From: Limnochorda sp. LNt | GTDB lineage: Bacteria > Bacillota > Limnochordia > Limnochordales > Geochordaceae | Assembly (NCBI RefSeq): GCF_035593265.1 | Contig: NZ_CP141614.1 | Span: 2,852,001 to 2,916,000 of the forward strand | Length of the DNA: 64,000 nucleotides | Direction: 5' to 3' | Shown: positions 1-64,000 of the stretch, piece by piece | How positions within the stretch are numbered: position 1 is the stretch's first letter | Layout of the letters: every line of letters begins with the position of its first letter | Program-made: the position numbers and the translations under genes | The notes under the pieces: generated by a model | Seen by the model: only the letters and a program-made list of their open reading frames with translations | What the model was told of the DNA's origin: nothing | The model's database searches: none

Positions 1-1
1 C

Positions 2-112
2 GCGCTGGCCGCCTTCGGGCCGCAGGACGAGGCCTTCGTGCAGGCCATCTGCGACCTGCTGGCCCAGCGGGCGGCCGCCGAGGCGTTGACGGGCCGCACC
101 CTGGGCGCTTGA
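2..112 (+). CDS. C-terminal end of an unidentified protein (cut by window edge)
   Basis: An open frame enters from the left edge and stops with TGA at 110-112. The visible 36 residues contain QDEAFVQAICDLLAQRAAAE, a helix-rich GC3-biased tail. There is too little sequence to name a family. It lies just upstream of the methylase-like fragment at 121-252. Confidence 0.45.
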   Translation, partial: ALAAFGPQDEAFVQAICDLLAQRAAAEALTGRTLGA

Positions 113-120
113 GCCGGGGT

Positions 121-252
121 CCCTCGCTCCGGATGCTCGAGCGGCATCTGCTCCACGGCGTGGCGGTGCTAAAGTGCCACGTCAACCGGAGGACCGGCCG
201 GCGCAGCGACGAGTTCTTCGAGCAGGCCTACGTCGGGCGAAAGGTCTCGTGA
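121..252 (+). pseudogene. Remnant of the C-terminus of a DNA methyltransferase
   Basis: This short frame (ATG at 133, TGA at 250-252) encodes HVNRRTGRRSDEFFEQAYVG. It closely matches the last 30 residues of the full-length DNA methyltransferase at 51408-52598, which has HVNRRTGRRADAFFEDVLVW. No motif I (DPFCGSGTT) or motif IV (TSPPY) is present, so only the tail of a second methylase survives. The similarity is seen directly; calling it a remnant rather than a small independent gene is inference. Confidence 0.55.
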
Positions 253-295
253 GGCTTTCGCCGAATGCGGGTAGCCGTCGAAGGAGGTGCCTTCC

Positions 296-1702
296 ATGCC
301 GGCCAGGAGCCGCCGGCGGCAGGCCGCAGCCACCGCCGTCCTGATGGCGGCCATCGTCGCCACGACCCTCATCGACGTCCCTGCAGCCGCGGGCTCGAGC
401 TCGGGGCCATCGTTTGCGGTGAGGCACGGCCGCCTCGCCAACGGGCTGGAGATCTACGTCTACGAGGATGCCACCGTGCCGCTGGTCTCGGTCTCGCTCT
501 GGTACCGGGTCGGCTCCCGTGACGAACCCGTGGGCCGCCGGGGCATGGCCCACCTGATGGAGCACATGATGTTCAAGGGCTCGCGCCGCGTCGGCCCCGA
601 GGCGCACGCGCGGCTCATCCAGGAGGCGGGCGGCATCGCCAACGCCTTCACCACCACCGATGCGACGGTCTACTGGGAGAAGGTGCCGTCCAGCCAGCTC
701 GCTCTGGCCCTGGCCCTGGAGGCCGAGCGGATGGCCTACCTGGTCATCACGCCCGAGCACCTGGCCTCCGAACGGGAGGTCGTCAAGGAGGAGTACCGGC
801 TCCGCGCCCAAAACGACCCCATCGGCGTGGCGCTGGATCGGTTCCACGCCCTGGTCTTCGAGGGCACCCCGTACGCGTGGACCGCGCTGGGCTTCCTCGA
901 CGATCTCGATCGCGTCACCGTCGAAGACCTCGAGGCCTTCTACCGCCGCTACTACGTCCCCAACAACGCGGTGCTGGTGGTGGCGGGCGACACCACCCTG
1001 GAGGAGGTCCTGCGGCTGGCCGACCACTACTTCGGCCCGATCCCGGCCGGAGAGGAGCCGCCCCGCCCCGTCATCGCCTTCGAGGCGCCGCGCTCCAGCG
1101 CCGCGGAGGGCAGCTCGACCCTGGGCCGGTTCGGCACGTTGCCGATGGCCATCCAGGTACCCGGGGTCCTGGCCGGCTTCGCGGTACCGGGGGCGGCCCA
1201 CCCCGACAAGTACGCCCTGGGCGTCGCGACGCTGGTGTTGAGCGCCGGGGAGACGTCCCGGCTGCACCAGCGCCTGGTGCGGGAGCAGCAGCTGGCGGTG
1301 GTCGCCTCGGGCGGCCCGGTCTTTTACGCCGATGCGGGGACGTTCCTGGCCTTCAGCTTCTACCTGCCCGGCCACTCCCCCGAGGCCCAGGCGGAGGCGT
1401 TACTGGCCGAGGTGGAGAGGCTCGCCCACGAGCCGCCTACGCCCGAGGAGCTCGAGCGGGCCCGCAACCAGCTGGCCGCCTCGGTGGCCTTCCAGTTCGA
1501 CTCCCTGGACGGGGTGGCCAACCTCATCGGCTCGGCCGTGGTGATGGAGGGCGGCATCGAGGCCTTCACCGATGGCATCCAGCCCTACCTGAGCGTAACG
1601 GCCGAGCAGGTGCAGCGGGTGGCAGGCCGCTACTTCGTGCGAGACAACGCGACGGTCGTCGCCATCGTGCCCGAGGCTGCAGCCGGCCTCGGCCAGCCGT
1701 GA
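296..1702 (+). CDS. M16 family zinc endopeptidase, catalytic subunit
   Basis: This is a secreted or membrane-anchored zinc metallopeptidase of the M16 (pitrilysin/processing peptidase) family. The inverted zinc motif HLMEH lies at about residues 86-90, and the downstream glutamates are in REVVKEEYR near residue 160. The N-terminus is basic then hydrophobic (residues 10-30), consistent with a signal peptide. The ATG at 296 is preferred over the in-frame GTG at 287 because AAGGAGGT at 281-288 is correctly spaced for it. At 468 residues it has the length of a two-domain half-enzyme, so it needs a partner, which the next gene (19 bases downstream) provides. Physiological substrate unknown. Confidence 0.93.
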   Translation: MPARSRRRQAAATAVLMAAIVATTLIDVPAAAGSSSGPSFAVRHGRLANGLEIYVYEDATVPLVSVSLWYRVGSRDEPVGRRGMAHLMEHMMFKGSRRVGPEAHARLIQEAGGIANAFTTTDATVYWEKVPSSQLALALALEAERMAYLVITPEHLASEREVVKEEYRLRAQNDPIGVALDRFHALVFEGTPYAWTALGFLDDLDRVTVEDLEAFYRRYYVPNNAVLVVAGDTTLEEVLRLADHYFGPIPAGEEPPRPVIAFEAPRSSAAEGSSTLGRFGTLPMAIQVPGVLAGFAVPGAAHPDKYALGVATLVLSAGETSRLHQRLVREQQLAVVASGGPVFYADAGTFLAFSFYLPGHSPEAQAEALLAEVERLAHEPPTPEELERARNQLAASVAFQFDSLDGVANLIGSAVVMEGGIEAFTDGIQPYLSVTAEQVQRVAGRYFVRDNATVVAIVPEAAAGLGQP

Positions 1703-1721
1703 AGCGAGGGGGCATGCGGAG

Positions 1722-3269
1722 ATGAGAGCCGACGACTCGACGACACCGGGGCGCCCGACTCGCCCGGCACCCGGATGGATGCAGGCGACGGCTGTCCTGA
1801 CGGCCTTGGTGGCCGCGGCCTCCCTCGCCGTGGCGACGGCCCCGTCAGGCATGGCGGCGCGGACGGCCGGCGACGTGGCCGTGGAGCTGCCCCCCATCCC
1901 CGAGGTGGCCCTACCCGAGACCATCGAGGCCGTCACGCTGCCGCCGGTCACCACGTTCACCCTGGCCAACGGCCTGCAGGTCGTGGTGGCGGAGCGCCGG
2001 GACCGGCCGCTGGCCTACGTCTTGCTGTCGGTGCCGGCCGGCACGGCCCAGGACGACCCGGCGCTGCCGGGGGTGGCCGAGATGACCGCGGCCATGCTGA
2101 CCAAGGGCACCGACACCCGCAGCGCCGTCGACATCGCCCGCACCATCGAGTCGGTGGGTGGCGAGCTGGCCGCGTCGGCCGCGGTCGAGGAGGCCCGCAT
2201 CTCGGCGGCGGTGCTGGCCGAGCACGTCCCCCTGGCCATCGAGCTGGTGGCCGAGGTGGCACAGCGCCCGGCCTTTCCGGCATCGGAGCTCGCCATCCTC
2301 ATGCAGCAGGCCGTGGCCGGGGTGCAGCAGCAGTTCGACGACCCGGGGGCGTTGGCGGCCCTGCACGCCGACCAGCTCCTCTACGGCGACCGCCACCCCC
2401 TGGGGCACTTCCAGACGGTGGAGGAGCTCCGCGCCCTTACGCCGCAGCACCTGGCCGTCTTCCACCGGCGCCACTACACCCCCCAGGGCAGCCGCCTGCT
2501 GGTGGCCGGTGACGTCGATCCCGGGCAAGTGCGGGCCCTGGTGGAGCGGCACTTCGGCGCGTGGCAAGCTGCCGAGGAGGCACGGCTCGAATTGCCCGGG
2601 GCCGTCCGGCTGGAGCAGTCTCGGGTGCGCTTCGTCGAGTGGCCTGGCCAGACCCAGGTGCGCATCGAGCTCCGCCAGCCCGGGCCTCCTGCCACCGTGG
2701 ACGACTGGCTGGCCGTCTCGGTCTACAACTACGTCCTGGGCGGCGGAGGCTTCGCCTCCCGGTTGATGGAGGTCGTGCGCTCGCGTCTCGGTCAGACCTA
2801 CGACGTCCACACCACCTACGCGGCCCGGGCCTTCCCGGCCCACTTCTCGCTGTCCACCTTCACCCGGGCCGAGGAGGTGTGGTCGACCCTGGAGGTGCTC
2901 CGCTCCGAGCTGCGTCGTTTCTACGAGGAGGGCATCACGGCCGAGGAGCTCGCCAAGGCCCAGCGCTTCTTCATCCTGGGCTACCCCATGGCCCTGGAGA
3001 CCCTGGCCGACGTGTCCGGCAGCATCGACCGGGCCCTGGGGTCGGGCCGGGGGCTCGATTGGGTCTCGGAGTACCCCGTCCGGGTGGCTGCCCTGACGGT
3101 CGACGACGTCAATCAGGCCATCCGCCGCCACTTCGATCCGGAGCGCTTCGCCGTGGTGCTGCTGGGCGACCCCCGGGTGCTCGAGGGTGCGCCGGAGACC
3201 ATCTGGGGCGTGCCGCGCTCCCAGCTGCAACGGGTGGGGCGGACGGAGGTGCCTAAGCCGTCGTCCTAA
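1722..3269 (+). CDS. M16 family peptidase-like partner subunit lacking the zinc motif
   Basis: This is the non-catalytic half of an M16B heterodimer. The position that would carry HxxEH reads VAEMTAAML, so zinc cannot be bound in the usual way. The C-terminal substrate-binding R/Y region is kept (SRLMEVVRSRLGQTYDVH, about residues 345-365). A hydrophobic segment near residues 20-40 looks like a signal peptide or anchor. It follows the catalytic subunit by 19 bases and was surely co-transcribed. Bacterial M16 pairs commonly split zinc binding and R/Y binding between two genes. Its stop overlaps the convergent DUF309 gene by four bases. Confidence 0.92.
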   Translation: MRADDSTTPGRPTRPAPGWMQATAVLTALVAAASLAVATAPSGMAARTAGDVAVELPPIPEVALPETIEAVTLPPVTTFTLANGLQVVVAERRDRPLAYVLLSVPAGTAQDDPALPGVAEMTAAMLTKGTDTRSAVDIARTIESVGGELAASAAVEEARISAAVLAEHVPLAIELVAEVAQRPAFPASELAILMQQAVAGVQQQFDDPGALAALHADQLLYGDRHPLGHFQTVEELRALTPQHLAVFHRRHYTPQGSRLLVAGDVDPGQVRALVERHFGAWQAAEEARLELPGAVRLEQSRVRFVEWPGQTQVRIELRQPGPPATVDDWLAVSVYNYVLGGGGFASRLMEVVRSRLGQTYDVHTTYAARAFPAHFSLSTFTRAEEVWSTLEVLRSELRRFYEEGITAEELAKAQRFFILGYPMALETLADVSGSIDRALGSGRGLDWVSEYPVRVAALTVDDVNQAIRRHFDPERFAVVLLGDPRVLEGAPETIWGVPRSQLQRVGRTEVPKPSS

Positions 3270-3862
3270 GCCGTCGTCAGCTCCGGCTCCTCTCCCGAGC
3301 AGCGGGCCGGGTCCAGGACGAGCGACGGCCAGCGGATGACGGCTCGCAGCGCCTCGCCCTCGGGCATCCCGGCCTGCTGCACGAGCTGGCGGGTCTGCTG
3401 GACGTCGCGCAGGATGGCCGCCACGTCGAGCCCCAGGTAGGCGGCGGGGTACGGGCTCAGGTAGCGAGGCACCTTGGCCATCTGGAGCACGACGCCCCGC
3501 GGGTTGCCCCGCTGCGCGTGGACGTAGGCGCTGGCGTAGATGATGAGGCCGTGGTAGAAGTCGCTCTTGTTGACGCGCCACGCCTCCTCCAGGGCTTCGT
3601 GGGCGTGCCAGTAGCGGCCGGTGTTGACCAGCTCCACGAAGCGCAGCAGGGACGGGGGCCACCGGACAGGCCCGCGGCCCGAGGCCCTCGTCGTCAACCG
3701 TCCATCCCCCTCCCGTCGCCGGATGCTTCGCCGGGCCTGCAGGGCGAGACGCTCTCGCTCGGCCCATTGGATGCGATCTTCGTGGATCTGGCGCAGCGCC
3801 TCATAGCCGTACCAGATTCCCACCGACCATGCCCCCCGTCGCTTTCGTGACTCCAGGGGCAT
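3266..3862 (-). CDS. DUF309 domain protein
   Basis: The central part (about residues 70-150) carries the DUF309 signature GRYWHAHEALEEAWR followed by FYHGLIIYASAYVHAQRGN. This is a small all-helical family found in Bacillota, cyanobacteria and Deinococcota, with no established biochemical function. The first ~65 residues are basic and poorly conserved in character, so the true start could be downstream of the ATG used here. It is convergent with the M16 pair and probably monocistronic. Confidence 0.85.
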   Translation of the reverse strand: MPLESRKRRGAWSVGIWYGYEALRQIHEDRIQWAERERLALQARRSIRRREGDGRLTTRASGRGPVRWPPSLLRFVELVNTGRYWHAHEALEEAWRVNKSDFYHGLIIYASAYVHAQRGNPRGVVLQMAKVPRYLSPYPAAYLGLDVAAILRDVQQTRQLVQQAGMPEGEALRAVIRWPSLVLDPARCSGEEPELTTA

Positions 3863-3956
3863 GGTAGGGGACGCATCTCCCGCCCCACATCGGCCGCACC
3901 GGCGAAACCGTCTCCGACTTTGGATGGAGGTCCGCCTTCGCCCTCGGTCGGGGGCG

Positions 3957-4694
3957 TCACAGACCCTGGCGCACCGCCAGCAAGGCGGCCTGGGTGCGGT
4001 CGGCGACCCCCAGCTTCTGCAGGATCCGTGTGACGTGCGACTTGACGGTCGCCTCCGTCACGTACAGCCGTCCGGCGATCTCGGCGTTGCTCATCCCCTG
4101 GGCGATGAGCCGCAGCACCTCCCGCTCGCGGGGCGTGAGGGCCTCGAGCGGGCTGGCGGGCTCCCGGGCAGCTCGCGTGGCGCGCCGCACCACGGCGCCC
4201 GTCACGCCCGCGCTCAGGTAGACCTGGCCGGCCGCCACGGACCGGATGGCCCGGATCAGCTCCTCCGGCGTCACGTCCTTGAGGAGGTATCCCGAGGCCC
4301 CCGCCTCGAGCGCCGGCAGGACCTTCTCCTCCTCCGAGAAGCCCGTCAGCACCAGGCACCGCACGCCAGGAGCCCGCTGGCGGAGCCGGCGGATGACCGA
4401 GATGCCCGGTGGCTCGTCCGGGGGCGCCTGGGCGACTTCTGCCCAAGGGCCCGGAGGCATCACCAGGTCCAGCAGCACCACGTCGGGCTGGAGCCGCTCT
4501 GCCAGGTCGACCGCCTGGGCCGCGTCGGCCGCCTCGCCCGCCACCTCGATGTCGGGGTGCGTGGCGAGGAACATCCGCAGCCCGCCCCGCACCACCGCGT
4601 GGTCGTCGGCCAGCAGGACCCGGATGCGCCGCCCGCCCGTGTCGCCGGACCCAGCGGGCCCCGGCACGGGTGTGGGCTCAGGCCGGGCGGGCAC
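3957..4694 (-). CDS. NarL/FixJ-type response regulator
   Basis: This is the DNA-binding output of the two-component system encoded with the upstream kinase. The receiver domain (about residues 22-150) has the acidic pair at D30/D31, the phospho-acceptor D76 in VVLLDLVMP, a switch T117 and K139 in GYLLKDV. The LuxR-type helix-turn-helix (about 180-240) contains LTPREREVLRLIAQGMSN and VTEATVKSHVTRILQKLGV. An insertion of roughly 15 residues (PGPWAEVAQAPPDEPP) follows the phospho-acceptor loop, which is unusual. The gene overlaps the kinase end by 17 bases, indicating translational coupling. Targets are unknown. Confidence 0.94.
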   Translation of the reverse strand: MPARPEPTPVPGPAGSGDTGGRRIRVLLADDHAVVRGGLRMFLATHPDIEVAGEAADAAQAVDLAERLQPDVVLLDLVMPPGPWAEVAQAPPDEPPGISVIRRLRQRAPGVRCLVLTGFSEEEKVLPALEAGASGYLLKDVTPEELIRAIRSVAAGQVYLSAGVTGAVVRRATRAAREPASPLEALTPREREVLRLIAQGMSNAEIAGRLYVTEATVKSHVTRILQKLGVADRTQAALLAVRQGL

Positions 4695-6459
4695 CGGGCT
4701 CGCCTCCCGCCGGGACGAGACCGTTGGCGGGTGCCGGTTCCGGTGCCGGTTGCAGAGGGACCCACGCCTCGACGCGGCTCCCCTGACCCGGTCGGGACCG
4801 GATCCGGAGCCCCCCGCCGACCAGCCGGCACCGCTCCGCCACGATGGAGAGGCCGCCGCCTCCGTGCCGGGCGCGCCGCGGCTCGAAGCCCCGCCCGTCG
4901 TCTCGCACCACCAGCCGCAACCGGCCCCGCGCCACGGCGAGGCTCAGCTGCACGGAGCGCGCCGCGGCATGTCTCAGGGCGTTGTGGAGCGCTTCGTGCG
5001 CCACTCGTACCAGCGTCTCGGCCCTGTCGGGCTCCAGAGGGGTCCGCGGGTCACAGCGGCCGAGCACGCACCGCACCTCGACCCCCATCCGACCCGCCAG
5101 GGGGTCCGAGCTGGCAAGCCGGCTCAGCTCCCCCGCGAGCTGGCCCACGGTGCGCGGAAGCGGCGTCGCGGGCGAGGCCACGCGCACCTCCCGGACCAGT
5201 CGCCGCATCTCCGCAAGCGCCGCCCGGGCGCGGTCCTGGGCCTCGTCCATGGCCCGCGACGCCTCGCCAGGCTGGCCGGCCTGGAGGTGCTGGCGGCCCG
5301 CCGCCAGCAGCATCGTCAGCGAGAAGAGGTTTTGGCTGACGGCGTCGTGGAGGTCCCGGGCGAGGCGGTGGCGCTCCTCCACCCGTGCCAGCTCCCGGGC
5401 CCGCGCCACCAATCGGGCGTTTTCCAGGGCCAGCGCCAGGTGGTCGGCCAGGGATCGCAGCGCCGCCCGCTCCCCGTCCGTCCACCCAACGGCGCCGGTG
5501 CGCTCCAGCAGCACCACCCCCAGCCGGCGCCGGCCGATCTCGATGGGCAGCGCCGCCCAGGCCACCAGCTCGGTCGAGCCCCGGCGGGCGGGGCGCTGGC
5601 CGAAGTGAGGCCGCCCCTTGCGCCAACAGGCCGCGGCCAGGCTACGGGGAGAGACGGCGTCACCTGGCCGCAGGGCAGACCCGGCAGGCAGCGGAGCTCC
5701 GACCTCGGCGGCCACGGCCCCCCAGCGCAAACGCTCCCCGTCGGCCAGGGCGACAGCGACGCGCTCGGCTCCCACCTCCGCCCGGCAGGCCTCGGCGAAG
5801 CGCCAGGCGACGGCCTCCAGCGACAGGTGCCCCGCCGGCTCGAGCTCCCCCAGCCGGCGCATCACACGATCCACCGCCTCGAACGCGGCTGCCCGCCGCC
5901 TCTCCCTCGTGAACAGCCGGGAGCGCTCCAGGGCGGTGCCCAGGTGCTCGCCCACGGCCGTCAGCAGGCTCAGTGCCTGCTCGTCGAAGAGCGACTCACC
6001 CTCGGCCGCCACGTTGAGCACGCCCAGCACGCCGTGGCTCGCTCGCAGCGGCACGCTGGCGTGGTAGACGAGTCCGCCCTTGTCGCCCCTGGCCTCCTGG
6101 AGCCGGCTGCACTCCACGACGTTGACGGCCTCTCGGAGCTCGCCGTCGTAGAAGAGGTAGAAGCAGTCGCAGGTGCCGTGCCGCAAGGGCCGCGCCCCGT
6201 CGACCTCGAGCGCGGGCGGCAGGCCGTGGGCCGAGGTGAAGACCAGGCGCCGCCCCGCTGGCCCCTGCAGGAAGAGCCAGGCCGTGCGCAGGCCCAGCAG
6301 CTCGGTGACGAGGCGGAGCACCTCGTCGAAGGCCGATTGGACGTCGACGCGCGAGTTGAGCAGGCGCGCGATCTCGCTGAGTACCGCCAGCGCACCGCGG
6401 CCCGCCCGCTCACCCGGTGCGAGGCCGTCGGGAGGGGCCAGGTCGGGGCGCCCGGGCAT
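4678..6459 (-). CDS. Cytoplasmic GAF-domain sensor histidine kinase (NarX/DesK type)
   Basis: This is a soluble histidine kinase with two GAF-like sensor domains (about residues 20-185 and 200-360), a HisKA_3 dimerisation domain with the phospho-acceptor histidine in ARDLHDAVSQNL, and an HATPase_c domain with NALRHA (N box), VVRDDGRGFE (G1) and GGGLSIVAERC (G2). No membrane segments are evident, so it probably senses an intracellular signal. The ATG at 6459 is chosen because it has AGGAG at good spacing and begins 6 bases after the upstream DUF1054 stop; a longer frame to 6918 would overlap that gene. It pairs with the response regulator that overlaps its 3' end. Confidence 0.93.
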   Translation of the reverse strand: MPGRPDLAPPDGLAPGERAGRGALAVLSEIARLLNSRVDVQSAFDEVLRLVTELLGLRTAWLFLQGPAGRRLVFTSAHGLPPALEVDGARPLRHGTCDCFYLFYDGELREAVNVVECSRLQEARGDKGGLVYHASVPLRASHGVLGVLNVAAEGESLFDEQALSLLTAVGEHLGTALERSRLFTRERRRAAAFEAVDRVMRRLGELEPAGHLSLEAVAWRFAEACRAEVGAERVAVALADGERLRWGAVAAEVGAPLPAGSALRPGDAVSPRSLAAACWRKGRPHFGQRPARRGSTELVAWAALPIEIGRRRLGVVLLERTGAVGWTDGERAALRSLADHLALALENARLVARARELARVEERHRLARDLHDAVSQNLFSLTMLLAAGRQHLQAGQPGEASRAMDEAQDRARAALAEMRRLVREVRVASPATPLPRTVGQLAGELSRLASSDPLAGRMGVEVRCVLGRCDPRTPLEPDRAETLVRVAHEALHNALRHAAARSVQLSLAVARGRLRLVVRDDGRGFEPRRARHGGGGLSIVAERCRLVGGGLRIRSRPGQGSRVEAWVPLQPAPEPAPANGLVPAGGEPGARPA

Positions 6460-6464
6460 GCGCC

Positions 6465-7166
6465 TCACTCCTGTGACGGGAGACGAGCCGGGGCCGCCCC
6501 TTGCTGGGCTTGACGCACGAGCCGGTAGACGGGCATCAGACGTGACAGGGCCTCCAGCGCCTGCTGCAGGAACGCCTCCGGGGACATCCCCAGCACGGTC
6601 TCGCGTGGCCACGACAGGGCCACCATCAGGTCGCCCCGGCTCTTGCGGCACAGGCCGGCCGCCAGGCGGGCCAGGTCCTCCTGGGAGAGGCGGGCGGTCG
6701 GCACGCCCGATGGGGCCAGGTGGTCGTCCTTCCACTCGGCGTCCCGCGGGAGCGCCTCGCGCAGGGCCTGCCCCTGGCGGGTCAGGAGGTCGGCCAGCGT
6801 GGCGCGAAAGGGAGCCTCGTAGATGGCACCCGCCTGCACGAAGACGCCCCGCGCCGAGATGCCCAGCTCCAGGTGAGGGTGCTTCTTGTAGCCGCGGGGC
6901 GACGGCGACCAGGCGCACCAGGTCTCGTCGGGTGGGTTGACGGTGCGGCGCGCGTGCTGGGCGACGTACGGGTACAGCACCTCCCCGGCACGCTCCGACA
7001 GGGCCGGGGCCAGCATCTCGGCGATGGCCTCCAGGCGCGGCCGGACGTGCCAGCGAATGGCCTCCATGCGGCCGGCGAAGTCGGGGACCTCCATCGCCTC
7101 GAAGGCCTGGCCATCCCAGCCACCGAAGGCAGAGGCGGCACCGTTTGGCCGTGACGTGGCGTTCAT
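6465..7166 (-). CDS. DUF1054 / YktB-like (UPF0637) protein
   Basis: The protein matches the general pattern of the YktB/UPF0637 family: an N-terminal FEAMEVPDFAGRMEAIRWHVRP segment, a central KKHPHLELGI segment and a C-terminal helical part. Function is not established for the family. The ATG at 7166 (GGGGAG upstream) is preferred to the longer frame. It is the first gene of a three-gene operon with the histidine kinase (6-base gap) and response regulator, so it may be a sensory accessory, but that is inference from position only. Confidence 0.75.
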   Translation of the reverse strand: MNATSRPNGAASAFGGWDGQAFEAMEVPDFAGRMEAIRWHVRPRLEAIAEMLAPALSERAGEVLYPYVAQHARRTVNPPDETWCAWSPSPRGYKKHPHLELGISARGVFVQAGAIYEAPFRATLADLLTRQGQALREALPRDAEWKDDHLAPSGVPTARLSQEDLARLAAGLCRKSRGDLMVALSWPRETVLGMSPEAFLQQALEALSRLMPVYRLVRQAQQGAAPARLPSQE

Positions 7167-7206
7167 GTCAACTCCCCGCGCCCCTCGCTCCCTCATCGGC
7201 TGTCAA

Positions 7207-7212
7207 AGTATA
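7207..7212 (-). promoter_or_regulatory. Candidate -10 element for the DUF1054/kinase/regulator operon
   Basis: The minus strand reads TATACT 40 bases before the ATG at 7166. No convincing -35 hexamer is visible 17 bases upstream. This is a weak sequence-only prediction. Confidence 0.35.
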
Positions 7213-7232
7213 GCGCACGCTAGCGGTGCGAG

Positions 7233-7499
7233 GTGAGGCGCGTGGACTGGCACGAGACGCCCTTGCGGAAGGACCGGGGATGGAGCGGTCCCCCCGACCG
7301 CCACGCCGTCATCCAGCGGGTCATGACGTACGTGCGGGAGCACCCCCAGTCGTTCGCCAGCCTGGCCGTCTGCCGTAGGGCTCTTGGGAGCGAGCCTGAC
7401 GAGGGGCAGGTCGACGACGAGACCCGAGCGCGCCTCGAGGCCCGGCTCGAGACGATCCCGGATGAGGAACTGGAGGCCTACTACTACATCGTCTCGTGA
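7233..7499 (+). CDS. Small hypothetical protein (88 aa)
   Basis: The frame opens with GTG at 7233 and encodes a soluble, charged, mostly helical protein with an acidic C-terminal half (EPDEGQVDDETRARLEARLE) ending in EAYYYIVS. GC3 bias supports coding. It is divergent from the DUF1054 operon. No family is recognised. It could be a small helical partner protein, but nothing in the sequence identifies a role. Confidence 0.55.
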   Translation: MRRVDWHETPLRKDRGWSGPPDRHAVIQRVMTYVREHPQSFASLAVCRRALGSEPDEGQVDDETRARLEARLETIPDEELEAYYYIVS

Positions 7500-7836
7500 T
7501 GGGCCCGACCCCGGGGTCAGCGTCGCCGGCCTGCCTGGACCCCGATGGCCATCCGGCCCCCGCACCAGATCCTCCGACCCACTCGGGCACCCGCCGGAGC
7601 CGCCCTGCCTGGACGCCTCCAGGGGCGCCCGGGCCTGGGTCTGCGCGGTCACGCCACCCCTCCGGCAGCCATCGCGACCGACCAGTCGATTTCTGTCATG
7701 GCGGCGCTTCGCATCCCCTTGAAACCGAGCAGGAGCCGTCGGCCCTTCATGGAATAGGCAGGGGCCCGGTCTCGGAAAGGGAGTGGGCTCATGGGTCCCA
7801 TCGTTTCATCCCATCAAGGGGAGGGTAAACGCCACG
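7500..7836. other. Intergenic stretch with no recognisable gene
   Basis: All frames here are short and lack family resemblance. The only clear element is the purine-rich site AGGGGAGGG at 7816-7825, which serves the next gene's ATG at 7837. Confidence 0.6.
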
Positions 7837-8540
7837 ATGCGTTGGGACAAGGTGAGGGGATGGGTCCTGGCGACGCTCCTGGCCGCCGTGCCTGCCCTGG
7901 CCGCGGTGCCGGCATCGGCTGCACCAGTGGTGGGTGGGAGCTGGCCTACCAGCAGGTGGACGTCTCGGCGCTCAACGACGTGCTGGGCTCCGAGTACTCG
8001 TCGCTGCGTGGCCGGGTGGTCATCTTTGGTGGCGGCGGCATGGGCCCCCTGCCCGTCGGTGACGGCAATTGGTCATGGGGTGGCTTCGGGGCCGGCGGCC
8101 AGGACGAGGCGCGCTCGGGAAGTGGCCGGATAACCCGGCTGGCCCTGGGTTACGGTGGCGTGCGCTTCGGCTATGCCCGGTCCCTCGCGGAAAGGGTCTC
8201 CTTGGATGCAGGGCTGGGCCTGGCCGTGGGCGGCGTGACCCTGACCGTCGTCAAGAGTGCGGCGTCGTCGGTCACGGCCGAGCCCGATGAGGCCACCTTC
8301 AACCGGTTCCTGGTGCTGGTCATGCCCGAGGCGGGTCTCACCGTGTCGCTGACGCCAGCCATCCACCTGCGCCTGGGAGCCGGTTACGCCTACGACCCGG
8401 TTCCGGGCAGCTGGCACAACGTGGCGGGCACCGACATCGGCCGCGAGCCCGCGGTCCGGGCCAGCGGGCTTAGGGTCGGGCTCTCCCTCGTCTTCGGGGC
8501 CGAGCTCGATCGGGGCGACGACGGGTCGACCCCCTACTGA
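7837..8540 (+). pseudogene. Secreted barrel-like envelope protein, frameshifted
   Basis: The ATG at 7837 opens a classic signal peptide (MRWDKVRGWVLATLLAAVPA then PASAAP), but this frame soon leaves coding character. The mature sequence continues in another frame from about 7940 (GGWELAYQQVDVSALNDVLG) to TGA at 8538-8540. A one-position frame change near 7925-7945, in a GGTGGGTGGG run, would join signal peptide and mature protein. The mature part alternates hydrophobic and glycine residues (LDAGLGLAVGGVTLTVV) and ends in GLSLVFGAEL, like a small outer-membrane beta-barrel. Either a recent frameshift or a sequence error in the G-run is possible. Confidence 0.65.
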
Positions 8541-8576
8541 TGGCGCCTCCCCAATCGAGGAGATCCCACGGTCGGA

Positions 8577-8604
8577 CGTGCCCCAGGGAGCTCCCTGGGG
8601 CACG
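8577..8604. terminator. Perfect 28-base palindrome, probable terminator
   Basis: Bases 8577-8604 form an uninterrupted palindrome centred on CCCCAGGGAGCTCCCTGGGG, 36 bases after the barrel gene stop. It would make a very stable hairpin, but no U-tract follows. A protein-binding dyad is the alternative. Confidence 0.55.
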
Positions 8605-8816
8605 CTATCGGGTGGGCGGCCACGACGACCTCTACACCATCGCCGTGGGGCACCGTCTGCCCCGGCCGTCGGGACCGGAGCCGGGAGCCTGAGGAGGCAT
8701 CGGCCCCCGGGACCCCTGTACTACCCGGCGCATAGACTGCTGCCGTACTAGCCCGGTACCGGAACCGCCTGCGGCGCGCCGCGGCCACGCATCCCGTTCG
8801 CCCGGAGGTGGCCGCG

Positions 8817-9779
8817 TTGGGGCAGCTCCTGGTGATGGCCCTGGTGGGCCTCGTGGCACAGCTCGTCGACGGATCGACGGGCATGGCGTACGGCGTCACG
8901 TCCGCCAGCCTGCTGATGATGGCCGGGCTGGCACCGGCCATGGCGTCGGCCTCCGTGCACACCGCAGAGCTGGTCACCACCGCGCTGTCGGGACTGGCCC
9001 ATCGCCGTCACGGCAACGTCCACTGGCCTCTGGTGGCCGCCATCGCCTTGCCGGGTGCGGTAGGCGCCTTCGTCGGCGCGGCCTTCCTCTCCCGGCTGCC
9101 CGGGCACGTCGCGCGGCCGTACGTGGCCTCCTTCCTCTTCGGGCTCGGCGCCTGGATCCTGATCCGCTACGTGCGCCAGGGGCGACGGCCGACGGCCGCC
9201 CGGCAGTCCGCCGGCTACGCGAGGCCGGCACCCGTCACCGCGGCGAGTCGGCCCCGGCCCTGGCTGGCTCTCTTGGGCGCGCTGGCCGGGTTCGCGGATG
9301 CCATCGGAGGCGGCGGGTGGGGACCGCTGACCACGCCCGTCCTGATGGCCGGCCCCGGCGCGGACCCCCGCAAGGTGGTCGGCTCCGTCGACACGGCGGA
9401 GTTCCTGGTGGCGGCCGCTGCCACGGCCGGCTTCCTGGCCGCGGGCACCTCGCAAGCCGTCGAGCCGCTGTGGGTGCTCGCCCTGATGCTGGGTGGCGCG
9501 GTGGCCGCCCCGCTGGCCGCTCGTATCGTCAGTCGCGTACCCCCCCGCATCCTAGGGGTCGGGGTGGGAGGCATGGTGATGCTGACCAACGCCCCCGCGG
9601 TAGCGGAGCTCCTGGGCGCCGACACCCCCCTGCGCGCGGCGCTCTACGCCACCGTGACCCTCGCGTGGCTTCTGGCTGGTACCGCGGTCTGGGCCCGATC
9701 GCAGCGATGGCTGCCCCCACCTCGCGGCCGCTGGTACGAACGGGTCGAGGAGGTCGGCCCTCACCGCTCGGCCGGGTGA
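8817..9779 (+). CDS. TauE/SafE-family membrane exporter
   Basis: This is a polytopic inner-membrane protein of the TauE/SafE (sulfite exporter/anion permease) family with about eight membrane segments. Typical half-repeat motifs are visible: DGSTGMAYGVTSASLL near the N-terminus and GFADAIGGGGWGPLTTPVLM in the second half. The TTG at 8817 is chosen since GGAGG at 8804-8808 is 8 bases upstream; an in-frame GTG at 8808 overlaps that site. The substrate is not deducible; the family handles sulfite, sulfoacetate and other organosulfur or carboxylate anions. Monocistronic between two hairpin/operator regions. Confidence 0.9.
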   Translation: MGQLLVMALVGLVAQLVDGSTGMAYGVTSASLLMMAGLAPAMASASVHTAELVTTALSGLAHRRHGNVHWPLVAAIALPGAVGAFVGAAFLSRLPGHVARPYVASFLFGLGAWILIRYVRQGRRPTAARQSAGYARPAPVTAASRPRPWLALLGALAGFADAIGGGGWGPLTTPVLMAGPGADPRKVVGSVDTAEFLVAAAATAGFLAAGTSQAVEPLWVLALMLGGAVAAPLAARIVSRVPPRILGVGVGGMVMLTNAPAVAELLGADTPLRAALYATVTLAWLLAGTAVWARSQRWLPPPRGRWYERVEEVGPHRSAG

Positions 9780-9824
9780 TGCCGGCCTCCTCCCCTCCCC
9801 ATCCTCCCCGGCGCGCAGCTCCCC

Positions 9825-9854
9825 TTGCGCGCGCATGCACTGGTGCACTACTAT
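9825..9854 (+). promoter_or_regulatory. Promoter of the GntR-ABC operon
   Basis: A -35-like TTGCGC (9825-9830) and a -10-like TACTAT (9849-9854) are separated by 18 bases. The -10 lies inside the inverted repeat at 9843-9864, so repressor binding there would block RNA polymerase. Confidence 0.6.
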
Positions 9855-9864
9855 TCTAGTGCAC
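9843..9864. promoter_or_regulatory. Operator for the YtrA-type GntR repressor
   Basis: GTGCACTA, six spacer bases, then TAGTGCAC form a perfect 8-bp inverted repeat immediately upstream of the GntR gene. YtrA-subfamily regulators bind comparable dyads and repress their own ABC operon. Assignment to this regulator is inference from position and symmetry. Confidence 0.7.
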
Positions 9865-9923
9865 TCGTGCGCTAGGCTGTTGGGCGAGCGGGATGCCGCC
9901 CGGCCACGAGAGGAGGGAGGGCC

Positions 9924-10340
9924 ATCGCCTCGGAGACCGGGGGGTGGCGGGTCGACTTCGATTCGCCCCGGCCCATCTACCTGCAGATCGTCGACGAGGT
10001 CAAGCGAGCCGTGGCCCGCCAGGCGCTGCGTCCGGGGGACCGGATCCCGTCCCAGCGCGACCTGGCCCAGACGCTGCGCGTCAACCCCAACACGGTTCAG
10101 CGGGCCTTTCGGGAGATGGAGGCATTGGGACTGGTGGAGACGGTGAGAGGAGAGGGCACCTTCGTTCGAAACGACCCGCGCCTGCTGCAGATGCTTCGCA
10201 CCGAGATGGCCCGGGCGGCAGTGCGCGACTTCGTGCGCGAGGTGCGGGCCCTGGGCATGGATGAGGAGGAAGTCGTCGCCCTGGTGCGGGCCGCCTTCCG
10301 CGGAGAGGAGATGACGGCGTGGCCCAGCGATCCCGTTTGA
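9924..10340 (+). CDS. GntR (YtrA-subfamily) transcriptional repressor, apparent ATC start
   Basis: The winged-helix domain is complete from PIYLQIVDEVKRAVARQ through PGDRIPSQRDLAQTLRVNPN to GLVETVRGEGTFV. A short helical tail follows, as in the YtrA subfamily, which controls ABC transporters. The only in-frame ATG/GTG/TTG is GTG at 10011, which would delete the first helix. Upstream, the frame is open to a TAG at 9873, and the best-placed start is ATC at 9924, 7 bases after AGGAGG (9911-9916). Its 3' end overlaps the ABC ATPase gene by 22 bases. It probably represses the operon through the dyad at 9843-9864. Confidence 0.88.
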   Translation: MASETGGWRVDFDSPRPIYLQIVDEVKRAVARQALRPGDRIPSQRDLAQTLRVNPNTVQRAFREMEALGLVETVRGEGTFVRNDPRLLQMLRTEMARAAVRDFVREVRALGMDEEEVVALVRAAFRGEEMTAWPSDPV

Positions 10341-11086
10341 GCGAGACGGGCCCATCCGCGTCGGAGCCGCCGGCGACGGGCGGGGCATGGCTGGTCGAGA
10401 CGCGCCAGGTGGTCAAGCGCTACGGCCGTCTCGAGGCCGTGCGGGGCGTCTCGATGCGGCTGGTCCCCGGCCAGATCGTCGGCCTGCTCGGCCCCAACGG
10501 CAGCGGCAAGTCGACCCTGCTCAAGCTCATCGCCGGCCTGCTGCGCCCGGACGCGGGCGAGGTGCGGGTCATGGGCCGGCAGCCGGGTGTGCAGACCAAG
10601 GCGTGGGTGGCCTTCCAGCCGGAGATCGACCACCTCTACGCCTGGATGCCGGTGCGGCGGGTCATGGATCTGGCTGCCGCCGTCGTGCCCGATTGGGACG
10701 AGGGGCGCGCCCGTGAGCTGCTGCGGCTGCTGCACCTGGAGGAGCACCGGCAGACGCCGGTTAAGGCCCTCTCGCGGGGCATGCGGGTGCGGCTCAAGCT
10801 GGCCGTCACCATGGCCCGCACGGCGCCCGTCGTGCTGCTGGACGAGCCGCTGTCGGGCATCGATCCCCCCTCTCGCTCCCGCATCATCCGGGCCCTCATC
10901 GAGCAGTTCCGCACCGGAGAGCAGGTGGTGGTGCTGGCCACCCACGAGGTGGCCGAGACCGAGGGGATCTTCGACCGCGTCATCTTCCTGGATCACGGGC
11001 AGATCCGGCTCGATGACGACGCCCAGGCTCTCCGGGAGCGCTTCGGTCGGTCCATCCAGGCGATCATGGAAGAGGTGTACGCATGA
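10319..11086 (+). CDS. ABC transporter ATP-binding protein (YtrB-like)
   Basis: This is the ATPase subunit of an ABC exporter-type system. Walker A is GPNGSGKST, the signature is a degenerate LSRGMRVRLKL instead of LSGGQ, Walker B plus catalytic glutamate is VVLLDEPLSGID, and the switch histidine is in ATHEV. The GTG start overlaps the end of the GntR gene, and the gene overlaps the permease start by four bases, so the three are coupled. YtrA-controlled ABC systems are usually linked to cell-envelope stress or antibiotic response. No substrate can be read from the sequence. Confidence 0.93.
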   Translation: MAQRSRLSETGPSASEPPATGGAWLVETRQVVKRYGRLEAVRGVSMRLVPGQIVGLLGPNGSGKSTLLKLIAGLLRPDAGEVRVMGRQPGVQTKAWVAFQPEIDHLYAWMPVRRVMDLAAAVVPDWDEGRARELLRLLHLEEHRQTPVKALSRGMRVRLKLAVTMARTAPVVLLDEPLSGIDPPSRSRIIRALIEQFRTGEQVVVLATHEVAETEGIFDRVIFLDHGQIRLDDDAQALRERFGRSIQAIMEEVYA

Positions 11087-11913
11087 GCACTTCCGTGCGG
11101 GACAGCGCACGCACCCGGTCTGGCCGGGCGTCCTGGCCGCAGGCGTTCGGACGGCTCTACCGCAAGGACCTGGAGATGATGCAGTTTTCCGTGGTGCTGC
11201 TGGGGCTGCTCATCGTCGCCTGGGAGATCTTCTTGCTGACCCGGCTCCCGGTGTGGCCGCCCGGAGTGCCGCTCGCGCTGTCGGTGTTGCCGCTGACGGT
11301 CCTGCCGGTCTGGCTGATCTGGGACGCCGTCCAGTCCTACCGGGCCGAGTGGCAGACGGGCACCGTCTTCTTCTTGCTGGCAGCCCCCGTGCCGGGATGG
11401 GTCATCGCCGCGGCCAAGCTGGTGGCCCTCATGACCGGCTTTACGGCGCTGGCCCTGCTGACGGCGGGCGGCGGCCTGGCCATCCTGGCCACCGGGCGAG
11501 GCCTGCCGCCAGCGGCCGCCGACCTCTGGCAGGAGGTGCCCCAGCAGTCGCTGGTATGGATGGCGTCCGTCGGCGCCCTGATCTACTGGCTGTGCGGGCT
11601 CGGGACCGCCGTGGTCTTCCAGGCGGCCTCCGCTGCCAGCCACCTCGCCTTCCGGTGGCGCTTCCCGGCACTGGTAGCGGCCCTGGTGGTCGCGTGGTGG
11701 CTGCTCTGGAGGCTGGGCGGCGTCGGACACTACCTGCTGGGATGGCTGCCCGACCTGCCGGTGCCGGTGCTGCAAGTCGGGCCCGACGGTGCTCGGGTCA
11801 TCACGGATGCCATCTTCCTCGACAGCGGCCCGATCGTGGGCTGGCTCGCGGGGCTCGTACTGCTCTTCGGGGTGACCGGCTGGCTGCTCCAACACGTGCT
11901 GGAGGTGGCATGA
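11083..11913 (+). CDS. ABC transporter permease of the GntR-regulated operon
   Basis: This integral membrane protein has six or so hydrophobic segments (for example FSVVLLGLLIVAWEIFLL, then VPLALSVLPLTVLPVWLI and AALVVAWWLLWRL). Its ATG overlaps the end of the ATPase gene. Only one permease gene is present, so it probably forms a homodimer with two ATPases. It is not clearly assignable to a named permease Pfam family by eye. Confidence 0.85.
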   Translation: MSTSVRDSARTRSGRASWPQAFGRLYRKDLEMMQFSVVLLGLLIVAWEIFLLTRLPVWPPGVPLALSVLPLTVLPVWLIWDAVQSYRAEWQTGTVFFLLAAPVPGWVIAAAKLVALMTGFTALALLTAGGGLAILATGRGLPPAAADLWQEVPQQSLVWMASVGALIYWLCGLGTAVVFQAASAASHLAFRWRFPALVAALVVAWWLLWRLGGVGHYLLGWLPDLPVPVLQVGPDGARVITDAIFLDSGPIVGWLAGLVLLFGVTGWLLQHVLEVA

Positions 11914-11920
11914 CGACGCC

Positions 11921-13018
11921 ATGAACCCGCGTCGCATCGGAGCATGGGCGCTGGCGGGCTTGCTGGCGGTCGCGCTCTTGGTCGACCGCCTGCCCGCCGG
12001 CTGGGGATACGAGGGCCTGGTGACGGTCCGGGGGGAGCCGGCCGCCCGGTTGGGCCCGGCGACGTGGCGAGACGTCGAGGGGTTGCCCTCGGCCAGCTTC
12101 GACGGCACGCTGAGCGCCCGGCTGGCCCGCGGGGGCCGGCTCGTCGTCCGCAACGCCTTTGGCGACGTCCGCCTGCGTGGGGAGCCGACAGCCGTCGGCC
12201 AGGATCCCGACACGGCGACCACGGGGACCGTCTCGGTGCGGTACCGGGTGACGGTCTACGCCGCGACGCAGCAGGCGGCCGAGACCTACCTGTCGCAGGT
12301 GCGCGTCGAGCTGCGCCCTGACGGCGGAGAACAGGGCGACCTGGTCCTGAGCACCATCCGGCCCGCTGAGCCCGCCGAGGTTCGGAGGGTGGAGGTGGAC
12401 ATCGACGGGGCCCTGCCGTCGTGGGCCCGGCTAGACGTGCAAGGCGCTTTCGGCGTCGTCGACGTCCAGGGGCTCGACGGCCCGTCTCGGGTCGACAACC
12501 GGTACGGACGCACGACGCTCGGGCAGCTGCGCGGGGACTGGCACGTGCAGGCAGCGTACGGCACCGTCGAGGTGACGGGCGTCGCCGGCTCCCTGCAGGT
12601 GACGGGCGACTTCGGCAGCAGCGACGTCCGCGAGGTCGAGGGCGACGTGACCCTCCAGGGCCGTTACCGGGGCCACGCCGTGAGCGGGGTGGGAGGTGAC
12701 GTGGCGATCGAGGCGGCCTTCGGGGACGTGCGCGTCGATGGCTTCCGCCGCAACGTGCAGGTCGACTCGCACTACGCGAATGTGACGCTGCGGGCGGCGC
12801 CGCCCCTCGACCACCGCTTCGACGTGGAGGCGCGCTTCGGCAACGTGGCCACGCGGATCCCGGGGCTCGCGCAGGCGGGCACGCGGACGTCCGAGGGGCC
12901 GACTCAGCGATGGACCGCCGTGATCGGCCAGGGACGCTACCGGGTGGAGGTGCGCTCGGAGTTCGGCGGCGTCGAGATCGGCGTGGCCGACGGCGCGCCG
13001 GGCGGGACCGTCCGTTGA
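11921..13018 (+). CDS. DUF4097-type repeat beta-helix protein, membrane-anchored
   Basis: An N-terminal membrane segment (GAWALAGLLAVALLVD) is followed by an extracytoplasmic region of repeated short strands with the spacing of the putative adhesin family DUF4097. Repeats include AFGVVDVQGLDGPSRVDNRY, YGTVEVTGVAGSLQVTGDFG and AFGDVRVDGFRRNVQVDSHY, at about 20-residue periodicity from residue 160 to 300. It starts 8 bases after the permease stop, so it belongs to the GntR-ABC operon. The fold implies a surface or cargo-interacting component of the ABC system; function unproven. Confidence 0.8.
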   Translation: MNPRRIGAWALAGLLAVALLVDRLPAGWGYEGLVTVRGEPAARLGPATWRDVEGLPSASFDGTLSARLARGGRLVVRNAFGDVRLRGEPTAVGQDPDTATTGTVSVRYRVTVYAATQQAAETYLSQVRVELRPDGGEQGDLVLSTIRPAEPAEVRRVEVDIDGALPSWARLDVQGAFGVVDVQGLDGPSRVDNRYGRTTLGQLRGDWHVQAAYGTVEVTGVAGSLQVTGDFGSSDVREVEGDVTLQGRYRGHAVSGVGGDVAIEAAFGDVRVDGFRRNVQVDSHYANVTLRAAPPLDHRFDVEARFGNVATRIPGLAQAGTRTSEGPTQRWTAVIGQGRYRVEVRSEFGGVEIGVADGAPGGTVR

Positions 13019-13027
13019 GCTCCATCG

Positions 13028-13058
13028 GGGGGCGTGGCGTGGCAACGCCCACGCCCCC
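13028..13058. terminator. Bidirectional hairpin between convergent genes
   Basis: GGGGGCGTGG (13028-13037) pairs perfectly with CCACGCCCCC (13049-13058) across an 11-base loop. It lies between the stop of the DUF4097 gene and the stop of the convergent peroxiredoxin, as expected for a shared terminator. There is no long U-tract. Confidence 0.65.
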
Positions 13059-13078
13059 ACGTCGCCCCCTGGCGTCGC

Positions 13079-13759
13079 TCAGGCTTTGCGCAGGCAGAGA
13101 TACCAGTCCTTGCATTCGTACCCCGCTTGCTCGACCCGCTCGAGGCGCGCCTGGAGGTCGGCCTGCGTCTGGGGCGGGGGCAGGATGACCGGCTCGCCGG
13201 GGTGCCAGTCGGCAGGCGTGGCCACCTTCTCCCGATCCACGGTCTGCAGCGAGTCGATGATCCGTAGGACCTCGTCGATGTTGCGGCCCGTCGACATGGG
13301 GTAGTAGAGGATGGCGCGCACCACCTGGCGGTCGTCGATGATGAACAGGGCCCGCACCGTCGACGTGGTGCCCTCCTTGGGGTGGATCATGCCGTAGCGG
13401 CGGGCGACCGTCATGTCCAGGTCGGCGATGATCGGGAAGGGCACCTTGACCCCGAAGCGCTCCTCGATGTTGCGCAGCCAGGCCAGGTGGGAGTAGACGC
13501 TGTCGATGCTGAGGCCCACCAGCTGCACGTTTCGCCTGGCGAACTCCTCCGCCCGCCGGGCGAAGGCGACGAACTCGGTGGTACAGACCGGCGTGAAGTC
13601 GGCCGGGTGCGAGAAGAGCACCACCCACTTGCCGGCGAGGTCGCTGAGCTTGAGCATCCCCTGAGTGGTCTTGGCCTCGAACGGCGGTGCCGGATCGCCG
13701 ATGCGCGGCAGAGCGGGCGCCTCCGTCTCGGCCTGTGCGGTCTCGAGCAGCACGTCCAT
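13079..13759 (-). CDS. Peroxiredoxin of the Prx6/archaeal thioredoxin-peroxidase type
   Basis: This cytosolic enzyme reduces hydrogen peroxide and alkyl hydroperoxides. The peroxidatic cysteine C59 lies in HPADFTPVCTTEF, and the long C-terminal arm of the Prx6 group is present (TPADWHPGEPVILPP). Two extra cysteines at the extreme C-terminus, C216 and C222 in CKDWYLC, have the same spacing as in archaeal hexadecameric thioredoxin peroxidases, where one acts as resolving cysteine. The ATG at 13759 has AAGGGGG upstream; the frame extends further but without a ribosome site. Monocistronic. Confidence 0.93.
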   Translation of the reverse strand: MDVLLETAQAETEAPALPRIGDPAPPFEAKTTQGMLKLSDLAGKWVVLFSHPADFTPVCTTEFVAFARRAEEFARRNVQLVGLSIDSVYSHLAWLRNIEERFGVKVPFPIIADLDMTVARRYGMIHPKEGTTSTVRALFIIDDRQVVRAILYYPMSTGRNIDEVLRIIDSLQTVDREKVATPADWHPGEPVILPPPQTQADLQARLERVEQAGYECKDWYLCLRKA

Positions 13760-13912
13760 CCGCGGTCGTCCCCCTTGTCCCCGAGGAGCCCGGCCGGCTC
13801 GACAAAAGGGTGAAGTGCCGGATACCGGCTCCTTGTAGAGAGTGGCTATGGCTAGTATTGCCGACGCTGCGGCTCCGCTGGCAGAGGCATCCGTCCAGTC
13901 GAAACGTCCCAA

Positions 13913-13941
13913 CTGGCCAGTGTCCTGCTCCGTGCTATACT
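13913..13941 (+). promoter_or_regulatory. Promoter for the ABC-F gene (extended -10)
   Basis: TATACT at 13936-13941 is preceded by a weak -35 (CTGGCC, 13913-13918) with 17-base spacing. The string TGCTATACTG recurs upstream of the MFS gene near 49520. Transcription would start near 13948, giving a leader of about 105 bases. Confidence 0.6.
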
Positions 13942-13955
13942 GGAGTCTGGTTACC

Positions 13956-13970
13956 CCTCGGCACCCGAGG
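13956..13970 (+). promoter_or_regulatory. Leader hairpin 1 upstream of the ABC-F gene
   Basis: CCTCGG (13956-13961) pairs with CCGAGG (13965-13970) across a three-base loop, immediately after the predicted transcription start. Confidence 0.45.
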
Positions 13971-13995
13971 AATCGACGCGAGAGGTGTGCGTCCG

Positions 13996-14016
13996 ATGCG
14001 CGAGCTCACCCGCTGA
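13996..14016 (+). CDS. Candidate leader peptide MRELTR before the ABC-F gene
   Basis: A six-codon frame (ATG 13996, TGA 14014-14016) is preceded by AGAGGTG at 8-base spacing. It lies in the 5' leader of an ABC-F gene; such genes are commonly controlled by ribosome-stalling leader peptides. Downstream, GCGAC/GTCGC (14022-14035) can form a hairpin just before the ABC-F ribosome site. Function is inference from layout only. Confidence 0.4.
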   Translation: MRELTR

Positions 14017-14054
14017 CCGGTGCGACATCCGTCGCCGAGGAAGGGTGAGCATGC

Positions 14055-15698
14055 GTGTTGGTCCGCGTCGAGCGGGTCTCCTTCGGCTTCGCCGGCGAGC
14101 CGTTGTTGAGCGACGTCTCCTTCACCGTCCACCGGGGGGATCGCATCGGCCTCGTCGGGCTCAACGGGTGCGGCAAGACCACGCTGCTCCAGATCATGGC
14201 CGGGCGCCTGCGCCCCCAGCAGGGTGAGGTCTCGGTCGCCCGGGGCGTGCGGGTGGCCTACGTGGGCCCCGAGCGTGAGCCGCCGCGAGGCGACCTGCCG
14301 CTGGGCGACTATCTCCTGGGGCCCCTCGAGCACCTCGTCGAGATGGAGCGCGATCTCCAGCGCCTCGCAGAGGAGCTGGCCCATGCACCACCGGAGCGGC
14401 GCGCCGCCCTGCTCGAGGCCTACGGAGAGCTGGCGTCGGTTTTCGAGCAGCGAGGCGGCTACGAGCTGGCGGCACGGGTGGCGGCGGTGGCCGAGGGGAT
14501 GGGGCTGGCCCATGCCCTGGAGCGGCCCCTGGCGTCGCTGTCCGCCGGCGAGCAGGCGCGGGCGGCGCTGGGGCGGGCCCTGCTGGACGAGGCCGACCTC
14601 CTGCTGCTGGACGAGCCCACTAACCACCTTGACCTGCCGGGGCGGATCTGGCTAGAGCGCTACCTCGCGACCACGGCTCGCACCTGCGTCCTCGTCTCCC
14701 ACGACCGTGCCTTCCTGGACGCCTGTGTCACCCGCATCCTCCACCTGGACCGCGGGCACGTGCGGGAATACGCGGGCAACTACGCGGCCTTCGAGGCGCA
14801 GCGGGCGGTGGAGCGCAAGACGGCGTGGGCCACCTACGAGCAGCGGGCCCGGGCCGTCCGACGCCTGGAGGCCCAGGCCCGGCGCTACCGTCAGTGGGCG
14901 CACGAGGTGGAGGCCACCAAGCTCGGGCAGGGGCCCGTCGACCGCGGCTACATCGGCCACAAGGCCGCCCGGATGATGAGACGAGCCCTGAGCGCCGAGA
15001 GGCGGCTACTGGAGAAGGCCGAGCAGATGAAGACGGCCAAGCCCTTCGAGCGGGACCCGGTGCGAATCCGGCCGCCCGACGCCGTTGTGCGCAGCGACCG
15101 GGTCCTGGTCCTCGAGTCGGTGGGCCTGGTCGTGGGGGGACGCACCCTGTTCGATGGAGTGTCCCTGGAGCTGGAGCCCGGCGAGCGGCTGGCCATCCTG
15201 GGGCCCAACGGGTGCGGCAAGACCTCGCTGCTCCGGGTCATCCTTGGGGAACTCGCGCCCTGGTCCGGACGGGTCTGGCTGAGCCCCTCGGCCCGCGTCG
15301 GCTACTTCGACCAGCAGCACCGGCAGCTCGACTGGGATCGCCCGGCGCTCGAGCAGCTCCTGGAGGGCGGTCACGACGAGACCCGGGTGCGCACGGTGCT
15401 GGGGCGCCTGCGGGTGCAGAGGGAGACGCCGCTGCGGCCCGTCGGCAGCCTCAGCTCCGGGGAGCGCGCCAAGGTGCTGCTGGGGCGCCTGCTGCTGGGA
15501 GGGTGCAACGTCATGGTGCTCGACGAGCCCACCAACCACCTGGACATCGAGACGCAGGACGTTCTCATCGAGGCGCTGGCCGCCTACACAGGCACCCTGA
15601 TCTTCGTCACCCACGACCGCCACCTGGTCCGGGCCCTGGCCACCCGCACGCTGGAACTGGCAGGATCGGTCGGCCGTCCGAACGAAGCCACAAGGTGA
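14055..15698 (+). CDS. ABC-F ATPase, probable ribosome-protection type
   Basis: Two ABC ATPase domains occur in one soluble chain without membrane segments. Domain 1 has GLNGCGKTTL, LSAGEQARAAL and LLLDEPTNHLDL; domain 2 has GPNGCGKTSL, LSSGERAKVLL and MVLDEPTNHLDI. The interdomain linker contains RGYIGHKAARMMRRALSAER, a pattern typical of antibiotic-resistance ABC-F proteins such as Vga, Lsa and VmlR, which enter the ribosomal E site and displace drugs from the peptidyl-transferase centre. Start is GTG 14055. The leader at 13942-14054 suggests inducible expression. Drug specificity cannot be read from sequence; a housekeeping translation-factor role is the alternative. Confidence 0.88.
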   Translation: MLVRVERVSFGFAGEPLLSDVSFTVHRGDRIGLVGLNGCGKTTLLQIMAGRLRPQQGEVSVARGVRVAYVGPEREPPRGDLPLGDYLLGPLEHLVEMERDLQRLAEELAHAPPERRAALLEAYGELASVFEQRGGYELAARVAAVAEGMGLAHALERPLASLSAGEQARAALGRALLDEADLLLLDEPTNHLDLPGRIWLERYLATTARTCVLVSHDRAFLDACVTRILHLDRGHVREYAGNYAAFEAQRAVERKTAWATYEQRARAVRRLEAQARRYRQWAHEVEATKLGQGPVDRGYIGHKAARMMRRALSAERRLLEKAEQMKTAKPFERDPVRIRPPDAVVRSDRVLVLESVGLVVGGRTLFDGVSLELEPGERLAILGPNGCGKTSLLRVILGELAPWSGRVWLSPSARVGYFDQQHRQLDWDRPALEQLLEGGHDETRVRTVLGRLRVQRETPLRPVGSLSSGERAKVLLGRLLLGGCNVMVLDEPTNHLDIETQDVLIEALAAYTGTLIFVTHDRHLVRALATRTLELAGSVGRPNEATR

Positions 15699-15763
15699 GG
15701 CCACATCGACGGCCTTGGCAGCCGGCGCCGCCTGGATGGGTCGAAAGGGGAGCCGAAACGGTC

Positions 15764-17422
15764 GTGCAGATGCAGGAGCATCGGGTCGATCTGGTCGTGG
15801 TGGGAAGCGGAGCAGGCGGCATCACGGGTGCCATCGTCGGCGCCAAGCACGGGCTCAAGACGCTCATCATCGAGAAGGGGCGCGTGTGGGGTGGCTCGTC
15901 GTCGCTCTCCGGCGGGGGCATCTGGATCCCCAACAACCCCGTCTCACGGGCCGCAGGCTTGCAGGACAGCTTCGAAGAGGCACTCACCTACATGGAGACG
16001 GTCATCGGCGACGTGGGGCCGGCCAGCTCCCGGGAGCGCAAGATGGCCTTCCTGCGCCACGGGCCCGAGATGATCGCCTTCCTCATGCAGCAGGGCGTGC
16101 GGTTCGTGGCCAGCATGGAGTACCCCGACTACTACCCCGACAAGCCGGGGGGCAAGATCGGGCGCTCCCTGGACCCCGCCTTCTTCGACGCCCGCAAGCT
16201 GGGTGATCTGGCCGCCACCATGCGGACCCTCTCCATCGACGTGCCGGTCGCCTTCCGATCGGGGGAGACGCACCACCTCCCCAAGGCCTTCACGTTGCCT
16301 CGCCACTTCTTCAAGACCGTCGGCATCTTCACCCGCAGCATCGGGATGCGTCTGCGGGGCCAGCGCCCGCTGGGGCTGGGCAACGCCCTGGTGGGCCAGC
16401 TGATGTACGTGGCGCGGCGGCTCGGCGTGGATCTCTGGCTCAACGCACCCGCCCGGCGGCTGGTGGTGGAGGAGGGTCGCGTGGTCGGCGTCGAGGTAGA
16501 GCGCGACGGCGTCCCCGTGCGGGTGCGCAGCCGTGCGGTGCTGCTCGCCGCAGGAGGATTCGACCACAACGCCGAGATGCGCCGGCGCTACCAGGGGGTC
16601 GACGGCTGGTCGGTGGGCAACCCCGACAACACCGGCGACGTCATCCAGCAGTGCATGGAGTTGGGCTGCGACATGGCCCTGCTCGACGACGCGTGGTGGG
16701 GCGCGGTGGCAATCGACCCCAAAGGGGAGCGGCAGTTCCTGGTCTGGGAGCGCTCCATGCCCCACTGCATCGTGGTGGATCAGACGGGGCGGCGCTTCAC
16801 CAACGAGTCGGCCTCTTACGTCGACTTCGGCCACGACATGCTGGCGCGAAACCGGGAGGTGCCGGCCATACCGTCGTGGCTCATCATGGACAGCCGCCAC
16901 CGCAACCGCTACATCTTCGGCATGGCCATGCCCCGCATGACCCCGCGGGCATGGCTGGAGAGCGGCTTCTTCGTCAGGGCGGACTCGCTGGAAGAGCTGG
17001 CGCAGCGCTGCGGCATCGACCGTGACGGCCTGCTGGCGACGGTGGCGCGCTTCAACGAGATGGCCCGGCGCGGCGTGGACGAGGAGTTCGGCCGGGGGCG
17101 CACTGCCTACGACCGCTTCTACGGCGATCCCCGCTACCCCAACCCCAACCTGGGCCCCATCGAGCGGCCGCCGTTCTACGCCGTCAAGATCTTCCCCGGC
17201 GACCTGGGGACCAAGGGCGGCATGCTCACCGACGAGCACGCCCGCGTGCTCAAGGGCGGCGAGCCGATGCCGGGCCTCTATGCGGTAGGCAACTGCTCGG
17301 CCTCGGTGATGGGGCGCACCTACCCGGGCCCGGGCGCGACGTTGGGAGCCGCCATGACCTTCGCCTACATCGCGGCGAAACACGTCGTCGCCACGGCCTC
17401 GGCGCCTGCCAGCCAGGCTTAG
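15764..17422 (+). CDS. FAD-dependent flavoprotein, 3-ketosteroid delta-1-dehydrogenase/fumarate-reductase-like
   Basis: This is an FAD-binding oxidoreductase. The N-terminal dinucleotide motif is VVVGSGAGGITGAIVGAKHG with LIIEKG. The motif WGGSSSLSGGGIWIPNNP and the C-terminal NCSASVMGRTYPGPGATLG are characteristic of the KstD-like branch. The substrate-binding cap lies in the middle. GTG 15764 (AAAGGGGAG upstream) is used; ATG 15770 is possible. No steroid-degradation genes are nearby, and KstD-like proteins in Bacillota often have unknown substrates, so the specific reaction is not claimed. It starts 66 bases after the ABC-F stop and ends before a strong hairpin. Confidence 0.85.
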   Translation: MQMQEHRVDLVVVGSGAGGITGAIVGAKHGLKTLIIEKGRVWGGSSSLSGGGIWIPNNPVSRAAGLQDSFEEALTYMETVIGDVGPASSRERKMAFLRHGPEMIAFLMQQGVRFVASMEYPDYYPDKPGGKIGRSLDPAFFDARKLGDLAATMRTLSIDVPVAFRSGETHHLPKAFTLPRHFFKTVGIFTRSIGMRLRGQRPLGLGNALVGQLMYVARRLGVDLWLNAPARRLVVEEGRVVGVEVERDGVPVRVRSRAVLLAAGGFDHNAEMRRRYQGVDGWSVGNPDNTGDVIQQCMELGCDMALLDDAWWGAVAIDPKGERQFLVWERSMPHCIVVDQTGRRFTNESASYVDFGHDMLARNREVPAIPSWLIMDSRHRNRYIFGMAMPRMTPRAWLESGFFVRADSLEELAQRCGIDRDGLLATVARFNEMARRGVDEEFGRGRTAYDRFYGDPRYPNPNLGPIERPPFYAVKIFPGDLGTKGGMLTDEHARVLKGGEPMPGLYAVGNCSASVMGRTYPGPGATLGAAMTFAYIAAKHVVATASAPASQA

Positions 17423-17472
17423 CCGTCGCGGGTGCCAGGGCACCGAGGCGCTCCCGTCGTCGCAGGGCTGGA

Positions 17473-17499
17473 GCGGCTCCTCCTCGAAGGAGGAGCCGC
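17473..17499 (+). terminator. Strong hairpin after the flavoprotein gene
   Basis: GCGGCTCCTCCT (17473-17484) pairs perfectly with AGGAGGAGCCGC (17488-17499) across a CGA loop. It lies about 50 bases after the stop. No U-tract follows. Confidence 0.6.
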
Positions 17500-17668
17500 C
17501 GTTCGCGTCGGGCCCGTGGGAAGGGTCGTGATGCGAGGGCAGCCTTCGTGGCAGGATGGGAGGGCTCCGCATGGGGGGTGAGGGCGGCGGCAGGAGGGCC
17601 GATGGTGGCTGCCGTCCGCACCGGGGGCACTGGCCGGTGCCGGGGGGCTGGCCTGCCTCATCGCCTGG

Positions 17669-19045
17669 ATGGCGGTGGCAGGCGTCTTGCTGGCGGGACC
17701 GGTGCTGGCGCAGGAGTCGGGAGCGGCCGTGGCCGATGAGGAGCCACAGAGCAGCCCGCCATTCCGGCCCGAGGCCATCATCGTGCGGCCGGATCCCGCT
17801 GACCTGAGGACGAGCATCTGGACGGACCGGGGCCGCTACCGGCCAGGGGATCGGGTGCGCATCACCTTTTACGTCAGCGAGCCCGCCTACGTCTACATCT
17901 ACGACCTGGACACGTCCGGCAAGGTGCGCCTCATCTTCCCCAACCGCTACGAGATGGACAACTTCGTGCGCCCCGGTACGCACACCATCCCCCGGCGAGG
18001 TTACAGCTTCGTGGTCTCGGGCCCCGGAGGCGCCGAATACCTCCAGATCATCGCCACCCTGCGTCCTCTACGCGACCTGGCGCCGTCGTCGGCCTTCCTC
18101 CGGGAGGCCCTCCCGCAACTGGGCGACGACCCCCGGGCGGTCAAGGGGCGTGTCGAGCGGTTGTTGAGTCCCGCTGGCCGGGGATGGGCCACGGCCTGGA
18201 CCGCGTTTTGGGTGGTGGCGCCCAGGCCGTCGCCGCCACCGCCGCCCCCGCCACCACCACCCCCTCCCCCGCCGGCTCGCGTGCGGTGGGGGTATCTTCG
18301 CGTCACCAGCGACCCGTCCGGCGCCCGCGCCTACGTCGACGGCGACTACATCGGGCGCACCCCGGTCGAGGCGCAGGTGCGGGAGGGCTGGCACACGGTG
18401 CGCCTGCGGCTCGACGGCTACCCGGACCGGGAGGTGCGGGTCCACGTCGAGCCCGGCGAGCGGGAGCGGGTCGACGTGCGGTGGAGCCCTGACGAGCGGG
18501 AGGGCCGGGAGCCGGTGGCCCGGACCGAGGAGCCCCCTGAGCCGGGGCGCGCCCCGTCCGAGCCCAGGCCTGTCGGGCCCCATCGCCTGGGGCTGTCAGT
18601 GGGGGTGGACGGGGAGGGTGTCTGAAGCCTGGGGCTCGAAGGCGGCTCTGAGTTCTGGGCGGTGGGGGGCTCGGCGCGTTTCACGGGGCCCCTGCTGCCG
18701 CGGGAGACCCGGGGTGAACCGCTGACTGCTCCGGTCGTCGAGGTGCCCAACGGGCCCGAGTGGGAGATGTACGTCAAGCTGGCGCCGCCGGTGGGCGCGG
18801 TGGCGCTGGAGGTCGGGCTGGGTGTGGCCGTGCAGCCCAAGGCGGTGCGAGAACGGGAGGCGACGGAGCTGCTTCGCGAGACGAACCCGTACGGGCTCTA
18901 CCCCGCGGTGCACTGGGAGCCTCGTCCCGCCCGGTGGTACCTCACCTGGAGCCTGGGGGCGCGCCTCGACCTGGCCCGGGCCTACCTGACCGCGGCCTAC
19001 CACAACCGGCGGGGCGTGGTGGCGGGGATGGGGGCACGCTTCTGA
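17669..19045 (+). pseudogene. DUF4384/PEGA-domain envelope protein interrupted by an in-frame TGA
   Basis: One frame runs from ATG 17669 to TGA 19043-19045 (459 codons), broken only by TGA at 18623-18625. It has a signal peptide (GVLLAGPVLAQ), a DUF4384-like domain with ITFYVSEPAYVYIYDLDTSG, a run of proline residues (about 190-203), and a PEGA domain (GYLRVTSDPSGARAYVDGDY). After the TGA the same frame continues as SLGLEGGSEFWAVGGSARF and ends WYLTWSLGARLDLARAYL, barrel-like. Tryptophan (TGG) fits the stop position. The signal-peptide hydrophobicity continues upstream of ATG 17669 (LAGAGGLACLIAW), so the true start may be earlier, possibly ATG 17602 with a frameshift in a G-run. Confidence 0.7.
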
Positions 19046-19064
19046 GGCGGAGAGGAGGCCCGTC

Positions 19065-19643
19065 ATGAGACCTCACCCGGCGGCCGAGGCGTTCTTGCAG
19101 AGGCGCTACGTGGCAGTCTTCGTCACGACGCGCCCGGACGGCACGCCGCATGCAGCGCCCGTCTGGTTCGAGTACGAGGCGAGCGAGGAGGGCGGCCTCT
19201 TCCGCATCTGCACGGACCCCGAGAGCGTCAAGGTGCGCAACCTGCAGGCCCACCCCACCGCGGCCCTCTGCGTCGCCACCCACGAGCCGCCGTACCGATA
19301 CGTGCTGGCCGAGGGGCAGGCCCGCCTCGAGACGGCCAGCGAGCCCGACAGCGCTCCACACCGCCTGCTGCGGCGATTGGCCGTACGCTACCTGGGCGAG
19401 CAGGAGGGGCTTCGCTACGCCGACTCGCTGCGGGGCGAGGCGCTCACCATGGTGACCCTGGCGGCCCAGCGAGTGCGGTGGTACGACGAGAGCGCCGGCA
19501 CGGGCTGGCGTTGTACAGTAAGTGGCCACAACCCGCCCCCACCCGCACGGTGCGAAGCGGGTTTGCGGGCCATTCCCCGTAGAAAAACGCGGATGCGCGT
19601 AGACACAACCACAAAAGATGTAGCTATTGACACAGCGTGGTAA
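19065..19643 (+). CDS. Pyridoxamine-5'-phosphate-oxidase-fold protein with IS-replaced C-terminus
   Basis: This is a split-barrel flavin- or F420-binding protein of the PPOX superfamily: AAEAFLQRRYVAVFVTTRPD, then GTPHAAPVWFEYEA, KVRNLQAHPTAALCVA and YRYVLAEGQARLE. The conserved fold ends around RVRWYDESA (about residue 143). The last ~50 residues (GTGWRCTVSG onward) are low-quality sequence read from IS-derived DNA beginning at the 19501 repeat. The native end therefore seems to have been lost or replaced, though the barrel itself is intact. Flavin reductase, F420-dependent reductase or heme-degrading activities are all possible in this fold. Confidence 0.8.
   Translation: MRPHPAAEAFLQRRYVAVFVTTRPDGTPHAAPVWFEYEASEEGGLFRICTDPESVKVRNLQAHPTAALCVATHEPPYRYVLAEGQARLETASEPDSAPHRLLRRLAVRYLGEQEGLRYADSLRGEALTMVTLAAQRVRWYDESAGTGWRCTVSGHNPPPPARCEAGLRAIPRRKTRMRVDTTTKDVAIDTAW
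19501..19517 (+). repeat. Left copy of a 17-bp direct repeat bracketing the IS cluster
   Basis: CGGGCTGGCGTTGTACA occurs here and at 22813-22829. It marks the point where the PPOX gene loses its normal coding character. Confidence 0.7.
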
Positions 19644-19655
19644 ACGAGTTACGAT
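19627..19655 (+). promoter_or_regulatory. Sigma-A promoter of the IS1634-like transposase
   Basis: TTGACA (19627-19632), a 17-base spacer and TACGAT (19650-19655) form a near-consensus promoter. The transposase ATG at 19665 is about 3 bases after the predicted start point, implying a leaderless mRNA. Confidence 0.7.
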
Positions 19656-19664
19656 GTAGGCACG

Positions 19665-21320
19665 ATGTACGTGCGCACCGTCACTTCCAAGGGCATCCAA
19701 TACGCCCAGCTTGCCCATAACGTCCGGGACCCCAAGACTGGACAGCCCCGGGCCCAGGTGCTGTACACCTTCGGCCGGGTCGACCAGCTCGACCTGGACG
19801 CGCTGCGCCGCCTGGTGCGCAGCATCGCCCGGTTCCTGCCCCCCGACGAGCAGGCCCAACTGCAGAAGGATCTCGGCATGGAGTGGCCCTTTCGGTACCT
19901 GGGCTCCCTGAAGCTGGGCGGGACGTGGCTTTCGGACGGGCTGTGGCGGCGGCTGGGCATCCAGAAGACCTTGCAGCGCCTGCTCAAAGCGCTGCCACTA
20001 CCAGACCCCCATCGAGCGGCTCCTCTTCGCCATGGCGGCCAACCGGGCCCTGGCGCCGTCCAGCAAGCTGGCCATCGAGAAGTGGGTGGCGCAGGACGTC
20101 TACATCGACCAGCTGCCCGCGGTGGAAGTCCACCAGCTCTACCGGGCCATGGACTTTCTGCTGGAGGCTGCCGAGGCGATCCAGCGCGAGGTCTTCTGGA
20201 CGCTGGCCAACCTCTTCAACCTCGAAGTGGACGTCATCTTCTTCGATACGACGACGGCGTACTTCGAAATCGAGGGCGAGGACGCCGACGGGTTGCGCCG
20301 CTGGGGGCACAGCGCCGATGATCATCCGAAGATGGCCCAGGTGGTCATCGGCTTGGCCGTGACCCGGGACGGCATCCCGGTCCGCTGCCGGGTCTGGCCC
20401 GGCAACACCGGCGACCAGAACGTCGTGGCCGAGGTCAAACGGGATCTCAACGGCTGGAAGCTCAACCGGGTGGTCGTGGTGTTGGACACGGGCTTCAACT
20501 CCGAGGCGAACCGCCGCATCCTGCAGGGCGCCGGCGATCACTACATCATCGGGGAGAAGTTGCGGGTGGGCCCCCAGGGGTGCCCGCGGAGGCGCTGCGC
20601 CGGGCGGCAAGTACCGCAGGCTTCCCGACGGGCTGGAGATCAAGGAGGTCGTGGTCGGAGGGGATAGCGCCGCCCGCCGGCGCTTCGTCATCGTCCGCAA
20701 CCCCGAGGAGGCCGAGCGGGACCGCCAGAAGCGGGAGTCCATCCTGGCCGAGCTTCGCCAGCGGCTCGAAGCGCTCAAACAGAAGCAGGGCGAGGCGCAT
20801 ACCAAGGCAGCCTGCGAGCTGCGGGCCCACGAGACCTTCGGCCGCTACCTGCGCCAGACGTGGGCGCGCGACTGGTCATCGACGCGGCCAAGGTTCGCCG
20901 AGAAGCCGCCCTCGACGGGAAGTTCGTGATCAGCAGCTCCGACGACTTTCGCCCGCCGAAGACCTGGTCTACGGCTACAAGCAACTCTGGCAGGTGGAAC
21001 GGGTGCACCGGCACCTGAAGCACACGGTCGACGTCCGGCCGATGTACCACCGGCTCGACGACCGCATCCGGTCCCACGTGCTGCTGTGCTGGCTGGCCCT
21101 CCTCATGATCCGGGTGGCCGAGAACGAGACGGGCCAGACCTGGCGACAGATGCGGGATCTGGTCGCCCCCATCGACGTGGGCCGCCACGCCACCGCCCAC
21201 GGCGAGGTCTGGCAGGTCCGCCCCCTCACCGAAGAGCAGAAGGCGCTGTTTCAGGCCCTGAAGGTCGACCGACCGCCCCACTACCTGAAGATTGTGACGC
21301 CCACCCGAAAAACGGCGTAG
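19665..21320 (+). pseudogene. IS1634-family transposase, several frameshifts
   Basis: The N-terminus MYVRTVTSKGIQYAQLAHNV is typical of IS1634 transposases. The reading then shifts frame near 19995 (HYQTPIERLLFAMAANRAL), near 20575, near 20615, near 20870 and near 20950, ending in YKQLWQVERVHRHLKHTVDV and CWLALLMIRVAENETGQTW. The catalytic DDE-type core is represented by DVIFFDTTTAYFE and LDTGFNSEANRRI. With at least four frame changes it cannot make a functional enzyme. Confidence 0.85.
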
Positions 21321-21361
21321 ATACAACCGCTTTGTCCACCTCAGCCCTTATAGATCCCGTC

Positions 21362-21676
21362 ATGTCGCTCTTTGTCACCTTGAATTGTCGCTACGAGCTG
21401 TTCAACGCCAGTTTGGCTCAAGCCTACTATCAACGCTGCCGCCAGCGGGGGCTGCGGCCTGTGGAAGCCATCAAGCGGGTAGCCCGACGGATGTCGGACA
21501 TCGTCTACGCGATCCTGCGGGAAGGCAAGCCCTACGATCCCGCCCGGGTCCAGGCGTCCATGGCAGCCCGTCAACAACTGCAAGCGCCGGGAACGGATGG
21601 CAAGCCCCTCGAAGCGAAGGGACTCCGAAGCCTTGCCCGTCCCAGCACCGTCACTGTACCCGATCGGGGGGGCTAG
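21362..21676 (+). pseudogene. C-terminal fragment of an IS110-family transposase
   Basis: The frame encodes NASLAQAYYQRCRQRGLRPV followed by ARRMSDIVYAILREGKPYDP, which resembles the terminal helices of IS110/IS116/IS902 transposases. No N-terminal DEDD domain precedes it, since the IS1634 remnant abuts directly. It is probably the 3' end of an older element. Confidence 0.6.
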
Positions 21677-21762
21677 GATGAACGAGGCCGGCCCCCGTTC
21701 ACGGCGAACGTAGGTTACGTCCCCAGGGGGACGCAGAGCTACAGCGTGAAGGAGGCCGGCAG
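21677..21762 (+). ncRNA. Candidate bridge-RNA region of the IS110 element
   Basis: IS110-group elements encode a guide (bridge) RNA in the non-coding end upstream of the transposase. Here only 86 bases separate the IS110 remnant stop from the transposase start, containing a stem (CGTCCCC, 21718-21724, with GGGGACG, 21727-21733). The family knowledge is established; presence of a functional RNA here is speculative because the left end looks rearranged. Confidence 0.2.
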
Positions 21763-22836
21763 GTGGATTCTATCACGAAGTTCGTGGGGCTGGACGTGGC
21801 AAAGGACACGATCGCAGTGGCCGTGGCGGAGCGAGGGGCGGCACCGCCCCGGTACCTGGGCAGCGTGCCGAACACGCCCGAGGCGGTGCGCAAGCTGGTG
21901 CGGCGGCTGGGCACGCCGGAGCAGCTGGCGGCGTGCTACGAGGCAGGGCCCACCGGCTACGGGCTGTACCGGTTGTTGACCGGGCTGGGGGTGCGGTGCA
22001 TCGTGGTGGCGCCGTCGCTGACGCCCGTTCGGCCCGGCGACCAGGTGAAGACCGACCGGCGCGACGCCCTGCGGCTGGCGCAGTTGCTTCGAGCCGGCGA
22101 GCTGACGCCCGTCTGGGTACCGGGCGAGGACGACGAGGCGCTGCGGGACCTGGTGCGGGCCCGGGAGAGCGCCAAGCGGGACCTCAAGCGCGCCCGCCAG
22201 GAGCTCACGAGTTTCCTGTTGCGTCACGGCATCGCGGCGCCCAACGGCGCGAAGCGGTGGTCCCGGACGTTCCTGCGCTGGCTCGATACCCTGGGCTTTG
22301 CCCACCGGGCCACCCAGGTGGCCTTCCAGGAGTACCTGCAGGCGGTGCATGAGCGGCAGGCCCGGGTGGAGCGGCTCGAGGCGGAGATCCACGCGATGGC
22401 CACCGAGGGTCGCCGGGCGCCGGTCATCCAGGCGTTGCAAGCCCTCAAGGGGGTCCGGGAGGTCACGGCGGTGACGCTGGTGGCCGAGATTGGGGTGTTC
22501 TCCCGCTTTCGCAGCCCGGCCCAGCTGATGGCGTACGCAGGGCTGGTGCCCCGCGAGCATTCGAGCGGCGTCCAGACCCGCCGGAGCGGGATCACCAAGA
22601 CCGGCAACGCGCACGTCCGGTTTGTGCTGGGGGAAGCGGCCTGGGCGTATCGCCACCGGCCCGCCGTGAAGGCTCCCTTGCGCAGCCACCAACAGGGGGT
22701 CGACCCCGACGTCCTGCGCATCTCCCTCAAGGCGCAGCAACGGCTGCACCGCAAGTACTGGCGCCTGCTCAGCCGGGGCAAGCCTGCGACGGTGGCGGCG
22801 ACCGCGGTGGCTCGGGCTGGCGTTGTACACCCATGA
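21763..22836 (+). CDS. IS110-family transposase (DEDD), shortened at the C-terminus
   Basis: This recombinase belongs to the IS110 group. The RuvC-like DEDD domain shows FVGLDVAKDTIAVAVAE, CYEAGPTGYGLYRLL and KTDRRDALRLAQLL. The Transposase_20 domain shows ALKGVREVTAVTLVAEIGVF and MAYAGLVPREHSSG with TKTGNAHVR. GTG 21763 has GGAGG 7 bases upstream. Homologues normally continue beyond AVAR with a hydrophobic ELVGFIWAI-like helix; here AVAR is followed by AGVVHP and a stop, exactly where the 17-bp repeat begins at 22813. The gene is therefore probably cut by another element, and activity is doubtful. Confidence 0.88.
   Translation: MDSITKFVGLDVAKDTIAVAVAERGAAPPRYLGSVPNTPEAVRKLVRRLGTPEQLAACYEAGPTGYGLYRLLTGLGVRCIVVAPSLTPVRPGDQVKTDRRDALRLAQLLRAGELTPVWVPGEDDEALRDLVRARESAKRDLKRARQELTSFLLRHGIAAPNGAKRWSRTFLRWLDTLGFAHRATQVAFQEYLQAVHERQARVERLEAEIHAMATEGRRAPVIQALQALKGVREVTAVTLVAEIGVFSRFRSPAQLMAYAGLVPREHSSGVQTRRSGITKTGNAHVRFVLGEAAWAYRHRPAVKAPLRSHQQGVDPDVLRISLKAQQRLHRKYWRLLSRGKPATVAATAVARAGVVHP
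22813..22829 (+). repeat. Right copy of the 17-bp direct repeat
   Basis: CGGGCTGGCGTTGTACA is identical to 19501-19517. It overlaps the last codons of the truncated IS110 transposase. Confidence 0.7.
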
Positions 22837-22856
22837 TCCCCTGTCAAGGGCTTTCC

Positions 22857-22992
22857 TCAAGCAGCGGCTTTCGGTTGGGCTCCTTTCCGAGTCTGCTTGA
22901 TCGCATAAGGGCTGCGGTCAACGATTTGATCGACCCGCTCGCCCAGCCACCTCAGCACATAGGCCGTGGGATCGGATAGCAGCCTGACGGGA
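22857..22992 (-). pseudogene. C-terminal tail of a further transposase
   Basis: On the minus strand a frame ending with TGA at 22857-22859 reads PTAYVLRWLGERVDQIVDRS then KQTRKGAQPKAA. The basic tail close to an IS-like end (CTTGACAGGGGATCATGGG, 22831-22849 on the minus strand) looks like the 3' end of an unrelated IS. The family is not recognised. Confidence 0.4.
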
Positions 22993-23382
22993 GGGCGGAG
23001 GGCGGCAGGACGAGGTTCAACAGGGATCCGGCCGACCGGGTGAGCCGGGACGGACCGGGGACCGGTGGGGGGAATCCTCGATTGCGCCTATGCACACGGC
23101 CTGGTGGCCGCACGTGCGTCGCTAGTTCGAGGCAGCTCCCCGACGGATGGCGTACCATGCGGTAGCCAACCCGCGGATATCAGGGTGCCAACCGTCGACG
23201 ACATCCCCGGCCCGGCTCCACCCCGGCGGATCACAACGGGGGTTGACGGCCTCGTTCATATCAGGCGCAAGCTGCTGCTGCGTGCACAGGTTTTCCACAA
23301 CCGGCACCTTGACAGAGAGCGCCATACCCACAACCCTGTAACCTCCGCAACCCACGGCTACCTTCCTGTCTCCGTGTCTGGC
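22993..23382. other. Intergenic region between IS remnants and the deacylase gene
   Basis: No frame has recognisable coding content. Base composition falls from very GC-rich to moderate across this stretch, marking the edge of the lower-GC segment. No hairpin terminator was recognised after the minus-strand operon that ends at 23383. Confidence 0.5.
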
Positions 23383-24987
23383 CTACCTGGAGGGAGTGAG
23401 CACCTTTCCGTTAAGGACGGAACTGGCCATACATCGGTCAACCGCTATCTGGCCGTCGACCAGGACCCAAGTAACGCCGACAGGGAATTGGTGCGGGTTG
23501 GCAAAGGTCGCCCGGTCCGCTATCGTACCGGGATCGAAGACGACAAGGTCAGCGTAGTACCCCTCCCGAACCTCCCCACGCCGAGAAAGGCCCAGCTTCT
23601 GTGACGCTTTTCCTGTCATCTTGTGGATGGCCTCTTCAAGAGAGAGGAGCCGTCGTTCTCTTACGTAGTGTCCAAGAACCCTCGGGAACGTTCCATAGCA
23701 ACGAGGATGCGGATGGCCGCTACCAGTTGGACCTCCCGGGGTGATCGACCAACCGTCGGAACCGAACATAGACTGCGGCTTCGGGATCAGGAAATCTACG
23801 TCGTCTTGCGACATGACGAAGTTGACCATGGAAACCTGGTTATCCTCTTCGACGATAAGATCCATCATAAACTCGACAGGATCCTGGCCAACCTGGTCAG
23901 CTACCTCCTGCACGGTTAACCCTTGCATCCAACGGTTTCTCTCACTACCTACGTGGGCAATCTGAATATCCTTCCAATCAACGGGGAAGAAGTTGGGCCA
24001 GTCCGGTGTACCATGGATAACATCGTAGCGAATGCGGGGCCGCAACTCAGAATCCTTGAGGCGCGCCAGCATTGCCTGCGTGCCTCCGACATGCACCCAA
24101 GGCGGTAGTAACTGGCTCAGATTGGCACTACCGGCCGTATACGGGTAAATGTCATACGTGACGTCAAGGTTCCGGGCTGCCTCCTCAATCAGCGAATAAG
24201 TAACCCGAACTCTCCCCCAGTTCACCCGGCCGGCAGCCTTGTGGTGCGAGATCTGCACACGTACCCCTGCTTCCCTGCCAATCTGCAGCGCCTCTCGCAC
24301 TGAATCCACCACGGTCGACGCCTCGCCGCGCATGTGAGAGGCGTAGAAACCACCATAGCGCGCCACAATCTTGGATAGTTCAATCAGTTCGGAAGTGTCG
24401 CTGTACATGCCTGGAGGGTATACGAGCCCAGTAGACATGCCGAAGGCCCCCGCCTCCATGGCTTCTGTCACCAGGTGGTGCATGGTTTCGAGTTCGTCGG
24501 CTGTCGGAGGCCGTTTGTCGAAACCCATCGCGGCAGAACGAATCGATCCATGCCCGACCAGGGGCACTACGTGGGTAGCAAACCGGGCCTGACGCAGAAC
24601 CTGGAGGTAATCGCCAAAACTTTCCCACGTCCACTCGACGCCGTAGTCATAGATACCTAGCGACTTACGCACGTCCTCCTTAACTTGGTTGGTGATAGGG
24701 GCCGGTGAGAGACCGCAATTACCGATCACTTGGGTAGTGATCCCCTGCCGCACAGTACTTTCGGCCCGACCATCCGCAAGCAGCGCAAGGTCCGAATGGG
24801 TGTGCATGTCGATGAACCCCGGAGCCACGATCTGCCCGGAGGCATCCAGTCGCCGGATAGCGTTCGCGCTGCTAAGGTCCGCGACAGCGACAATCCGGTC
24901 CCCAACGATGCCCACGTCGGCGCGACGGGGAGGAGCACCCGTGCCGTCTACGACAAGGCCGTCGGCAATGATGAGGTCGAATGTCAT
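23383..24987 (-). CDS. N-acyl-D-amino-acid deacylase (D-aminoacylase family amidohydrolase)
   Basis: This zinc amidohydrolase removes the acyl group from N-acyl-D-amino acids. Visible features are the metal site H62/H64 in DMHTHSD, the conserved cysteine C91 in NCGLSPAP, downstream histidines in YASHMRGE and ISHHKAAG, and the catalytic aspartate in GSDGWS. Length (534 aa) fits the D-aminoacylase family. It is the last gene of an operon with a Dpp-type transporter, a PLP lyase, RidA and KDG kinase. N-acetyl-D-glucosaminate is itself an N-acyl-D-amino acid, so it is an attractive substrate; ordinary N-acyl-D-amino acids are the alternative. Codon and base use are less GC-rich than in flanking genes. 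Confidence 0.93.
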   Translation of the reverse strand: MTFDLIIADGLVVDGTGAPPRRADVGIVGDRIVAVADLSSANAIRRLDASGQIVAPGFIDMHTHSDLALLADGRAESTVRQGITTQVIGNCGLSPAPITNQVKEDVRKSLGIYDYGVEWTWESFGDYLQVLRQARFATHVVPLVGHGSIRSAAMGFDKRPPTADELETMHHLVTEAMEAGAFGMSTGLVYPPGMYSDTSELIELSKIVARYGGFYASHMRGEASTVVDSVREALQIGREAGVRVQISHHKAAGRVNWGRVRVTYSLIEEAARNLDVTYDIYPYTAGSANLSQLLPPWVHVGGTQAMLARLKDSELRPRIRYDVIHGTPDWPNFFPVDWKDIQIAHVGSERNRWMQGLTVQEVADQVGQDPVEFMMDLIVEEDNQVSMVNFVMSQDDVDFLIPKPQSMFGSDGWSITPGGPTGSGHPHPRCYGTFPRVLGHYVRERRLLSLEEAIHKMTGKASQKLGLSRRGEVREGYYADLVVFDPGTIADRATFANPHQFPVGVTWVLVDGQIAVDRCMASSVLNGKVLTPSR

Positions 24988-25026
24988 ATTTCCACTTGCT
25001 CCTTCCCAACGTGATTCGAGAAGAGG

Positions 25027-25896
25027 TCAACCGAGACGCCGCAACCTCGGATCCAGTAGGTCGCGCAGACCATCACCAAGCAGATTCAGCCCCAGCACCG
25101 TTAATACAATGGCGAGGCCAGGGAACCACGCGATCCAGGGGGCCACCGTCATGTATTGACGGCCACCCGCCAGGATGTTACCCCAGCTCGGCACGCCGGG
25201 GGGAACTCCCACGCCAAGAAAGCTCAGTGACGCTTCGCCCAGAACGGAAAAGGCGAACGTGAAACTGGCCTGAACAATGAGAGGTGACGCAGCGTTAGGC
25301 AGAACGTGGCGCAAGATTACGCGGGTAGAACTGGCGCCAAGCGCCTGCGCAGCCTGGACATACTCTCTCTCCCGTACGATCAGCACTGCACTGCGTACCA
25401 CCCGCGCCACTCTGGGCGTATAGACGATTCCGAGAGCGATCACGACGTTGCCCATGTTTGGCCCTAGAGCGGCCATCAGAGCTATGGCAAGCAAGAGGTC
25501 CGGCAAGGCCATGAGACCATCCATCACGCGCATGATAGGTGAATCCAAGTATCGAAAGTACCCCGCCAGAAGTCCGCAGATCGTCCCCAAAGAGGTTGAC
25601 AGGATGACTACCAGAGCCCCTACCGACAGCGACAGACGAGCGCCAAACAGCACGCGACTGAGCACGTCGCGCCCCAGTTCATCCGTTCCGAAAGGGTGAA
25701 CCGCTGAGGGAGCTTGCAGTCTGTTCAGGGGATTGATCTGTTCTGGCGGGTAAGGAGCGAGCCAGGGAGCCAGAATACCAGAAGCAGTCGCCAGCAAGGT
25801 CAGCATCAAACCCCCAGCTATTAAGCGATGACGACGCGCCCAGCGCACAGCCCTGGAAGGGTCCAAACCCGGGCTTCGAGTCGACAGCATCCCCAA
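25027..25896 (-). CDS. Dpp/Opp-type ABC transporter permease (DppC-like)
   Basis: This inner-membrane permease has an N-terminal helix, the linker NRLQAPSAVHPFGTDELGRD typical of OppC/DppC, five core helices and the EAA-type loop AAQALGASSTRVILRHVLPN. It forms a heterodimer with the upstream DppB-like permease. TTG 25896 or ATG 25890 could be the start. No ATP-binding subunits are encoded in this operon, so shared ATPases encoded elsewhere must energise it. Family-5 transporters of this kind import peptides and also oligosaccharides such as chitobiose. Confidence 0.93.
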   Translation of the reverse strand: MGMLSTRSPGLDPSRAVRWARRHRLIAGGLMLTLLATASGILAPWLAPYPPEQINPLNRLQAPSAVHPFGTDELGRDVLSRVLFGARLSLSVGALVVILSTSLGTICGLLAGYFRYLDSPIMRVMDGLMALPDLLLAIALMAALGPNMGNVVIALGIVYTPRVARVVRSAVLIVREREYVQAAQALGASSTRVILRHVLPNAASPLIVQASFTFAFSVLGEASLSFLGVGVPPGVPSWGNILAGGRQYMTVAPWIAWFPGLAIVLTVLGLNLLGDGLRDLLDPRLRRLG

Positions 25897-25921
25897 CGGT
25901 TTACCGCCCTCTCGGCGCGTC

Positions 25922-26863
25922 TCAGTACTTAATGCGGGGGTCTACGTACACGTACACAAGGTCTACTAGCAAGTTTACCAACACGTAAATCGCGGCGACG
26001 AGCATGATGGTGGCCTGGATCACGGGGTAATCGCGTCGAAGTACAGACGAGACCACAAGTCGCCCGATCCCGGGGATACCAAACACCGTTTCGGTTACCA
26101 CCGCCCCACCCATGAGCCCTGCGAAAGTTAGCGCAACCACGGTTATAATGGGGACCAGCGCGTTTCGCAGAGCATGTTTGAAGATTACGCGCATCATCGC
26201 TAGACCTTTGGCGCGTGCCACTCGCACGTAATCTTCCCGCAGCACATCAAGCATGGCGGAACGAGTAATGCGCGAAATAAGGGCCGAGTTTGGGAACCCG
26301 AGGGCGATTGACGGCAGAACAAAATAGCGAAGGCTGTCGAGGACACCCGAGCGGAGAGGCAGATAGCCTGCCGCAGGTAACCATCCCAGGCCCACCGCGA
26401 CATACAGGATCAGAGTGAGCCCCAGCCAGAACGATGGGACGGAGGCGCCTAGTAGAGCCATCCCCATCACAAGCTGGTCAACTACAGTGCCTCTTCGAAG
26501 TGCAGCGACTACACCAGCCGGCAGTCCAATCATAATGGCTACTAGTAACGCCATTCCTGCGAGGAGCAGGGTCGGTTCTGCGCGTTCCAAGAGGATGTCC
26601 GACACGGGTCTCTGCGCGAAATGGGAGATCCCCAGGTCTCCTCGTATCATCCTACTAAACCAGGCCACAAACTGTACCATGAGGGGACGATCGAGCGCCA
26701 GCTGCTGTCGCAAACGCTGCACGTCTTCCACCGTGGCGTTAGGTCCGAGCATGACGCTGGCCGGGTCTCCTGGGGCCAGATGAATGAGTAGAAAGGCTAC
26801 GACTGCGACTACGAGCAGCACTACTATCAGCGATAACAGCCGGCGCCCGATGTATTGCAACAA
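25922..26863 (-). CDS. Dpp/Opp-type ABC transporter permease (DppB-like)
   Basis: Six membrane segments follow a short N-terminus (MLQYIGRRLLSLIVVLLVVA), with the family hallmarks FLLIHLAPGDPASVMLG near residue 30 and the EAA loop YVRVARAKGLAMMRVIFKHA. The TTG start at 26863 has GAGGGG about 10 bases upstream. It lies between the binding protein and the DppC-like permease with short gaps, in one transcription unit. Confidence 0.93.
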   Translation of the reverse strand: MLQYIGRRLLSLIVVLLVVAVVAFLLIHLAPGDPASVMLGPNATVEDVQRLRQQLALDRPLMVQFVAWFSRMIRGDLGISHFAQRPVSDILLERAEPTLLLAGMALLVAIMIGLPAGVVAALRRGTVVDQLVMGMALLGASVPSFWLGLTLILYVAVGLGWLPAAGYLPLRSGVLDSLRYFVLPSIALGFPNSALISRITRSAMLDVLREDYVRVARAKGLAMMRVIFKHALRNALVPIITVVALTFAGLMGGAVVTETVFGIPGIGRLVVSSVLRRDYPVIQATIMLVAAIYVLVNLLVDLVYVYVDPRIKY

Positions 26864-26898
26864 GACCTATCGTCCCCTCATATACGACAATTACGACT

Positions 26899-28464
26899 TC
26901 ACCGCTGGAGCCCAACATTCCAGAAGTTGGGCCACGGCGACGCCCACATGTTCACGAGGCGGGCCGTACCGATGTCGAACAGCACCTCCTCGCCCACCCG
27001 GATTGCCGGCACCTCTTCGTAAATGAGCTCCTGGAGCTGGTTCCAAAGTTCGAGTCGACGTGCGTGATCCATCTCCGAGTTGAAGGCCTGCAGCAGACGG
27101 TTCTTCTCGGGGCTATCCCACCAGCCCGGATACTCGCTGCCAAAGATGGTGATTAGCGAAGGATCGGGCACGAAGGCATGGCCCGTTACGAACGCGTCAT
27201 AGGCGTCGGGTTTGCTTCGGCGGTCGAGCAGTGTGGCCCAGTCATATATCTGCAGGTCAACGTTGAACCCCGCCTGTTGCCACTGGGCGGCCACCACCGT
27301 AGCTATCTTGTAGATGTAGTCATATTCCGTAGTGGCGATCAGGCGAATCGGTTCGCCGCGGTAGCCTGCCCTCCCCATCAGTTCTCGAGCGAGCGCTCTG
27401 TTCTTCTGGTTGTAGTAGTGCGCTCCCGCCTTAGAATACCAGGGGGTGCCCGGAGGATAATACGACGGCTCGAGCCGATAAAACGTCGGCAACCCATAGG
27501 CCGCTGCAAGAATTGGCTGCATATCGAGGGCGGCCTGAGCCGCTTGCCGGAGTGTTTGGTTTGCCATCAAGCCTTGCTTCTTGTTGAAGATTACCCATCC
27601 CCACTGGCCTGGTTGAATAGTGAAGGCCTTAACGTTAGGATTCCGCTGGACCTCTGGATAGCTTTCCTTGGTAATCTGAATAGCGTAATCATAGTCACCA
27701 GTCAGAATGCCTGCAAGCCGGCTTCCGGCCTCGGGCACCGGATAGAACTCTATTGCGTCGAGGTAACCGACCTTACTTCCCGCAAACCCGCTCGGCTCAT
27801 CTGATCGAGCCGCATACTGCTCAAACCGTACGAGGCGGATGCGGTAGTCGCGCCGCCACTCCTCAAACCGATAAGGGCCGGTGCCGACGTACTCCGATAT
27901 TGGCTGGTCGCCGAAACGCTCGACAACCGACTTAGGATAGATGGCCGCTGCCGTATTTTGGAAAGCGAGGAAGGCAAGGAGCGGGGCGAACGGCTGTCGG
28001 AGATGAAGCACGACCGTATACGGACCCTGGGCTTCCACTCGGTCGATGTACTGAAACGCAATGCGGCCTCGGCTTGCCACCCGACCCCACCGACTCAAAG
28101 AGGCCACAACGTCCTCAGATGTCATTTCCTTGCCGTTATGAAATCGAACGCCCCGTCGCAACTGGATGGTATATGTTCGTCCGTCCGGGCTGATCTGGTA
28201 AGACTCTGCCAGCATCGGGCGAATCTCGTACTTCGCGTCGAACGCGAAGAGCTGCTCGAAGATGTGCTGCGCAATCATGCTAACCAAGTCAGAAGGTACC
28301 ATTTGGATATCCAGATTCGGAGGTTCGCCTATGGTTGCCACCCTCAGAGTGCCGCCGGAGGGAATCTCGGCGGCAGCTTGCGCTTGCGCAACCATAGCGG
28401 TTAGGCTTGCCGTCAGGACGAGAATCGCCACGATGGTACCTCGACACACGGGATGACAGGTCAT
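26899..28464 (-). CDS. Family-5 extracellular solute-binding protein
   Basis: This is the secreted receptor of the ABC importer. A signal peptide (residues 1-30, TIVAILVLTASLTAMVAQAQ) is followed by the SBP_bac_5 start GGTLRVATIGEPPNLDIQ. Later motifs include YTIQLRRGVRFHNGKEMTSE and VVLHLRQPFAPLLAFLAF, both diagnostic of the family. There is no lipobox cysteine, so it may stay anchored by an uncleaved helix or be periplasmic if the cell has an outer membrane. Family-5 receptors bind peptides, nickel, opines and chitin oligosaccharides; the operon context favours a chitin-derived amino-sugar acid or N-acyl-D-amino acid. Confidence 0.93.
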   Translation of the reverse strand: MTCHPVCRGTIVAILVLTASLTAMVAQAQAAAEIPSGGTLRVATIGEPPNLDIQMVPSDLVSMIAQHIFEQLFAFDAKYEIRPMLAESYQISPDGRTYTIQLRRGVRFHNGKEMTSEDVVASLSRWGRVASRGRIAFQYIDRVEAQGPYTVVLHLRQPFAPLLAFLAFQNTAAAIYPKSVVERFGDQPISEYVGTGPYRFEEWRRDYRIRLVRFEQYAARSDEPSGFAGSKVGYLDAIEFYPVPEAGSRLAGILTGDYDYAIQITKESYPEVQRNPNVKAFTIQPGQWGWVIFNKKQGLMANQTLRQAAQAALDMQPILAAAYGLPTFYRLEPSYYPPGTPWYSKAGAHYYNQKNRALARELMGRAGYRGEPIRLIATTEYDYIYKIATVVAAQWQQAGFNVDLQIYDWATLLDRRSKPDAYDAFVTGHAFVPDPSLITIFGSEYPGWWDSPEKNRLLQAFNSEMDHARRLELWNQLQELIYEEVPAIRVGEEVLFDIGTARLVNMWASPWPNFWNVGLQR

Positions 28465-28518
28465 TCTCTCGAGCCCTCCTTTGCTACAAGCGGTAGTCCA
28501 TATCCCCGTAGCACTACA

Positions 28519-29643
28519 CTACAACCTTGCGGCCACCCCCAAGAGCCTGTCTACCACCAGCTCGGCCTCACCCTCCTCTAAAGTCATGGGATTGATGTAA
28601 ACCCCGTCCTCGCCTTCGAGCGTCACAGCGATGGCAGGATCTCCAGCCAGAAGCGCATCTCGCACTGCTGCTGCCCAGCCCAGGGCACCCGGTTTACGTA
28701 CTAGTGCACGAGGGATCGGTTGCCCGGCCTCGTTGGGGAAGGTCCGAATGGCCTGCAGTCCGAGGCCTCCCGCCTCAACACGCTCAATGACTAGGCGTAC
28801 CTGGCGCTCACACCACTGAAGTCGAGCGGCATGATCCATCTTTACGTAACGCTCGACAGCAGCCATTAGGCCAGCTAGCTCTTCGCGGCCTACTTTCAAC
28901 ATTCGCCCGATGCCATAGGTCGGAAATCCTGTTTCGGCTATCGCTTCTACAAACTGTCTGCGCCCCAGCACCAGTCCCGTAGATTGTGGCCCTCGCAGGT
29001 CCTTGCCACCGCTGAAAACCGCCGCATCCGCCCCCGCCTGCGTCAGCGACCAGAGGTTCTCTACCGGCGGAAGCTGCGCTGCGGCATCTACGACGACAGG
29101 CACTCGGTGGCGGCGGGCAACCTCAATCACCGCTTTCAAGGGCAACGCACCAGGAGCAGTCCACCCCGACATGGTGTAGAAGATAGCCACCGTTCGTTGG
29201 GTGATGGACGCCTCCAGTTCATCCACGGTCGGCGGGTCGATAGTGTTTGGGTAGCCCACCTCAACGAGGCGAACGCCCAATTGTCGCACAGCCCAGTCGT
29301 ACGGGTTTCGGTGTGCCCTGTAAACCACGACCTCAGAGTTAGCAACTTCTTCAGACTTGAGCCATCGGAAGGGCTTTCCAAAGCGTAGCGATACAGCAGC
29401 AGCCGCCGCAAGATAGAGCCCCGCGGCGCACCCGCACGTGACGTATGCGCCTTCGTTCCGAGTGAGCTCGGCGATACGGGCGTGTACCCGGGCCTGGAAG
29501 TCCTGGATGCGAGTAAAGGAGGAAGCCGCCGATACCATGGCCTCAATGACCTCGCGCGGCATCCGTGACCCACCAAATACAGTATAGGTCCCGGCCGCGT
29601 TGACAAGCCGCGGCATCCCGAGATCCGCGTAGATGTCTCGCAA
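28519..29643 (-). CDS. SelA-like PLP-dependent ammonia-lyase (D-glucosaminate/D-amino acid type)
   Basis: This fold-type I PLP enzyme is related to selenocysteine synthase SelA and D-glucosaminate-6-phosphate ammonia-lyase DgaE. The Schiff-base lysine is K214 in FSGGKDLRGPQSTG, the pyridine-contacting aspartate is D186 in VVVDAAAQLPP, and CGCAAGLYLAAAAAV matches the N-terminal phosphate-cup region. TTG 29643 has GGAGG 8 bases upstream. With RidA next door the likely chemistry is alpha,beta-elimination of ammonia or water from a D-amino acid, giving an enamine/imine that becomes a 2-keto acid. Acting on D-glucosaminate it would give 2-keto-3-deoxygluconate, the substrate of the upstream kinase. 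Confidence 0.85.
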   Translation of the reverse strand: MRDIYADLGMPRLVNAAGTYTVFGGSRMPREVIEAMVSAASSFTRIQDFQARVHARIAELTRNEGAYVTCGCAAGLYLAAAAAVSLRFGKPFRWLKSEEVANSEVVVYRAHRNPYDWAVRQLGVRLVEVGYPNTIDPPTVDELEASITQRTVAIFYTMSGWTAPGALPLKAVIEVARRHRVPVVVDAAAQLPPVENLWSLTQAGADAAVFSGGKDLRGPQSTGLVLGRRQFVEAIAETGFPTYGIGRMLKVGREELAGLMAAVERYVKMDHAARLQWCERQVRLVIERVEAGGLGLQAIRTFPNEAGQPIPRALVRKPGALGWAAAVRDALLAGDPAIAVTLEGEDGVYINPMTLEEGEAELVVDRLLGVAARL

Positions 29644-29691
29644 GCCGCTTCCTCCCTTGCTTCCCGATCAGCCACAGTGATGGTGTGACCG

Positions 29692-30150
29692 TCACCCAAT
29701 GGCGACAATCAGTTCCACCTCCACCGGGATCCCAAACGGGAGTTCACTTGTGCCGATGGCAGTTCTTGCATGCTTTCCAGCATCACCGAAGACGGCTTCC
29801 AACAGTTCGGAAGCACCATTAATCACAAACGGCTGACGACCGAACCCGGTCGCGCTGCGTACCCATCCCGTCAACTTCACGACGCGGCGGACTTCTGACA
29901 GGGAACTGAGTTCGGCCTTAAGTACCGCAAGAGCGTTCAACGCCGCCAGGCGTGCGGCCGCATAGCCCTGTTCTTCCGAGAGGTCAGCCCCCACAACCCC
30001 CTGATACGCTGGCTTCCCGTCACGTATCGGCCCCTGACCGGAGACAAAGACCAGCTTACCTACGACTATGGCCGGCACATACGCTGCCACAGGCGCTGGA
30101 GGTGAAGGCAACGCCAATCCGAGTTGGGCTAGACGCTCCTCCGGCGACAT
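29692..30150 (-). CDS. RidA/YjgF-family enamine/imine deaminase
   Basis: Rid proteins hydrolyse reactive enamine and imine intermediates released by PLP-dependent lyases. The family core is visible: GKLVFVSGQGPIRDG, the active-site arginine R129 in HARTAIGTSELPFG and the following glutamate in IPVEVELIV. The length (152 aa) and the N-terminal extension suggest the Rid subgroup with ~150 residues. It lies 48 bases upstream of the PLP lyase, supporting a dedicated role in completing that reaction to the keto acid. Confidence 0.92.
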   Translation of the reverse strand: MSPEERLAQLGLALPSPPAPVAAYVPAIVVGKLVFVSGQGPIRDGKPAYQGVVGADLSEEQGYAAARLAALNALAVLKAELSSLSEVRRVVKLTGWVRSATGFGRQPFVINGASELLEAVFGDAGKHARTAIGTSELPFGIPVEVELIVAIG

Positions 30151-30233
30151 CTCGTTACCCCGCTTTCGCAGTTTCGGTTTAGCCCCTGATTCCCGAAGCC
30201 CATCTTCTTGGCGCGTTTGATGCGGACCACCAA

Positions 30234-31223
30234 TCAGCGCCTATCCCGGGGGCCGCCCGTGAGCAGAGCGTTGAGCTCCTCTCGGCTGATAAGGAGCAGG
30301 TCGCCCCAGCGAGCCTGGGCCATGGCCGCCAGGGCGCACCCCTGTTGCAGCCCCCGCTCCAGGTCCCCGGCCAGGTACCCATCGAGCAGTCCGGCCGCGA
30401 ACGCGTCACCCCGTCCGATACGGTCCACGATCTCGCCCCGATAGGCACCCGCCGCCAGCTGCCGCTGGCCGTCCCAGGCGACGGCTCCCTCCGCTCCCCG
30501 GGTCAGGACCACCACCCGTGCCCCCATGGCCTCCTGCAGCCCCCGCAAGGCCCGCTCGTCTCCGTCGAGACCGAAGACCACCGCGGCGTCCTTGCGCGAG
30601 CAGATCAGCAGATCCACTCGCCCCGCAAACAGGCGCTTCAGCACCTCACGAGCCCGCTCGGGTGCCCACAGCCGTGCCCGATAGTTGACGTCCAGGCTCA
30701 CTCGAAGGCCCCGGGCCCTGGCCTCGGTCACCGCCGCTTCCACCGTCTGGAGGGGGCCCTCTCCCAACCCGGGCGTGATGCCGGTAAAGTGCATCAGCTC
30801 GAAGGACTCCAGCCCGTCCCACCGGATGGCCTCCGGCGCCAGGCCGGCGAAGCTCGACTGACCCCGGTCGTACCAGACCTGCACGTCCTCCGGCGTGATG
30901 CCCGTCTCGGTGAAGTAGAGGCCCACCCGGCCCTCCTCGGCCCAGACGACCCGGCTCACGTCGACCCCGGCTGCGGCCAGCGCGCCGACTACCCGGCGGC
31001 CCAGCGGGTTGCGGGGGAGCCGGGAGATCCAGCAGGCCCTGCGTCCCAGGCGGGCCAGAGCGACGGCCACGTTGGCCTCCGTGCCCGCCACGCTCACGTA
31101 CCATGCCGCCGCCTGCTCCAGCGTCCACCCGTGCGGCGGGTAAAGGCGGATCAGGGCCTCCCCCAGCGTCACCACGTCCGCCGCGCCTGCACTGTCCGTC
31201 ACGTCCACGCCTCCCACTCTCAC
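30234..31223 (-). CDS. kdgK: PfkB-family sugar kinase, probable 2-keto-3-deoxygluconate kinase
   Basis: This cytosolic ribokinase-family enzyme has the N-terminal TLGEALIRLYPP, sugar-site GTEANVAVALARLG, and C-terminal ATP/catalytic motif GRGDAFAAGLLDGYLAGD with the catalytic aspartate (GRGD replaces the usual GAGD). N-terminal GEALIRL and internal NYRARLW resemble KDG kinases. Product would be KDPG for the Entner-Doudoroff aldolase, which is not in this window. Its GTG start overlaps the IclR stop as GTGA, so it is translationally coupled to the regulator. Base composition is as GC-rich as the chromosome, unlike downstream genes. Confidence 0.82.
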   Translation of the reverse strand: MRVGGVDVTDSAGAADVVTLGEALIRLYPPHGWTLEQAAAWYVSVAGTEANVAVALARLGRRACWISRLPRNPLGRRVVGALAAAGVDVSRVVWAEEGRVGLYFTETGITPEDVQVWYDRGQSSFAGLAPEAIRWDGLESFELMHFTGITPGLGEGPLQTVEAAVTEARARGLRVSLDVNYRARLWAPERAREVLKRLFAGRVDLLICSRKDAAVVFGLDGDERALRGLQEAMGARVVVLTRGAEGAVAWDGQRQLAAGAYRGEIVDRIGRGDAFAAGLLDGYLAGDLERGLQQGCALAAMAQARWGDLLLISREELNALLTGGPRDRR

Positions 31224-32086
31224 CTATCGGCACCCGCCCGTGGCGGCTTCGGCTCGCCCGCGTAGCCCATGTCCCGCGAGATGGCCCGCGCCACGTCGGC
31301 CACCAGACGCCCCAGGGACTCCACCTCCCCGGGTGTCACCGAGAAGACGGGTCCGGAGCAGCTGATGGCCGCGGCCACCTGGCCCGTGTGGCGGTAGACG
31401 GGCGCCCCGACGCAGCGGATGCCGTCCTCGTTTTCCATGTCGTCGATGGCGTAACCCCGGGCGCGGGTCGCGGCCAGCTCTTCGAGCAGCGCCTCGGGGG
31501 TCGTCAGCGTGTTGCGGGTGCGGGCGACGAAGCAGGACCGCGCCAGGATGGCCCGGGTCTGCTCGGGCGCCAGGGCGCTCAGGATGGCCTTGCCCAGGGC
31601 CGTGCAGTAGGCAGGGCTGCGGGTGCCGACGAAGGAGGCCATCCGCAGGTTGGCCGGCGAGTCCAGCTTGTCGATGTAGACGACCTCCGTGCCGTCCAGC
31701 ACCGCCATGTGCACCGTCAACCGCGTGCGGTCCCGCAGCTCGATCAGGTAAGGGCGTGCCACGTCACGCAGGTCGAGCCGCGCCAGCACCCGGCCCCCCA
31801 GCTCCAGCAGCCGCAGGCCGAGCCGGTAGCGGGTGCTGTCGGGGCTGAGCTCGACGAGTCCCAGGCGCCGCAGCGTGCGGATGAGCCGGTGGACCGTGGC
31901 CTTATGAAGCCCGGTGGCCCGGGCCAGCTCGGAGATGCCGGCCTCACTCTGGGCCAGCGCGTCCAGCAGCTGCACCGCCCGCTCCACGGCGTGGACCGAA
32001 GGGCCGCCCCTTTCGGATTCCTCTGCGACAGGCGGCTCGTCGCCGCGACGCACCGGCTCGCTCGCCAGGGATGGAGTGTCTCGCAT
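31220..32086 (-). CDS. IclR-family transcriptional regulator (KdgR-like)
   Basis: An N-terminal winged helix (VHAVERAVQLLDALAQSEAG, LARATGLHKATVHRLIRTLR) and the IclR effector domain (PANLRMASFVGTRSPAYCTA, LGKAILSAL, ENEDGIRCVGAPVY) are complete. The ATG at 32086 has AGGAG at 7-base spacing. It leads the operon that continues with KDG kinase, RidA, PLP lyase, Dpp transporter and deacylase. IclR proteins often sense the pathway intermediate; KdgR senses 2-keto-3-deoxygluconate, and a KdgR-like dyad covers this gene's own ribosome site (32090-32103). Confidence 0.9.
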   Translation of the reverse strand: MRDTPSLASEPVRRGDEPPVAEESERGGPSVHAVERAVQLLDALAQSEAGISELARATGLHKATVHRLIRTLRRLGLVELSPDSTRYRLGLRLLELGGRVLARLDLRDVARPYLIELRDRTRLTVHMAVLDGTEVVYIDKLDSPANLRMASFVGTRSPAYCTALGKAILSALAPEQTRAILARSCFVARTRNTLTTPEALLEELAATRARGYAIDDMENEDGIRCVGAPVYRHTGQVAAAISCSGPVFSVTPGEVESLGRLVADVARAISRDMGYAGEPKPPRAGADR

Positions 32087-32089
32087 TAT

Positions 32090-32103
32090 GAAACTCCTGT
32101 TTC
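32090..32103. promoter_or_regulatory. KdgR-like operator overlapping the iclR ribosome-binding site
   Basis: GAAAC-TCCT-GTTTC is a perfect 5-bp dyad, within the wider TGAAA-N6-TTTC form typical of KdgR boxes. The spacer contains the AGGAG Shine-Dalgarno of the regulator on the minus strand, so binding would act as autoregulation. Confidence 0.55.
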
Positions 32104-32122
32104 GCTCTCTTGGCCGAGAGCG
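32103..32122. promoter_or_regulatory. 7-bp inverted repeat in the iclR leader
   Basis: CGCTCTC and GAGAGCG are separated by TTGGCC. It could fold as an RNA hairpin just upstream of the ribosome site or be a protein-binding dyad. Confidence 0.4.
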
Positions 32123-32138
32123 ACTTCGACGCCCGGGG

Positions 32139-32163
32139 CGGTTTCCCTCTTTCAACGAAACCG
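32139..32163. promoter_or_regulatory. Second GTTTC/GAAAC dyad upstream of iclR
   Basis: CGGTTTC (32139-32145) and GAAACCG (32157-32163) form a perfect 7-bp inverted repeat with an 11-base spacer. The half-sites match those of the 32090-32103 dyad, consistent with a second site for the same IclR-family protein. Confidence 0.55.
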
Positions 32164-32336
32164 TCCTCAGGAGACAATCATCGGGGCGACTGCCGACGGC
32201 GTCGGGCCGCCGGATGGGGTCATCGGGTAGATGCCGCGCACGAAACGCAAACGGTTATCGAGACCGCCACAGCGGGAAAGCGGCAGGCGGGCCGCGCGAG
32301 GGGAGCCGGTCCCTCGTGCGGCCATGCGCCGTGGTC

Positions 32337-32828
32337 TCAGCCCAGCAGCCTCGGCTTGCCGAGCAGCGCCCGCAATGTCATCAGCTTGCCGTAGTGGTAG
32401 CCGCGATGGAAGACGTGGAAGGCCAGGCGGTTGCCGAGGGTATCGGTGCGGCCGGCAGCGGTCTCCACGGTGCGCGCGAGGTCACCGGCACAGAGATCCA
32501 GCACCCGGTCGTTGACCTCCCGGAAGAGCCGGATCACCTCGTCTCGTGAAGGCAGGTCGCCCTCACCCGACGTGCCCCTGGCGAAGAGGGTGCTCCACGC
32601 CTTCGGCAGGTCGACCGCCATCCCCGCCCGCCGGGCCAGCCGGGCGTCGCTCAACGCCACGTGCCCCACCTGCCACAGTGCCGGGGCCAGGCCGTGCGGG
32701 CGAGCCCGTAACTCGTCGTCGCTCATATCGTCCAGTGCCGCCAGCAGTCCATCGGCGCTCAGGCGGAGCATGCCGGCCAGGATGGTGCCGGCCGAGGCGC
32801 CGGCGTCCTGCGGTCCTCGCTCGTGCAT
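32337..32828 (-). CDS. DinB-family four-helix protein (first of three)
   Basis: The protein has the DinB/YfiT layout: a metal-ligand histidine in WQVGHVALSDARL and the C-terminal pair in FHVFHRGYHYGKLMTLRALL. Such proteins are mononuclear metal-binding four-helix bundles, some of which are thiol-dependent transferases or hydrolases. ATG 32828 has AGGAG 9 bases upstream. It is divergent from the VOC gene. Substrate unknown. Confidence 0.82.
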   Translation of the reverse strand: MHERGPQDAGASAGTILAGMLRLSADGLLAALDDMSDDELRARPHGLAPALWQVGHVALSDARLARRAGMAVDLPKAWSTLFARGTSGEGDLPSRDEVIRLFREVNDRVLDLCAGDLARTVETAAGRTDTLGNRLAFHVFHRGYHYGKLMTLRALLGKPRLLG

Positions 32829-32980
32829 CGCAGGTCTCCTCCCCTTCCCGGGCGAAACGCCTCTCGAGGCTGGTACCGTGTCGCTTCACCGGCGGGAGCC
32901 GCGATCCTGGCCCCCGCCGGACGGGTCGAGCTTGGCTCGCAATGGCTCACCCAGATCCTGAGAGGAGCGGAGCAGGCCCG

Positions 32981-33352
32981 ATGGCGGAGCACTCCATCGT
33001 CCACGTCGAGCTCTCGTCGACCCATCTGGCCCAGAGCCAGACCTTTTACCGGGCCCTCTTCGGCTGGCAGAGCCAGCCCATGGGCGCCGACTACGTCGTC
33101 CTCTCACCGCCGTCGGGGCCGACGGGCGGCCTCACCCCGGTCGGCGGCTCCGTCAGGCCGGGCGACGTGGTGATCTACGTCTCCACGCACGACATCCCGG
33201 CCACCCTGGCCAGGGTCAAGGCGCTGGGAGGCAGGGTCGTCCAGCCGGAGACGGAGATCCCCGGGGTCGGGTGGTACGCGCTGTTTCACGACCCCAGCGG
33301 CAACCTGGTGGGGCTCCTCAAGGCCGCGGGCCCGGGGCAGGAGCCGGGTTGA
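32981..33352 (+). CDS. VOC (glyoxalase/bleomycin-resistance-fold) protein
   Basis: A single VOC domain carries two beta-alpha-beta-beta-beta units: HVELSSTHLAQSQTFYRALF then GWQSQPMGADYVVLSP, and DIPATLARVKALGGRVVQPE followed by GWYALFHDPSGNLVGLL. It resembles the CFP30B-like group of one-domain VOC proteins. ATG 32981 has GGAG about 8 bases upstream. Metal-dependent lyase, dioxygenase or drug-binding functions are all possible in this fold. Confidence 0.87.
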   Translation: MAEHSIVHVELSSTHLAQSQTFYRALFGWQSQPMGADYVVLSPPSGPTGGLTPVGGSVRPGDVVIYVSTHDIPATLARVKALGGRVVQPETEIPGVGWYALFHDPSGNLVGLLKAAGPGQEPG

Positions 33353-33410
33353 CCGAGCCGGAGCTTCGACAGCGTTTTCGTCTCGTTACACATCCTTCAC
33401 GCGCGGGGGC

Positions 33411-33439
33411 TTGCACGGTTGTCACTGCCGTGGTAGTGT
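33411..33439 (+). promoter_or_regulatory. Sigma-A-type promoter in the 33.4-kb intergenic region
   Basis: TTGCAC (33411-33416), a 17-base spacer and TAGTGT (33434-33439) make a reasonable promoter upstream of the small frame at 33513. Confidence 0.5.
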
Positions 33440-33512
33440 ATTCCTCGTCTCCCTCGGGACGGTCGCAGCAGGGCCCCTGAGGAGTGCCAATCGGAGCGGA
33501 GGTGGCGGCACG

Positions 33513-33656
33513 ATGCCGGTGACCTGCTGGCTATCGGCGATGGCAGGCGGCATGGCGATCACGCCGGCCATCGGCATGGCAGGCGGGCGGATGGACCGCG
33601 TCACGATGTCGCCCATCTCCGACGCGAGGTGCAAGGCTAGCCGGCCCCCCTCCTGA
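33513..33656 (+). CDS. Possible small protein (47 aa), Gly/Ala/Met-rich
   Basis: The ATG at 33513 follows GGAGG (33497-33501) and the frame ends with TGA at 33654-33656 inside a hairpin loop. The product begins MPVTCWLSAMAGGMAITPAI, has one apolar G/A/M-rich stretch and a polar tail. Promoter, ribosome site, frame and hairpin together look like a miniature transcription unit. No family is recognised and coding is not proven. Confidence 0.35.
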   Translation: MPVTCWLSAMAGGMAITPAIGMAGGRMDRVTMSPISDARCKASRPPS

Positions 33657-33664
33657 CGGGGGCC
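33643..33664 (+). terminator. Hairpin after the small 33.5-kb frame
   Basis: GGCCCCC (33643-33649) pairs with GGGGGCC (33658-33664) across an 8-base loop. No U-tract. Confidence 0.4.
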
Positions 33665-33775
33665 TCCTCGAGAGCCAACCGAGCGTCGGCCGTGGGCGCC
33701 GGAGACCAAGGGTCCACGGCCGAACCGTTTATCGGGGGCCGTGGTCCTCGGCAGGGAGAAGGGAGTCCGAGAACC

Positions 33776-33979
33776 GTGTACCCCCATCATCACGTTCACT
33801 ACCTGCTCGCCAAGGCGTTGGTCGAGGAGCGAGTGGAGCAGGCGGCGGCCGAGCGACGGTACCGGGAGGCGCTCGAGTACCAGCGGCGACATACCCGCCG
33901 GCGAGAGCCGGAGACGAGCCTCCTGCTCGGCGTCCGGCAGAGGCTGCTCGGGTGGCTGTCGCGCCGCCCCGCGCTGTGA
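33776..33979 (+). CDS. Small basic helical protein (67 aa)
   Basis: The GTG at 33776 opens a frame with VHYLLAKALVEERVEQAAAE followed by an Arg-rich helix and LLGVRQRLLGWLSRRP. A strong terminator begins 10 bases after its stop, supporting a real transcript. The heptad-like distribution suggests a single long helix or helical hairpin. No family recognised. Confidence 0.55.
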   Translation: MYPHHHVHYLLAKALVEERVEQAAAERRYREALEYQRRHTRRREPETSLLLGVRQRLLGWLSRRPAL

Positions 33980-33988
33980 GCGAGACCC

Positions 33989-34019
33989 AAGAGGCCAGGG
34001 CGATGAGCCCTGGCCTCTT
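33989..34019. terminator. Strong terminator hairpin
   Basis: AAGAGGCCAGGGC (33989-34001) pairs perfectly with GCCCTGGCCTCTT (34007-34019) across a GATGA loop. It lies between the small gene at 33776 and the convergent PhnP-like gene, and its AAGAGG/CCTCTT ends supply short A/T edges for termination in both directions. Confidence 0.85.
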
Positions 34020-34064
34020 CGTCTGCGTCGCCCCCTGGCTGCGCGGGCGCGGGCCATGGCGCCC

Positions 34065-35006
34065 TCACGCACCGGTTGTAGCCGTGCCCGCGGCGTCGAC
34101 GACACACCCGTCGAAGGCGAACGTGGCCGGCAGGGTACGCAAGACCTCCTGTCGCTCCAGTCGTCGCAGGTCGTCATAGCCGAGCTGGTCCGGCTCCTCG
34201 ATGTGGGTGAGCACCGTGCGCCGGGCCCTCAGCTCGGCCACCAGAGACAGCGTCTCGTCGAATGTAGCCTCCTCCCGCAACAGGGGATGGTCGGGAGGCA
34301 TCCGGCGCTCGCCCGTGAACGGGTCGAACTCGAAGATGCCGACCGGGATGACCGCGAGGTGCACTCCCCTTACCGCCGGGGGTGGCCTCCATCCCCTGGT
34401 CTCGTCCATGGCCACCAGCACGCGCAGGCTGTCCGACCCGGGGCCGGGAGCCTCGAAGAGGAACGCGTACGCACGTTCCATCGCCAGCGGGATGGCCGTG
34501 ACCGTGTACCCGTTGATCGCGTACGGCTGCTCGGGCTGCATCGGGATCAGGTCGATGAAGCGCCGGGCCAGGAAGTCGAAGTGCCCCATCAGCCCGTATC
34601 GCTCGAAGTCCTCCAGCACCCCGGTCGGTACGTAGACCTCGCTGCGTCGGTGGCGGGGCGGCGTGCCACGCGGGTCCGCGTTGAGGGTCTCCCAGACCCT
34701 GCGCCCCATCGTGTGGTCCGGGTGCCAGTGAGAGTACAGCCCGCCGTAGACTTGCCCGAGCCGGGCCCGGTCGAGCTGCAGGTAGATGTCCTCGGAGGTA
34801 TCGATGAGCAGGTCAGGGCCATGAACGAAGACCCCGGGTCCGCTCCGGGCGTAGGGAACGCCTTTCTCCCTGGCTTCGGTGCAGACCCGACACCCGCAGG
34901 CCGGGCGAGGGGTACGGAAGGCTCCCCCGCTGCCCAGGATGCGGATCGCGAGGGCGGTGTGAGATGGCTCCGGCTCTCCTCGATGGCGCCGCTGCATGGT
35001 GGCCAC
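34065..35006 (-). CDS. Metallo-beta-lactamase-fold hydrolase, PhnP-like
   Basis: The N-terminus contains GSGGAFRTPRPACGCRVCTE, whose clustered cysteines match the structural zinc site of PhnP-type phosphodiesterases. The catalytic MBL motif is YSHWHPDHTMG (HxHxDH), with a later histidine in VLTHIEEPD and aspartate in VAMDETRG. PhnP hydrolyses cyclic ribose phosphates in phosphonate catabolism, but no phosphonate genes are near, so another cyclic phosphate or lactone may be the substrate. GTG 35006 or ATG 34997 may be the start; no clear ribosome site was found. Confidence 0.85.
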   Translation of the reverse strand: MATMQRRHRGEPEPSHTALAIRILGSGGAFRTPRPACGCRVCTEAREKGVPYARSGPGVFVHGPDLLIDTSEDIYLQLDRARLGQVYGGLYSHWHPDHTMGRRVWETLNADPRGTPPRHRRSEVYVPTGVLEDFERYGLMGHFDFLARRFIDLIPMQPEQPYAINGYTVTAIPLAMERAYAFLFEAPGPGSDSLRVLVAMDETRGWRPPPAVRGVHLAVIPVGIFEFDPFTGERRMPPDHPLLREEATFDETLSLVAELRARRTVLTHIEEPDQLGYDDLRRLERQEVLRTLPATFAFDGCVVDAAGTATTGA

Positions 35007-35144
35007 AGCTGGTCCCCGTGCGCGCTGGATGTGGGGAGCAATTCGTCGTACCCGGCGAGAGTCCTCGGGGCGCCGAGTGAGGGCGCCGAGCGCTCGGTTA
35101 TTTTATAATGGGGCCGACGCCGGTGGACACCGCAGGTGACGACC

Positions 35145-35393
35145 ATGACGCAGCGACGGTTCCGTTGGATGGGAGAGGGGCCGCTTCCGGAGGCTCGGGC
35201 GTTGTGGCTACGGGCCTTCAACCCATTGCGCCACAGCCCTCGTCGCAAGCCCCGAGATCCGCAGGCCCTGGAGGCGCTGGTGCAACTCACCATCCGGCTC
35301 GTACGGCAAGACCGGCAATTCGAGCGAATCGGGCCCCGCCGATGGAGGCTCGTCAAGGCCGATGACCCGGGAGGAGTTCGTCCGGTTCGTTAG
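35145..35393 (+). CDS. Small arginine-rich hypothetical protein (82 aa)
   Basis: ATG 35145 has AGGTGA 6 bases upstream. The product has MTQRRFRWMGEGPLPEARAL, a helical middle (PQALEALVQLTIRLVRQDRQ) and a basic end. A following 48-codon frame at 35433 may belong to the same transcript. No family recognised. Confidence 0.5.
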   Translation: MTQRRFRWMGEGPLPEARALWLRAFNPLRHSPRRKPRDPQALEALVQLTIRLVRQDRQFERIGPRRWRLVKADDPGGVRPVR

Positions 35394-35432
35394 CGTGCCC
35401 CGGCGGTTGGAAAGGAGTGGGCGGTTCAGCTG

Positions 35433-35579
35433 ATGGCGGCCTACTGGGAGGAGCTCGACTGGCCGTATCTGCACCGCCTGGAGACTTCCGAGCCCGATCC
35501 GCGCTACAGCCGGGTCGCCCATGACGCGCAGGCCCTCGCCGACCGCCTGCGGCGGAGCGCCGACGATCCCCGGACGTGA
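35433..35579 (+). CDS. Small acidic/aromatic hypothetical protein (48 aa)
   Basis: The frame encodes MAAYWEELDWPYLHRLETSE followed by DPRYSRVAHDAQALADRLRR. GC3 bias is good and AAGGAG lies 5' at 35412-35417, somewhat far (about 15 bases). It lies 39 bases after the preceding small gene. Too short for family assignment. Confidence 0.45.
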   Translation: MAAYWEELDWPYLHRLETSEPDPRYSRVAHDAQALADRLRRSADDPRT

Positions 35580-35600
35580 CGGGTACGAGCGCGGCGAGCC

Positions 35601-36086
35601 TCAGTCGATGGGCGGAAGGCCTTGCAATGCCCGGAGTAGCATGATCTGCCCCAGGTGGTAGCTGTCGTGGCGCATGTAGTGCACGATGGCGTGCGCCACC
35701 GTCTCATCGCCCCAGAGCGGCGCCTCGAGGCGCTCCACCGGGCGTGACCGCAACAGCGTGACCAGCCGCTCCTGGGTCGCCGCCAGGCGCCGTCGGGCCG
35801 CCTCCCACGCGGCATCGTCGGCCGGGTCGGGATGGCGGGGCCAGTTGTGGGCCTCGAGCTCCGCCTTGGACGGGAAGGCCGTCTCCCCCTCCAGCGATCG
35901 GATGAAGTACTCCCGCCAGTAGGCCATGTGCATGACGTTATGCCAGATGGAGTGGCGCTCGGGCGCCGGCCGCCAGAACACATGGGCGGCGGTCAGGCCC
36001 TCGATGGCCCTGCCGATGGGCGTATGATAGGCGCCCTCCCACGAGGACTCCAGCCAATCCACCAGTGTAGACGCTCCGATCGTCAT
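35601..36086 (-). CDS. DinB-family four-helix protein (second of three)
   Basis: DinB/YfiT features are clear: HSIWHNVMHMAYWREYF (ligand histidine in the first conserved helix) and the C-terminal HYMRHDSYHLGQIMLLRAL with two further histidines. ATG 36086 has GAGAGGAG upstream. It is distinct in sequence from the DinB proteins at 32337 and 60581, so these are not recent duplicates. Function unknown beyond a metal-binding bundle. Confidence 0.87.
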   Translation of the reverse strand: MTIGASTLVDWLESSWEGAYHTPIGRAIEGLTAAHVFWRPAPERHSIWHNVMHMAYWREYFIRSLEGETAFPSKAELEAHNWPRHPDPADDAAWEAARRRLAATQERLVTLLRSRPVERLEAPLWGDETVAHAIVHYMRHDSYHLGQIMLLRALQGLPPID

Positions 36087-36161
36087 CGTGCGCGCTCCTC
36101 TCCCCGGCTACCACCGGCCGCGAGGAACTCTGTCGGCCGGCTCATCAGCCGGACCTTCGGA

Positions 36162-36186
36162 GCCCGGCGGCACGCTCCTGCCGGGC
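36162..36186 (-). terminator. Possible terminator of the arabinofuranoside operon
   Basis: GCCCGGC (36162-36168) pairs with GCCGGGC (36180-36186). It lies 75 bases beyond the stop of the last permease gene on the minus strand. A second small dyad (CCGGCT/AGCCGG) lies a few bases further on. Confidence 0.4.
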
Positions 36187-36260
36187 CGGCGCCCCGGGCG
36201 GACGCTGGATGAGCGCTCCCAGCGAGCAACACGTCCCGCGACCGTAACGGCCACGCCCCC

Positions 36261-37121
36261 TCACTTCACCGACCCGCGCGTGAGCCCGCTGACGATGGCC
36301 CGTTCGGCCACGAAGACCAGCAGCATCATCGGCACCACCATCACGACGCCGAGTGCGCTGATGAGTTCCCAGGGGCGTCCGTAGGGCGTGCGGGCCTGGA
36401 AGACCTCGGTGATGGCCACCGTCAGGGTCTTGGCACGGGGGCTGGCGGTGAAGACGAGGGGGTAGAGGAGATAGTTCCAGCTGGAGATGAGGTTGATGAG
36501 CAATAGGGTGGCCAGACTCGGGCGCATCACGGGGATGACCACCCGGCCCAGCAGCTGCCACAGCGACGCCCCGTCGATGAGCGCCGCCTCCTCCATCTCC
36601 TTGGGCACCTGCCGCATGAACGAGACCAGCGCCCACACCGTGAACGGCGCCAGCACGCTCCCCATCACCAGCACCAGGCCGGTCACCGTGTTGATGAGCC
36701 GCAGCTCATTGAGCACCAGGTAGAGCGGGATGACCGTCACGATCTCGGGCAGCCCCATCGAGGCGATGAGCGCGACGAGGATGAGGCCGCTGCCCGGCAC
36801 GGGGAAGCGCACGAAGCCGTACGCGGCCAGGAATGCCGCCGCCACCGACACCACCGCCGAACCGATGGCGAACAGCAGCGAGTTGCGCAGGTAGGCCGTG
36901 AAGGGAAGCTGCTCCACCAGCGCCACGAAGTTGGCCAGCGTCGGTTTGGGCAGATAGACGGGCGGCACCGAGAAGACCAGCTCCTTGGGGGTGATGGAGG
37001 CCACGGCCATGGAGTAGAAGGGCCACAGCGTCACCACTACGAACAGCCCCAGCGCCCCATACAGCAGTCCCGCCCGGCCCAGGCGTCGCCACGACCGGCC
37101 GCTCATCATCATGCGGGCCAT
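36261..37121 (-). CDS. CUT1 carbohydrate ABC transporter permease (MalG-like)
   Basis: Six membrane segments, the MalG-type N-terminal VVTLWPFYSMAVASITPKEL and the EAA loop MEEAALIDGASLWQLLGRVV identify a carbohydrate-uptake family-1 permease. It begins 13 bases after the MalF-like gene. No ATPase is encoded here; CUT1 systems in Bacillota commonly share a MsmX-type ATPase. Confidence 0.94.
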   Translation of the reverse strand: MARMMMSGRSWRRLGRAGLLYGALGLFVVVTLWPFYSMAVASITPKELVFSVPPVYLPKPTLANFVALVEQLPFTAYLRNSLLFAIGSAVVSVAAAFLAAYGFVRFPVPGSGLILVALIASMGLPEIVTVIPLYLVLNELRLINTVTGLVLVMGSVLAPFTVWALVSFMRQVPKEMEEAALIDGASLWQLLGRVVIPVMRPSLATLLLINLISSWNYLLYPLVFTASPRAKTLTVAITEVFQARTPYGRPWELISALGVVMVVPMMLLVFVAERAIVSGLTRGSVK

Positions 37122-37134
37122 GCGCCCATCACCC

Positions 37135-38010
37135 CTACAGCCCCACGTCGAACCGGCGCAAAAGGGTCACGCCCATCACACCCACCACCAGGACGAGGAG
37201 AAACAGGACGACGCTCAGGGCGGAGGCCATCCCGTAGTTGAACCAGAGCACCGCTAGCTGCAGGATCCGGTAGCTGACGACGGAGGTCGCCGTCCCAGGC
37301 CCCCCCTGGGTCATGCCGTAGACCAGATCGAAGCTGGCCAGCTGCCAGAGGATGAAGAAGATCCCCAGCGTCGACAGCAACCCTGCGCAGAATGGAAGCG
37401 TGATGTAGCGGGTGCACTGCACGGCGCTCGCGCCGTCGATGACCGCCGCCTCGTAGAGCTCTTTCGGCACGCCCTGCAGCCCTGCCAGGAGGATGACGGC
37501 CAGGAAGGGGGTGTTCTTCCAGACGTTGGCCCCGATGACGGCCAGGCGGGCCGGCCACGGGTCGACCAGGATGGCCGGACGCACCCCCGCCAGGCGGTGG
37601 ACGGCATCGACGAACATCCCGTACTGGTCGTCGAAGAACCAGCGAAAGCCGATGGCAGCCACCACGGTGGGGATAGCCCAGGGCAGCAGGTTGACCGTGC
37701 GCGCCAGCCGCCGGCCGCGAAAGGACGCGTTGAGCAATAGCGCCAGCGGGAAGGCCAGCACGAGCTCGAGGAGCGTCGAGCCCAGCACGAAGAGCACCGT
37801 GAACGAGACGCTGTCACGGATAGCCGGGTCGCGCCACATCTCCACGTAGTTGCGCAACCCGACGTACTGGCTCGAGCCCGCCAGGAGGCTGCTCTCAAAG
37901 GCGCTCAGGTAGAGGGTGTGCAGGAGGGGATAGAGGGACGTGGCCAGGCGGAGCACCACCACCGGCGTGGCGAGCGCCAGGAAGAGCAGGACCTGTCGTC
38001 GACGGCTCAT
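37135..38010 (-). CDS. CUT1 carbohydrate ABC transporter permease (MalF-like)
   Basis: This is the second permease, with six membrane segments and the EAA loop KELYEAAVIDGASAVQCTRY. ATG 38010 (MSRRRQVLLF) is preferred because GAGAGGG lies about 8 bases upstream; in-frame codons upstream add an unlikely polar extension. It sits between the binding protein and MalG-like genes in the same operon as the GH127 enzyme. Confidence 0.93.
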   Translation of the reverse strand: MSRRRQVLLFLALATPVVVLRLATSLYPLLHTLYLSAFESSLLAGSSQYVGLRNYVEMWRDPAIRDSVSFTVLFVLGSTLLELVLAFPLALLLNASFRGRRLARTVNLLPWAIPTVVAAIGFRWFFDDQYGMFVDAVHRLAGVRPAILVDPWPARLAVIGANVWKNTPFLAVILLAGLQGVPKELYEAAVIDGASAVQCTRYITLPFCAGLLSTLGIFFILWQLASFDLVYGMTQGGPGTATSVVSYRILQLAVLWFNYGMASALSVVLFLLVLVVGVMGVTLLRRFDVGL

Positions 38011-38098
38011 CCTCTCGCCCTCTCCCATCCGAAGGAAGGGGGCGAGTGCCGGGTCGGCCCCGGCTCCCGGCACCCGTCCCCCCATCGAGTCGACCCGA

Positions 38099-39394
38099 TC
38101 AGCCCATGCCGCCGAGGCGAGCGATACGGTCCCGTCCGTTTCGGATGACGTCGTCCAGGCTCATCTGGTTGGTGAGATAGGCCGAGACCAGGTCCTCCAC
38201 CACGCTGACCGCCTCGAAGTAGCGGGGGTGGAAGGGCCGGGTCCCGATGGCACCCGCCTCGCTGTACTGTCGCAGGTAGGGTGCGATGCCCTGGTCACCC
38301 ACCGCGTCGAGCACGGACTTGCGGGCGCTCAAGAACCATGTGCTGATGGCCGCGAGCCGGGGGGCGTTCTCCTTCGCCACGATCCACCGCACGAACTCCC
38401 GGGCAGCGTCCTTGTTGGGCGCCGTCCGGGGGATCACCCAACCCCATGCGGCCGCGTACGTACGGGCGTTGCCTCTTGGTCCCGCCGGTGGGAGGGAGAT
38501 GGCGGTCTTCTCCTCGCGCCACCACGCCTCATTGCCGCGAGAGACGTCCCAGAAGTACGGCCACTGGCGCATCATGGCGACCCGGTCGTTCATATAGTCG
38601 ACGTTGAGGGCGTCGTAGTCCTTGTTGAGCGCCCCGATGGGGAAGATGCGGTGGGTGTAGATCATGTCGTAAAGGAACGTGAGGGCGACCCTGGCCGGCT
38701 CACCGAACTCATAGATGTTGCCGCCTGCCTGCAGGGTGAGATAGCCCACGAACACGTTGAGGTAAGCGCCCTTGGCGAGGCCGTCCGAGACACCCCACAC
38801 GTCCCCACGGGTGAATCGCTTGCCCGCCTCAACCATCTCGGCCCACGTCTCGGGTGGTCTCAGGCCCTCCCGGTCGAACCAGTCCTTACGATACCAGAAG
38901 TACTGGGCCTCGTAATTGTGGGGGATGCGGAAGGTCTCGCCCCGGTAGCGGTGCCATACCTCGACCATCGCCAGCATGTCAGGGGAGAAGTCCTCCCAGA
39001 AGTCCGACGCCAGCAACCCGTCGAGAGGCTCGAGCCACCCCAGCCGCGAGAGAGTGATGGCCGCCTCGTCCTCGATGTCGACCACGTCGTAGGGGCTGGT
39101 CCCGGCGTTGACGGCGCTCGCCATCTGCGAGATGAACTCGGGGGGAGCGCCGGGTCGGACCTGGATGCTGACCTGGATGCCCGTATCCCGCGTGAACCCC
39201 ATGTCGCGGACGATCTGGTTCATGGCGTCGACAGCCCACCCGCCGACGCCGACGGTGATGGTACGAGCGGCTGCCTTCGATACGTAGACGGTCTTGCCCC
39301 ACAGGGCGCTCCCGGCCGTCGCTCCGGCCGCCACGGCAGCAGCCTTCTTGAGGAGCTCCCGGCGCGTGACGCCATCCACCTGCGAAGCCACCAT
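38099..39394 (-). CDS. CUT1 extracellular sugar-binding protein with Tat signal
   Basis: This family-1 solute-binding protein has a twin-arginine signal (VTRRELLKKAAAVAAGATAG). The mature part shows SBP motifs such as YDVVDIEDEAAITLSRLGWL and ETFRIPHNYEAQYFWYRKDW, and NKDAAREFVRWIVAKEN near the end. Tat export of a sugar receptor is unusual but known in some Bacillota. ATG 39394 has GGGGGAG 8 bases upstream. With the GH127 gene 29 bases upstream, the ligand is probably an arabinofuranose-containing oligosaccharide. Confidence 0.92.
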   Translation of the reverse strand: MVASQVDGVTRRELLKKAAAVAAGATAGSALWGKTVYVSKAAARTITVGVGGWAVDAMNQIVRDMGFTRDTGIQVSIQVRPGAPPEFISQMASAVNAGTSPYDVVDIEDEAAITLSRLGWLEPLDGLLASDFWEDFSPDMLAMVEVWHRYRGETFRIPHNYEAQYFWYRKDWFDREGLRPPETWAEMVEAGKRFTRGDVWGVSDGLAKGAYLNVFVGYLTLQAGGNIYEFGEPARVALTFLYDMIYTHRIFPIGALNKDYDALNVDYMNDRVAMMRQWPYFWDVSRGNEAWWREEKTAISLPPAGPRGNARTYAAAWGWVIPRTAPNKDAAREFVRWIVAKENAPRLAAISTWFLSARKSVLDAVGDQGIAPYLRQYSEAGAIGTRPFHPRYFEAVSVVEDLVSAYLTNQMSLDDVIRNGRDRIARLGGMG

Positions 39395-39423
39395 GGGTGC
39401 TCTCCCCCTTCCTCGCTCTCCGC

Positions 39424-41349
39424 TCACGAGCGGTCGCGAAGCCAGACCCTCATCTCGCCCGGCGACCGATTGTCCCAGGCGAAGTACGGGATAGCCACGA
39501 TGGGTCGACGGTGCAGGACAGGAGACGACGCACGATACAGTCCTCCCTCCCAGTCGGTCTCTTGGAGCTGCGACGCCTCCGCCGACAGCACGACGACCCC
39601 ACCCAGCAGCGCCTCATCCAATCGGCTCTCGATGGGTGCATCCGACGGAAGCACGACACGGTCGAGTCCCGGGCCGTTGTCGTGCTGCTCCAGGCAGTAG
39701 ATCAGGGGCCCGCGTTGCAGTGCGACCCGCCCGACGAGATCCCGGGATCGGGGGTGACCGTAGAGCCGCTGTACTGGCATTGCCAGAGTCAGTTCCACGG
39801 TGTCACCTGGCCGCCAGAAGCGGTCGAGGGCCACGTAGCCGGGCACGGCCTTCGCCTGGGCGCCAGGACTCGACGCGTCTGCCAGCGGTTCACCGTTGAC
39901 GGAGACGGACCAGTCAGGGCACCACCCTGGCACCCGCAGGTGGAGGGTGAGCGTGATCGGTTTGTCGGGCACGACGGTCAGGCGCACCCGACCGTCCCAC
40001 GGGTAATCCGTCTGCTGGTGCAGCGTCACCCGGACGTCCCCGCAAACGAGGTCAGCCTTTCCTCCGACATAGAGGTGTACGAAGGCCTCCTGCGGCCCCT
40101 CGGAGTAGGCGTACTGCCCAAGTGACGCTAGCAACCGGGCCAGGTTGGGAGGGCAGCAGGCCACCTCGTACCAGGGCTGGCGGTGATGATGGCCGCGGCT
40201 GGCAAGCGGGTTCTCGTAGAAGAAGGTCTCTCCGTCCAGCGACACCCCTGCCAGAAGGCCGTTGTAGAGGGCCCTCTCCAGCACGTCGATGTAGCGACCG
40301 TGCGGGTCGGCGTGGAAGAGCCGGTGCGAGAGCAGGATGAGACCGACAGTCGCGCACGTCTCGGCATAGGCGTCCTCGTCAGGCAGCTCGTAGTCGGGGC
40401 CGAAGCCCTCGATATCCCGGCGGGAGCCAAGTCCGCCAGTGACGTACATCTTGCGGCCAGTAGCGCTCTCCCAGATCCGGCGAGCCGCCGACACCAGCGT
40501 AGCGTCTCCCGTCTCCATCCCCACGTCGACCATGCCGGCGCCGAGGTACATCGCCCGCACGGCATGGCCGACCACCTCGAACTGGTCACGTACCGGCAGG
40601 TGATCCTGGCAGTAGGTGGAGTCGAAGCGCCCGTCCCGCATCAGGTACCGCCGGTTGAGCTCGGCATCCTCGGGTGGGAGCCGCCGGAGCTCCTCGTCGA
40701 AGACGGACGGTCGCCTGCCGCGCTGGTCCAGGAAGAACTGGCTCAGCGCGAGGTAGCGAGGCTCCTGTGTCGTACGGTAGAGCCTCACCAGGGCCAGCTC
40801 GATCTCCGGGTGACCGCAACAGCCCGGTCGCCGGCCGGGACCGAACGTGTCGTCGATGTGGTCAGCGTATCGGACGACCACATCCAGCAGGGAGCGATCG
40901 CCTGTCGCCTCGTAGAGGGCCACGCCGGCCTCGATCAGGTGACCCGCGCAATAGAGCTCGTGCCACATCCCGAGGTTGGTCCACCGCTTGGCCGGCGCGA
41001 CGGTCGTGAAGTAGACGTTGAGGTAGCCGTCGGGCTGCTGGATAGAGGCCAAGCGTACCACCGCGTCCCGCACCAGGGCCTGCAGCGCCGGGTCCGGCCG
41101 GCTCGCGAGGGCGTAAGCCGCTGCCTCGATCCACTTGGCCACGTCCGAGTCCCAGAACAGGTGCGGCGTCGGGCGATCCCCGCGGCCGCCGCCCGACCGG
41201 TACGCGTCGAGCCGCCCCGTCTCGACGAGTTGCCGATGGATGGCGGGGATGGTACGGCGGCGATTGACCTCGAGTCGTGTGGCCCAAAACGGGCCGCCGA
41301 CGTCGACCCGTCGGAGCTGGACAGGCTCGAGGGTCCGAGGAGTGCCCAT
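39424..41349 (-). CDS. GH127-family beta-L-arabinofuranosidase
   Basis: GH127 enzymes remove terminal beta-L-arabinofuranose residues and use a zinc-coordinated cysteine nucleophile. The zinc/cysteine set is present: AYAETCATVG (about residues 325-333) and EVACCPPNLARL (about 393-404). The (alpha/alpha)6-barrel signature ASIQQPDGYLNVYF and the C-terminal beta-sandwich DRFWRPGDTVELTLAMPVQR are also clear. ATG 41349 gives the natural N-terminus a short way before VDVGGPFW; a GTG at 41394 overlapping the LacI stop as GTGA is an alternative. No signal peptide is present, so cleavage is intracellular after import by the downstream transporter. Confidence 0.92.
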   Translation of the reverse strand: MGTPRTLEPVQLRRVDVGGPFWATRLEVNRRRTIPAIHRQLVETGRLDAYRSGGGRGDRPTPHLFWDSDVAKWIEAAAYALASRPDPALQALVRDAVVRLASIQQPDGYLNVYFTTVAPAKRWTNLGMWHELYCAGHLIEAGVALYEATGDRSLLDVVVRYADHIDDTFGPGRRPGCCGHPEIELALVRLYRTTQEPRYLALSQFFLDQRGRRPSVFDEELRRLPPEDAELNRRYLMRDGRFDSTYCQDHLPVRDQFEVVGHAVRAMYLGAGMVDVGMETGDATLVSAARRIWESATGRKMYVTGGLGSRRDIEGFGPDYELPDEDAYAETCATVGLILLSHRLFHADPHGRYIDVLERALYNGLLAGVSLDGETFFYENPLASRGHHHRQPWYEVACCPPNLARLLASLGQYAYSEGPQEAFVHLYVGGKADLVCGDVRVTLHQQTDYPWDGRVRLTVVPDKPITLTLHLRVPGWCPDWSVSVNGEPLADASSPGAQAKAVPGYVALDRFWRPGDTVELTLAMPVQRLYGHPRSRDLVGRVALQRGPLIYCLEQHDNGPGLDRVVLPSDAPIESRLDEALLGGVVVLSAEASQLQETDWEGGLYRASSPVLHRRPIVAIPYFAWDNRSPGEMRVWLRDRS

Positions 41350-41390
41350 GACTACCTGATCTCCCTCTCCAGGCCGGTGGTCGCGACACT

Positions 41391-42485
41391 TCACGGCTCG
41401 CCGCCCCCCTCGCCGCCCGAGGGGGAGAAATCCGGGCGTTGTGGGGTGGAGGCTTGGGCCAGCCGGTAGCCACAGGAGTCACGGATCACCAGCGGACAAT
41501 GAATCTGGACCCGTGAGGCGGGGGTGTCGGCGTGCGCCGGTCGCCGCTCCATCAGCCGCAACAGCTCCTGGGCCGCTCGCCGACCAATGTTGCCCAGGGG
41601 GAGCTGCACCGTCGTCAGCGGAGGATCGGCGACAGCTGCGACCGCCCGGTTGTCGTAGCCCACGACCGCGACGTCCTCGGGCACCCGCAGACCCCGCTCC
41701 CGCAGAGCCCGGATCGCGCCCAGTGCCATCAGATCGTTGGCGACGAACAGGGCGTCGACGTCGCTGCCGCGCTCCAGGATGGCGGCAGCAGCCTGACGAC
41801 CGCTCTCGACGCTCCAGTCGCCCGACGCCTCCCGAGCCTCGTCGGCTTCGAGGCCGAACTCGTGCAGGGCAGCCAGGTAGCCGCTGTGACGCTCCTTGCA
41901 GACAATCCACCCGGTGGGGCCGCTCACGAACCCAATGCGACGCCGTCCCAGCCGGATCAGGTGGCGGGTGGCCTCGTATCCGCCCCTGAAGTCGTCGGGC
42001 ACCACCGACAGCACCGGCTTGGCCTCCGCGATGCAGTAGGCCAGCACGGTGGGCAACGGGAGTTCCGGCAAGGAGGAGAAGCTGCTGACGGAACTGTCGA
42101 CGACGAGCGCCCCAGAGAAGCCGGTGTAGTAGCTGGGGTCGATGCCTTGCGCCACCTCGTCCTTCTCGAAGGGCACTACCCAGACGTCGACCCCACGCTC
42201 CTTGAAGACCCGGTAGGCCGCCACGACGATGGCCTCTGCCAGGTCCTCGTGTTGGAACGACCAGCCCTCCTCGTCCGCAGCGGGGATAACGTTCTTGAAG
42301 ATGACTACCTGCTGGCGGTTTGAACCGTTGCGTCGACGCCTGCGGGGGACGTAGCCCAGCCGGGCAGCTGCCTGGAGCACCCGTTGCCGGGTGCCCTCAC
42401 TGATGGGAGCGGTGCCGTTGAAGACGTGGGACACCGTCGAGAGGGCCACGCCCGCGGCCTCTGCAACATCGCGAATCGTTGCCAA
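41391..42485 (-). CDS. LacI-family transcriptional regulator
   Basis: The N-terminal helix-turn-helix ATIRDVAEAAGVALSTVSHV with the hinge LQAAARLGYVPRRRR is followed by a periplasmic-binding-protein-like sensor domain (FVANDLMALGAIRALRERGL, DVAVVGYDN). TTG 42485 is chosen because GGAGG lies 8 bases upstream and it starts the HTH correctly; the frame runs on to 42554. It is the first gene of the GH127/CUT1 operon and probably represses it until an arabinose-containing sugar binds. Confidence 0.92.
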   Translation of the reverse strand: MATIRDVAEAAGVALSTVSHVFNGTAPISEGTRQRVLQAAARLGYVPRRRRRNGSNRQQVVIFKNVIPAADEEGWSFQHEDLAEAIVVAAYRVFKERGVDVWVVPFEKDEVAQGIDPSYYTGFSGALVVDSSVSSFSSLPELPLPTVLAYCIAEAKPVLSVVPDDFRGGYEATRHLIRLGRRRIGFVSGPTGWIVCKERHSGYLAALHEFGLEADEAREASGDWSVESGRQAAAAILERGSDVDALFVANDLMALGAIRALRERGLRVPEDVAVVGYDNRAVAAVADPPLTTVQLPLGNIGRRAAQELLRLMERRPAHADTPASRVQIHCPLVIRDSCGYRLAQASTPQRPDFSPSGGEGGGEP

Positions 42486-42585
42486 GACATCTGCCTCCGT
42501 GCTGCCGCGCCCGCCATCGGGATGCGCGCGGCCGGAGCGCGGCTCGAGTTGCACTCCGAAACCTGTCGATACGCGCTATTCGAAG

Positions 42586-42596
42586 TGAAACTTTCA
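42586..42596. promoter_or_regulatory. TGAAA-C-TTTCA dyad upstream of lacI-type gene
   Basis: This 11-base odd palindrome lies about 100 bases before the regulator start. It may be a second operator or part of the promoter region. Confidence 0.35.
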
Positions 42597-42601
42597 TCTC
42601 C

Positions 42602-42615
42602 TGCACGCGTTTTCA
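42602..42615. promoter_or_regulatory. LacI-family operator
   Basis: TGCACGCGTTTTCA matches the LacI-family consensus TGNAANCGNTTNCA at all but one fixed position. It lies 117 bases upstream of the LacI-type regulator, whose operon it probably controls. Confidence 0.65.
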
Positions 42616-42631
42616 GTTTGCATGTACTTTC

Positions 42632-42900
42632 ATGCTCCACCAGCAGCACCCTCGGCTGCCCGTAGAGGAGTCCGACGCGGTGCAGCGGGCGGGCCTCGAC
42701 CTGGTCTTCGACCCATGCGACGTGAGGGCTGGGGCATCATCGAGAAGGACGAGGCCGACCTGACGGCCGACGTCCGGTCGCTGCTCCACGAGGTGGCGAG
42801 CCCGACGGCCGCGCCGAACTCGGCCGCCGTCGTCCGCCTAACAGCACTCGTCGAGCGGGACGACCGCCTGAGGGTGGCGCGGGTCGTCCGCAGCTGCGGC
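42632..42900 (+). pseudogene. Possible decayed small gene
   Basis: The plus strand reads MLHQQHPRLPVEESDAVQRA...DPCDVR in one frame, and from about 42725 another frame reads EGWGIIEKDEADLTADVRSL then ASPTAAPNSAAVVRLTALVE. The two segments would join through a single frame change. No family is recognised. This is a low-confidence reading; the stretch may simply be non-coding. Confidence 0.3.
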
Positions 42901-42962
42901 TCGGGCAGCCCTCGGTCCGTAGGCCTTGGGCCGGAGGGGTAACGGGCCAGGTCGACCCGAAA

Positions 42963-42997
42963 GCCGGCGGCAGGGCCCGACCCGCCCCGCCGCCGGC
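42963..42997 (-). terminator. Terminator after the M14 peptidase gene
   Basis: GCCGGCGGC (42963-42971) and GCCGCCGGC (42989-42997) form a perfect 9-bp stem, beginning 12 bases past the peptidase stop. On the minus strand it is followed by TTTC, a weak U-tract. Confidence 0.6.
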
Positions 42998-43008
42998 AAA
43001 GGCCGGGG

Positions 43009-45621
43009 CTACCGGTTGCCCCGGATGGCCGCGTCGTAGATGGCGTTGAAGATCACCTTGAACGTCGCGTGCGGCTGCCCCCGGTGCTGCGCCCGGAAGC
43101 CGACCAGGACCGCCCGGCCCCGCCCCACGGGCACCTCGACCAACGCCGCCCGTCCCGCCAGCATCTCCTCCCCGTGCAGCCAGCCCGAGGCCAGCAGATC
43201 GCTCGACGGCCACGACGCCACGACCCCCGCCTCGCCCGACGGCTCGAAGGCCGGGCTCTGCACGAAGTAGGCGTACGTCTGGGACGCCAACCCGTAGCCG
43301 AGGGGATGGCTCGTGTCGACCTGCAGCCGCAGGATGGAGCCCGGGACGTAGAAGCGGTCCCGCCCCACGCCGTCGAGGACGTTTCGCACGGGCACGCCCA
43401 GATGCTCGATGGCCAGCTCCGAGGCCGTGTCGAGCAAGAGCAGGGTGCCGCCCTCTTCGACGAAGGCCCGCAGCGCCGTCAGCCCCTCCTGGCCGATGCC
43501 GCCGGCGTACTCGTCCGGGTAGCTGCCCGGCCGGTTGCCGTCGAGGATGCCGCTGACCGACTGGTCGGGGATCACGATGATGTCGTAGCGGTCGAGCAGG
43601 CCACCCTGCCGCACATCCCGGTCACGCAGCACGTCGTAGGTGAATTCGAACGTGTCGAGCAACCACCGGGTCCAGCCGGCATCCATGTTGGGCACCCAGC
43701 TTTCGTAGAGGCCCACCCGGGGTAGGCGCAACGGCCTGGCGGTCGCCGCCGGCGGCTCCTGGAGAGCGTAGACGTCCAGCCCCAGCTCCCACGCCAGGTC
43801 GGCGACCATCGTATCCAGGCCCTCGCCGCGCTCCACCACGGTGGTGCCGGGTGGCAGCACCTCCTCCCCCATCCGGGCGCCATCCTCCAGCTGCACGAGC
43901 CGGTAGCCCCGGGCCAGCAGGCGGTTGCGGGCGATGGCCGCCGCGTTGGGGGCCGGTCCGAAGGCGTACCCGTAGGTGGCAGGACCGCCGATCACGCGCC
44001 CGCGCAGCGGCAGGGCGCCCTCGACCCGGACCAGTCCCGAGGCGTCCACCGGCTCGTCGATCTCGTCGACGCGGACCCCCATCTGCAGCGGCAGCGTCCA
44101 GCCGGCGATGTCGTAGGGCTGCTCGGGTGGCCCGCCCGGGTACTGGAACCGCGGAGGATAGGACTGCGGCCTCAGCAGCGCCATCACGTTGGCCCGCTTG
44201 GGCTGAGCGGCGAGGATCACGTAGCTGCCCACCGGGTACTCCCGCCCGCCCAGGGTCACCGGCTGCGTGGCGACGTGCACCTCCACCCCCTGCAAGGCGA
44301 GGAGGTCGACCAGCCACCGGGCCGTGCCGGGGTCGTGCTGGTCGGGCGGGATGACGAAGGCGTAGGGCGCCTCGGTCGAGCCCCTCGCGACGGCCCGCTG
44401 GTTGCGCTGGTAGAAGTGCCAGTGCCACTGCTCCCGGTAGCGCTGGGCCACGTCCAGCAGGGCAAGGGCCGTCTCGAACTCGTAGCGCATGATGTCCGAG
44501 AGCCGCCAGGTGCCGCCGGGCCACGGGTCCGGGAAGTTGACGTAGCGCTGCTGCGCCGTCGGGAGGCCTCGGCCGTGGCCTCCCAGTCGATCGAAGGGAG
44601 TCTCGATGGGCGTGCCCAGGCGGCTGCTGGCTGCCTCGGTCAGGATGCCCACCAGGTTGTGGTAGTAGGGCGCCGTGCGAAAGCCCCCGTGCCACCACTG
44701 GTCGTAGATGGCGTTGGTCACCACCCCCGTCAGGCCCCTGGAGGCCAGGCGGGTGGTGATGGCGCCGCCCAGCAGCATGATCTGGGTCAGGATGGTCGCG
44801 TCGATCTCGGGATTGGGCGGGTCGAAGAAGGGCGGCACGAAGAACCGGGCGCCGCCCGACCCCATCTGGTGCACGTCCCAGATGATACTGGGCAGCCACT
44901 CGCGGAAGATGAGCGGCCCCCACACCCGGGTCTCCTGCAGGTTGAACATGAACCAGTCGCGGTTGTTGTCGTGACCCGCGTACCTCTGGTAGAGCTCCGG
45001 CGGGCTGGTCCCCTCGAAGCGCGTGCCCAGGGTCTGGCGGTACCACCGCACCACCAGGTCATGGCCGTCGGGGTTGTTGACCGGGTTCATCAAGAGCACG
45101 ACGTCTGACAGGATGCGTAGCGTCTCGGGATCGTCCGACGAGGCCAGGTGGTAGGCGAGCTGGAGGGCGAAGTGCGGCGCGGCGATCTCGGTCGAGTGGA
45201 TGGCGTTGTTGATCAGGACGATGGCCGGCTGGGGCTCGATGAGTCGGAGCGCCTCCTCGGGTCCCAGGGTGCGCGGATCGCCCAGGCGCTGCTGCGTCGC
45301 CTTGATGACGTCGAGGCGCATCAGGTTTTGAGGCGAGGAGATGAAGAGCAGGTACATCGTCCGGCCTTCGGTGCTGGTGCCCACGGGCTCGAGAAGCACC
45401 CGGTCCGAGGCGGCGTCGAGTGCCTTGTAGTAGCGGATCAGCTGGGCGTAGTCCACCAGGGTCCGGTCCGTCCCGGGCTCGAAGCCGATGACCTCGGCCG
45501 GCGTTGGGATGCGCGGCGATTCGCCGGCGACCACCGGGTGCCCCGCCAGCCCGACGAACATGGTAACCCCGATGATCAGGGCCAGGACCGCTCGTTGCGC
45601 TGCGCGTAACGTCCTCTCCAT
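43009..45621 (-). CDS. Secreted M14 zinc carboxypeptidase-like protein with C-terminal glutamine-amidotransferase-like region
   Basis: A signal peptide (residues 8-33) leads to an M14 domain. The zinc ligands H142/E145 are in NNAIHSTEIA and H251 is in IIWDVHQMG, with the catalytic glutamate candidate E329 in GILTEAAS and the substrate-side NPVNNPDGHD. The C-terminal third (about 610-870) contains YDIIVIPDQSVSGILDG and GGTLLLLDTASELAI, resembling a class-I glutamine-amidotransferase-like fold without a clear catalytic cysteine. ATG 45621 has AAGGGGG about 11 bases upstream. It probably degrades peptides outside the cell; monocistronic. Confidence 0.9.
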   Translation of the reverse strand: MERTLRAAQRAVLALIIGVTMFVGLAGHPVVAGESPRIPTPAEVIGFEPGTDRTLVDYAQLIRYYKALDAASDRVLLEPVGTSTEGRTMYLLFISSPQNLMRLDVIKATQQRLGDPRTLGPEEALRLIEPQPAIVLINNAIHSTEIAAPHFALQLAYHLASSDDPETLRILSDVVLLMNPVNNPDGHDLVVRWYRQTLGTRFEGTSPPELYQRYAGHDNNRDWFMFNLQETRVWGPLIFREWLPSIIWDVHQMGSGGARFFVPPFFDPPNPEIDATILTQIMLLGGAITTRLASRGLTGVVTNAIYDQWWHGGFRTAPYYHNLVGILTEAASSRLGTPIETPFDRLGGHGRGLPTAQQRYVNFPDPWPGGTWRLSDIMRYEFETALALLDVAQRYREQWHWHFYQRNQRAVARGSTEAPYAFVIPPDQHDPGTARWLVDLLALQGVEVHVATQPVTLGGREYPVGSYVILAAQPKRANVMALLRPQSYPPRFQYPGGPPEQPYDIAGWTLPLQMGVRVDEIDEPVDASGLVRVEGALPLRGRVIGGPATYGYAFGPAPNAAAIARNRLLARGYRLVQLEDGARMGEEVLPPGTTVVERGEGLDTMVADLAWELGLDVYALQEPPAATARPLRLPRVGLYESWVPNMDAGWTRWLLDTFEFTYDVLRDRDVRQGGLLDRYDIIVIPDQSVSGILDGNRPGSYPDEYAGGIGQEGLTALRAFVEEGGTLLLLDTASELAIEHLGVPVRNVLDGVGRDRFYVPGSILRLQVDTSHPLGYGLASQTYAYFVQSPAFEPSGEAGVVASWPSSDLLASGWLHGEEMLAGRAALVEVPVGRGRAVLVGFRAQHRGQPHATFKVIFNAIYDAAIRGNR

Positions 45622-45891
45622 AGCGCGCTCGCCCCCTTCGTGTCTCTGCGGGCCTGGGGGACGCCGCGCGTGCGCCCCCGCGGCCGGAGGGTAGCCGCGT
45701 GAGCAGCGGCCGGCAACGCAGGAGAGGCCGTCAGGGGCGTCACCGGGGCGCAGGAGGACGGGTCGTTTGCTCGCGTCGGGCCACGACGTCCGCAGGCGAG
45801 CGCCCGCACGTGGTACGCCTGACGTGTGCCGGTCACATCGGTCTCGGGCCGACGAGGCGCGTTCGCCCGACAAAAGCCGACGCAGCCGGAC

Positions 45892-46479
45892 TCAAAGCGA
45901 CGCCGCCAGCGGACCGCCGCGGACCGGCTCCCGTCGCCACTCGGGGGCGAGCAGGCCGTAGATGACCATGTCGTGGAAGCGGCCGTCGACCCAGGCCCAC
46001 TGGCGCAGCACGCCCTCCTCGCGGAAGCCGAGGCGCCTGGGGATGGCCCGGCTGCGGTGGTTGCCCGTGGCGCAGCGGATCTCGACGCGGTGGAGGCCCA
46101 ACGGCCCAAAGGCGTGGTCGACGACGGCCCGGCAGGCGCGGGTCATGATGCCACGGCCCTGCAGGGGCTCGGCCAGCCAGTAGCCGATCTCCGTGCGGCG
46201 GTTGCGGCGGTCCACGTAGTGGAGGCCGATGGCCCCCGCAAGCTCCTGGCGGTACCAGATCCCGGCCTGGAAGCCGTTGCCCTCGGCGAACTGCTGCAAG
46301 CTGCGCCGGATGAACGCCTCGGTCTGCTCCAGAGTGGTCTCCGACTCCGCCCAGGGCAGCCAGCGCCGCAGGTAGGCCCGGTTGGCCTCGGTGAGGCGGT
46401 GCATGGCCCCGGCGTGCTCCAGCTCCAGCAGCCGCAGCTCGATCTCGTCGTCCACCCGCCAGGCGAACATGGACTCCAT
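45892..46479 (-). CDS. RimJ/RimL-type GNAT N-acetyltransferase
   Basis: The GNAT fold is complete: a start of the form FAWRVDDEIELRLLELEHAG, strand IGLHYVDRRNRRTEIGYWLA, the acetyl-CoA loop PLQGRGIMTRACRAVVDHAF, and ATGNHRSRAIPRRLGFREEG, where the usual NxxS motif can be seen. It resembles YdaF/RimL proteins that acetylate N-terminal serines or small molecules. ATG 46479 or 46470 may be the start. Not obviously linked to neighbours. Confidence 0.9.
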   Translation of the reverse strand: MESMFAWRVDDEIELRLLELEHAGAMHRLTEANRAYLRRWLPWAESETTLEQTEAFIRRSLQQFAEGNGFQAGIWYRQELAGAIGLHYVDRRNRRTEIGYWLAEPLQGRGIMTRACRAVVDHAFGPLGLHRVEIRCATGNHRSRAIPRRLGFREEGVLRQWAWVDGRFHDMVIYGLLAPEWRREPVRGGPLAASL

Positions 46480-46653
46480 CCCCCCGAGAGGCGGCTCTGC
46501 GCGGCGGGGGCTTCGGGCACGTCCCCGGCCGGACGCCGCGGAGCTTTCGCCCCCGGACGGCGCCCTCCTGTCGGCATCCCCAGCGGACCCGGCTGGACCG
46601 CCGGCGCCGGCGGTCGGGCGGGGTTCATGTGATCGCGCTCATATGGTAGGCTC

Positions 46654-46664
46654 TGGTCGGACCA
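46654..46664. promoter_or_regulatory. FadR-like operator
   Basis: TGGTC-G-GACCA is a perfect odd palindrome matching the core of the E. coli FadR box (CTGGTCnGACCAG; here preceded by C). It lies 42 bases upstream of the FadR-type gene. A weaker dyad, ATGGTCTGTCCAT, follows at 46675-46687. Confidence 0.65.
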
Positions 46665-46705
46665 CACAGCCCACATGGTCTGTCCATCGCGGGAGACGGT
46701 GCGAG

Positions 46706-47032
46706 ATGGGTCTGCAAGCGGTGAGCAACTCGGTCCGCCTGCGTTGCGGCGGGCGGGCCCGTGGCTGGTCCGAACGGGCCGAGACCCAACTGGTGCGCGC
46801 CATCCTCCAGGGCCGCCACCGGCCCGGCACCTGGCTGCCACCCGAGCGCGAGCTGGCCGCTCTCCTCGGCGTCTCCCGGCCGGCCCTACGTGAGGCCCTG
46901 CAGCGTCTGGCCCTGGACGGCTGGATCACCCTGCGACGCGGGCAGCCCGCCGTCGTCATCGAGCTTTGGAGGGTGTCATGCGAGGGTGAGACGCCATGCG
47001 ACGATGGAACGGCTGGGGCGATGAGCGGGTGA
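46706..47032 (+). CDS. FadR/GntR DNA-binding domain without the acyl-CoA domain
   Basis: The winged-helix domain is strikingly like FadR: RAILQGRHRPGTWLPPEREL then AALLGVSRPALREALQRLAL and DGWITLRRGQPAVVIELWRV. E. coli FadR reads similarly, ending NNFWETS. Normal FadR proteins have a further ~160-residue ligand-binding domain; here the frame ends about 12 residues after the wing (stop 47030-47032), inside the start of the next gene. It is thus either a truncated gene or a minimal ligand-blind repressor. The FadR-like operator upstream suggests that binding specificity is maintained. Confidence 0.75.
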   Translation: MGLQAVSNSVRLRCGGRARGWSERAETQLVRAILQGRHRPGTWLPPERELAALLGVSRPALREALQRLALDGWITLRRGQPAVVIELWRVSCEGETPCDDGTAGAMSG

Positions 47033-49500
47033 CCTATCCCGTGCCGCCGGGGGCCCGCCGCCTGCTCGGGGCGGCGGTGGGGCCCGGCGAGCGGCCCCGT
47101 GACGCGACCCTACCCGAGGTGGTGGCCCGAGTCCCGCCCTCCCGCCTGCCCCCTCATCCCCTGGTGAGCGTCGACGCCGAGCAGCGGGTGCGCCATGCCC
47201 TGGGACAGAGCCTGCCCGACTGGATCGCCGCGCGCAGCGGGCGCATCCCGGCCTTCCCCGATGGGGTCGCCTACCCCGCCACGCCCGAGGAGGTGCTTGA
47301 GCTGCTGCGCTTCGCAGCCGCCAGCGGCGCCCGGCTCATCCCCTACGGCGGTGGCACCAGCGTGGTGGGGCACCTGACGGTGCCGCCCGGCGAGGCCCCG
47401 GTGCTCAGCGTCGATCTGGACCGCCTCAGCCGCCTGATTCGCCTCGACGAGCGAAGCGCCCTGGCCACCTTCGGGGCGGGGGTGAGGGGGCCCGAGCTGG
47501 AGGCGTCCCTGCGGGCCCGGGGCTGGACGCTGGGCCACTACCCCCAATCGTTCGAGTACTCGACCCTGGGGGGCTGGGTGGCCACCCGCTCGGCCGGGCA
47601 GCAGTCCATCTGGTACGGGCGTATCGAGGACCTCTTCGCCGGCGGCGTGCTGGAGGCCCCCGCCGGCACGGTGACGCTGCCGCCGTGGCCGGCCTCCGCG
47701 GCCGGGCCGGACCTGCGCCACCTGGTGCTGGGCTCGGAGGGGCGCCTCGGCATCCTGACCGAGGTGACGGTGCGGGTGCGGCGGCTCCCCGAGGCCGAGG
47801 CGTTCGCGGCGGTCTTCTTCCCGGCCTTCGAGCCGGGCCTCGAGGCGATGCGGGCGCTGGCGCAGGCGGAGGTGGGGCTCTCGATGGTGCGCCTGAGCAC
47901 CCCCGGGGAGACCGCCACCACCCTGGCCATGGCCGGCCACGAACGGGCGTTGCGCCTGCTGGAGCGGTGGGTCGCCCTCCGGGGAGCCGGACCCGACAAG
48001 TGCCTGCTCATCCTGGGCGCCACGGGCTGGCGCTCGCACGTCCGCCGGGCGCTGGCCCGGGCCCTGGCCATCTGCGCCGACCACCGGGGCGTCTACGCCG
48101 GGCGCACCTTCGGGCGGGAGTGGGTGCGCCAGCGTTTCCGAGCCCCCTACCTGCGCAACACCCTTTGGGAGATGGGCTACGCCGTCGACACCCTGGAGAC
48201 CGCAGGCACCTGGGTGCAGGTGCCGGGCCTGGTGACCGCCGTCGAGCGGGCCCTGCAGGGCGCCCTGGAGGCCGAGGGCGAGCGCGTCTACGTCTTCACC
48301 CACCTCTCCCACGTCTATCGCCAGGGCTCCAACGTCTACACCACCTACCTCTTCCGGCTGGCCCCGGACCCCGAGGTCAACCTGCGACGGTGGCGGCGTC
48401 TCAAGGAGGCGGCCAGCCGCGCCATCGTGGCCGCGGGCGGCACCGTCAGCCACCAGCACGGGGAGGTGACCGGCCTCCTGCAGCGCCGCAGCGGCGCGGT
48501 GGAGGGGGTGGCGGTGCGAGACCGGGTGAGCGGCCGCACCGCCGAGGTGCGCGCCCGGGTGGTGATCAACGCCGCGGGCGCCTGGGCGGACGCCCTGCGG
48601 GGCCAGGTGGGCCGCCCGCCGCGGCTGCGGCAGCTGCGCGGCAGCCACCTGCTCTTCCCGGGCTGGCGAGTGCCTTTGGCCACGGGCCTCAACCTGTTCC
48701 ATCCACGAGACGGCCGCCCCCTTTACGTGCTGCCGTGGGAGGGCATGACGCTGGTGGGCACGACCGACGTCGACCACGGCGACGGCCTCGACGACGAGCC
48801 CCGCATCCATCCCGACGAAGGAGCGTACCTGCTGGAGGCGGTGCAGCATCTCTTCCCGGCGCTGGACCTTGAGGCCCGAGACGTGGTGGCCACCTTCGCC
48901 GGCGTGCGGCCCGTGGTCGGCTCCGGCAAGGCCGATCCCTCCCGGGAGCCCCGGGACTGGGCCATCTGGGACGAGGGGCTGGTCACCGTGACGGGCGGCA
49001 AGCTCACCACCTTCGGAGCCATGGCGCGGGCGGCCATGGCCGCGGCCCGCCGGCGCCTGCCCGATGCGCCGGATAAGCGGCCGACCGAGGAGTCGGGCAG
49101 CCACCGAGGCGAGCCGGCCCGCGACGCGGCCGAGGCCCTGGCGTCGCTCGACGAGACCCTGCGCCGGCGCCTGCTGGGCCGCTACGGTCACCGGACCGTG
49201 GATCTGGTGCGCCGGGCCCGCCCCGGCGAGCTGGAGCTCGTCCCCGGCACGACCGTCACGTGGGCGGAGCTGCGCTGGGCCATCGAGGAGGAGTCTGTCG
49301 TGCACCTCGACGACCTGCTCCTGCGGCGGGTGCGGCTCGGGCTGCAGCTCCCTCAGGGCGGGGCGGCCATGCTGCCCCGGCTGCGTCCGCTGGCACAGGA
49401 GAGCCTGGGCTGGGACGACGCGCGTTGGGAGGCTGAGGCGTCTCGCTACCGGCAGCTCTGGGCTTGGGCATGCGGCCCAGAGAATCTGGCAGCCGGGTAG
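46996..49500 (+). CDS. In-frame fusion of alkyl-DHAP-synthase-like FAD oxidase with the C-terminal half of GlpD
   Basis: Residues 1-~489 are an alkyldihydroxyacetonephosphate synthase-like flavoprotein: N-terminal RRWNGWG as in AGPS, FAD_binding_4 motif PYGGGTSVVGHL (about 114-125), STLGGWVATRSAGQ and YGRIEDLF, ending at GTVSHQHG, part of the AGPS active-site histidine motif. From ~490 the sequence becomes glycerol-3-phosphate dehydrogenase: EVTGLLQRRSGAVEGVAVRD, VVINAAGAWAD, GTTDVDHGD, FAGVRPVV, TVTGGKLTTFG and a DAO_C-type domain. The AGPS tail and GlpD's N-terminal GxGxxG FAD fold are both missing. ATG 46996 is kept because RRWNGWG is conserved. Activity of the chimera is unknown. Confidence 0.85.
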   Translation: MRRWNGWGDERVTYPVPPGARRLLGAAVGPGERPRDATLPEVVARVPPSRLPPHPLVSVDAEQRVRHALGQSLPDWIAARSGRIPAFPDGVAYPATPEEVLELLRFAAASGARLIPYGGGTSVVGHLTVPPGEAPVLSVDLDRLSRLIRLDERSALATFGAGVRGPELEASLRARGWTLGHYPQSFEYSTLGGWVATRSAGQQSIWYGRIEDLFAGGVLEAPAGTVTLPPWPASAAGPDLRHLVLGSEGRLGILTEVTVRVRRLPEAEAFAAVFFPAFEPGLEAMRALAQAEVGLSMVRLSTPGETATTLAMAGHERALRLLERWVALRGAGPDKCLLILGATGWRSHVRRALARALAICADHRGVYAGRTFGREWVRQRFRAPYLRNTLWEMGYAVDTLETAGTWVQVPGLVTAVERALQGALEAEGERVYVFTHLSHVYRQGSNVYTTYLFRLAPDPEVNLRRWRRLKEAASRAIVAAGGTVSHQHGEVTGLLQRRSGAVEGVAVRDRVSGRTAEVRARVVINAAGAWADALRGQVGRPPRLRQLRGSHLLFPGWRVPLATGLNLFHPRDGRPLYVLPWEGMTLVGTTDVDHGDGLDDEPRIHPDEGAYLLEAVQHLFPALDLEARDVVATFAGVRPVVGSGKADPSREPRDWAIWDEGLVTVTGGKLTTFGAMARAAMAAARRRLPDAPDKRPTEESGSHRGEPARDAAEALASLDETLRRRLLGRYGHRTVDLVRRARPGELELVPGTTVTWAELRWAIEEESVVHLDDLLLRRVRLGLQLPQGGAAMLPRLRPLAQESLGWDDARWEAEASRYRQLWAWACGPENLAAG

Positions 49501-49519
49501 CGAGGCCGCGGGCGGCGCG

Positions 49520-49528
49520 TGCTATACT
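49520..49528 (+). promoter_or_regulatory. Extended -10 promoter of the MFS gene
   Basis: TGCTATACT has both a TG extension and a near-consensus -10 hexamer. The same string precedes the ABC-F gene. No clear -35 is seen, as is common for extended -10 promoters. Confidence 0.55.
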
Positions 49529-49613
49529 GCACCGTTGATCAGCCTGCGAGCCGGCCCGTGCCGCCGGGCGCGAGGCCACATCGCAGCCCGCCGGCGGCGG
49601 TGGGGGTGGCACG

Positions 49614-51212
49614 TTGGCGCCGGACCGGCGCATGCGCACCGTCTACGCCCTGATGCTGGCGATGTTCCTCACGGCCATCGACGCCACCGTGGTGGACACC
49701 GCTATGCCGCGGATCGTAGGCTCGCTGGGCGGCTTCTCCATGCTGACGTGGCTCGTCACCGCCTACCTGCTCACCTCCACGTCGACCGTGCCCGTCTACG
49801 GCAAGCTGGCGGACCTCTTCGGGCGGCGGCGCACCTTCGCCGTGGGGGCCACCCTCTTCCTCGCAGGCTCGGCGCTGTGCGGGCTGGCCCGCAGCATGCC
49901 CCAGCTCGTCGCCTTCCGGGCGCTGCAGGGCCTGGGGGCGGGGGCGGTGCAGCCGGTCGTGCAGACCATCATCGGGGACCTCTTCTCGCCGCAGGAACGG
50001 GCCCGTTACCAGGCCTGGTTCTCGGCGGTGTGGGGCATCTCCGCGCTGGTGGGGCCGCTGGTCGGCGGGCTGGTGGTGGACCACGTCTCCTGGCGGTGGC
50101 TCTTCTACATCAACCTGCCCCTGGGCGGGCTCGCCATCTATATGGTGCTGACCCAGCTCGAGGAACGGGCACCCCGGCGGGCCGCCACCATCGACTACCT
50201 GGGCTCGGCCCTGCTGACGATCGGCACGTCGGCCGTGTTGCTGGCCTTGCTCGAGGGTGGGGTCACGTTGCCGTGGGGCTCGGCCCCCGTCCTGGCGCTG
50301 CTGGGAGGCGGGGCGGCGCTGCTGGCCCTCTTCGTCCTGCAGGAGCGCCGCCACCCCGACCCCATGCTGCCGCTCGACCTCTTCCGCACGCCCACCATCG
50401 GGCTGGCCAACCTGGCCACGTTCATGATCGGCGGGGTCTTCTACGGCACGACGGTCTTCCTGCCGCTGTGGGCACAGGGGGTCCAGGGCTACTCGGCGAC
50501 CCGGTCCGGCGCCTCGCTGCTTTGGCTGTCGGTGGGGTGGCCGCTGGCCTCCATCTTCGCCAGCCGCTACATCCTGCGAGTCGGCCAGCGGCGAGCGGCG
50601 GCGCTGGGGCTCGTGCTGCAGACGGCGGCCTCGGTGGGACTGCTGGTGCTGGCGCGGCTGCACCGGGAGCTACCCGAGCTGGCCTTCGCCGGCGTTACCT
50701 TCGTCATCGGGGCGGGGATGGGGCTGGCGACCCTGTCGTTCATCCTGGGCGTCCAGAGCGCCGTCGGCTGGGAGCGGCGCGGGGTGGCGACGGCGTCGCT
50801 GCAGTTCGTGCGGACGCTGGGAGGGCTCGTGTGGGTGGCGCTGATGGGCGCCGCCGTCAACCGGACGCTGGCGGCGCACTTGCGGGCCCTGCCGGAGGTC
50901 AGCGTGCGCACGAGCGCGCAGGCGGCCGCCTTCGCCAGCGACCTGCTCGACCCGGTCCAGCGCGCCGTGCTCTCGCCGGCCACGGTGGAGGCGGCCCGGG
51001 AGGCACTGGCCCAGGCGCTGCGGGGCGTGCACGAGTTGATGGTGGTGTGCGCGGCGGTGGCGCTGGCCATCACGCTCTTGCTGCCCGACGTGCGCCTGGG
51101 CGAGAGGGCTTCGGCACCCGGGGCAAGAGCCGGCGCGGCGGCGGTCCAGGGCCCGGGTAGCGGCGCGGGTGTGCCCGAGCCGGCCTCGGAGTCAGCACGC
51201 TCGTCGGAGTGA
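49614..51212 (+). CDS. MFS drug-efflux transporter, DHA2 (EmrB/QacA) family
   Basis: This 14-segment proton-coupled exporter has the DHA2 signatures LTAIDATVVDTAMPRI in helix 1, KLADLFGRRRTFAVG (motif A) after helix 2, and ALQGLGAGAVQPVVQTII then WRWLFYINLPLG. TTG 49614 or ATG 49632 may be the start. It would export toxic organic compounds; substrate not predictable. It shares its -10 string with the ABC-F gene at 13.9 kb, possibly reflecting common regulation of resistance genes, though that is only inference. Confidence 0.93.
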   Translation: MAPDRRMRTVYALMLAMFLTAIDATVVDTAMPRIVGSLGGFSMLTWLVTAYLLTSTSTVPVYGKLADLFGRRRTFAVGATLFLAGSALCGLARSMPQLVAFRALQGLGAGAVQPVVQTIIGDLFSPQERARYQAWFSAVWGISALVGPLVGGLVVDHVSWRWLFYINLPLGGLAIYMVLTQLEERAPRRAATIDYLGSALLTIGTSAVLLALLEGGVTLPWGSAPVLALLGGGAALLALFVLQERRHPDPMLPLDLFRTPTIGLANLATFMIGGVFYGTTVFLPLWAQGVQGYSATRSGASLLWLSVGWPLASIFASRYILRVGQRRAAALGLVLQTAASVGLLVLARLHRELPELAFAGVTFVIGAGMGLATLSFILGVQSAVGWERRGVATASLQFVRTLGGLVWVALMGAAVNRTLAAHLRALPEVSVRTSAQAAAFASDLLDPVQRAVLSPATVEAAREALAQALRGVHELMVVCAAVALAITLLLPDVRLGERASAPGARAGAAAVQGPGSGAGVPEPASESARSSE

Positions 51213-51220
51213 CCTCGAGG

Positions 51221-51257
51221 CGTCGAATGGTGAGCTTCGACCTGTCCGCCGCCCATC
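51221..51257 (+). repeat. Left copy of 37-bp imperfect direct repeat flanking the methyltransferase
   Basis: Bases 51221-51257 match 52985-53021 at 33 of 37 positions, sharing AGCTTCGACC and GTCCGCC. The two copies bracket the orphan DNA methyltransferase. Confidence 0.65.
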
Positions 51258-51407
51258 ATGGGCCGGCATCATCCGACCAAGAGGGTGGCTCCCCAAGAGG
51301 ATCGAATGACCCCCCTGGCCGGGCTCGACCCGGCCTGTGAAGTGATGCGATCTGCTTGAAGGGACGCTGGCTACTTGCGGTCTCCCAGACAGGCCACGAG
51401 GCAGGAG

Positions 51408-52598
51408 ATGAAGAGCCGGATCTCGGTGACGGGGAACCCCGCGTACGACGGGAGGCCGTTCACGGCGTTCGCCACGGTCACGCCTGAGACCGATGTGGCC
51501 AGTCTCAACCTCAATTGGGGGGAGAGAGACCTCCCCGAACGCGAGCGGACCAAGCACGTCCACGGGTTGCACCCTTACCTGGGCAAGTTCATCCCGCAGC
51601 TCGTCGAGGTCTTCTTGCGCAAGTACAGGCCCAAGGTGGTGTGCGACCCGTTTTGCGGATCCGGCACGACCCTCGTCGAGGCCAACGCCCTTGGCATCGA
51701 CGCGGTGGGCTGCGACATCTCGGCGTTCAACTGTCTGCTGACGAAGGTCAAGACCTATCGGTACGACCTGAGGCTCCTGGAGCGTTCGGTGCATGACATC
51801 CTGGTGCAGCTCGACCTCAGACTGCAGCCCAACCTCTTCGGAGCTCCGCAAGAGGTCGAGGAGTCTCAGAGCGAGTACCTCCGGGCCTGGTACACGCCGG
51901 AGGTGCTGAGGCAACTGCTTCTCTACCGGTCGTTGATCTCGGCCTACCCGTACCAGGACCTGCTCAAGGTCGTCCTGTCCAGGGCGGCGCGTTCGTCACG
52001 CCTGACGAAACACTTCGAACTTGACTTTCCTAAGGCGCCGGTAACGGGGCCCTACTATTGCCACAAGCATCGCCGCACCTGCTACCCGGTGACCGACGCG
52101 ACGGCTTTCTTGCGACGTTACAGCCTCGATGCACTGCGCCGCATCGAGACGTTCGCCCGTATCCGCACCGAGGCCCGCACCGAGATCCTCCAGGGCGATG
52201 CGCGCAGCGTGGCGTTTCCACCGTGTGATATGGTCTTGACTTCGCCACCCTACGTTGGGCTTATCGACTACCACGAACAGCACCGCTACGCCTTCGAGTT
52301 GCTCGGGCTTCCCCAATCGCGCGAAGCCGAGATCGGAGCGTCCTGGAAAGGCGACTCGCAACGAGCCGTCGAGACCTACCTGGAGGACATGACCGAGGCT
52401 TTCGCCAACGTGATGCGCGCGATGCCGAGCGGAGGCGTGCTTGTGGTAATCGTGCACGACCGCAAAGACCTTTACGACCGGATCGCGCAACGGCTCGGCG
52501 TCAAGGTCGAGTACAGGCTACAGAGACACGTCAATCGACGCACCGGACGGCGAGCCGATGCCTTCTTCGAGGACGTGCTCGTATGGCGCCGTCTCTAA
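51408..52598 (+). CDS. Orphan DNA methyltransferase (N4-cytosine/N6-adenine beta type)
   Basis: This SAM-dependent DNA methylase has motif I DPFCGSGTTLVEANALG (D80 onward) after the segment HGLHPYLGKFIPQLVE, and the catalytic motif IV TSPPYVGLIDY near residue 278, giving the permuted I-then-IV order seen in the N-4/N-6 family. ATG 51408 has GAGG 6 bases upstream; TTG 51375 is an alternative. No restriction endonuclease is evident nearby. Base composition is somewhat lower than in neighbours, and 37-bp repeats flank it, consistent with lateral acquisition. Its last 30 residues resemble the fragment at 121-252. Confidence 0.92.
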   Translation: MKSRISVTGNPAYDGRPFTAFATVTPETDVASLNLNWGERDLPERERTKHVHGLHPYLGKFIPQLVEVFLRKYRPKVVCDPFCGSGTTLVEANALGIDAVGCDISAFNCLLTKVKTYRYDLRLLERSVHDILVQLDLRLQPNLFGAPQEVEESQSEYLRAWYTPEVLRQLLLYRSLISAYPYQDLLKVVLSRAARSSRLTKHFELDFPKAPVTGPYYCHKHRRTCYPVTDATAFLRRYSLDALRRIETFARIRTEARTEILQGDARSVAFPPCDMVLTSPPYVGLIDYHEQHRYAFELLGLPQSREAEIGASWKGDSQRAVETYLEDMTEAFANVMRAMPSGGVLVVIVHDRKDLYDRIAQRLGVKVEYRLQRHVNRRTGRRADAFFEDVLVWRRL

Positions 52599-53016
52599 CC
52601 CACGAGGTCGTATCCAAGATAGGGGCGCTCCTGCGTATCCGAGATCGGTGCGCTCCTGCTCTGCCGTCGCGGACGCAACGACGCGATCTGGTTGCGTGGT
52701 TTGACCCGGGAACTATCTCGATGGCCCAAGCCTGTCGGCCGGCCGCCGTCAGGTAGCGCCGGGCGAGGGCGGCGTTGGGCTCGGGGCGGACGAGCCGGTC
52801 GTTCTCTGCGAAGCGCAAGTCGACGAGCTGCTGCCGTATCGAGACGGACGATCCCGCCAGCGTGATGACGAAGGCCACCTCGTCCGGGGCACCGGTCGAC
52901 CCTACGATACCCGGCGTCTCGAAGCCGAGGACAGCGAAGCCAGGGCGGCGCCTCGCCCGGTCGTCCCAGGTGACGCGCTGCCCTCGTCGAATCGTTAGCT
53001 TCGACCCGTCCGCCAC
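52531..53016 (-). CDS. Possible minus-strand hypothetical gene or remnant
   Basis: A frame from GTG 53016 encodes VADGSKLTIRRGQRVTWDD, then GFAVLGFETPGIVGS, DEVAFVITLAGSSVSIRQQL and ALARRYLTAAGRQAWAIEIV, which looks like real protein for about 110 residues before degrading into low-complexity basic sequence over the tandem repeat. It overlaps the 3' end of the methylase by 68 bases. The 37-bp repeat covers its first codons, and the other copy at 51221 encodes the same SKLTIRR peptide on the minus strand. Family not recognised. Confidence 0.35.
   Translation of the reverse strand: MADGSKLTIRRGQRVTWDDRARRRPGFAVLGFETPGIVGSTGAPDEVAFVITLAGSSVSIRQQLVDLRFAENDRLVRPEPNAALARRYLTAAGRQAWAIEIVPGSNHATRSRRCVRDGRAGAHRSRIRRSAPILDTTSWVRDGAIRARPRRRHRLAVRCVD
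52611..52660 (+). repeat. Two-copy 25-bp tandem repeat
   Basis: TATCC[A/G]AGAT[A/C]GG[G/T]GCGCTCCTGC[G/T] occurs twice in tandem (52611-52635 and 52636-52660), 21 of 25 bases identical, just after the methylase stop. Confidence 0.6.
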
Positions 53017-53021
53017 CCATC
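52985..53021 (+). repeat. Right copy of the 37-bp imperfect direct repeat
   Basis: This copy matches 51221-51257 at 33 of 37 bases; see that entry. Confidence 0.65.
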
Positions 53022-53079
53022 CTGTACCGACGTCGGCGCCTCCGGCGGACGAGGGAACCGGCGAAGGAGGCGATCTGCC

Positions 53080-53517
53080 GTGGAGGTTCGAGCCAGGACC
53101 TTCGTGCTGGCGAGTCCCGAGCGGGTCTACGACGCGCTCGCCACCCCCGAGGGGCTCAACGGGTGGTTCACGAGCGAGGCGGTCCTCGAGGCCCGCCCGG
53201 GCGGCCGGTTGCACCTGGTCTGGCGGGACTGGGGGGTGGACCGCACCACGGTCGAGGACGACGGCCACGTCGTCGAGGCCTCGCGACCCGACCGGCTCGT
53301 ATGGCGCTGGCACCCCGACACGCCTTCGTACACCACCGAGGTGGCCGTCACGCTGCAGCCACGGGATGGCGGCACGGTGGTGGAGGTGGTGGAGAGCGGC
53401 TTCGCAACCGACGAGGGCGGCCGGGCAGCCTTCGTGCAAAACGCGGTGGGCTGGGGCGAGGCCCTCACCCTGCTGAAGGTGTACCTGGAGTACGGCATCC
53501 GAGCGCGGTGGCGTTGA
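53080..53517 (+). CDS. SRPBCC/AHSA1-like protein
   Basis: This is a small START-like (SRPBCC) protein of the AHSA1/YndB type. It opens with VRARTFVLASPERVYDALAT, followed by PEGLNGWFTSEAVLEARPGG and the characteristic EVAVTLQPRDGGTVVEVVES. GTG 53080 has AAGGAGG 9 bases upstream. The fold binds hydrophobic ligands or acts as a co-chaperone or stress protein. It precedes the GNAT-NTF2 gene by 55 bases and is probably co-transcribed. Confidence 0.88.
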   Translation: MEVRARTFVLASPERVYDALATPEGLNGWFTSEAVLEARPGGRLHLVWRDWGVDRTTVEDDGHVVEASRPDRLVWRWHPDTPSYTTEVAVTLQPRDGGTVVEVVESGFATDEGGRAAFVQNAVGWGEALTLLKVYLEYGIRARWR

Positions 53518-53572
53518 GACCGGGGGGCGGCTCGTTGCCGGCGTCGACTCCCGTAAAGGGTAGGTTCGACCC

Positions 53573-54610
53573 ATGAAGGACCCGGCGGCAGACGTGCGCT
53601 TCCACCCGCTCGAGGCGGGGCGGTGGGACGACTTCGAGCGCCTGATGCGCACCAGCCGCACGTGCGCGAGCTGCTGGTGCATGTGGTGGCGCATGACCCG
53701 CCGCGACTTCCATCAGGCATCGGGCGAGAGCCGCTACGAAGCCATGAAGGGCCGGGTTGCCTCGGGCGACGTGCCAGGGATCCTGGCCTACCTGGACAAC
53801 GAGCCGGTCGGCTGGTGCTCCGTGGCACCCAGAGAGAGCTTCCCGGGCATCCAGGGCTCTCCCAGCCTGCGGCCGAGGGATGAGCGGCCTGCCTGGGCCA
53901 TCACGTGCTTCTACGTGGCCCCCGGGTGGCGGCGACGGGGCGTGATGCGGGCGCTGCTGGATGCCGCGGTCGAGCACGCCCGGGCAGGCGGCGCCACCCT
54001 GGTAGAGGGCTACCCCGTCGAGCGGCGGGACGACCGCATGCCGTCGGTGGATGCCTACACGGGGCTGGTGCCAGTCTTCGAAGAGGCCGGCTTCGTGCCG
54101 CTGGTGCGGGCGACGCCCAGGCGGTGGGTGATGCGCCGGGGGGTGGACGCCGACCCTGGTGCTCGCCGCGTCCTCGAAGCCTACTGCGACGCGTGGAACC
54201 GGTGGGACCTGAACGCCCTCTTCGCCCTCTTCGCGGACGACGCCGTCTACCGGGGCACGCATCGGGTGCTCGAGGGACGTGACGCCATCCGGCGGATGTA
54301 CGAGGCGTCGCGGGCGCGGGGCCGGACCTCGGACCTGCAGGCCCGGGTCGTGCCGCTGGTCTCCGGGACGTGGGGTGTCGGGCTGTACCGGCGAGGCGGG
54401 CAGGGTGGGCACCAGCTGGTGGCGCTCAAGCACGTGGCCGTCCGGGCCGGCCGCATCCTCGCGCACGACCTCGTCGAGGGCGAGGCCGCCTCGAGGGAGA
54501 GCGCTCGGGAGCACGACAGCGGCGCAAGCAGCGGGAGGAAGCCCGGCGGCGCGAGCACGAGCAGGCCCGCGAGGACGAACCGCTCGACCGGGAGGAGTGG
54601 CTCGCGATGA
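53573..54610 (+). CDS. GNAT acetyltransferase fused to an NTF2/SnoaL-like domain
   Basis: Residues 1-~195 form a GNAT domain whose N-terminus has the cysteine/tryptophan cluster CASCWCMWWRM; the acetyl-CoA loop is ITCFYVAPGWRRRGVMRALL. Residues ~200-305 form an NTF2/SnoaL-like cone fold: ARRVLEAYCDAWNRWDLNAL, FALFADDAVYRGTHRVLEGR and DAIRRMYEASRARG. The last ~40 residues are low-complexity Ser/Arg. The two folds are usually separate proteins, so this is an unusual fusion. A linked acetyl transfer and binding of a small acceptor is conceivable, but no substrate is known. Confidence 0.82.
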   Translation: MKDPAADVRFHPLEAGRWDDFERLMRTSRTCASCWCMWWRMTRRDFHQASGESRYEAMKGRVASGDVPGILAYLDNEPVGWCSVAPRESFPGIQGSPSLRPRDERPAWAITCFYVAPGWRRRGVMRALLDAAVEHARAGGATLVEGYPVERRDDRMPSVDAYTGLVPVFEEAGFVPLVRATPRRWVMRRGVDADPGARRVLEAYCDAWNRWDLNALFALFADDAVYRGTHRVLEGRDAIRRMYEASRARGRTSDLQARVVPLVSGTWGVGLYRRGGQGGHQLVALKHVAVRAGRILAHDLVEGEAASRESAREHDSGASSGRKPGGASTSRPARTNRSTGRSGSR

Positions 54611-54646
54611 GCGGGCTGACGCGAGCCCGCCCAGGTGCGAGCACGG

Positions 54647-54990
54647 ATGGACGGCGACGTGGGGCTCCTCTACTACTGGCGACCCGACAACTATGCACGG
54701 GACCGCAAGTTCGGCTTCGGATACCACTTCAATCAAAACGACCCTCGTCTTCAAGGGCGAGCGCGTCTGCGCCTTCACCCGCCGTCGTTCGGACGGGTTT
54801 TACGTCCTGGCCTCCGATCTCGTCGTCGCCACAGTGACCTTCAATCGAGCCGGGTACCGGTACGGGCGGTATCGAGTCTGGGCGGAGCGTCGCGCTCCCG
54901 ACGGGCACCGCGTGCCCAACCGGAGCATCCTTGCTACAGTCGACGGTTCAAATCTCGTCGAAGCCCTCATGATCTTGACGTACGACAGGA
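54647..54990 (+). pseudogene. Frameshifted hypothetical protein
   Basis: One frame reads MDGDVGLLYYWRPDNYARDR then KFGFGYHFNQ; from about 54740 the continuation lies in another frame as LVFKGERVCAFTRRRSDGFY, VLASDLVVATVTFN and AGYRYGRYRVWAE. Together they look like one compact domain broken by a frame change, and no proper stop follows before the M20 gene. The sequence is less GC-rich than its surroundings. Family not recognised with confidence. Confidence 0.5.
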
Positions 54991-55079
54991 CTCGGTCTTT
55001 AACGAGACGGCCAACCTTGACACGTCTTGACCACGTCCATAGCATGCGAAATGTAACCGACTATCAGGAGGTGCGGTAC

Positions 55080-56540
55080 ATGGGCAAGCGCACCCTGACG
55101 ATCTGGCTTGTCGGCGCGCTCCTCCTGTCAATCCACGACTCGTCAAAGGGCCAGGAAGGGGCCCTCCAACGTGAGTATCTCGACGCCTATCGGCGGCTTG
55201 TCGATGCTCCGGCTGTGCAAGCAGTCCTTTCATTCATCGAATCGGACCATGACCGGCGGGTTCAAGATACCCTGGAGCTCGTTGCGATCCCGGCTCCGCC
55301 ATTCAACGAGCGCGAGCGGGCTGAGGAGATGGCCCGCCGGTTCGCCGAGATTGGTTTAGCCGACGTCGCCATCGACGCGGAGGGAAACGTCATCGGCTAC
55401 CTGCGGGGCACCCGTGGTACCCCGAAGCTCGTCGTCTCGGCTCACCTCGACACGGTCTTTCCCCCGGGTTACGACGCCACGCCTCGAATCGACGAAGATG
55501 GCGTGATCCACGCGCCCGGGATCGGCGACGACACTGCGGGTCTCTCAGCCCTTCTCAGCCTGGCCCGCGCATTCGTCTCCACCGGCATCCGGCCGGTCGG
55601 GGACGTGCTGTTCGTCGGGACGGTCGGTGAGGAGGGAAGGGGTGATCTTCGCGGAGTCAAGTACCTCTTCTCCAGCCATGCCGACATCGATGGGTTCATC
55701 TCCATCGAGGGGGGCGGAGGCAGCGGACGCTCGCCGACGGAGTCGTTCCGCATCACGTACCTCGCGCTCGGGAGCAAGCGCTACGAGATCTACTTCCGGG
55801 GACCGGGCGGCCACAGCTGGGGAGCATTCGGATTGCCGAGCGCCATCCATGCGATGGGAAGGGCAATCGCCAGGATCGCGGAGATGAGGGTGCCGCAAGA
55901 CCCCCGGACGAGCTTCACGGTGGGAGTCGTCAGCGGGGGGACTTCCGTCAACAGCATCGCGGCCGAGGCAGTGATGGAGACGGATACCCGCTCGGTCTCT
56001 CCGGAGCAGCTCGAGCGGACGGTCGCTGAGATCCTCGCCCATGTCCAGGTCGCGGTGGCCGAGGAGAACGCACGATGGGGCCGGTGGGTCATCGACGTCG
56101 ACCCCTACTTGGTGGGAGACCGTCCCAGCGGAACGCAATCCGTCGAGTCCCCCATGGTGCAGGCGGCGTTCGCGGCAGCAACGCTCCTGCCTCACAGCGA
56201 GCCGGCGTTGAGCGATAGCCCTTCCAGTACCGACTCTAATCTTCCCATCAGCCTAGGAGTGCCGGCGATCACCGTCAACGGCGGCGGGCGCAGCCGTGGA
56301 TCGCACTCGCCCGAGGAGAGTTGGGATCCGGCCAATGCGTGGCGAGCCGTGCAGAACGTCTTCCTTACGGTGGCCGGGCTCGCGGGCATCGAGGGCGTAA
56401 GCGAGCCCCTCCTCCCGGACCATCCCGGCTACACCTACCAGTTCACGGGCCTGCCCTTCGTGCCGAAGATGTACGTCTTGCCCGACCGTGAATACTCCTT
56501 CTCCTGGGTCCAGATCGTCCCATCGGAGGTCAGCCGGTAA
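55080..56540 (+). CDS. Secreted or anchored M20-family metallopeptidase
   Basis: This is a di-zinc exopeptidase of the M20 family. The first metal site is H122/D124 in SAHLDTVFPPG, the bridging aspartate is in GIGDDTAGL (about residue 150), the catalytic glutamate pair is E184/E185 in GTVGEEGRGD, and the dimerisation domain shows RGPGGHSWGAFGLPSAIHAM. A short hydrophobic N-terminus (TLTIWLVGALLLS) suggests export. ATG 55080 has a perfect AGGAGGTG 7 bases upstream. It precedes a polar-amino-acid importer, consistent with peptide or acyl-amino acid hydrolysis followed by uptake. Confidence 0.92.
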   Translation: MGKRTLTIWLVGALLLSIHDSSKGQEGALQREYLDAYRRLVDAPAVQAVLSFIESDHDRRVQDTLELVAIPAPPFNERERAEEMARRFAEIGLADVAIDAEGNVIGYLRGTRGTPKLVVSAHLDTVFPPGYDATPRIDEDGVIHAPGIGDDTAGLSALLSLARAFVSTGIRPVGDVLFVGTVGEEGRGDLRGVKYLFSSHADIDGFISIEGGGGSGRSPTESFRITYLALGSKRYEIYFRGPGGHSWGAFGLPSAIHAMGRAIARIAEMRVPQDPRTSFTVGVVSGGTSVNSIAAEAVMETDTRSVSPEQLERTVAEILAHVQVAVAEENARWGRWVIDVDPYLVGDRPSGTQSVESPMVQAAFAAATLLPHSEPALSDSPSSTDSNLPISLGVPAITVNGGGRSRGSHSPEESWDPANAWRAVQNVFLTVAGLAGIEGVSEPLLPDHPGYTYQFTGLPFVPKMYVLPDREYSFSWVQIVPSEVSR

Positions 56541-56579
56541 GTGCGAGCGAGCTCGACGGAGCGGATGGAGGTGCGGCCG

Positions 56580-57587
56580 ATGCGCTGGTTGGGGCGAGCG
56601 GTGCTGTTGCAGGTCGTCGTCCTCGTCGTCGCGGCGGCGGCGTACGCCGGGACCCTGGACAGGGTCGTCCAGCGGGGGCGCCTGGTCTGCGGGGTCAACG
56701 GCGGGCTGCCCGGCTTCGGGTACCTGGAGCCCGACGGGACCTGGTCCGGATTCGACGTCGACTACTGCCGGGCCATCGCCGCGGCGGTGCTGGGGGATCC
56801 CGACGCGGTCGAGTTTGTGGCGCTGACCGCTGCGCAACGGCTGCCCGCGCTGCAGACCGGCGAAGTCGACGTGCTGCTGCGCAACACCACCTTCACCCTC
56901 CTGCGCGACACCGACAACCGCCTCAACTTCGCGCCGCCCATCTTCTACGACGGGCAGGGCTTCATGGTGCACCGGGCGACGGGGGTGGTGGAGCTGGAGG
57001 ACCTGGCGGGCGCCAGCATCTGCGTCCAGACGGGCACCACCACCGAGCTCAACCTCGCCGACGCCATGCGGGCCCACGGCATCCCGTACACGCCCGTGGT
57101 CTTCGAGGAGATCGACACCACCTACAACGCCTACGAGCAGGGGCGCTGCGACGCCGTGACCAGCGACCGCTCGCAGCTGGCGGCACGCCGCAGCGTGCTG
57201 CGCAACCCCGACGACCATGTCATCCTGGAGGCGACCATCTCCAAGGAGCCCCTCGCGCCGGTGGTCGCCCACGGCGACGACCAGTGGTACGACATCGTCA
57301 AGTGGGTCGTCTACGCCACGTTCTTCGCCGAGGAGATTGAGATCACCAGCGGCAACGTCGATGCGTGGATGACCACCGACAACCCCGAGGTGCGCCGGTT
57401 GCTGGGGCTGGAGGGCGGCATGGGCCGGGCCCTGGGGCTGCGGGACGACTGGGCCGTCCAGGTCATCAAGGGCGTCGGCAACTACGGGGAGATCTACGAC
57501 CGCAACCTGACGCCCCTCGGCCTGCCCCGGGGCCTCAACCGGCCCTACACCCAGGGAGGGCTGCTCTACGCGATGCCCTTCCGATGA
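56580..57587 (+). CDS. Family-3 amino-acid-binding protein (AapJ-like)
   Basis: This is the extracytoplasmic receptor of a polar-amino-acid ABC importer. A signal peptide (LLQVVVLVVAAAAYAG) precedes TLDRVVQRGRLVCGVNGGLP and the SBP_bac_3 signature GFDVDYCRAIAAAVLGDPDA. The long C-terminal part (FFAEEIEITSGNVDAW, KGVGNYGEIYDRNL) is characteristic of the AapJ/BztA branch, which transports general L-amino acids, Glu, Gln and Asp. ATG 56580 has GGAGGTG upstream. It leads a four-gene operon. Confidence 0.94.
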   Translation: MRWLGRAVLLQVVVLVVAAAAYAGTLDRVVQRGRLVCGVNGGLPGFGYLEPDGTWSGFDVDYCRAIAAAVLGDPDAVEFVALTAAQRLPALQTGEVDVLLRNTTFTLLRDTDNRLNFAPPIFYDGQGFMVHRATGVVELEDLAGASICVQTGTTTELNLADAMRAHGIPYTPVVFEEIDTTYNAYEQGRCDAVTSDRSQLAARRSVLRNPDDHVILEATISKEPLAPVVAHGDDQWYDIVKWVVYATFFAEEIEITSGNVDAWMTTDNPEVRRLLGLEGGMGRALGLRDDWAVQVIKGVGNYGEIYDRNLTPLGLPRGLNRPYTQGGLLYAMPFR

Positions 57588-57605
57588 TGGGCCGGCCGCC
57601 CGGCG

Positions 57606-58670
57606 ATGGGGATGAGGCAGCGAGCCGGGGACGCCGGGACCGGGGGGACCGGCGCCCCGGCGCCGACAGGGTGGCGAGGGCGGTGGGGCGCCCGTACGCC
57701 GGCCCGGGCCCACGCGTGGCGGCCATGGGCGGCACAGGCCTTGCTACTGGCAGTGCTAGCGCTTTTGGCTGCGGCCGCCTACGCCAACATGCAGCGGGGG
57801 CTGCGCGCCCTGGGGCTCGAGCTCGGCTTTGACTTCCTGCGGGTCGAGGCCGGCTTCGACATCGCCGAGGGCCCCGCCTACAGCCCCGGCGACACGTACG
57901 CCAGGGCCTTCTGGGTCGGGGTCGTCAACACCCTGCGGGTGACCGCCGTCGGCCTGGTGGGCGCCACCGTCGTGGGAGTCGTGGTCGGTGTCACCCGGCT
58001 CTCGAGCAACTGGCTGGTCCGCAGCCTGGCCGCGGTCTACGTCGAGGTCGTGCGCAACGTGCCGCTGCTGCTGCAGCTCCTCTTCTGGTACGGTGCGGTC
58101 TTCTTGCAGCTGCCGCCGGTACGGCAGTCCATCACCTGGCTCGGCGTCATCCACGTGACCCAGCGAGGCATCTACCTGCCGCGGCTCGTCTGGCAGGACG
58201 GGCGACCGCTGTGGGAGGTGCCGGTGCTGCAAGGGTTCAACTTCCGGGGCGGGGTGCACCTGTCGCCGGAGTTTGCCGCGCTGGTGCTGGGGCTGGTGAT
58301 CTACACCGGTGCCTTCATCGCCGAGGTGGTGAGGGGCGCGGTGCAGTCGGTGCCCAGGGGGCAGTGGGAGGCCGCCGAGGCGCTGGGGCTCGGCCACCTG
58401 CAGACCCTGCGGCTGGTGGTGGTGCCGCAGGCCCTGCGCATCATCGTCCCGCCCCTGACCAACCAGTACCTCAACCTCGCCAAGAACTCCAGCCTCGCCG
58501 TCGCCATCGGCTTCCCGGACCTCTTCAGCGTGGGCCACACCATCCTCAACCAGACGGGGCAGTCCATCCCCGTCTTCGTCATGATCATGGCCACCTATCT
58601 CTCGATGAGCCTCGTCACCTCGGCCCTGATGAACCTCTACAACCGCCGGGTGCGGCTGGTGGAGCGGTGA
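57606..58670 (+). CDS. Amino-acid ABC permease (AapQ/BztB-like)
   Basis: The N-terminal extension with a first membrane helix and a long periplasmic-side insert (PPVRQSITWLGVIHVTQRGI) is typical of AapQ/BztB permeases. The HisM/GlnP-type core follows, with LVIYTGAFIAEVVRGAVQSV and the EAA loop QWEAAEALGLGHLQTLRLVV. Its TGA overlaps the next ATG (TGATG). It forms a heterodimer with the next permease. Confidence 0.94.
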   Translation: MGMRQRAGDAGTGGTGAPAPTGWRGRWGARTPARAHAWRPWAAQALLLAVLALLAAAAYANMQRGLRALGLELGFDFLRVEAGFDIAEGPAYSPGDTYARAFWVGVVNTLRVTAVGLVGATVVGVVVGVTRLSSNWLVRSLAAVYVEVVRNVPLLLQLLFWYGAVFLQLPPVRQSITWLGVIHVTQRGIYLPRLVWQDGRPLWEVPVLQGFNFRGGVHLSPEFAALVLGLVIYTGAFIAEVVRGAVQSVPRGQWEAAEALGLGHLQTLRLVVVPQALRIIVPPLTNQYLNLAKNSSLAVAIGFPDLFSVGHTILNQTGQSIPVFVMIMATYLSMSLVTSALMNLYNRRVRLVER

Positions 58671-59680
58671 TGGGCGAGCGGCCCGCCTGGTGGCAGACGC
58701 TCTACTCCCCCTGGTACAACGCCCTGCTCACCCTGGCGGCGGGGGCCGCCGTCCTGGCGGGCGGCCGGGCGGCCATCGCCTGGGCGGTCCGGTGGGCGCG
58801 GTGGGACGTGCTGTGGCCAAACTTGCGGCTGCTGCTGGTGGGTACCTATCCACCGGATCAGGTGTGGCGGGTGCAGGCGTGCGTGGCGGGGCTGGCGCTG
58901 CTCGCCGCCGCCACCGCGGCTGTCCGGTGGCTAGAGGCCCGGCGGGGGCGTCCCCCGTGGGCGGAGCGGGCCCGCCTGGCGCTGGGAGTGGCCTGGGTGC
59001 TGTCGCTCCCGGTGGTGGTCGGGCTGCTGTCGGGCGTGCGCACCTCGCTGTGGGGCGGCCTGCTGGTGACGCTGCTGCTGGCGGTGGGCGGCATCGCCCT
59101 CTCCTTCCCCCTGGGCGTCCTGCTGGCCCTGGGGCGGCGGAGCGCCTGGCCCGTCGTGCGGCTCCTCTCGACCCTCTACATCGAGGTCGTAAGGGGCGTG
59201 CCGCTGGTGACGGTGCTCTTCATGGCACAGATCCTGCTGCCCATCTTCCTGCCCGAGGTGCGGCTCGACCGGCTGCTGCGGGCGCTGGCGGGCATCACCG
59301 CCTTCTCGGCGGCCTACCTGGCGGAGGCGGTGCGGGGCGGGCTGCAGGGGGTGCCGCTGGGGCAGTACGAGGCGGCCCACGCCCTGGGGCTCTCCGGCGC
59401 GCAGGTGCTGCGGCTGGTCGTGCTGCCCCAGGCGCTGAGGGCGGTGCTGCCGGCGGTGGCGGGGCAGTTCATCTCGCTCCTCAAGGACACGTCGCTCGTG
59501 GCCATCATGGGCATCCAGGACCTGCTGGGAGTGGCCCGCAGCGTCCTCGCCAACCCCCGATGGCTGGGGCGGCAGGCGGAGGTGTACGTCTTCGTGGGGC
59601 TCGTCTACTGGGCCCTCACCTACAGCTTGTCGGCGGCGAGCCGCCGCCTCGAGCAGCGGGGCGCGGCCGGGAGGGGCTGA
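58670..59680 (+). CDS. Amino-acid ABC permease (AapM/BztC-like)
   Basis: N-terminal helices and a long linker precede the conserved permease core: LYIEVVRGVPLVTVLFMAQI, AAYLAEAVRGGLQGVPLGQY and EAAHALGLSGAQVLRLVVLP. The ATG overlaps the stop of the preceding permease by one base. It is followed after 3 bases by the ATPase gene. Confidence 0.94.
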   Translation: MGERPAWWQTLYSPWYNALLTLAAGAAVLAGGRAAIAWAVRWARWDVLWPNLRLLLVGTYPPDQVWRVQACVAGLALLAAATAAVRWLEARRGRPPWAERARLALGVAWVLSLPVVVGLLSGVRTSLWGGLLVTLLLAVGGIALSFPLGVLLALGRRSAWPVVRLLSTLYIEVVRGVPLVTVLFMAQILLPIFLPEVRLDRLLRALAGITAFSAAYLAEAVRGGLQGVPLGQYEAAHALGLSGAQVLRLVVLPQALRAVLPAVAGQFISLLKDTSLVAIMGIQDLLGVARSVLANPRWLGRQAEVYVFVGLVYWALTYSLSAASRRLEQRGAAGRG

Positions 59681-59683
59681 CCG

Positions 59684-60427
<744 letters not shown>

Positions 60428-60580
60428 GCGCGAACGAGCGTCCGCCCGCGCGGCGACCGGCGAGCGGCCGAGAGGGCGGCCCACGGGGGCCGATGAGGGG
60501 CTGCCGGGAGGGCGCGGGGCGTCCAGGTGTTCGGGCTGCCGGCCACGAAGTGCCCCCCAGGTCGGCGAGCCCTGGAGAGG

Positions 60581-61051
60581 ATGAGCGCCGTGGGCCTGAT
60601 CCCCGAGTTCGTGCTGAAGGCGGTGAGCGAGCGGCCGTTTCAGCTGCTGGAGCTCTGCCGCGAGTTGCCCGACGGCTGGTGGACCTGGCAGCCCCACCCA
60701 GAGGTGCGCAGCATCCGGGGCATCCTGGTGCACATGATGGAGGCCGAGGAGCACTGGATCGCCCGCGTCGTGCTGGGCGGGACGCGGCGCGAGTGGGAGC
60801 CGTCCGGGTTCGGCTCGCCCGACGCGCTGGCGGCCGTGTGGCGCCCCGTGCGGGCACGCACCGTCGAGTGGCTCGCCAGCCTGGACGAGTCGGCCCGCAC
60901 CGAGACCCGCAAGCTCCGGGGCCACCCGTACGAGGCCACCCTGGAGACCATCGCCTGGCACCTGGTCACCCACGACTTCCACCACAAGGGGCAGGTCTGC
61001 ACCCGCCTCGCCATGCTGGGGGTCGAGGTGCCGGACCTGGACATCATCTAG
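60581..61051 (+). CDS. DinB-family four-helix protein (third of three)
   Basis: The protein shows the DinB pattern: IRGILVHMMEAEEHWIARVV with the first ligand histidine, and WHLVTHDFHHKGQVCTRLAM with the C-terminal pair. Start is ATG 60581 or GTG 60590; GAGAGG lies just upstream and suits the GTG spacing better. It is monocistronic and only distantly similar to the DinB proteins at 32337 and 35601. Confidence 0.85.
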   Translation: MSAVGLIPEFVLKAVSERPFQLLELCRELPDGWWTWQPHPEVRSIRGILVHMMEAEEHWIARVVLGGTRREWEPSGFGSPDALAAVWRPVRARTVEWLASLDESARTETRKLRGHPYEATLETIAWHLVTHDFHHKGQVCTRLAMLGVEVPDLDII

Positions 61052-61137
61052 TCGCCTGTGGCCCGGGAGGGGCGGCGACAACGTGGCAGACTGGGCGGCG
61101 GACAGGCGAGGTAGGTGGAGAGGCGGGAGCCGTCGAG

Positions 61138-61429
61138 ATGACGCCAGAACGGCTGCAACGCCTCGTCGCGGAAGCCGAGCTGGCCGGAGTACGAGAGGCG
61201 TGTGGCGGACTTCGCTCGGCCCCATAGCCCGGTCAGCCGGGGTGATGTGGTTCGGTTTTTTGACCTGACCCCTGAGCAGCTGGAGCGGGACCGGGAGACC
61301 GCCCGGCGCTTCGGCCTGCACGAAGGCGACCGGGGCGACCCCGAGGCGCCGCCCGGTTCCTGGGAGCACCTGCGGAGCTTCTTCCCGCCGCTGCTGGCCA
61401 TCAAGGCGCGGCGCGTCCATCCTCGTTGA
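61138..61429 (+). pseudogene. Small frameshifted hypothetical gene
   Basis: ATG 61138 (GGGAG upstream) opens MTPERLQRLVAEAELAGVRE, which soon stops at 61227. An overlapping frame reads PEYERRVADFARPHSPVSRG, DVVRFFDLTPEQLERDRETA and ends at 61429. Joining the two by a frame change near 61185 gives a sensible ~95-residue helical protein. Family unknown; two separate tiny genes are the alternative. Confidence 0.4.
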
Positions 61430-61857
61430 GCGCTCGTGCTGGTAGCCAGGCAACGCAGCAAGCGAGGCGGGTCGTGCAGTTTGCCCGGCTGGGGATTGCC
61501 ACCGACCCCTCCAAGTTGCCTGTCGTGACGGGGTTTGCGTGAACGGCACGAAGGTCGTGCCACGACGAGGGCTCGCTGGGAAACAGCGCCTCGACCCGCT
61601 GGGGCGGCCGGATATCCAGGAGGCACAAAACCGCCGGGGCCGTGCCCTCCAGTTCCGTGCGTAGCAGGTAGCGCCGGTGTTGACAGCCGAGCGAACATCC
61701 CGTAGGGTAATCCATGAGCATATGATCAGATGATCATCGTAGTGCTACTAGTTTTCGCTCTTTCGGCGCCGCCGTACTCTTTCGGCGCCTTCTTGCTGAA
61801 CACCGTCGATGCAAGGGGCACCTCTCCGTAGGTGCAGGCAGGGCAGGGTCGTCACCT
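61430..61857. other. Intergenic region with ArsR control elements
   Basis: No gene is recognised. Near the right side are the dyad at 61722-61737 and two direct copies of CTCTTTCGGCGCC (61758-61770 and 61777-61789) spaced 19 bases apart, which may be control elements of the downstream ArsR gene. Confidence 0.5.
61722..61737. promoter_or_regulatory. Operator upstream of the ArsR-family gene
   Basis: ATGATCA-GA-TGATCAT is a perfect 7-bp inverted repeat, AT-rich in a GC-rich setting, as typical for ArsR-family operators. It lies about 120 bases upstream of the TTG start. Confidence 0.6.
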
Positions 61858-62187
61858 TTGAGATCAGACAGAATCAAGGCAATGGGCCGCCTCAACGAAG
61901 AGGCGCTCCAATACTTCAAGGTCCTGGCGGACCCCACCCGGCTCGGGATCCTGCGCCTGCTGGCCAGGCGCGAGCTTCCCGTGGGTGAGCTGGCCCGCGA
62001 GCTGGGTGCTACCCCCAACGCCGTATCCCAGCAGCTTCGACTGCTGCGGGCGCTGAGCATCGTCTCGGCCCGCCGACGGGGCCGGCACGTGCTCTACCGC
62101 ATCGTGGCGGATCGCCTCGAGGCGGTCCTGGCCGACATCGAGCGGGTGCGCGCCCTGCTGACCGGCGGCGGGATCTGGGGCACGTGA
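61858..62187 (+). CDS. ArsR-family winged-helix regulator
   Basis: The HTH core is classic ArsR: ALQYFKVLADPTRLGILRLL, ELARELGATPNAVSQQLRLL and the wing VSARRRGRHVLYRIV. It contains no cysteine, so it is not a thiol-based arsenic or cadmium sensor; another effector is likely. TTG 61858 (AGGG 9 bases upstream) or ATG 61882 may be the start. Its stop forms a GTGA with a potential GTG start of the radical SAM frame, suggesting a two-gene operon. Confidence 0.88.
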   Translation: MRSDRIKAMGRLNEEALQYFKVLADPTRLGILRLLARRELPVGELARELGATPNAVSQQLRLLRALSIVSARRRGRHVLYRIVADRLEAVLADIERVRALLTGGGIWGT

Positions 62188-62240
62188 CAAAGGCGGCCCC
62201 GGTGCCGTATCCGGGGCACGCCCTGGAAGGGGATAGAGCC

Positions 62241-63620
62241 ATGGGTGCCCGACTCACCGTTGCGCGCCGGGCAGCGGCCCTGGCCGTGGATGCCGCGGTC
62301 GACTACCTGATGCCGGACCCCGGCGCGCGAGCCGAGCGGCTTCTCGATGTCGTGGGTCACTTCGTGCGCGAGCCAGGCCACCGGCAGCGCTTCGAGGCGT
62401 TCCGGCGCCGGGTAAGCGGCGACCCGGCCGTGCAGGCGCATGCACGGCGCATCCTGACCAATCCCACCATGGTCAAGCGCGTCGCCACCAACTGGGCCAT
62501 CAACCAGCTCCTCCTCGCCCCCGCCCAGCGCCGCGAAGCCGCCCGCCGCCACGGCATCCACGTACCGACGTTTCTCCTCATCGACCCTACCTCGGCCTGC
62601 AACCTGCGCTGCAAGGGCTGCTGGGCCGGTGGTTACCGGCGGGGTCCCAGCCTGAGCCCGGAGCGGTTCGACCGCCTGCTGCACGAGGCCAAAGAGCTCG
62701 GCATCTACTGGTTCGTGCTGTCGGGCGGGGAGCCGTTCGCCTACAAGCCCCTGCTCGACGTGGTGGAGCGCCATCCCGACGCTAGCTTCATGGCCTACAC
62801 CAACGGCACGCTCATCACCGACGCCATCGCCGACCGCCTGGCCCGCATCGGCTCCTTCTCCCCCGCCATCAGCCTGGAGGGCTGGCGGGAGCAGACCGAC
62901 GCCCGCCGGGGCGCGGGGGTCTTCGACCAGGTCGTGGCCGCGATGGACCGGCTCCGGGAGCGAGGCGTCATCTTCGGCGCCTCCGTCACAGTCACCAGCC
63001 ACAACGTCGACATCCTCTTCTCCGACGCCTTCATCGACTTCCTCATCGAGAAGGGCGCGGCATACCTGTGGAGCTTCCACTACGTGCCCGTCGGCCCCGA
63101 CGCCGACCTCTCCCTGATGCTGAGGGCAGAGCAGCGGGCGTGGCTCGTGCGGCGGGTCAACGAGCTGCGGCGGACCCGGCCGATGTTCATCGCGGACTTT
63201 TGGAACGACGGCCACTTCACCCAGGGGTGCATCGCGGGCGGCCGCTTCTACGCTCACATCACACCGGCCGGGGACGTCGAACCGTGCGCGTTCGTCCACT
63301 TCGCGACGCACAACATCAACGACTGCTCGCTGGTGGAAGCCCTCAAGAGCCCGCTGTTCGCAGCCTATCAGCGGCGCATCCCGTTCAATGCCAACCACTA
63401 CGCGCCCTGCCCCATCATCGACCGGCCCGAGGCGCTCCGGGAGATGGTGGCCGAGAGCGGTGCCCGGCCCACGCACGAGGGCGCGCAGCGGCTGCTGGAG
63501 GGCGAGCGGGCGGCCTTCCTGGACCGGCTCTCGGCAGCCTGGCGGGAGACGGCAACGCGGCTGGAGGCCGAGGACCTCGAAGCGGACAAGCAGCGGCATC
63601 TGGTCACAGCCGGGCACTGA
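62241..63620 (+). CDS. Radical SAM protein with SPASM-like C-terminus
   Basis: The [4Fe-4S]/SAM cluster motif is C120-NLR-C124-KG-C127 in DPTSACNLRCKGCWAGGYRR. The partial TIM barrel continues with WFVLSGGEPFAYKPLL and MAYTNGTLITDAIAD. A C-terminal cysteine set (FTQGCIAGGRFYAHITPAGD, VEPCAFVHF, YAPCPIIDRP) suggests an auxiliary cluster. ATG 62241 (GGAAGGGG 8 bases upstream) is preferred; a GTG at 62184 overlaps the ArsR stop. The ~110-residue helical N-terminus is unusual. It resembles HpnH-like and other uncharacterised radical SAM proteins; substrate unknown. Confidence 0.88.
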   Translation: MGARLTVARRAAALAVDAAVDYLMPDPGARAERLLDVVGHFVREPGHRQRFEAFRRRVSGDPAVQAHARRILTNPTMVKRVATNWAINQLLLAPAQRREAARRHGIHVPTFLLIDPTSACNLRCKGCWAGGYRRGPSLSPERFDRLLHEAKELGIYWFVLSGGEPFAYKPLLDVVERHPDASFMAYTNGTLITDAIADRLARIGSFSPAISLEGWREQTDARRGAGVFDQVVAAMDRLRERGVIFGASVTVTSHNVDILFSDAFIDFLIEKGAAYLWSFHYVPVGPDADLSLMLRAEQRAWLVRRVNELRRTRPMFIADFWNDGHFTQGCIAGGRFYAHITPAGDVEPCAFVHFATHNINDCSLVEALKSPLFAAYQRRIPFNANHYAPCPIIDRPEALREMVAESGARPTHEGAQRLLEGERAAFLDRLSAAWRETATRLEAEDLEADKQRHLVTAGH

Positions 63621-63971
63621 GGTGCGGGCAACCGCACAGGGGGCGGCCTGCCAGTGGCGGGCCGCCCTCCGAATCGCCGCAGCATCGGCAGGGCGTCCGC
63701 GCCCGCCGTGCTGGCTCCCGCAAGCGCCTGCGGGGCGTGCATAACGACCAGCAGGAGGCCCCCGACCAGCACGCTCGCGTCCTCCCCGAGTCGCAGGGGA
63801 TGCACCGCGGCCCGTCGAAGCTGCCAGACTGGCTGTCACGGTTTCAAGCCGGGGCTGCTCCTGACCCCGTTCGCCCGCCACGTCCTGCCGGGCTCCGGAT
63901 GAGGTTCCGGTCTCCAACGTTCGAAGTGGCCAACCGGTTGGTCTCCCGGCGTCAGGAGGTAGAGCCAGGGG
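63621..63971. other. Intergenic region after the radical SAM gene
   Basis: Apart from the hairpin at 63641-63667 and the ribosome site AGGAGGT at 63954-63960, no gene or element is recognised. Confidence 0.5.
63641..63667 (+). terminator. Hairpin after the radical SAM gene
   Basis: GGGCGGCC (63641-63648) pairs with GGCCGCCC (63660-63667) across an 11-base loop, 20 bases past the stop. No U-tract. Confidence 0.55.
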
Positions 63972-64000
63972 ATGCATCCTCGAGCGGTGCTCGTCGGCAT
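63972..64000 (+). CDS. Start of a gene cut by the window edge
   Basis: ATG 63972 follows AGGAGGT (63954-63960) and opens MHPRAVLVG before the sequence ends. No product can be assigned. Confidence 0.4.

Follow-up and report, generated by a model that had tools for sequence, protein, structure and literature searches.

A short leader that may control an ARE-like ABC-F gene of Limnochorda sp. LNt by ribosome-mediated translational attenuation

An ABC-F gene in the window, as we call the whole 64,000-nucleotide stretch of Limnochorda sp. LNt DNA analysed here, is preceded by a compact leader, which raises the question of whether, and by what means, ribosomes on this leader control the gene downstream. 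The first-pass annotation had proposed a leader-peptide attenuator with two hairpins and a six-codon frame, MRELTR. The features of the locus are the following.

13913-13941, plus strand: promoter; extended -10 TGC-TATACT, with a weak -35 (CTGGCC at 13913 or TGGCCA at 13914)
13956-13970, plus strand: 5' hairpin CCTCGG-CAC-CCGAGG, in the MFE fold
13975-13993, plus strand: hairpin in predicted folds; its loop contains the ribosome site of the uORF, GAGAGGTG (13980-13987)
13994-14011, plus strand: 5' arm of the putative switch stem, covering the uORF start and codons 1-5 (predicted folds, duplex test)
13996-14016, plus strand: uORF MRELTR, ATG to TGA, with a basic residue 2 as in related leaders
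14022-14035, plus strand: apical hairpin GCGAC-ATCC-GTCGC, the tip of the switch stem in predicted folds
14037-14048, plus strand: ABC-F ribosome binding site GAGGAAGGGTGA (SD duplex -8.4 kcal/mol)
14043-14060, plus strand: 3' arm of the putative switch stem, covering the end of the ABC-F SD and the start codon (predicted folds, duplex test)
14055-15698, plus strand: ABC-F ATPase of 547 aa with a GTG start, probably a ribosome-protection (ARE-like) protein (model NF000355)

The annotated extended -10 element was borne out by direct reading (TGC-TATACT at 13933-13941), and a sigma-70-type scan returned one site (13914-13941, 9 of 12 matches plus the TG; shuffles gave 0.0, sd 0.2), from which transcription would start near 13948. 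MRELTR, both hairpins and the ABC-F ribosome site were likewise present where the annotation had placed them. The uORF has its own ribosome site, as had been claimed: the SD GAGAGGTG forms a duplex of -7.1 kcal/mol, and its mean unpaired probability was 0.57 in a longer fragment. Among 166 sampled genes of this genome, whose starts were called crudely, only 3 were preceded at 30-150 nt by an ATG uORF of 3-15 codons with an SD as strong. No Rfam match over the gathering score was found in the window or in 10 related loci. The TGCTATACTGGAG string that carries the -10 site in the window (13933-13945) also carries that of the leader of a distant relative (L207), upstream of its uORF. On the other side of the leader, a peroxiredoxin gene (13079-13759, minus strand, PRK13189 model) is divergent from it.

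The two annotated hairpins exist, but their stems have only 6 bp (13956-13970) and 5 bp (14022-14035), and we rejected them as the switch. The dominant predicted fold is instead a 17-bp stem, absent from the first-pass annotation, which pairs the uORF with the end of the ABC-F SD and the start codon: 13994-14002 pairs with 14052-14060 and, beyond one A.A mismatch, 14004-14011 (GCTCACCC) pairs with 14043-14050 (GGGTGAGC). The MFE of the leader was -55.8 kcal/mol (z -2.91; 2 of 200 shuffles), and the core fragment folded with a z of -3.44 (1 of 200 shuffles). The uORF:start duplex, at -33.0 kcal/mol, was reached by 2 of 5000 dinucleotide shuffles; the host-gene background had a mean of -18.7 kcal/mol and, with the same crude start calling, 4 of the 166 genes had a duplex of equal strength at this geometry, and 15 at any offset. 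When the upstream 80, 120 and 200 nt were subjected to mononucleotide shuffling, the anti-SD pairing was reached in 2, 8 and 19 of 300 cases, respectively. Against host and shuffle backgrounds the stem is unusual, not unique, and the case for a regulatory leader must therefore rest on comparison. An out-of-frame ATG at 14051 lies inside the stem, 4 nt before the ABC-F GTG, and opens a 58-codon overlapping frame (14051-14227) that may compete with ABC-F for the same ribosome site.

ABC-F genes were collected from 72 genomes of the window's class and from a phylum sample of 398 genomes. The 72 loci kept comprised 70 from the class, including the G008 locus twice and a remnant in G001, and two from outside it (L131 and L132); removal of the duplicate and the remnant left 23 uORF-bearing genes and 47 others, with starts assigned by script. 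The window protein grouped with those of L009 (genome G020, 48-50% identity) and L010 (G024, 46-48%) at an SH-aLRT of 100, and a maximum-likelihood tree of 67 ABC-Fs placed these three with 20 further genes. The branch joining all 23 uORF-bearing ABC-Fs had an SH-aLRT of 3, which leaves their monophyly unsupported; a group of ABC-Fs mostly of about 620-680 aa was separated at support 98. Closer to the window, the same-genus genome G001 retains a C-terminal ABC-F remnant (L014, 279-2097; 77% identical, residues 350-541), and the leader and 5' half of this copy were not found in G001. Some 100 bp away from the remnant is an ORF identified by eye as an IS110-like transposase. Neither the leader nor the 5' half of the gene had anything beyond short, weak matches in G001-G003. 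A contig scan with generic ABC motifs recovered distant ABC-Fs alone, none above 38% identity, and plasmid searches found no close relative. No alignable relative of the window leader, against which the covariation of its own stem could be judged, came out of these searches.

What the related genes share is the uORF. For each gene we chose, among the ATG uORFs of 3-15 codons in the 300 nt upstream, the one with the best SD score; residue 2 was basic in 22 of the 23 related genes, the window included (17 Arg, 3 His, 2 Lys). Such a uORF, at an SD of -6 or lower, preceded 9 of the 47 other ABC-F loci, with a basic residue 2 in one of them, and unselected control mini-ORFs had a basic codon 2 in 19 of 82 cases. 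By lineage, a basic residue 2 was present in 8 of 9 deep lineages, corresponding to a chance of about 6e-5 if the lineages, which we chose from the tree, are treated as independent. The missing lineage is that of L188 (G010), which has no ATG uORF and was counted as a miss; by eye, L188 has, some 197 nt ahead of its ABC-F gene, a GTG-start uORF (M-H-L-V...) with a strong SD. The peptides themselves (for example MRISQLPNSIL, MRIRLHHINLIVR, MRNCL, MRINPAYQNQITA, MRTQRLFSNQIER and MKRTAQR) are not conserved beyond close relatives. The closest homologues have MKADG (L009) and MRRSATE (L010), and the two genomes outside the class both have MRI; the best uORF of L131 has a weak SD (-3.0).

Tiny uORFs with weak SDs were also seen in a second ABC-F group of the class: MRL in L166, L199 and L201, MRR in L185 and L192, MFN in L161, MFI in L172, MKN in L167 and MKNS in L170, the frames of L166 and L167 being second-best. 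The L166 protein scores 560 bits with the Vga model and 521 with the CplR model, and the MR-type uORFs of this group resemble the MR[I/M] uORF of cplR.

The related leaders also share pairing segments. A GGTGAGA near the end of the uORF and a TCTCACC(CCC)-type (TCTCACCCC-type) segment immediately ahead of the ABC-F SD were found in 16 of the 23, and the latter segment is able to pair with either GGTGAGA or the G-rich SD; these 16 leaders have a putative antiterminator/anti-SD pair. In 9 of them, the pairing of GGTGAGA with the TCTCACCCC-type segment was 95.7% standard, versus 40-64% when the segments were slid. Within this eight-pair helix, five pairs are invariant and one variable pair shows compensation (types CG, GC, UG and UA); the covariation evidence amounts to that single pair. 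In L009 (2:3, -25.6; 3:4, -22.5) and L010 (terminator arms, -23.1; SD pairing, -25.9), variants of such pairings are predicted. The whole-leader folds of these two gave mostly ordinary z values (+1.66, +0.54, -0.10 and -2.24), and their case therefore rests on the named segments. For most of the ten close f9 leaders the best SD complementarity alone did not exceed shuffles, and it is the conserved segments that provide their evidence. In a test of 100 shuffles over 120 nt, no more than five shuffles reached the native value for 6 of the 23 related leaders and for 2 of the 47 other ABC-F loci. On these predicted pairings, L009, L010 and the GGTGAGA-type leaders are classical attenuator layouts. 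The window shares with them an SD-preceded short uORF and has a predicted stem hiding the SD and start. It holds a CTCACCC/GGGTGAG pair in the reverse order to the relatives, with CTCACCC within the uORF, and its only candidate for an alternative, on-state pairing is an upstream segment that would pair weakly with the arm (-11.3 kcal/mol); direct masking by a ribosome could replace such a pairing.

The protein itself is less informative. NCBIfam NF000355 (ribosomal protection-like ABC-F) gave 447.9 bits with the window protein, above its cut-off of 380, but it also passes the cut-off on ABC-Fs of several separate groups (475 bits for L178, from the other large group). We therefore rejected this model as proof of a resistance function, and the assignment of a resistance role to the window gene rests mainly on the leaders. 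The window protein lies below the cut-off of every named resistance family model (227.9 bits with the CplR (ARE1) model NF043038, which needs more than 780), and none was reached when it was scanned together with eight related ABC-Fs. The GHKAARMM linker, which had been read as a sign of resistance ABC-Fs, proved not to be diagnostic: a GxxGxKAA-type linker occurs in 4 of the 23 uORF-bearing proteins (the window, its two nearest relatives L009 and L010, and one looser match) and in 1 of 49 others, and thus marks a small subclade. The GTG start agrees with the nearest relatives, whose ABC-F proteins likewise start VLV or VLA. By homology, the window ABC-F is a probable ribosome-protection (ARE-like) protein, with a putative role in resistance.

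Taken together, the sequence comparisons and the modelled folds make it likely that this ARE-like ABC-F gene is under ribosome-mediated translational attenuation by its 107-nt leader. The leader-peptide attenuator that had been proposed is well supported by the basic-residue-2 uORFs and by the potentially SD-sequestering elements of L009 and L010, with the uORF-to-start stem in place of the two hairpins. We infer that the uORF is translated, that drugs arrest ribosomes on it, that arrest induces the gene and that its product protects ribosomes. Without drug, ribosomes would complete the six-codon uORF at once, and its RNA would then pair with the ribosome site and the start codon of ABC-F, leaving both starts closed. 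A drug that blocks the peptidyl transferase centre (of the lincosamide, pleuromutilin or streptogramin A type) would arrest a ribosome at or just after uORF initiation; the footprint of this ribosome, extending to about +16, would cover exactly the 5' arm, so that the ABC-F start would stay open and be translated.

Published work on other leaders provides the background for this proposal. A ribosome at the start codon of the vmlR uORF gives a toeprint 16 nt past the A (PMC9226507). In the window, +16 from the uORF AUG is 14012, the base right after the 5' arm, and 13996-14011 matches the footprint. Lincosamides, pleuromutilins and drugs of the streptogramin A type (LSAP) stall ribosomes at the starts of ARE5 uORFs (PMC12421871). 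One observation counts against the proposal, namely that the MRK variant of the vmlR uORF is described as less effective (PMC9226507). When a ribosome was modelled with the uORF AUG in its P site (13981-14012 blocked), opening of 14037-14057 was predicted to cost 8.9 instead of 22.2 kcal/mol.

We considered the possibility that the uORF and ABC-F are simply coupled, with ribosomes that finish MRELTR melting the stem and passing to the ABC-F start, which would set a constitutive level without drug sensing. A gap of 38 nt, bridged by one stem, separates the uORF stop from the ABC-F start, and a modelled ribosome at codon 6 or at the stop lowers the opening cost to 8.6-8.7 kcal/mol, about the same as at the AUG; ordinary translation would therefore open the start briefly, and sensing would lie in dwell time rather than in position. 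Yet 38 nt is long for re-initiation, and in the relatives the uORF lies 134-278 nt upstream, separated from the ABC-F gene by an alternative stem, a layout of conditional control. We consider simple coupling unlikely.

Somewhat more doubtful still is a fixed or temperature-dependent lid on ABC-F, resembling an RNA thermometer, in which MRELTR would be a chance frame. The stem is strong and covers both the SD and the start, comparable duplexes precede some host genes, as described above, and the window leader has no alignable relative. Against such a lid, SD-preceded short ATG uORFs are rare in this host (the 3 of 166 mentioned above), and the uORFs of the homologues have the same basic codon 2. 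Transcription attenuation by a conditional intrinsic terminator at the end of the leader, as in vmlR, cplR and msrD, would suit the many related leaders in which an SD-containing hairpin is followed by a U-run just ahead of the ABC-F start. The terminator scan, however, detected neither a terminator-like site nor a U-run in the window leader, so that a terminator there was rejected and this mode of control is improbable for the window. That nothing here is regulatory is very improbable: strong folds are indeed frequent in GC-rich DNA, as the host background indicates, but a promoter, an SD-preceded uORF with a basic codon 2 and a start-sequestering stem co-occur, and the homologues have leaders too.

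Translational attenuation being the preferred reading, a more speculative extension, which we put forward tentatively, is that the window contains a minimal one-stem sensor. Its uORF would be an antisense of the ABC-F start with the size of one ribosome footprint, and arrest at the very first codon would be read by direct masking, without an alternative fold; the retained basic codon 2 would then reflect an unrecognised codon-2 preference of drugs of the peptidyl transferase centre, whose context specificity is considered slight. If the attenuator reading is right, ribosome-sensing control would extend to the window-related ABC-F genes of 21 of the 72 class genomes and of two outside the class, and the leaders would be indirect evidence that these genes respond to ribosome-targeting drugs. 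The window would offer a very compact switch able, perhaps, to read out arrest at the start codon directly, and the leader set provides a basis for asking why residue 2 of the uORF is basic. A literature search, with most subscription papers and supplements outside its reach, returned nothing published on either this ABC-F group or the leaders that precede its genes.

The comparison with known systems places the window leader within a familiar family. The msrD leader also has a six-codon frame before an ABC-F gene (MsrDL, MYLIFM), but there a macrolide-specific nascent-chain arrest at the stop codon acts through transcription attenuation (PMC10314930). The tiaA and are5sc genes of Streptomyces have a short uORF ahead of an ABC-F gene, and toeprints place LSAP stalling at its start codon; unlike the window, they belong to another ABC-F subfamily (ARE5) and have leaders of 194-232 nt with a terminator and antiterminator (PMC12421871). 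In vmlR of Bacillus subtilis, drugs stall initiating ribosomes on a tripeptide uORF (MIN, with the variants MDN, MDK and MRK). Its SD-sequestering hairpin, a likeness to the window along with the short uORF, adds translational control, whereas the window lacks the transcription attenuation with pause hairpins of this 219-nt leader (PMC9226507). The cplR gene of Clostridioides difficile, induced by retapamulin and lincomycin, is controlled by ribosome stalling on its uORF of MR[I/M] consensus, and mutation of the U-tract shows that translational attenuation is sufficient by itself (PMC10201436). It shares with the window an ARE-type ABC-F gene, a short uORF and a leader hairpin that sequesters the ABC-F SD, but in cplR a terminator lies at the start codon and the antiterminator elements are separate (PMC10201436). 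The window, for its part, combines a single stem with a six-codon uORF, lacks a terminator and encodes a protein that scores far under the CplR model cut-off. By analogy, the window leader is probably an attenuator of the VmlR/CplR kind cut down to translation-only control by one stem, in the manner of cat-86. The cat-86 and other cat attenuators consist of one stem, the left arm of which lies in the leader ORF and the right arm of which holds the SD of the resistance gene; cat-86 itself is a chloramphenicol acetyltransferase gene with a longer leader and a stall at a defined internal codon. The window agrees with this cat-86-type definition, with its left arm in the leader ORF, its right arm holding the SD and no terminator.

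Follow-up and report, generated by a model that had tools for sequence, protein, structure and literature searches.

Probable decay, by two deletions, of a duplicated FadR-AGPS-GlpD-kinase operon in Limnochorda sp. LNt

Within a 64,000-nucleotide stretch of the Limnochorda sp. LNt genome (the window), a short ORF encodes 108 aa that begin as a FadR-type regulator. Two FadR-type boxes lie upstream of it, and the adjoining ORF, an open frame of 834 aa, is a chimera of AGPS and GlpD, as the preliminary description of the locus had partly anticipated in speaking of an adjoining chimera. These features are listed here, together with an intact operon found elsewhere in the same genome.

46654..46664: FadR-type box 1, TGGTCGGACCA, a perfect palindrome upstream of the FadR ORF
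46676..46686: FadR-type box 2, TGGTCTGTCCA, 9/10 matches, 22 bp from box 1 (start to start)
46706..46969, plus strand: retained part of FadR, comprising the N-terminus and the winged helix-turn-helix and closing with the final Trp of the linker motif (VIELW here, VNDFW in the intact operon)
46970..47032, plus strand: tail of the truncated ORF, read through out of frame, about 20 residues without homology
near 46970: deletion junction 1
46996..48463, plus strand: AGPS (alkyl-DHAP synthase-like) residues 1-489, ending in SHQHG; the last ~45 residues (VGxDH...DPxGIMNPGKL) are lost
about 48464: deletion junction 2
48464..49500, plus strand: C-terminal ~340 residues of GlpD, fused in frame to AGPS; the N-terminal Rossmann FAD-binding part is lost
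C1:2126-2131 kb, minus strand: intact operon (G000, L039) of FadR (260 aa), AGPS (535 aa), GlpD (563 aa) and an FGGY kinase

Elsewhere in the window, a minus-strand gene block (23383-30150) has a low third-position GC, 0.60-0.67 compared with about 0.9 around it, and is probably acquired DNA; it contains an amidohydrolase, an SBP_bac_5 binding protein and an aminotransferase/SelA-like protein.

The translation of the plus-strand ORF at 46706-47032 contains a GntR-type winged helix with the DNA-contact residues of FadR (PF00392, E 4.2e-19, residues 23-84). The Pfam scan of the 108 aa found no domain after GntR and no match to PF07840 (FadR_C, the acyl-CoA domain), whose S219 and W223 are thus absent; similarly, the top PDB match, E. 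coli FadR 1e2x, covers residues 23-91 only. The next ORF starts at 46996, overlapping the end of the FadR ORF by 37 bases. The preliminary description, in which the protein is FadR-like to the end of the wing, stops inside the next gene and lacks about 160 residues of ligand domain, was therefore accurate; compared with the 260-aa intact paralogue, about 165 residues are missing. Comparison with the full-length FadR of the intact paralogue gave the same picture: the match runs to Trp88, after which the acyl-CoA domain is missing from the window copy.

Both boxes that had been described, a core FadR box and a second, weaker dyad, are present upstream of the ORF and conform to the TGGTNxACCA operator type. 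The pattern TGGTCNGACCA occurs once in the window, at box 1 (0.10 expected), and TGGTCSGACCA has a single occurrence in the whole 3.02-Mb genome, again at box 1. The intact operon has TGGTCAGACCA and TGGTCAAACCA upstream, also 22 bp apart. Twin boxes at this spacing precede the intact FadR of the same genome and those of G005, G008, L057 and L073, giving six distinct loci, window included, versus 1 of 820 shuffles. More broadly, a box with at least 8/10 matches lies upstream in 37 of 41 FadR arrays (a count that includes the window and takes one record twice), compared with 9% of mononucleotide shuffles. Before FadR-led operons of this genome, FadR boxes were found only as the twin pairs of the window and intact copies. 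We considered a FadR regulon elsewhere in the genome and rejected it: other matches to TGGTCNNACCA were few, fewer than for the reversed-pattern control, and the palindromic match, at 1,246,764, sits within a coding ORF. A scan for sigma-70 promoters and terminators found none.

Searching the genome with the 834-aa neighbor uncovered a further locus on the minus strand, at C1:2,126-2,131 kb. Its FadR (L039:5615-6397) has both GntR and FadR_C domains (1.7e-34) and aligns with E. coli FadR 1e2x over the greater part of its length (1.9e-45); the match of the E. coli FadR sequence used in our comparisons was verified with PDB 1e2x. Its AGPS matches Dictyostelium AGPS 2uuu over 490 residues (E 2.7e-78), and its GlpD has a complete DAO domain (4.6e-53). 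DNA alignment of the window with this copy gives 71-76% nucleotide identity, interrupted by two gaps. The first opens at FadR Trp88 (46969) and closes at the start of AGPS, with 26 bases in the window against 585 in the intact copy (a net loss of about 560 bp). In the second, 2 bases replace 694 (a net loss of about 690 bp), fusing AGPS residue 489 to about GlpD residue 200. The kinase is absent from the window copy, and an MFS transporter follows instead. The earlier suggestion that the locus had lost two pieces of DNA is thus supported both by the intact paralogous operon and by the same array in other genomes; paralogue and orthologues expose probably inactivating deletions in the window copy. 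We also considered whether the lost pieces had been moved or split off elsewhere; weak or distant relatives aside, the search placed FadR_C and the GlpD N-terminus at the intact locus alone. A third GlpD, distant (38% identity), lies at G000:C1:2,729,073-2,730,746.

Neither half of the chimera is a complete enzyme. An AGPS combines FAD_binding_4 with a full FAD-oxidase_C reaching the C-terminal NPGK motif; the FAD-oxidase_C match of the chimera stops at profile position 209 of 248, compared with 1-248 in the intact paralogue, and the NPGK segment that it lacks is invariant in all four aligned intact copies. A GlpD combines an N-terminal DAO FAD-binding fold with DAO_C, and only the DAO_C match remains. 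Without FAD-binding parts of both enzymes, the chimera is probably inactive.

The intact arrangement is not peculiar to this genome. Among 60 related genomes, G005 carries an intact array and G008 carries it on two contigs. In a same-genus draft, G001 (L040, contig 116, 1-3825), AGPS and GlpD adjoin, with a spermidine-synthase-like gene and no FadR upstream, so this regulator is open to loss or replacement. A scan of a species-genome collection gave 80 AGPS relatives from several phyla, 38 of them with FadR directly upstream (one cut by a contig end), mostly with GlpD and often with the kinase downstream. No cut or fused array was seen among those of the 80 in which the available sequence covers FadR and GlpD in full. 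The DNA contacts R35, R45 and R49 and the acyl-CoA contacts S219 and W223 are present in 35/35 of the relatives' FadR proteins, and G216 is replaced by Met in all 35.

In the AGPS tree, the window and intact copies are sisters (99/95), with branches of 0.24 and 0.12, respectively. Relative-rate tests with outgroup L057 found the window copy faster for AGPS (47 versus 24, p 0.006) and GlpD (41 versus 19, p 0.005); with outgroup G001 the difference was significant for GlpD, and with the farther outgroups G005 and G008, or on the short HTH, it was not significant. Departures at near-invariant columns were 2/134 in both copies for AGPS, 1 (window) versus 0 (intact) of 64 for GlpD, and 1 versus 1 of 17 for the HTH. 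The signs on relaxed constraint are mixed: a faster window branch, with relative rates depending on outgroup, and no excess of departures at conserved columns; dS was near saturation, and dN/dS was left out of the argument. That the conserved columns are kept to about the same degree implies that the copy was functional for most of its history. A conserved remnant with an open frame in turn implies that the deletions are recent, or that some part is still used, or that they are not real. Of these, we take the deletions to be recent, with an artefact less likely.

Our preferred explanation, to which we give a probability of roughly 0.7, is that the window holds a lineage-specific duplicate of the FadR-AGPS-GlpD-kinase operon in recent decay by two deletions, with function kept by the intact copy. 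In this reading, the conserved operon was duplicated within the lineage, and two recent internal deletions (net about 560 and 690 bp) then struck the duplicate; the kinase gene is also absent from it. The intact copy would retain the operon's function. The parent operon was probably autoregulated: by analogy with E. coli FadR, FadR dimers at the twin boxes would repress the intact operon, and long-chain acyl-CoA would free them from the boxes. The stub and the chimera are probably inactive and would be non-functional remnants, while the window promoter may still bind intact FadR supplied by the other locus. The sister intact copy, the conserved twin boxes, the two gaps and the lack of the missing pieces elsewhere in the genome all support decay of a duplicate; against it, the remnant is about as conserved as the intact copy at near-invariant columns, and its 834-codon frame is open.

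A rival reading is an assembly artefact, with both gaps produced by misjoining and two intact operons in the cell. Outside the gaps, conserved sites of the window copy are undecayed, and two gaps of similar size lie 1.5 kb apart within one operon, both of which would suit it. However, the paralogue, only about 75% identical, is too divergent to have driven a collapse of repeats; the genome forms a single contig, for which Nanopore and Illumina reads were combined if the strain is one of the two isolates of PMC11456536; and the missing kinase also fits real decay. More extensive decay or misassembly across the window was considered too and rejected: a Pfam scan of 30 other ORFs, judged where a Pfam match existed, found no comparable cut, and the other genes scanned are whole. 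We consider an artefact rather unlikely.

It is also conceivable that the 108-aa stub acts as a ligand-blind, dominant repressor, still able to bind the twin boxes at its own locus and perhaps at the intact operon as well. It keeps R35, R45 and R49, has Ser for T44 as the intact copy does, and shows no clear excess decay in its HTH; T46 is replaced by Pro, as in all relatives, and both boxes and their 22-bp spacing are intact. However, T47, present in 34/35 homologues, is replaced by Ala, H65 by Arg, and the linker motif NDFW/NNFW has lost its Asn. The tail is out of frame, the gene downstream is itself broken, and an HTH-only FadR occurs in no relative. In structures of the FadR subgroup, moreover, contacts run across the dimer between the DNA-binding domain of one subunit and the effector domain of its partner (PMC7797058). 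We think a working repressor unlikely. A more specific version, in which a recent deletion made an acyl-CoA-blind stub that vies with intact FadR for the twin boxes in both operons and so rewires an ether-lipid/G3P operon, strikes us as about equally unlikely. The earlier idea of a minimal repressor acting constitutively on ether-lipid/G3P metabolism gained no positive evidence; the tail is out of frame, and the downstream enzyme that it would control is without FAD-binding parts of both halves.

Finally, selection of the in-frame AGPS-GlpD chimera as a new protein, with truncation of FadR a side effect, would account for the 834-codon frame and the conserved AGPS residues, but the C-terminal NPGK segment of AGPS and the dinucleotide fold of GlpD (its DAO match) are lost, in-frame joining is expected by chance in 1/3 of cases, and no such fusion occurs among the 80 relatives, and we regard it as very improbable.

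The window locus is most likely instructive but ordinary duplicate decay; the more interesting lead is the FadR-AGPS operon outside the gamma-proteobacteria. In 2014, fatty-acid-responsive FadR was stated to be exclusive to gamma-proteobacteria, in a study that also gives the DNA and acyl-CoA contact residues (PMC4259882); Chloroflexi are known to have regulators of the FadR subfamily in the broad GntR sense (PMC4494728). In several phyla outside the gamma-proteobacteria, we find full-length FadR (PF07840), with S219/W223 and TGGTCAGACCA-type boxes, at the head of AGPS-GlpD(-kinase) operons. FadR-headed AGPS-GlpD operons occur in Chloroflexota, Bacillota, Thermodesulfobacteriota, Actinomycetota and Acidobacteriota; example loci of FadR-headed AGPS operons include L059, L065, L090, L105, L109, L115, L123 and L131, among others. 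Nothing relevant to FadR together with AGPS, or to FadR, Chloroflexi and glycerol-3-phosphate dehydrogenase in combination, turned up in the papers searched. Should the operon make alkyl-ether lipids, control of bacterial ether-lipid synthesis by acyl-CoA would become open to test.

Compared with known systems, the winged helix of the window protein is 51% identical over 67 aa to that of E. coli FadR (PDB 1e2x, 1hw1; PF00392 and PF07840), with Arg35, Arg45, Arg49 and a TGGTNxACCA-type operator in common; it differs in the missing acyl-CoA domain, T47A, H65R and the out-of-frame tail. From AGPS (PDB 2uuu, Dictyostelium; 4bby) the window keeps residues 1-489, to SHQHG, and lacks the last ~45. 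From GlpD (NF008899; PF01266 and PF16901) it has the C-terminal ~340 residues, including DAO_C, whereas the N-terminal Rossmann FAD-binding part is absent. A further close system is the intact operon of the same genome, which shares the gene order, twin boxes 22 bp apart and 71-76% of nucleotides, and from which the window copy differs by its two deletions and the lack of a kinase.

Follow-up and report, generated by a model that had tools for sequence, protein, structure and literature searches.

The locus lies in the 64,000-nucleotide stretch C1:2852001-2916000 (the window) of the genome of Limnochorda sp. LNt, which is a single 3,019,339-base contig (C1). An open reading frame of 834 codons at window positions 46996-49500 (plus strand) runs from ATG to TAG without an internal stop or frameshift over 2.5 kb. 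The first part of the putative peptide chain is similar to alkyl-DHAP synthase (AGPS) and the remainder to glycerol-3-phosphate dehydrogenase (GlpD). GC3 over the open reading frame is 0.93, like that of the adjoining genes. The features are as follows.

46709-47032, plus strand, truncated FadR-like gntR gene (homology at 46769-46972), whose frame overlaps the start of the chimera
46996-48462, plus strand, AGPS-derived part, residues 1-489, MRRWNGWGD to SHQHG
48462-48463, plus strand, deletion junction between SHQHG and EVTGLL (position approximate), with about 692 bp of the paralogue missing
48463-49497, plus strand, GlpD-derived part, residues 490-834
49129-49425, plus strand, DAO_C domain (Pfam), kept

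Pfam places FAD_binding_4 (PF01565, PCMH-type) at residues 88-217 with 100 bits and a truncated FAD-oxidase_C domain (profile positions 1-209 of 248) at residues 264-489. The SH(H/Q)HG motif is present at S485-G489 and aligns with SHHHG of the AGPS structure 2UUU, the PDB sequence match for residues 50-489 (1.1e-65, 226 bits). Beyond this point residues 496-791 correspond to positions 181-490 of the NCBIfam GlpD model PRK12266, the PDB sequence match for residues 480-816 is the G3P oxidase/dehydrogenase (2RGH/3DA1), and DAO_C (PF16901) is found at residues 712-810 with 58.5 bits, above cut-off. A Pfam scan of both proteins shows no match to DAO in the chimera, whereas the intact GlpD paralogue scores 182 bits. 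The GlpD-derived portion corresponds to the C-terminal two thirds of a GlpD-like protein. The preliminary description had read this open reading frame as AGPS-like up to SHQHG (residue 489) and as GlpD in frame from there on, and the open reading frame, Pfam, PRK12266 and PDB matches all agree with that reading and with the coordinates it gave.

Each half lacks a segment that its intact counterparts carry. The AGPS part is without the conserved tail of about 40-46 amino acids (DPxGIMNPGKL) and stops at residue 544 of the 584 in 2UUU. In contrast, the intact AGPS paralogue of the same genome has a complete FAD-oxidase_C profile (1-248), and its alignment to 2UUU runs through the last residue; among the best 80 of 545 relatives, 78 AGPS proteins cover the family profile to its last position. 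Loss of activity is predicted for the AGPS half, which without its C-terminal tail is likely inactive or severely impaired. In a model alignment the GlpD part corresponds to positions 171-496 of E. coli GlpD (2QCU) and to 192-544 of 3DA1, and the N-terminal FAD-binding segment (Rossmann, GGGITGAG) is absent. The dinucleotide-binding motif thus falls in the missing part and, judging from the known fold, the GlpD half, having no GxGxxG segment, is probably unable to bind FAD in the manner of GlpD. The absence of both the AGPS tail and the FAD-binding N-terminus of GlpD, stated in the preliminary description, is borne out by Pfam, by the 2UUU and 2QCU alignments and by comparison with the paralogue.

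A model of the whole chimera without an alignment is uninformative (pLDDT 39). The GlpD part was modelled singly because a joint AGPS and GlpD alignment put GlpD rows on the AGPS part. Modelled alone it gives a pLDDT of 88, a value that comes from an alignment of intact GlpD proteins and does not mean that the isolated part folds. Against 2QCU the model shows a VIA-align Z of 19.5 and 3.6 A over 300 residues.

An intact paralogous operon is found in the same genome at about C1:2125200-2130822, minus strand (locus L031), with the order FadR-like gntR, agps, glpD and FGGY kinase. Its AGPS-like (535 aa) and GlpD-like (541 aa) products are both complete, and its regulator displays both GntR and FadR_C in Pfam. 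The preliminary description had proposed a search for separate full-length agps and glpD genes elsewhere in the genome, and these are the genes concerned. The AGPS and GlpD parts of the chimera show 77% and 69% protein identity to these own-genome paralogues, and the DNA identity between the two operon copies is about 76%. Window positions 48340-48481 match C1:2128541-2128682 and positions 48486-48612 match C1:2127718-2127844, both on the minus strand. The window copy is therefore short of about 692 bp, which in the paralogue cover the 46 aa tail of AGPS with its stop codon and the N-terminal 185 aa of GlpD. The agps and glpD genes of the intact copy are in different frames. The missing pieces are not relocated within the window, and elsewhere in the genome the GlpD N-terminal segment is found only in the paralogue and in a canonical glpD.

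The gntR gene upstream of the chimera is also incomplete. The winged HTH is kept and Pfam finds GntR alone; the FadR_C/FCD effector domain is gone. Similarity to the intact regulator extends no further than residue 71 of its 235 (window position 46972), and from here to the agps start the window copy has a net deficit of about 559 bp relative to the paralogue. Thus at least two distinct sites of the window operon copy have suffered sequence loss. No FGGY kinase gene is present in the window, the gene that follows the chimera being an MFS transporter; the kinase either was lost from this copy or was never there.

A scan of 84,980 species genomes with the AGPS part gave 545 relatives (Chloroflexota, Bacillota, Pseudomonadota, Myxococcota, Acidobacteriota and others), the best 80 of which were analysed. 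At 70 or more of these 80 loci GlpD is encoded immediately downstream of AGPS, and at none of the 80 do the two form a single open reading frame. Of the 80, 35 have a FadR-like gntR upstream and 40 have an FGGY kinase downstream, counts that include loci cut by contig ends. No second AGPS-GlpD fusion was found in the 72 other genomes of the class (a set of 73, own genome included) or in the 397 others of the phylum sample (398, likewise). Both the neighbouring intact genes of the paralogous operon and these adjacent, unfused pairs support the suggestion that operon neighbours were joined by an in-frame deletion. The same junction, which had been proposed as something to seek in related genomes, occurs in none of the 80 loci and in no other genome of the class and phylum sets searched.

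Four genomes gave an apparent full-length fusion, i.e. open frames of 955 (G001), 1081 (G226), 1149 (G221) and 1079 aa (G168). In the DNA these are separate genes, with stops between agps and glpD of TGA, TAA, TAA followed by TGA, and TAA, respectively. Recoding at the inter-gene stop is ruled out, as the stop codons differ among the genomes. In three of these genomes (G226, G168 and G001; loci L048, L050 and L033) agps and glpD share a frame with a single TAA or TGA between them. Loss of that one stop could give a full-length fusion at loci of this type; none was found. Separately, a metagenome-assembled genome (G008, loci L036 and L035) shows a G-rich, low-quality-looking glpD start at contig edges with a disrupted FAD motif, which is likely a sequencing error.

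The operon of FadR-like GntR, AGPS-like, GlpD-like and FGGY kinase genes (L031 and L053-L132) is conserved over several phyla and apparently unstudied. A search of the open-access literature found no paper on an AGPS-GlpD fusion or on this operon. The gene set and the acyl-CoA-type regulator suggest a role in alkylglycerol or ether-lipid metabolism.

In two trees, of the AGPS and GlpD parts, the window copy groups with its own-genome paralogue (support 0.97 and 0.99). It is thus a lineage-specific duplicate or comes from a very close relative. The protein branch of the window copy is 2 to 2.7 times as long as that of its sister, 0.22 vs 0.11 for the AGPS part and 0.39 vs 0.14 for the GlpD part. 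Relative-rate tests with L053 as outgroup show the window copy to be faster (p = 0.009 and 0.004); with G001 as outgroup the result is significant in the GlpD part only. At codon positions 1 and 2 the window copy also carries a relative excess of changes (p = 0.003 and 0.014). The AGPS part keeps 127 of 129 columns conserved at 95% or more, the two changes being L to V and I to V, and the GlpD part keeps all 41 highly conserved residues. Neutrality (dN/dS = 1) along the entire window branch costs about 17 log-likelihood units in each half and is rejected. A codon branch model resolves no dN/dS difference between the two copies, a comparison of low power in which synonymous sites are probably saturated. 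With the frame open, the conserved residues intact and dN/dS = 1 rejected, any neutral decay is recent. Either the deletions would be recent or the remnant would still be constrained. Most simply, selection would have relaxed once the operon had been duplicated, and the deletions would have followed recently; continued selection on the chimera would leave a similar pattern.

We consider the chimera to be a recent and redundant remnant of a duplicated operon that is heading for loss, with a probability of roughly three in four (0.77). It is most likely non-working, since an intact copy is present elsewhere in the genome. The operon is present twice in this genome, intact in one place and shortened in the other, which points to duplication. 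One deletion in the second copy would have taken the ligand-binding domain of the regulator. The other, of about 692 bp, would account for the loss of the AGPS tail with its stop codon and of GlpD residues 1-185, the remaining glpD being left in frame presumably by luck (a one-in-three chance). The locus would now be redundant and in the course of being lost. The quicker protein evolution of the window copy favours this reading, while the unbroken frame, the intact conserved residues and the rejection of dN/dS = 1 speak against it. An intact paralogue together with disabling deletions in the other copy, as found here, is what characterizes a degenerate duplicate. The significance given to the locus in the preliminary description, that of a chimeric flavoenzyme, gains no support from the regulator deletion, the lack of a kinase gene, the intact paralogue and a junction seen in no relative.

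An unlikely alternative is that the cell holds an intact second operon from which the assembly dropped about 0.56 kb and about 0.69 kb. The retained parts are nearly undecayed, as expected of intact genes, and there are two sizeable gaps within one 3-kb stretch. However, the genome is one 3.02-Mb contig, and about 20 window genes scanned as a control of assembly quality show no comparable domain loss, although a few have partial Pfam coverage, e.g. an M14 peptidase. Moreover, at about 76% DNA identity the two copies are too unlike for an assembler to confuse or merge, and the kinase gene is absent as well. The assembly of Geochorda subterranea LN-T, one of three closed Limnochordales isolate genomes, was made with Flye on Nanopore reads with Illumina polishing (PMC11456536). 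If the present genome is that of Geochorda subterranea LN-T, which is probable, it is unlikely that 0.56 and 0.69 kb dropped out unnoticed with such data.

It is improbable that the chimera is a working new enzyme or scaffold under selection, in which the AGPS half would keep FAD and the GlpD half would stand in for the missing tail or provide a substrate or membrane domain. The open frame, the retention of nearly all conserved residues in both halves, a dN/dS far below 1 over the branch and the pLDDT of the GlpD part alone are consistent with such a protein. But the constraint may predate the deletion, and the pLDDT rests on an alignment of intact GlpD and does not imply folding of the isolated part. 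In addition, the GlpD part is without its Rossmann segment, the AGPS part is without a tail found in all but two of the best 80 relatives, the regulator is broken too while an intact operon is present, and the fusion occurs in no relative searched. A newborn in-frame flavoprotein, expressed and selected, with the GlpD-derived domain replacing the C-terminal tail of AGPS, is likewise improbable, and would mean that a new enzyme arose by a deletion between neighbouring operon genes and is seen before it has diverged.

The locus clearly exemplifies how a deletion can join two operon neighbours in frame, and the ancestral layout survives unbroken in the same genome for comparison. It offers a natural test of whether joins in the middle of domains ever yield protein. 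As a remnant, the chimera accounts for an odd annotation and adds no new enzyme. The intact operon, with its FadR-like regulator, AGPS, GlpD and FGGY kinase in several phyla, is the more interesting object.

Two further observations concern the window and the genome at large. Window positions 23383-29643 show a lower G+C (down to 0.586 vs about 0.70) and a low GC3 and encode an amidohydrolase, an oligopeptide-type ABC transporter and an aminotransferase/SelA-like protein; by its composition this block was possibly acquired horizontally. The host genome is without RuBisCO, in contrast to its family neighbours G002 and G003.

Compared with known systems, the chimera shares with AGPS (2UUU of Dictyostelium, 4BBY of guinea pig) the N-terminal WNGWGD motif, the FAD_binding_4 and FAD-oxidase_C domains and the SH(Q/H)HG motif of the catalytic region. 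The last 40 residues of 2UUU (545-584, ending in NPRKL) have no counterpart in the chimera, where the AGPS homology ends at SHQHG. With GlpD and alpha-glycerophosphate oxidase (2QCU, 3DA1, 2RGH) it shares the substrate-domain and DAO_C parts and the GGKLTT motif, but it has no equivalent of GlpD residues 1-170, including the dinucleotide-binding motif, and the GlpD portion sits fused behind AGPS. The intact gntR(FadR-like)-agps-glpD-FGGY operon of its own genome and of Chloroflexota, Bacillota, Pseudomonadota and others has the same gene order as the window copy. Unlike the window copy, that operon consists of separate full-length genes with a whole regulator and the kinase present.
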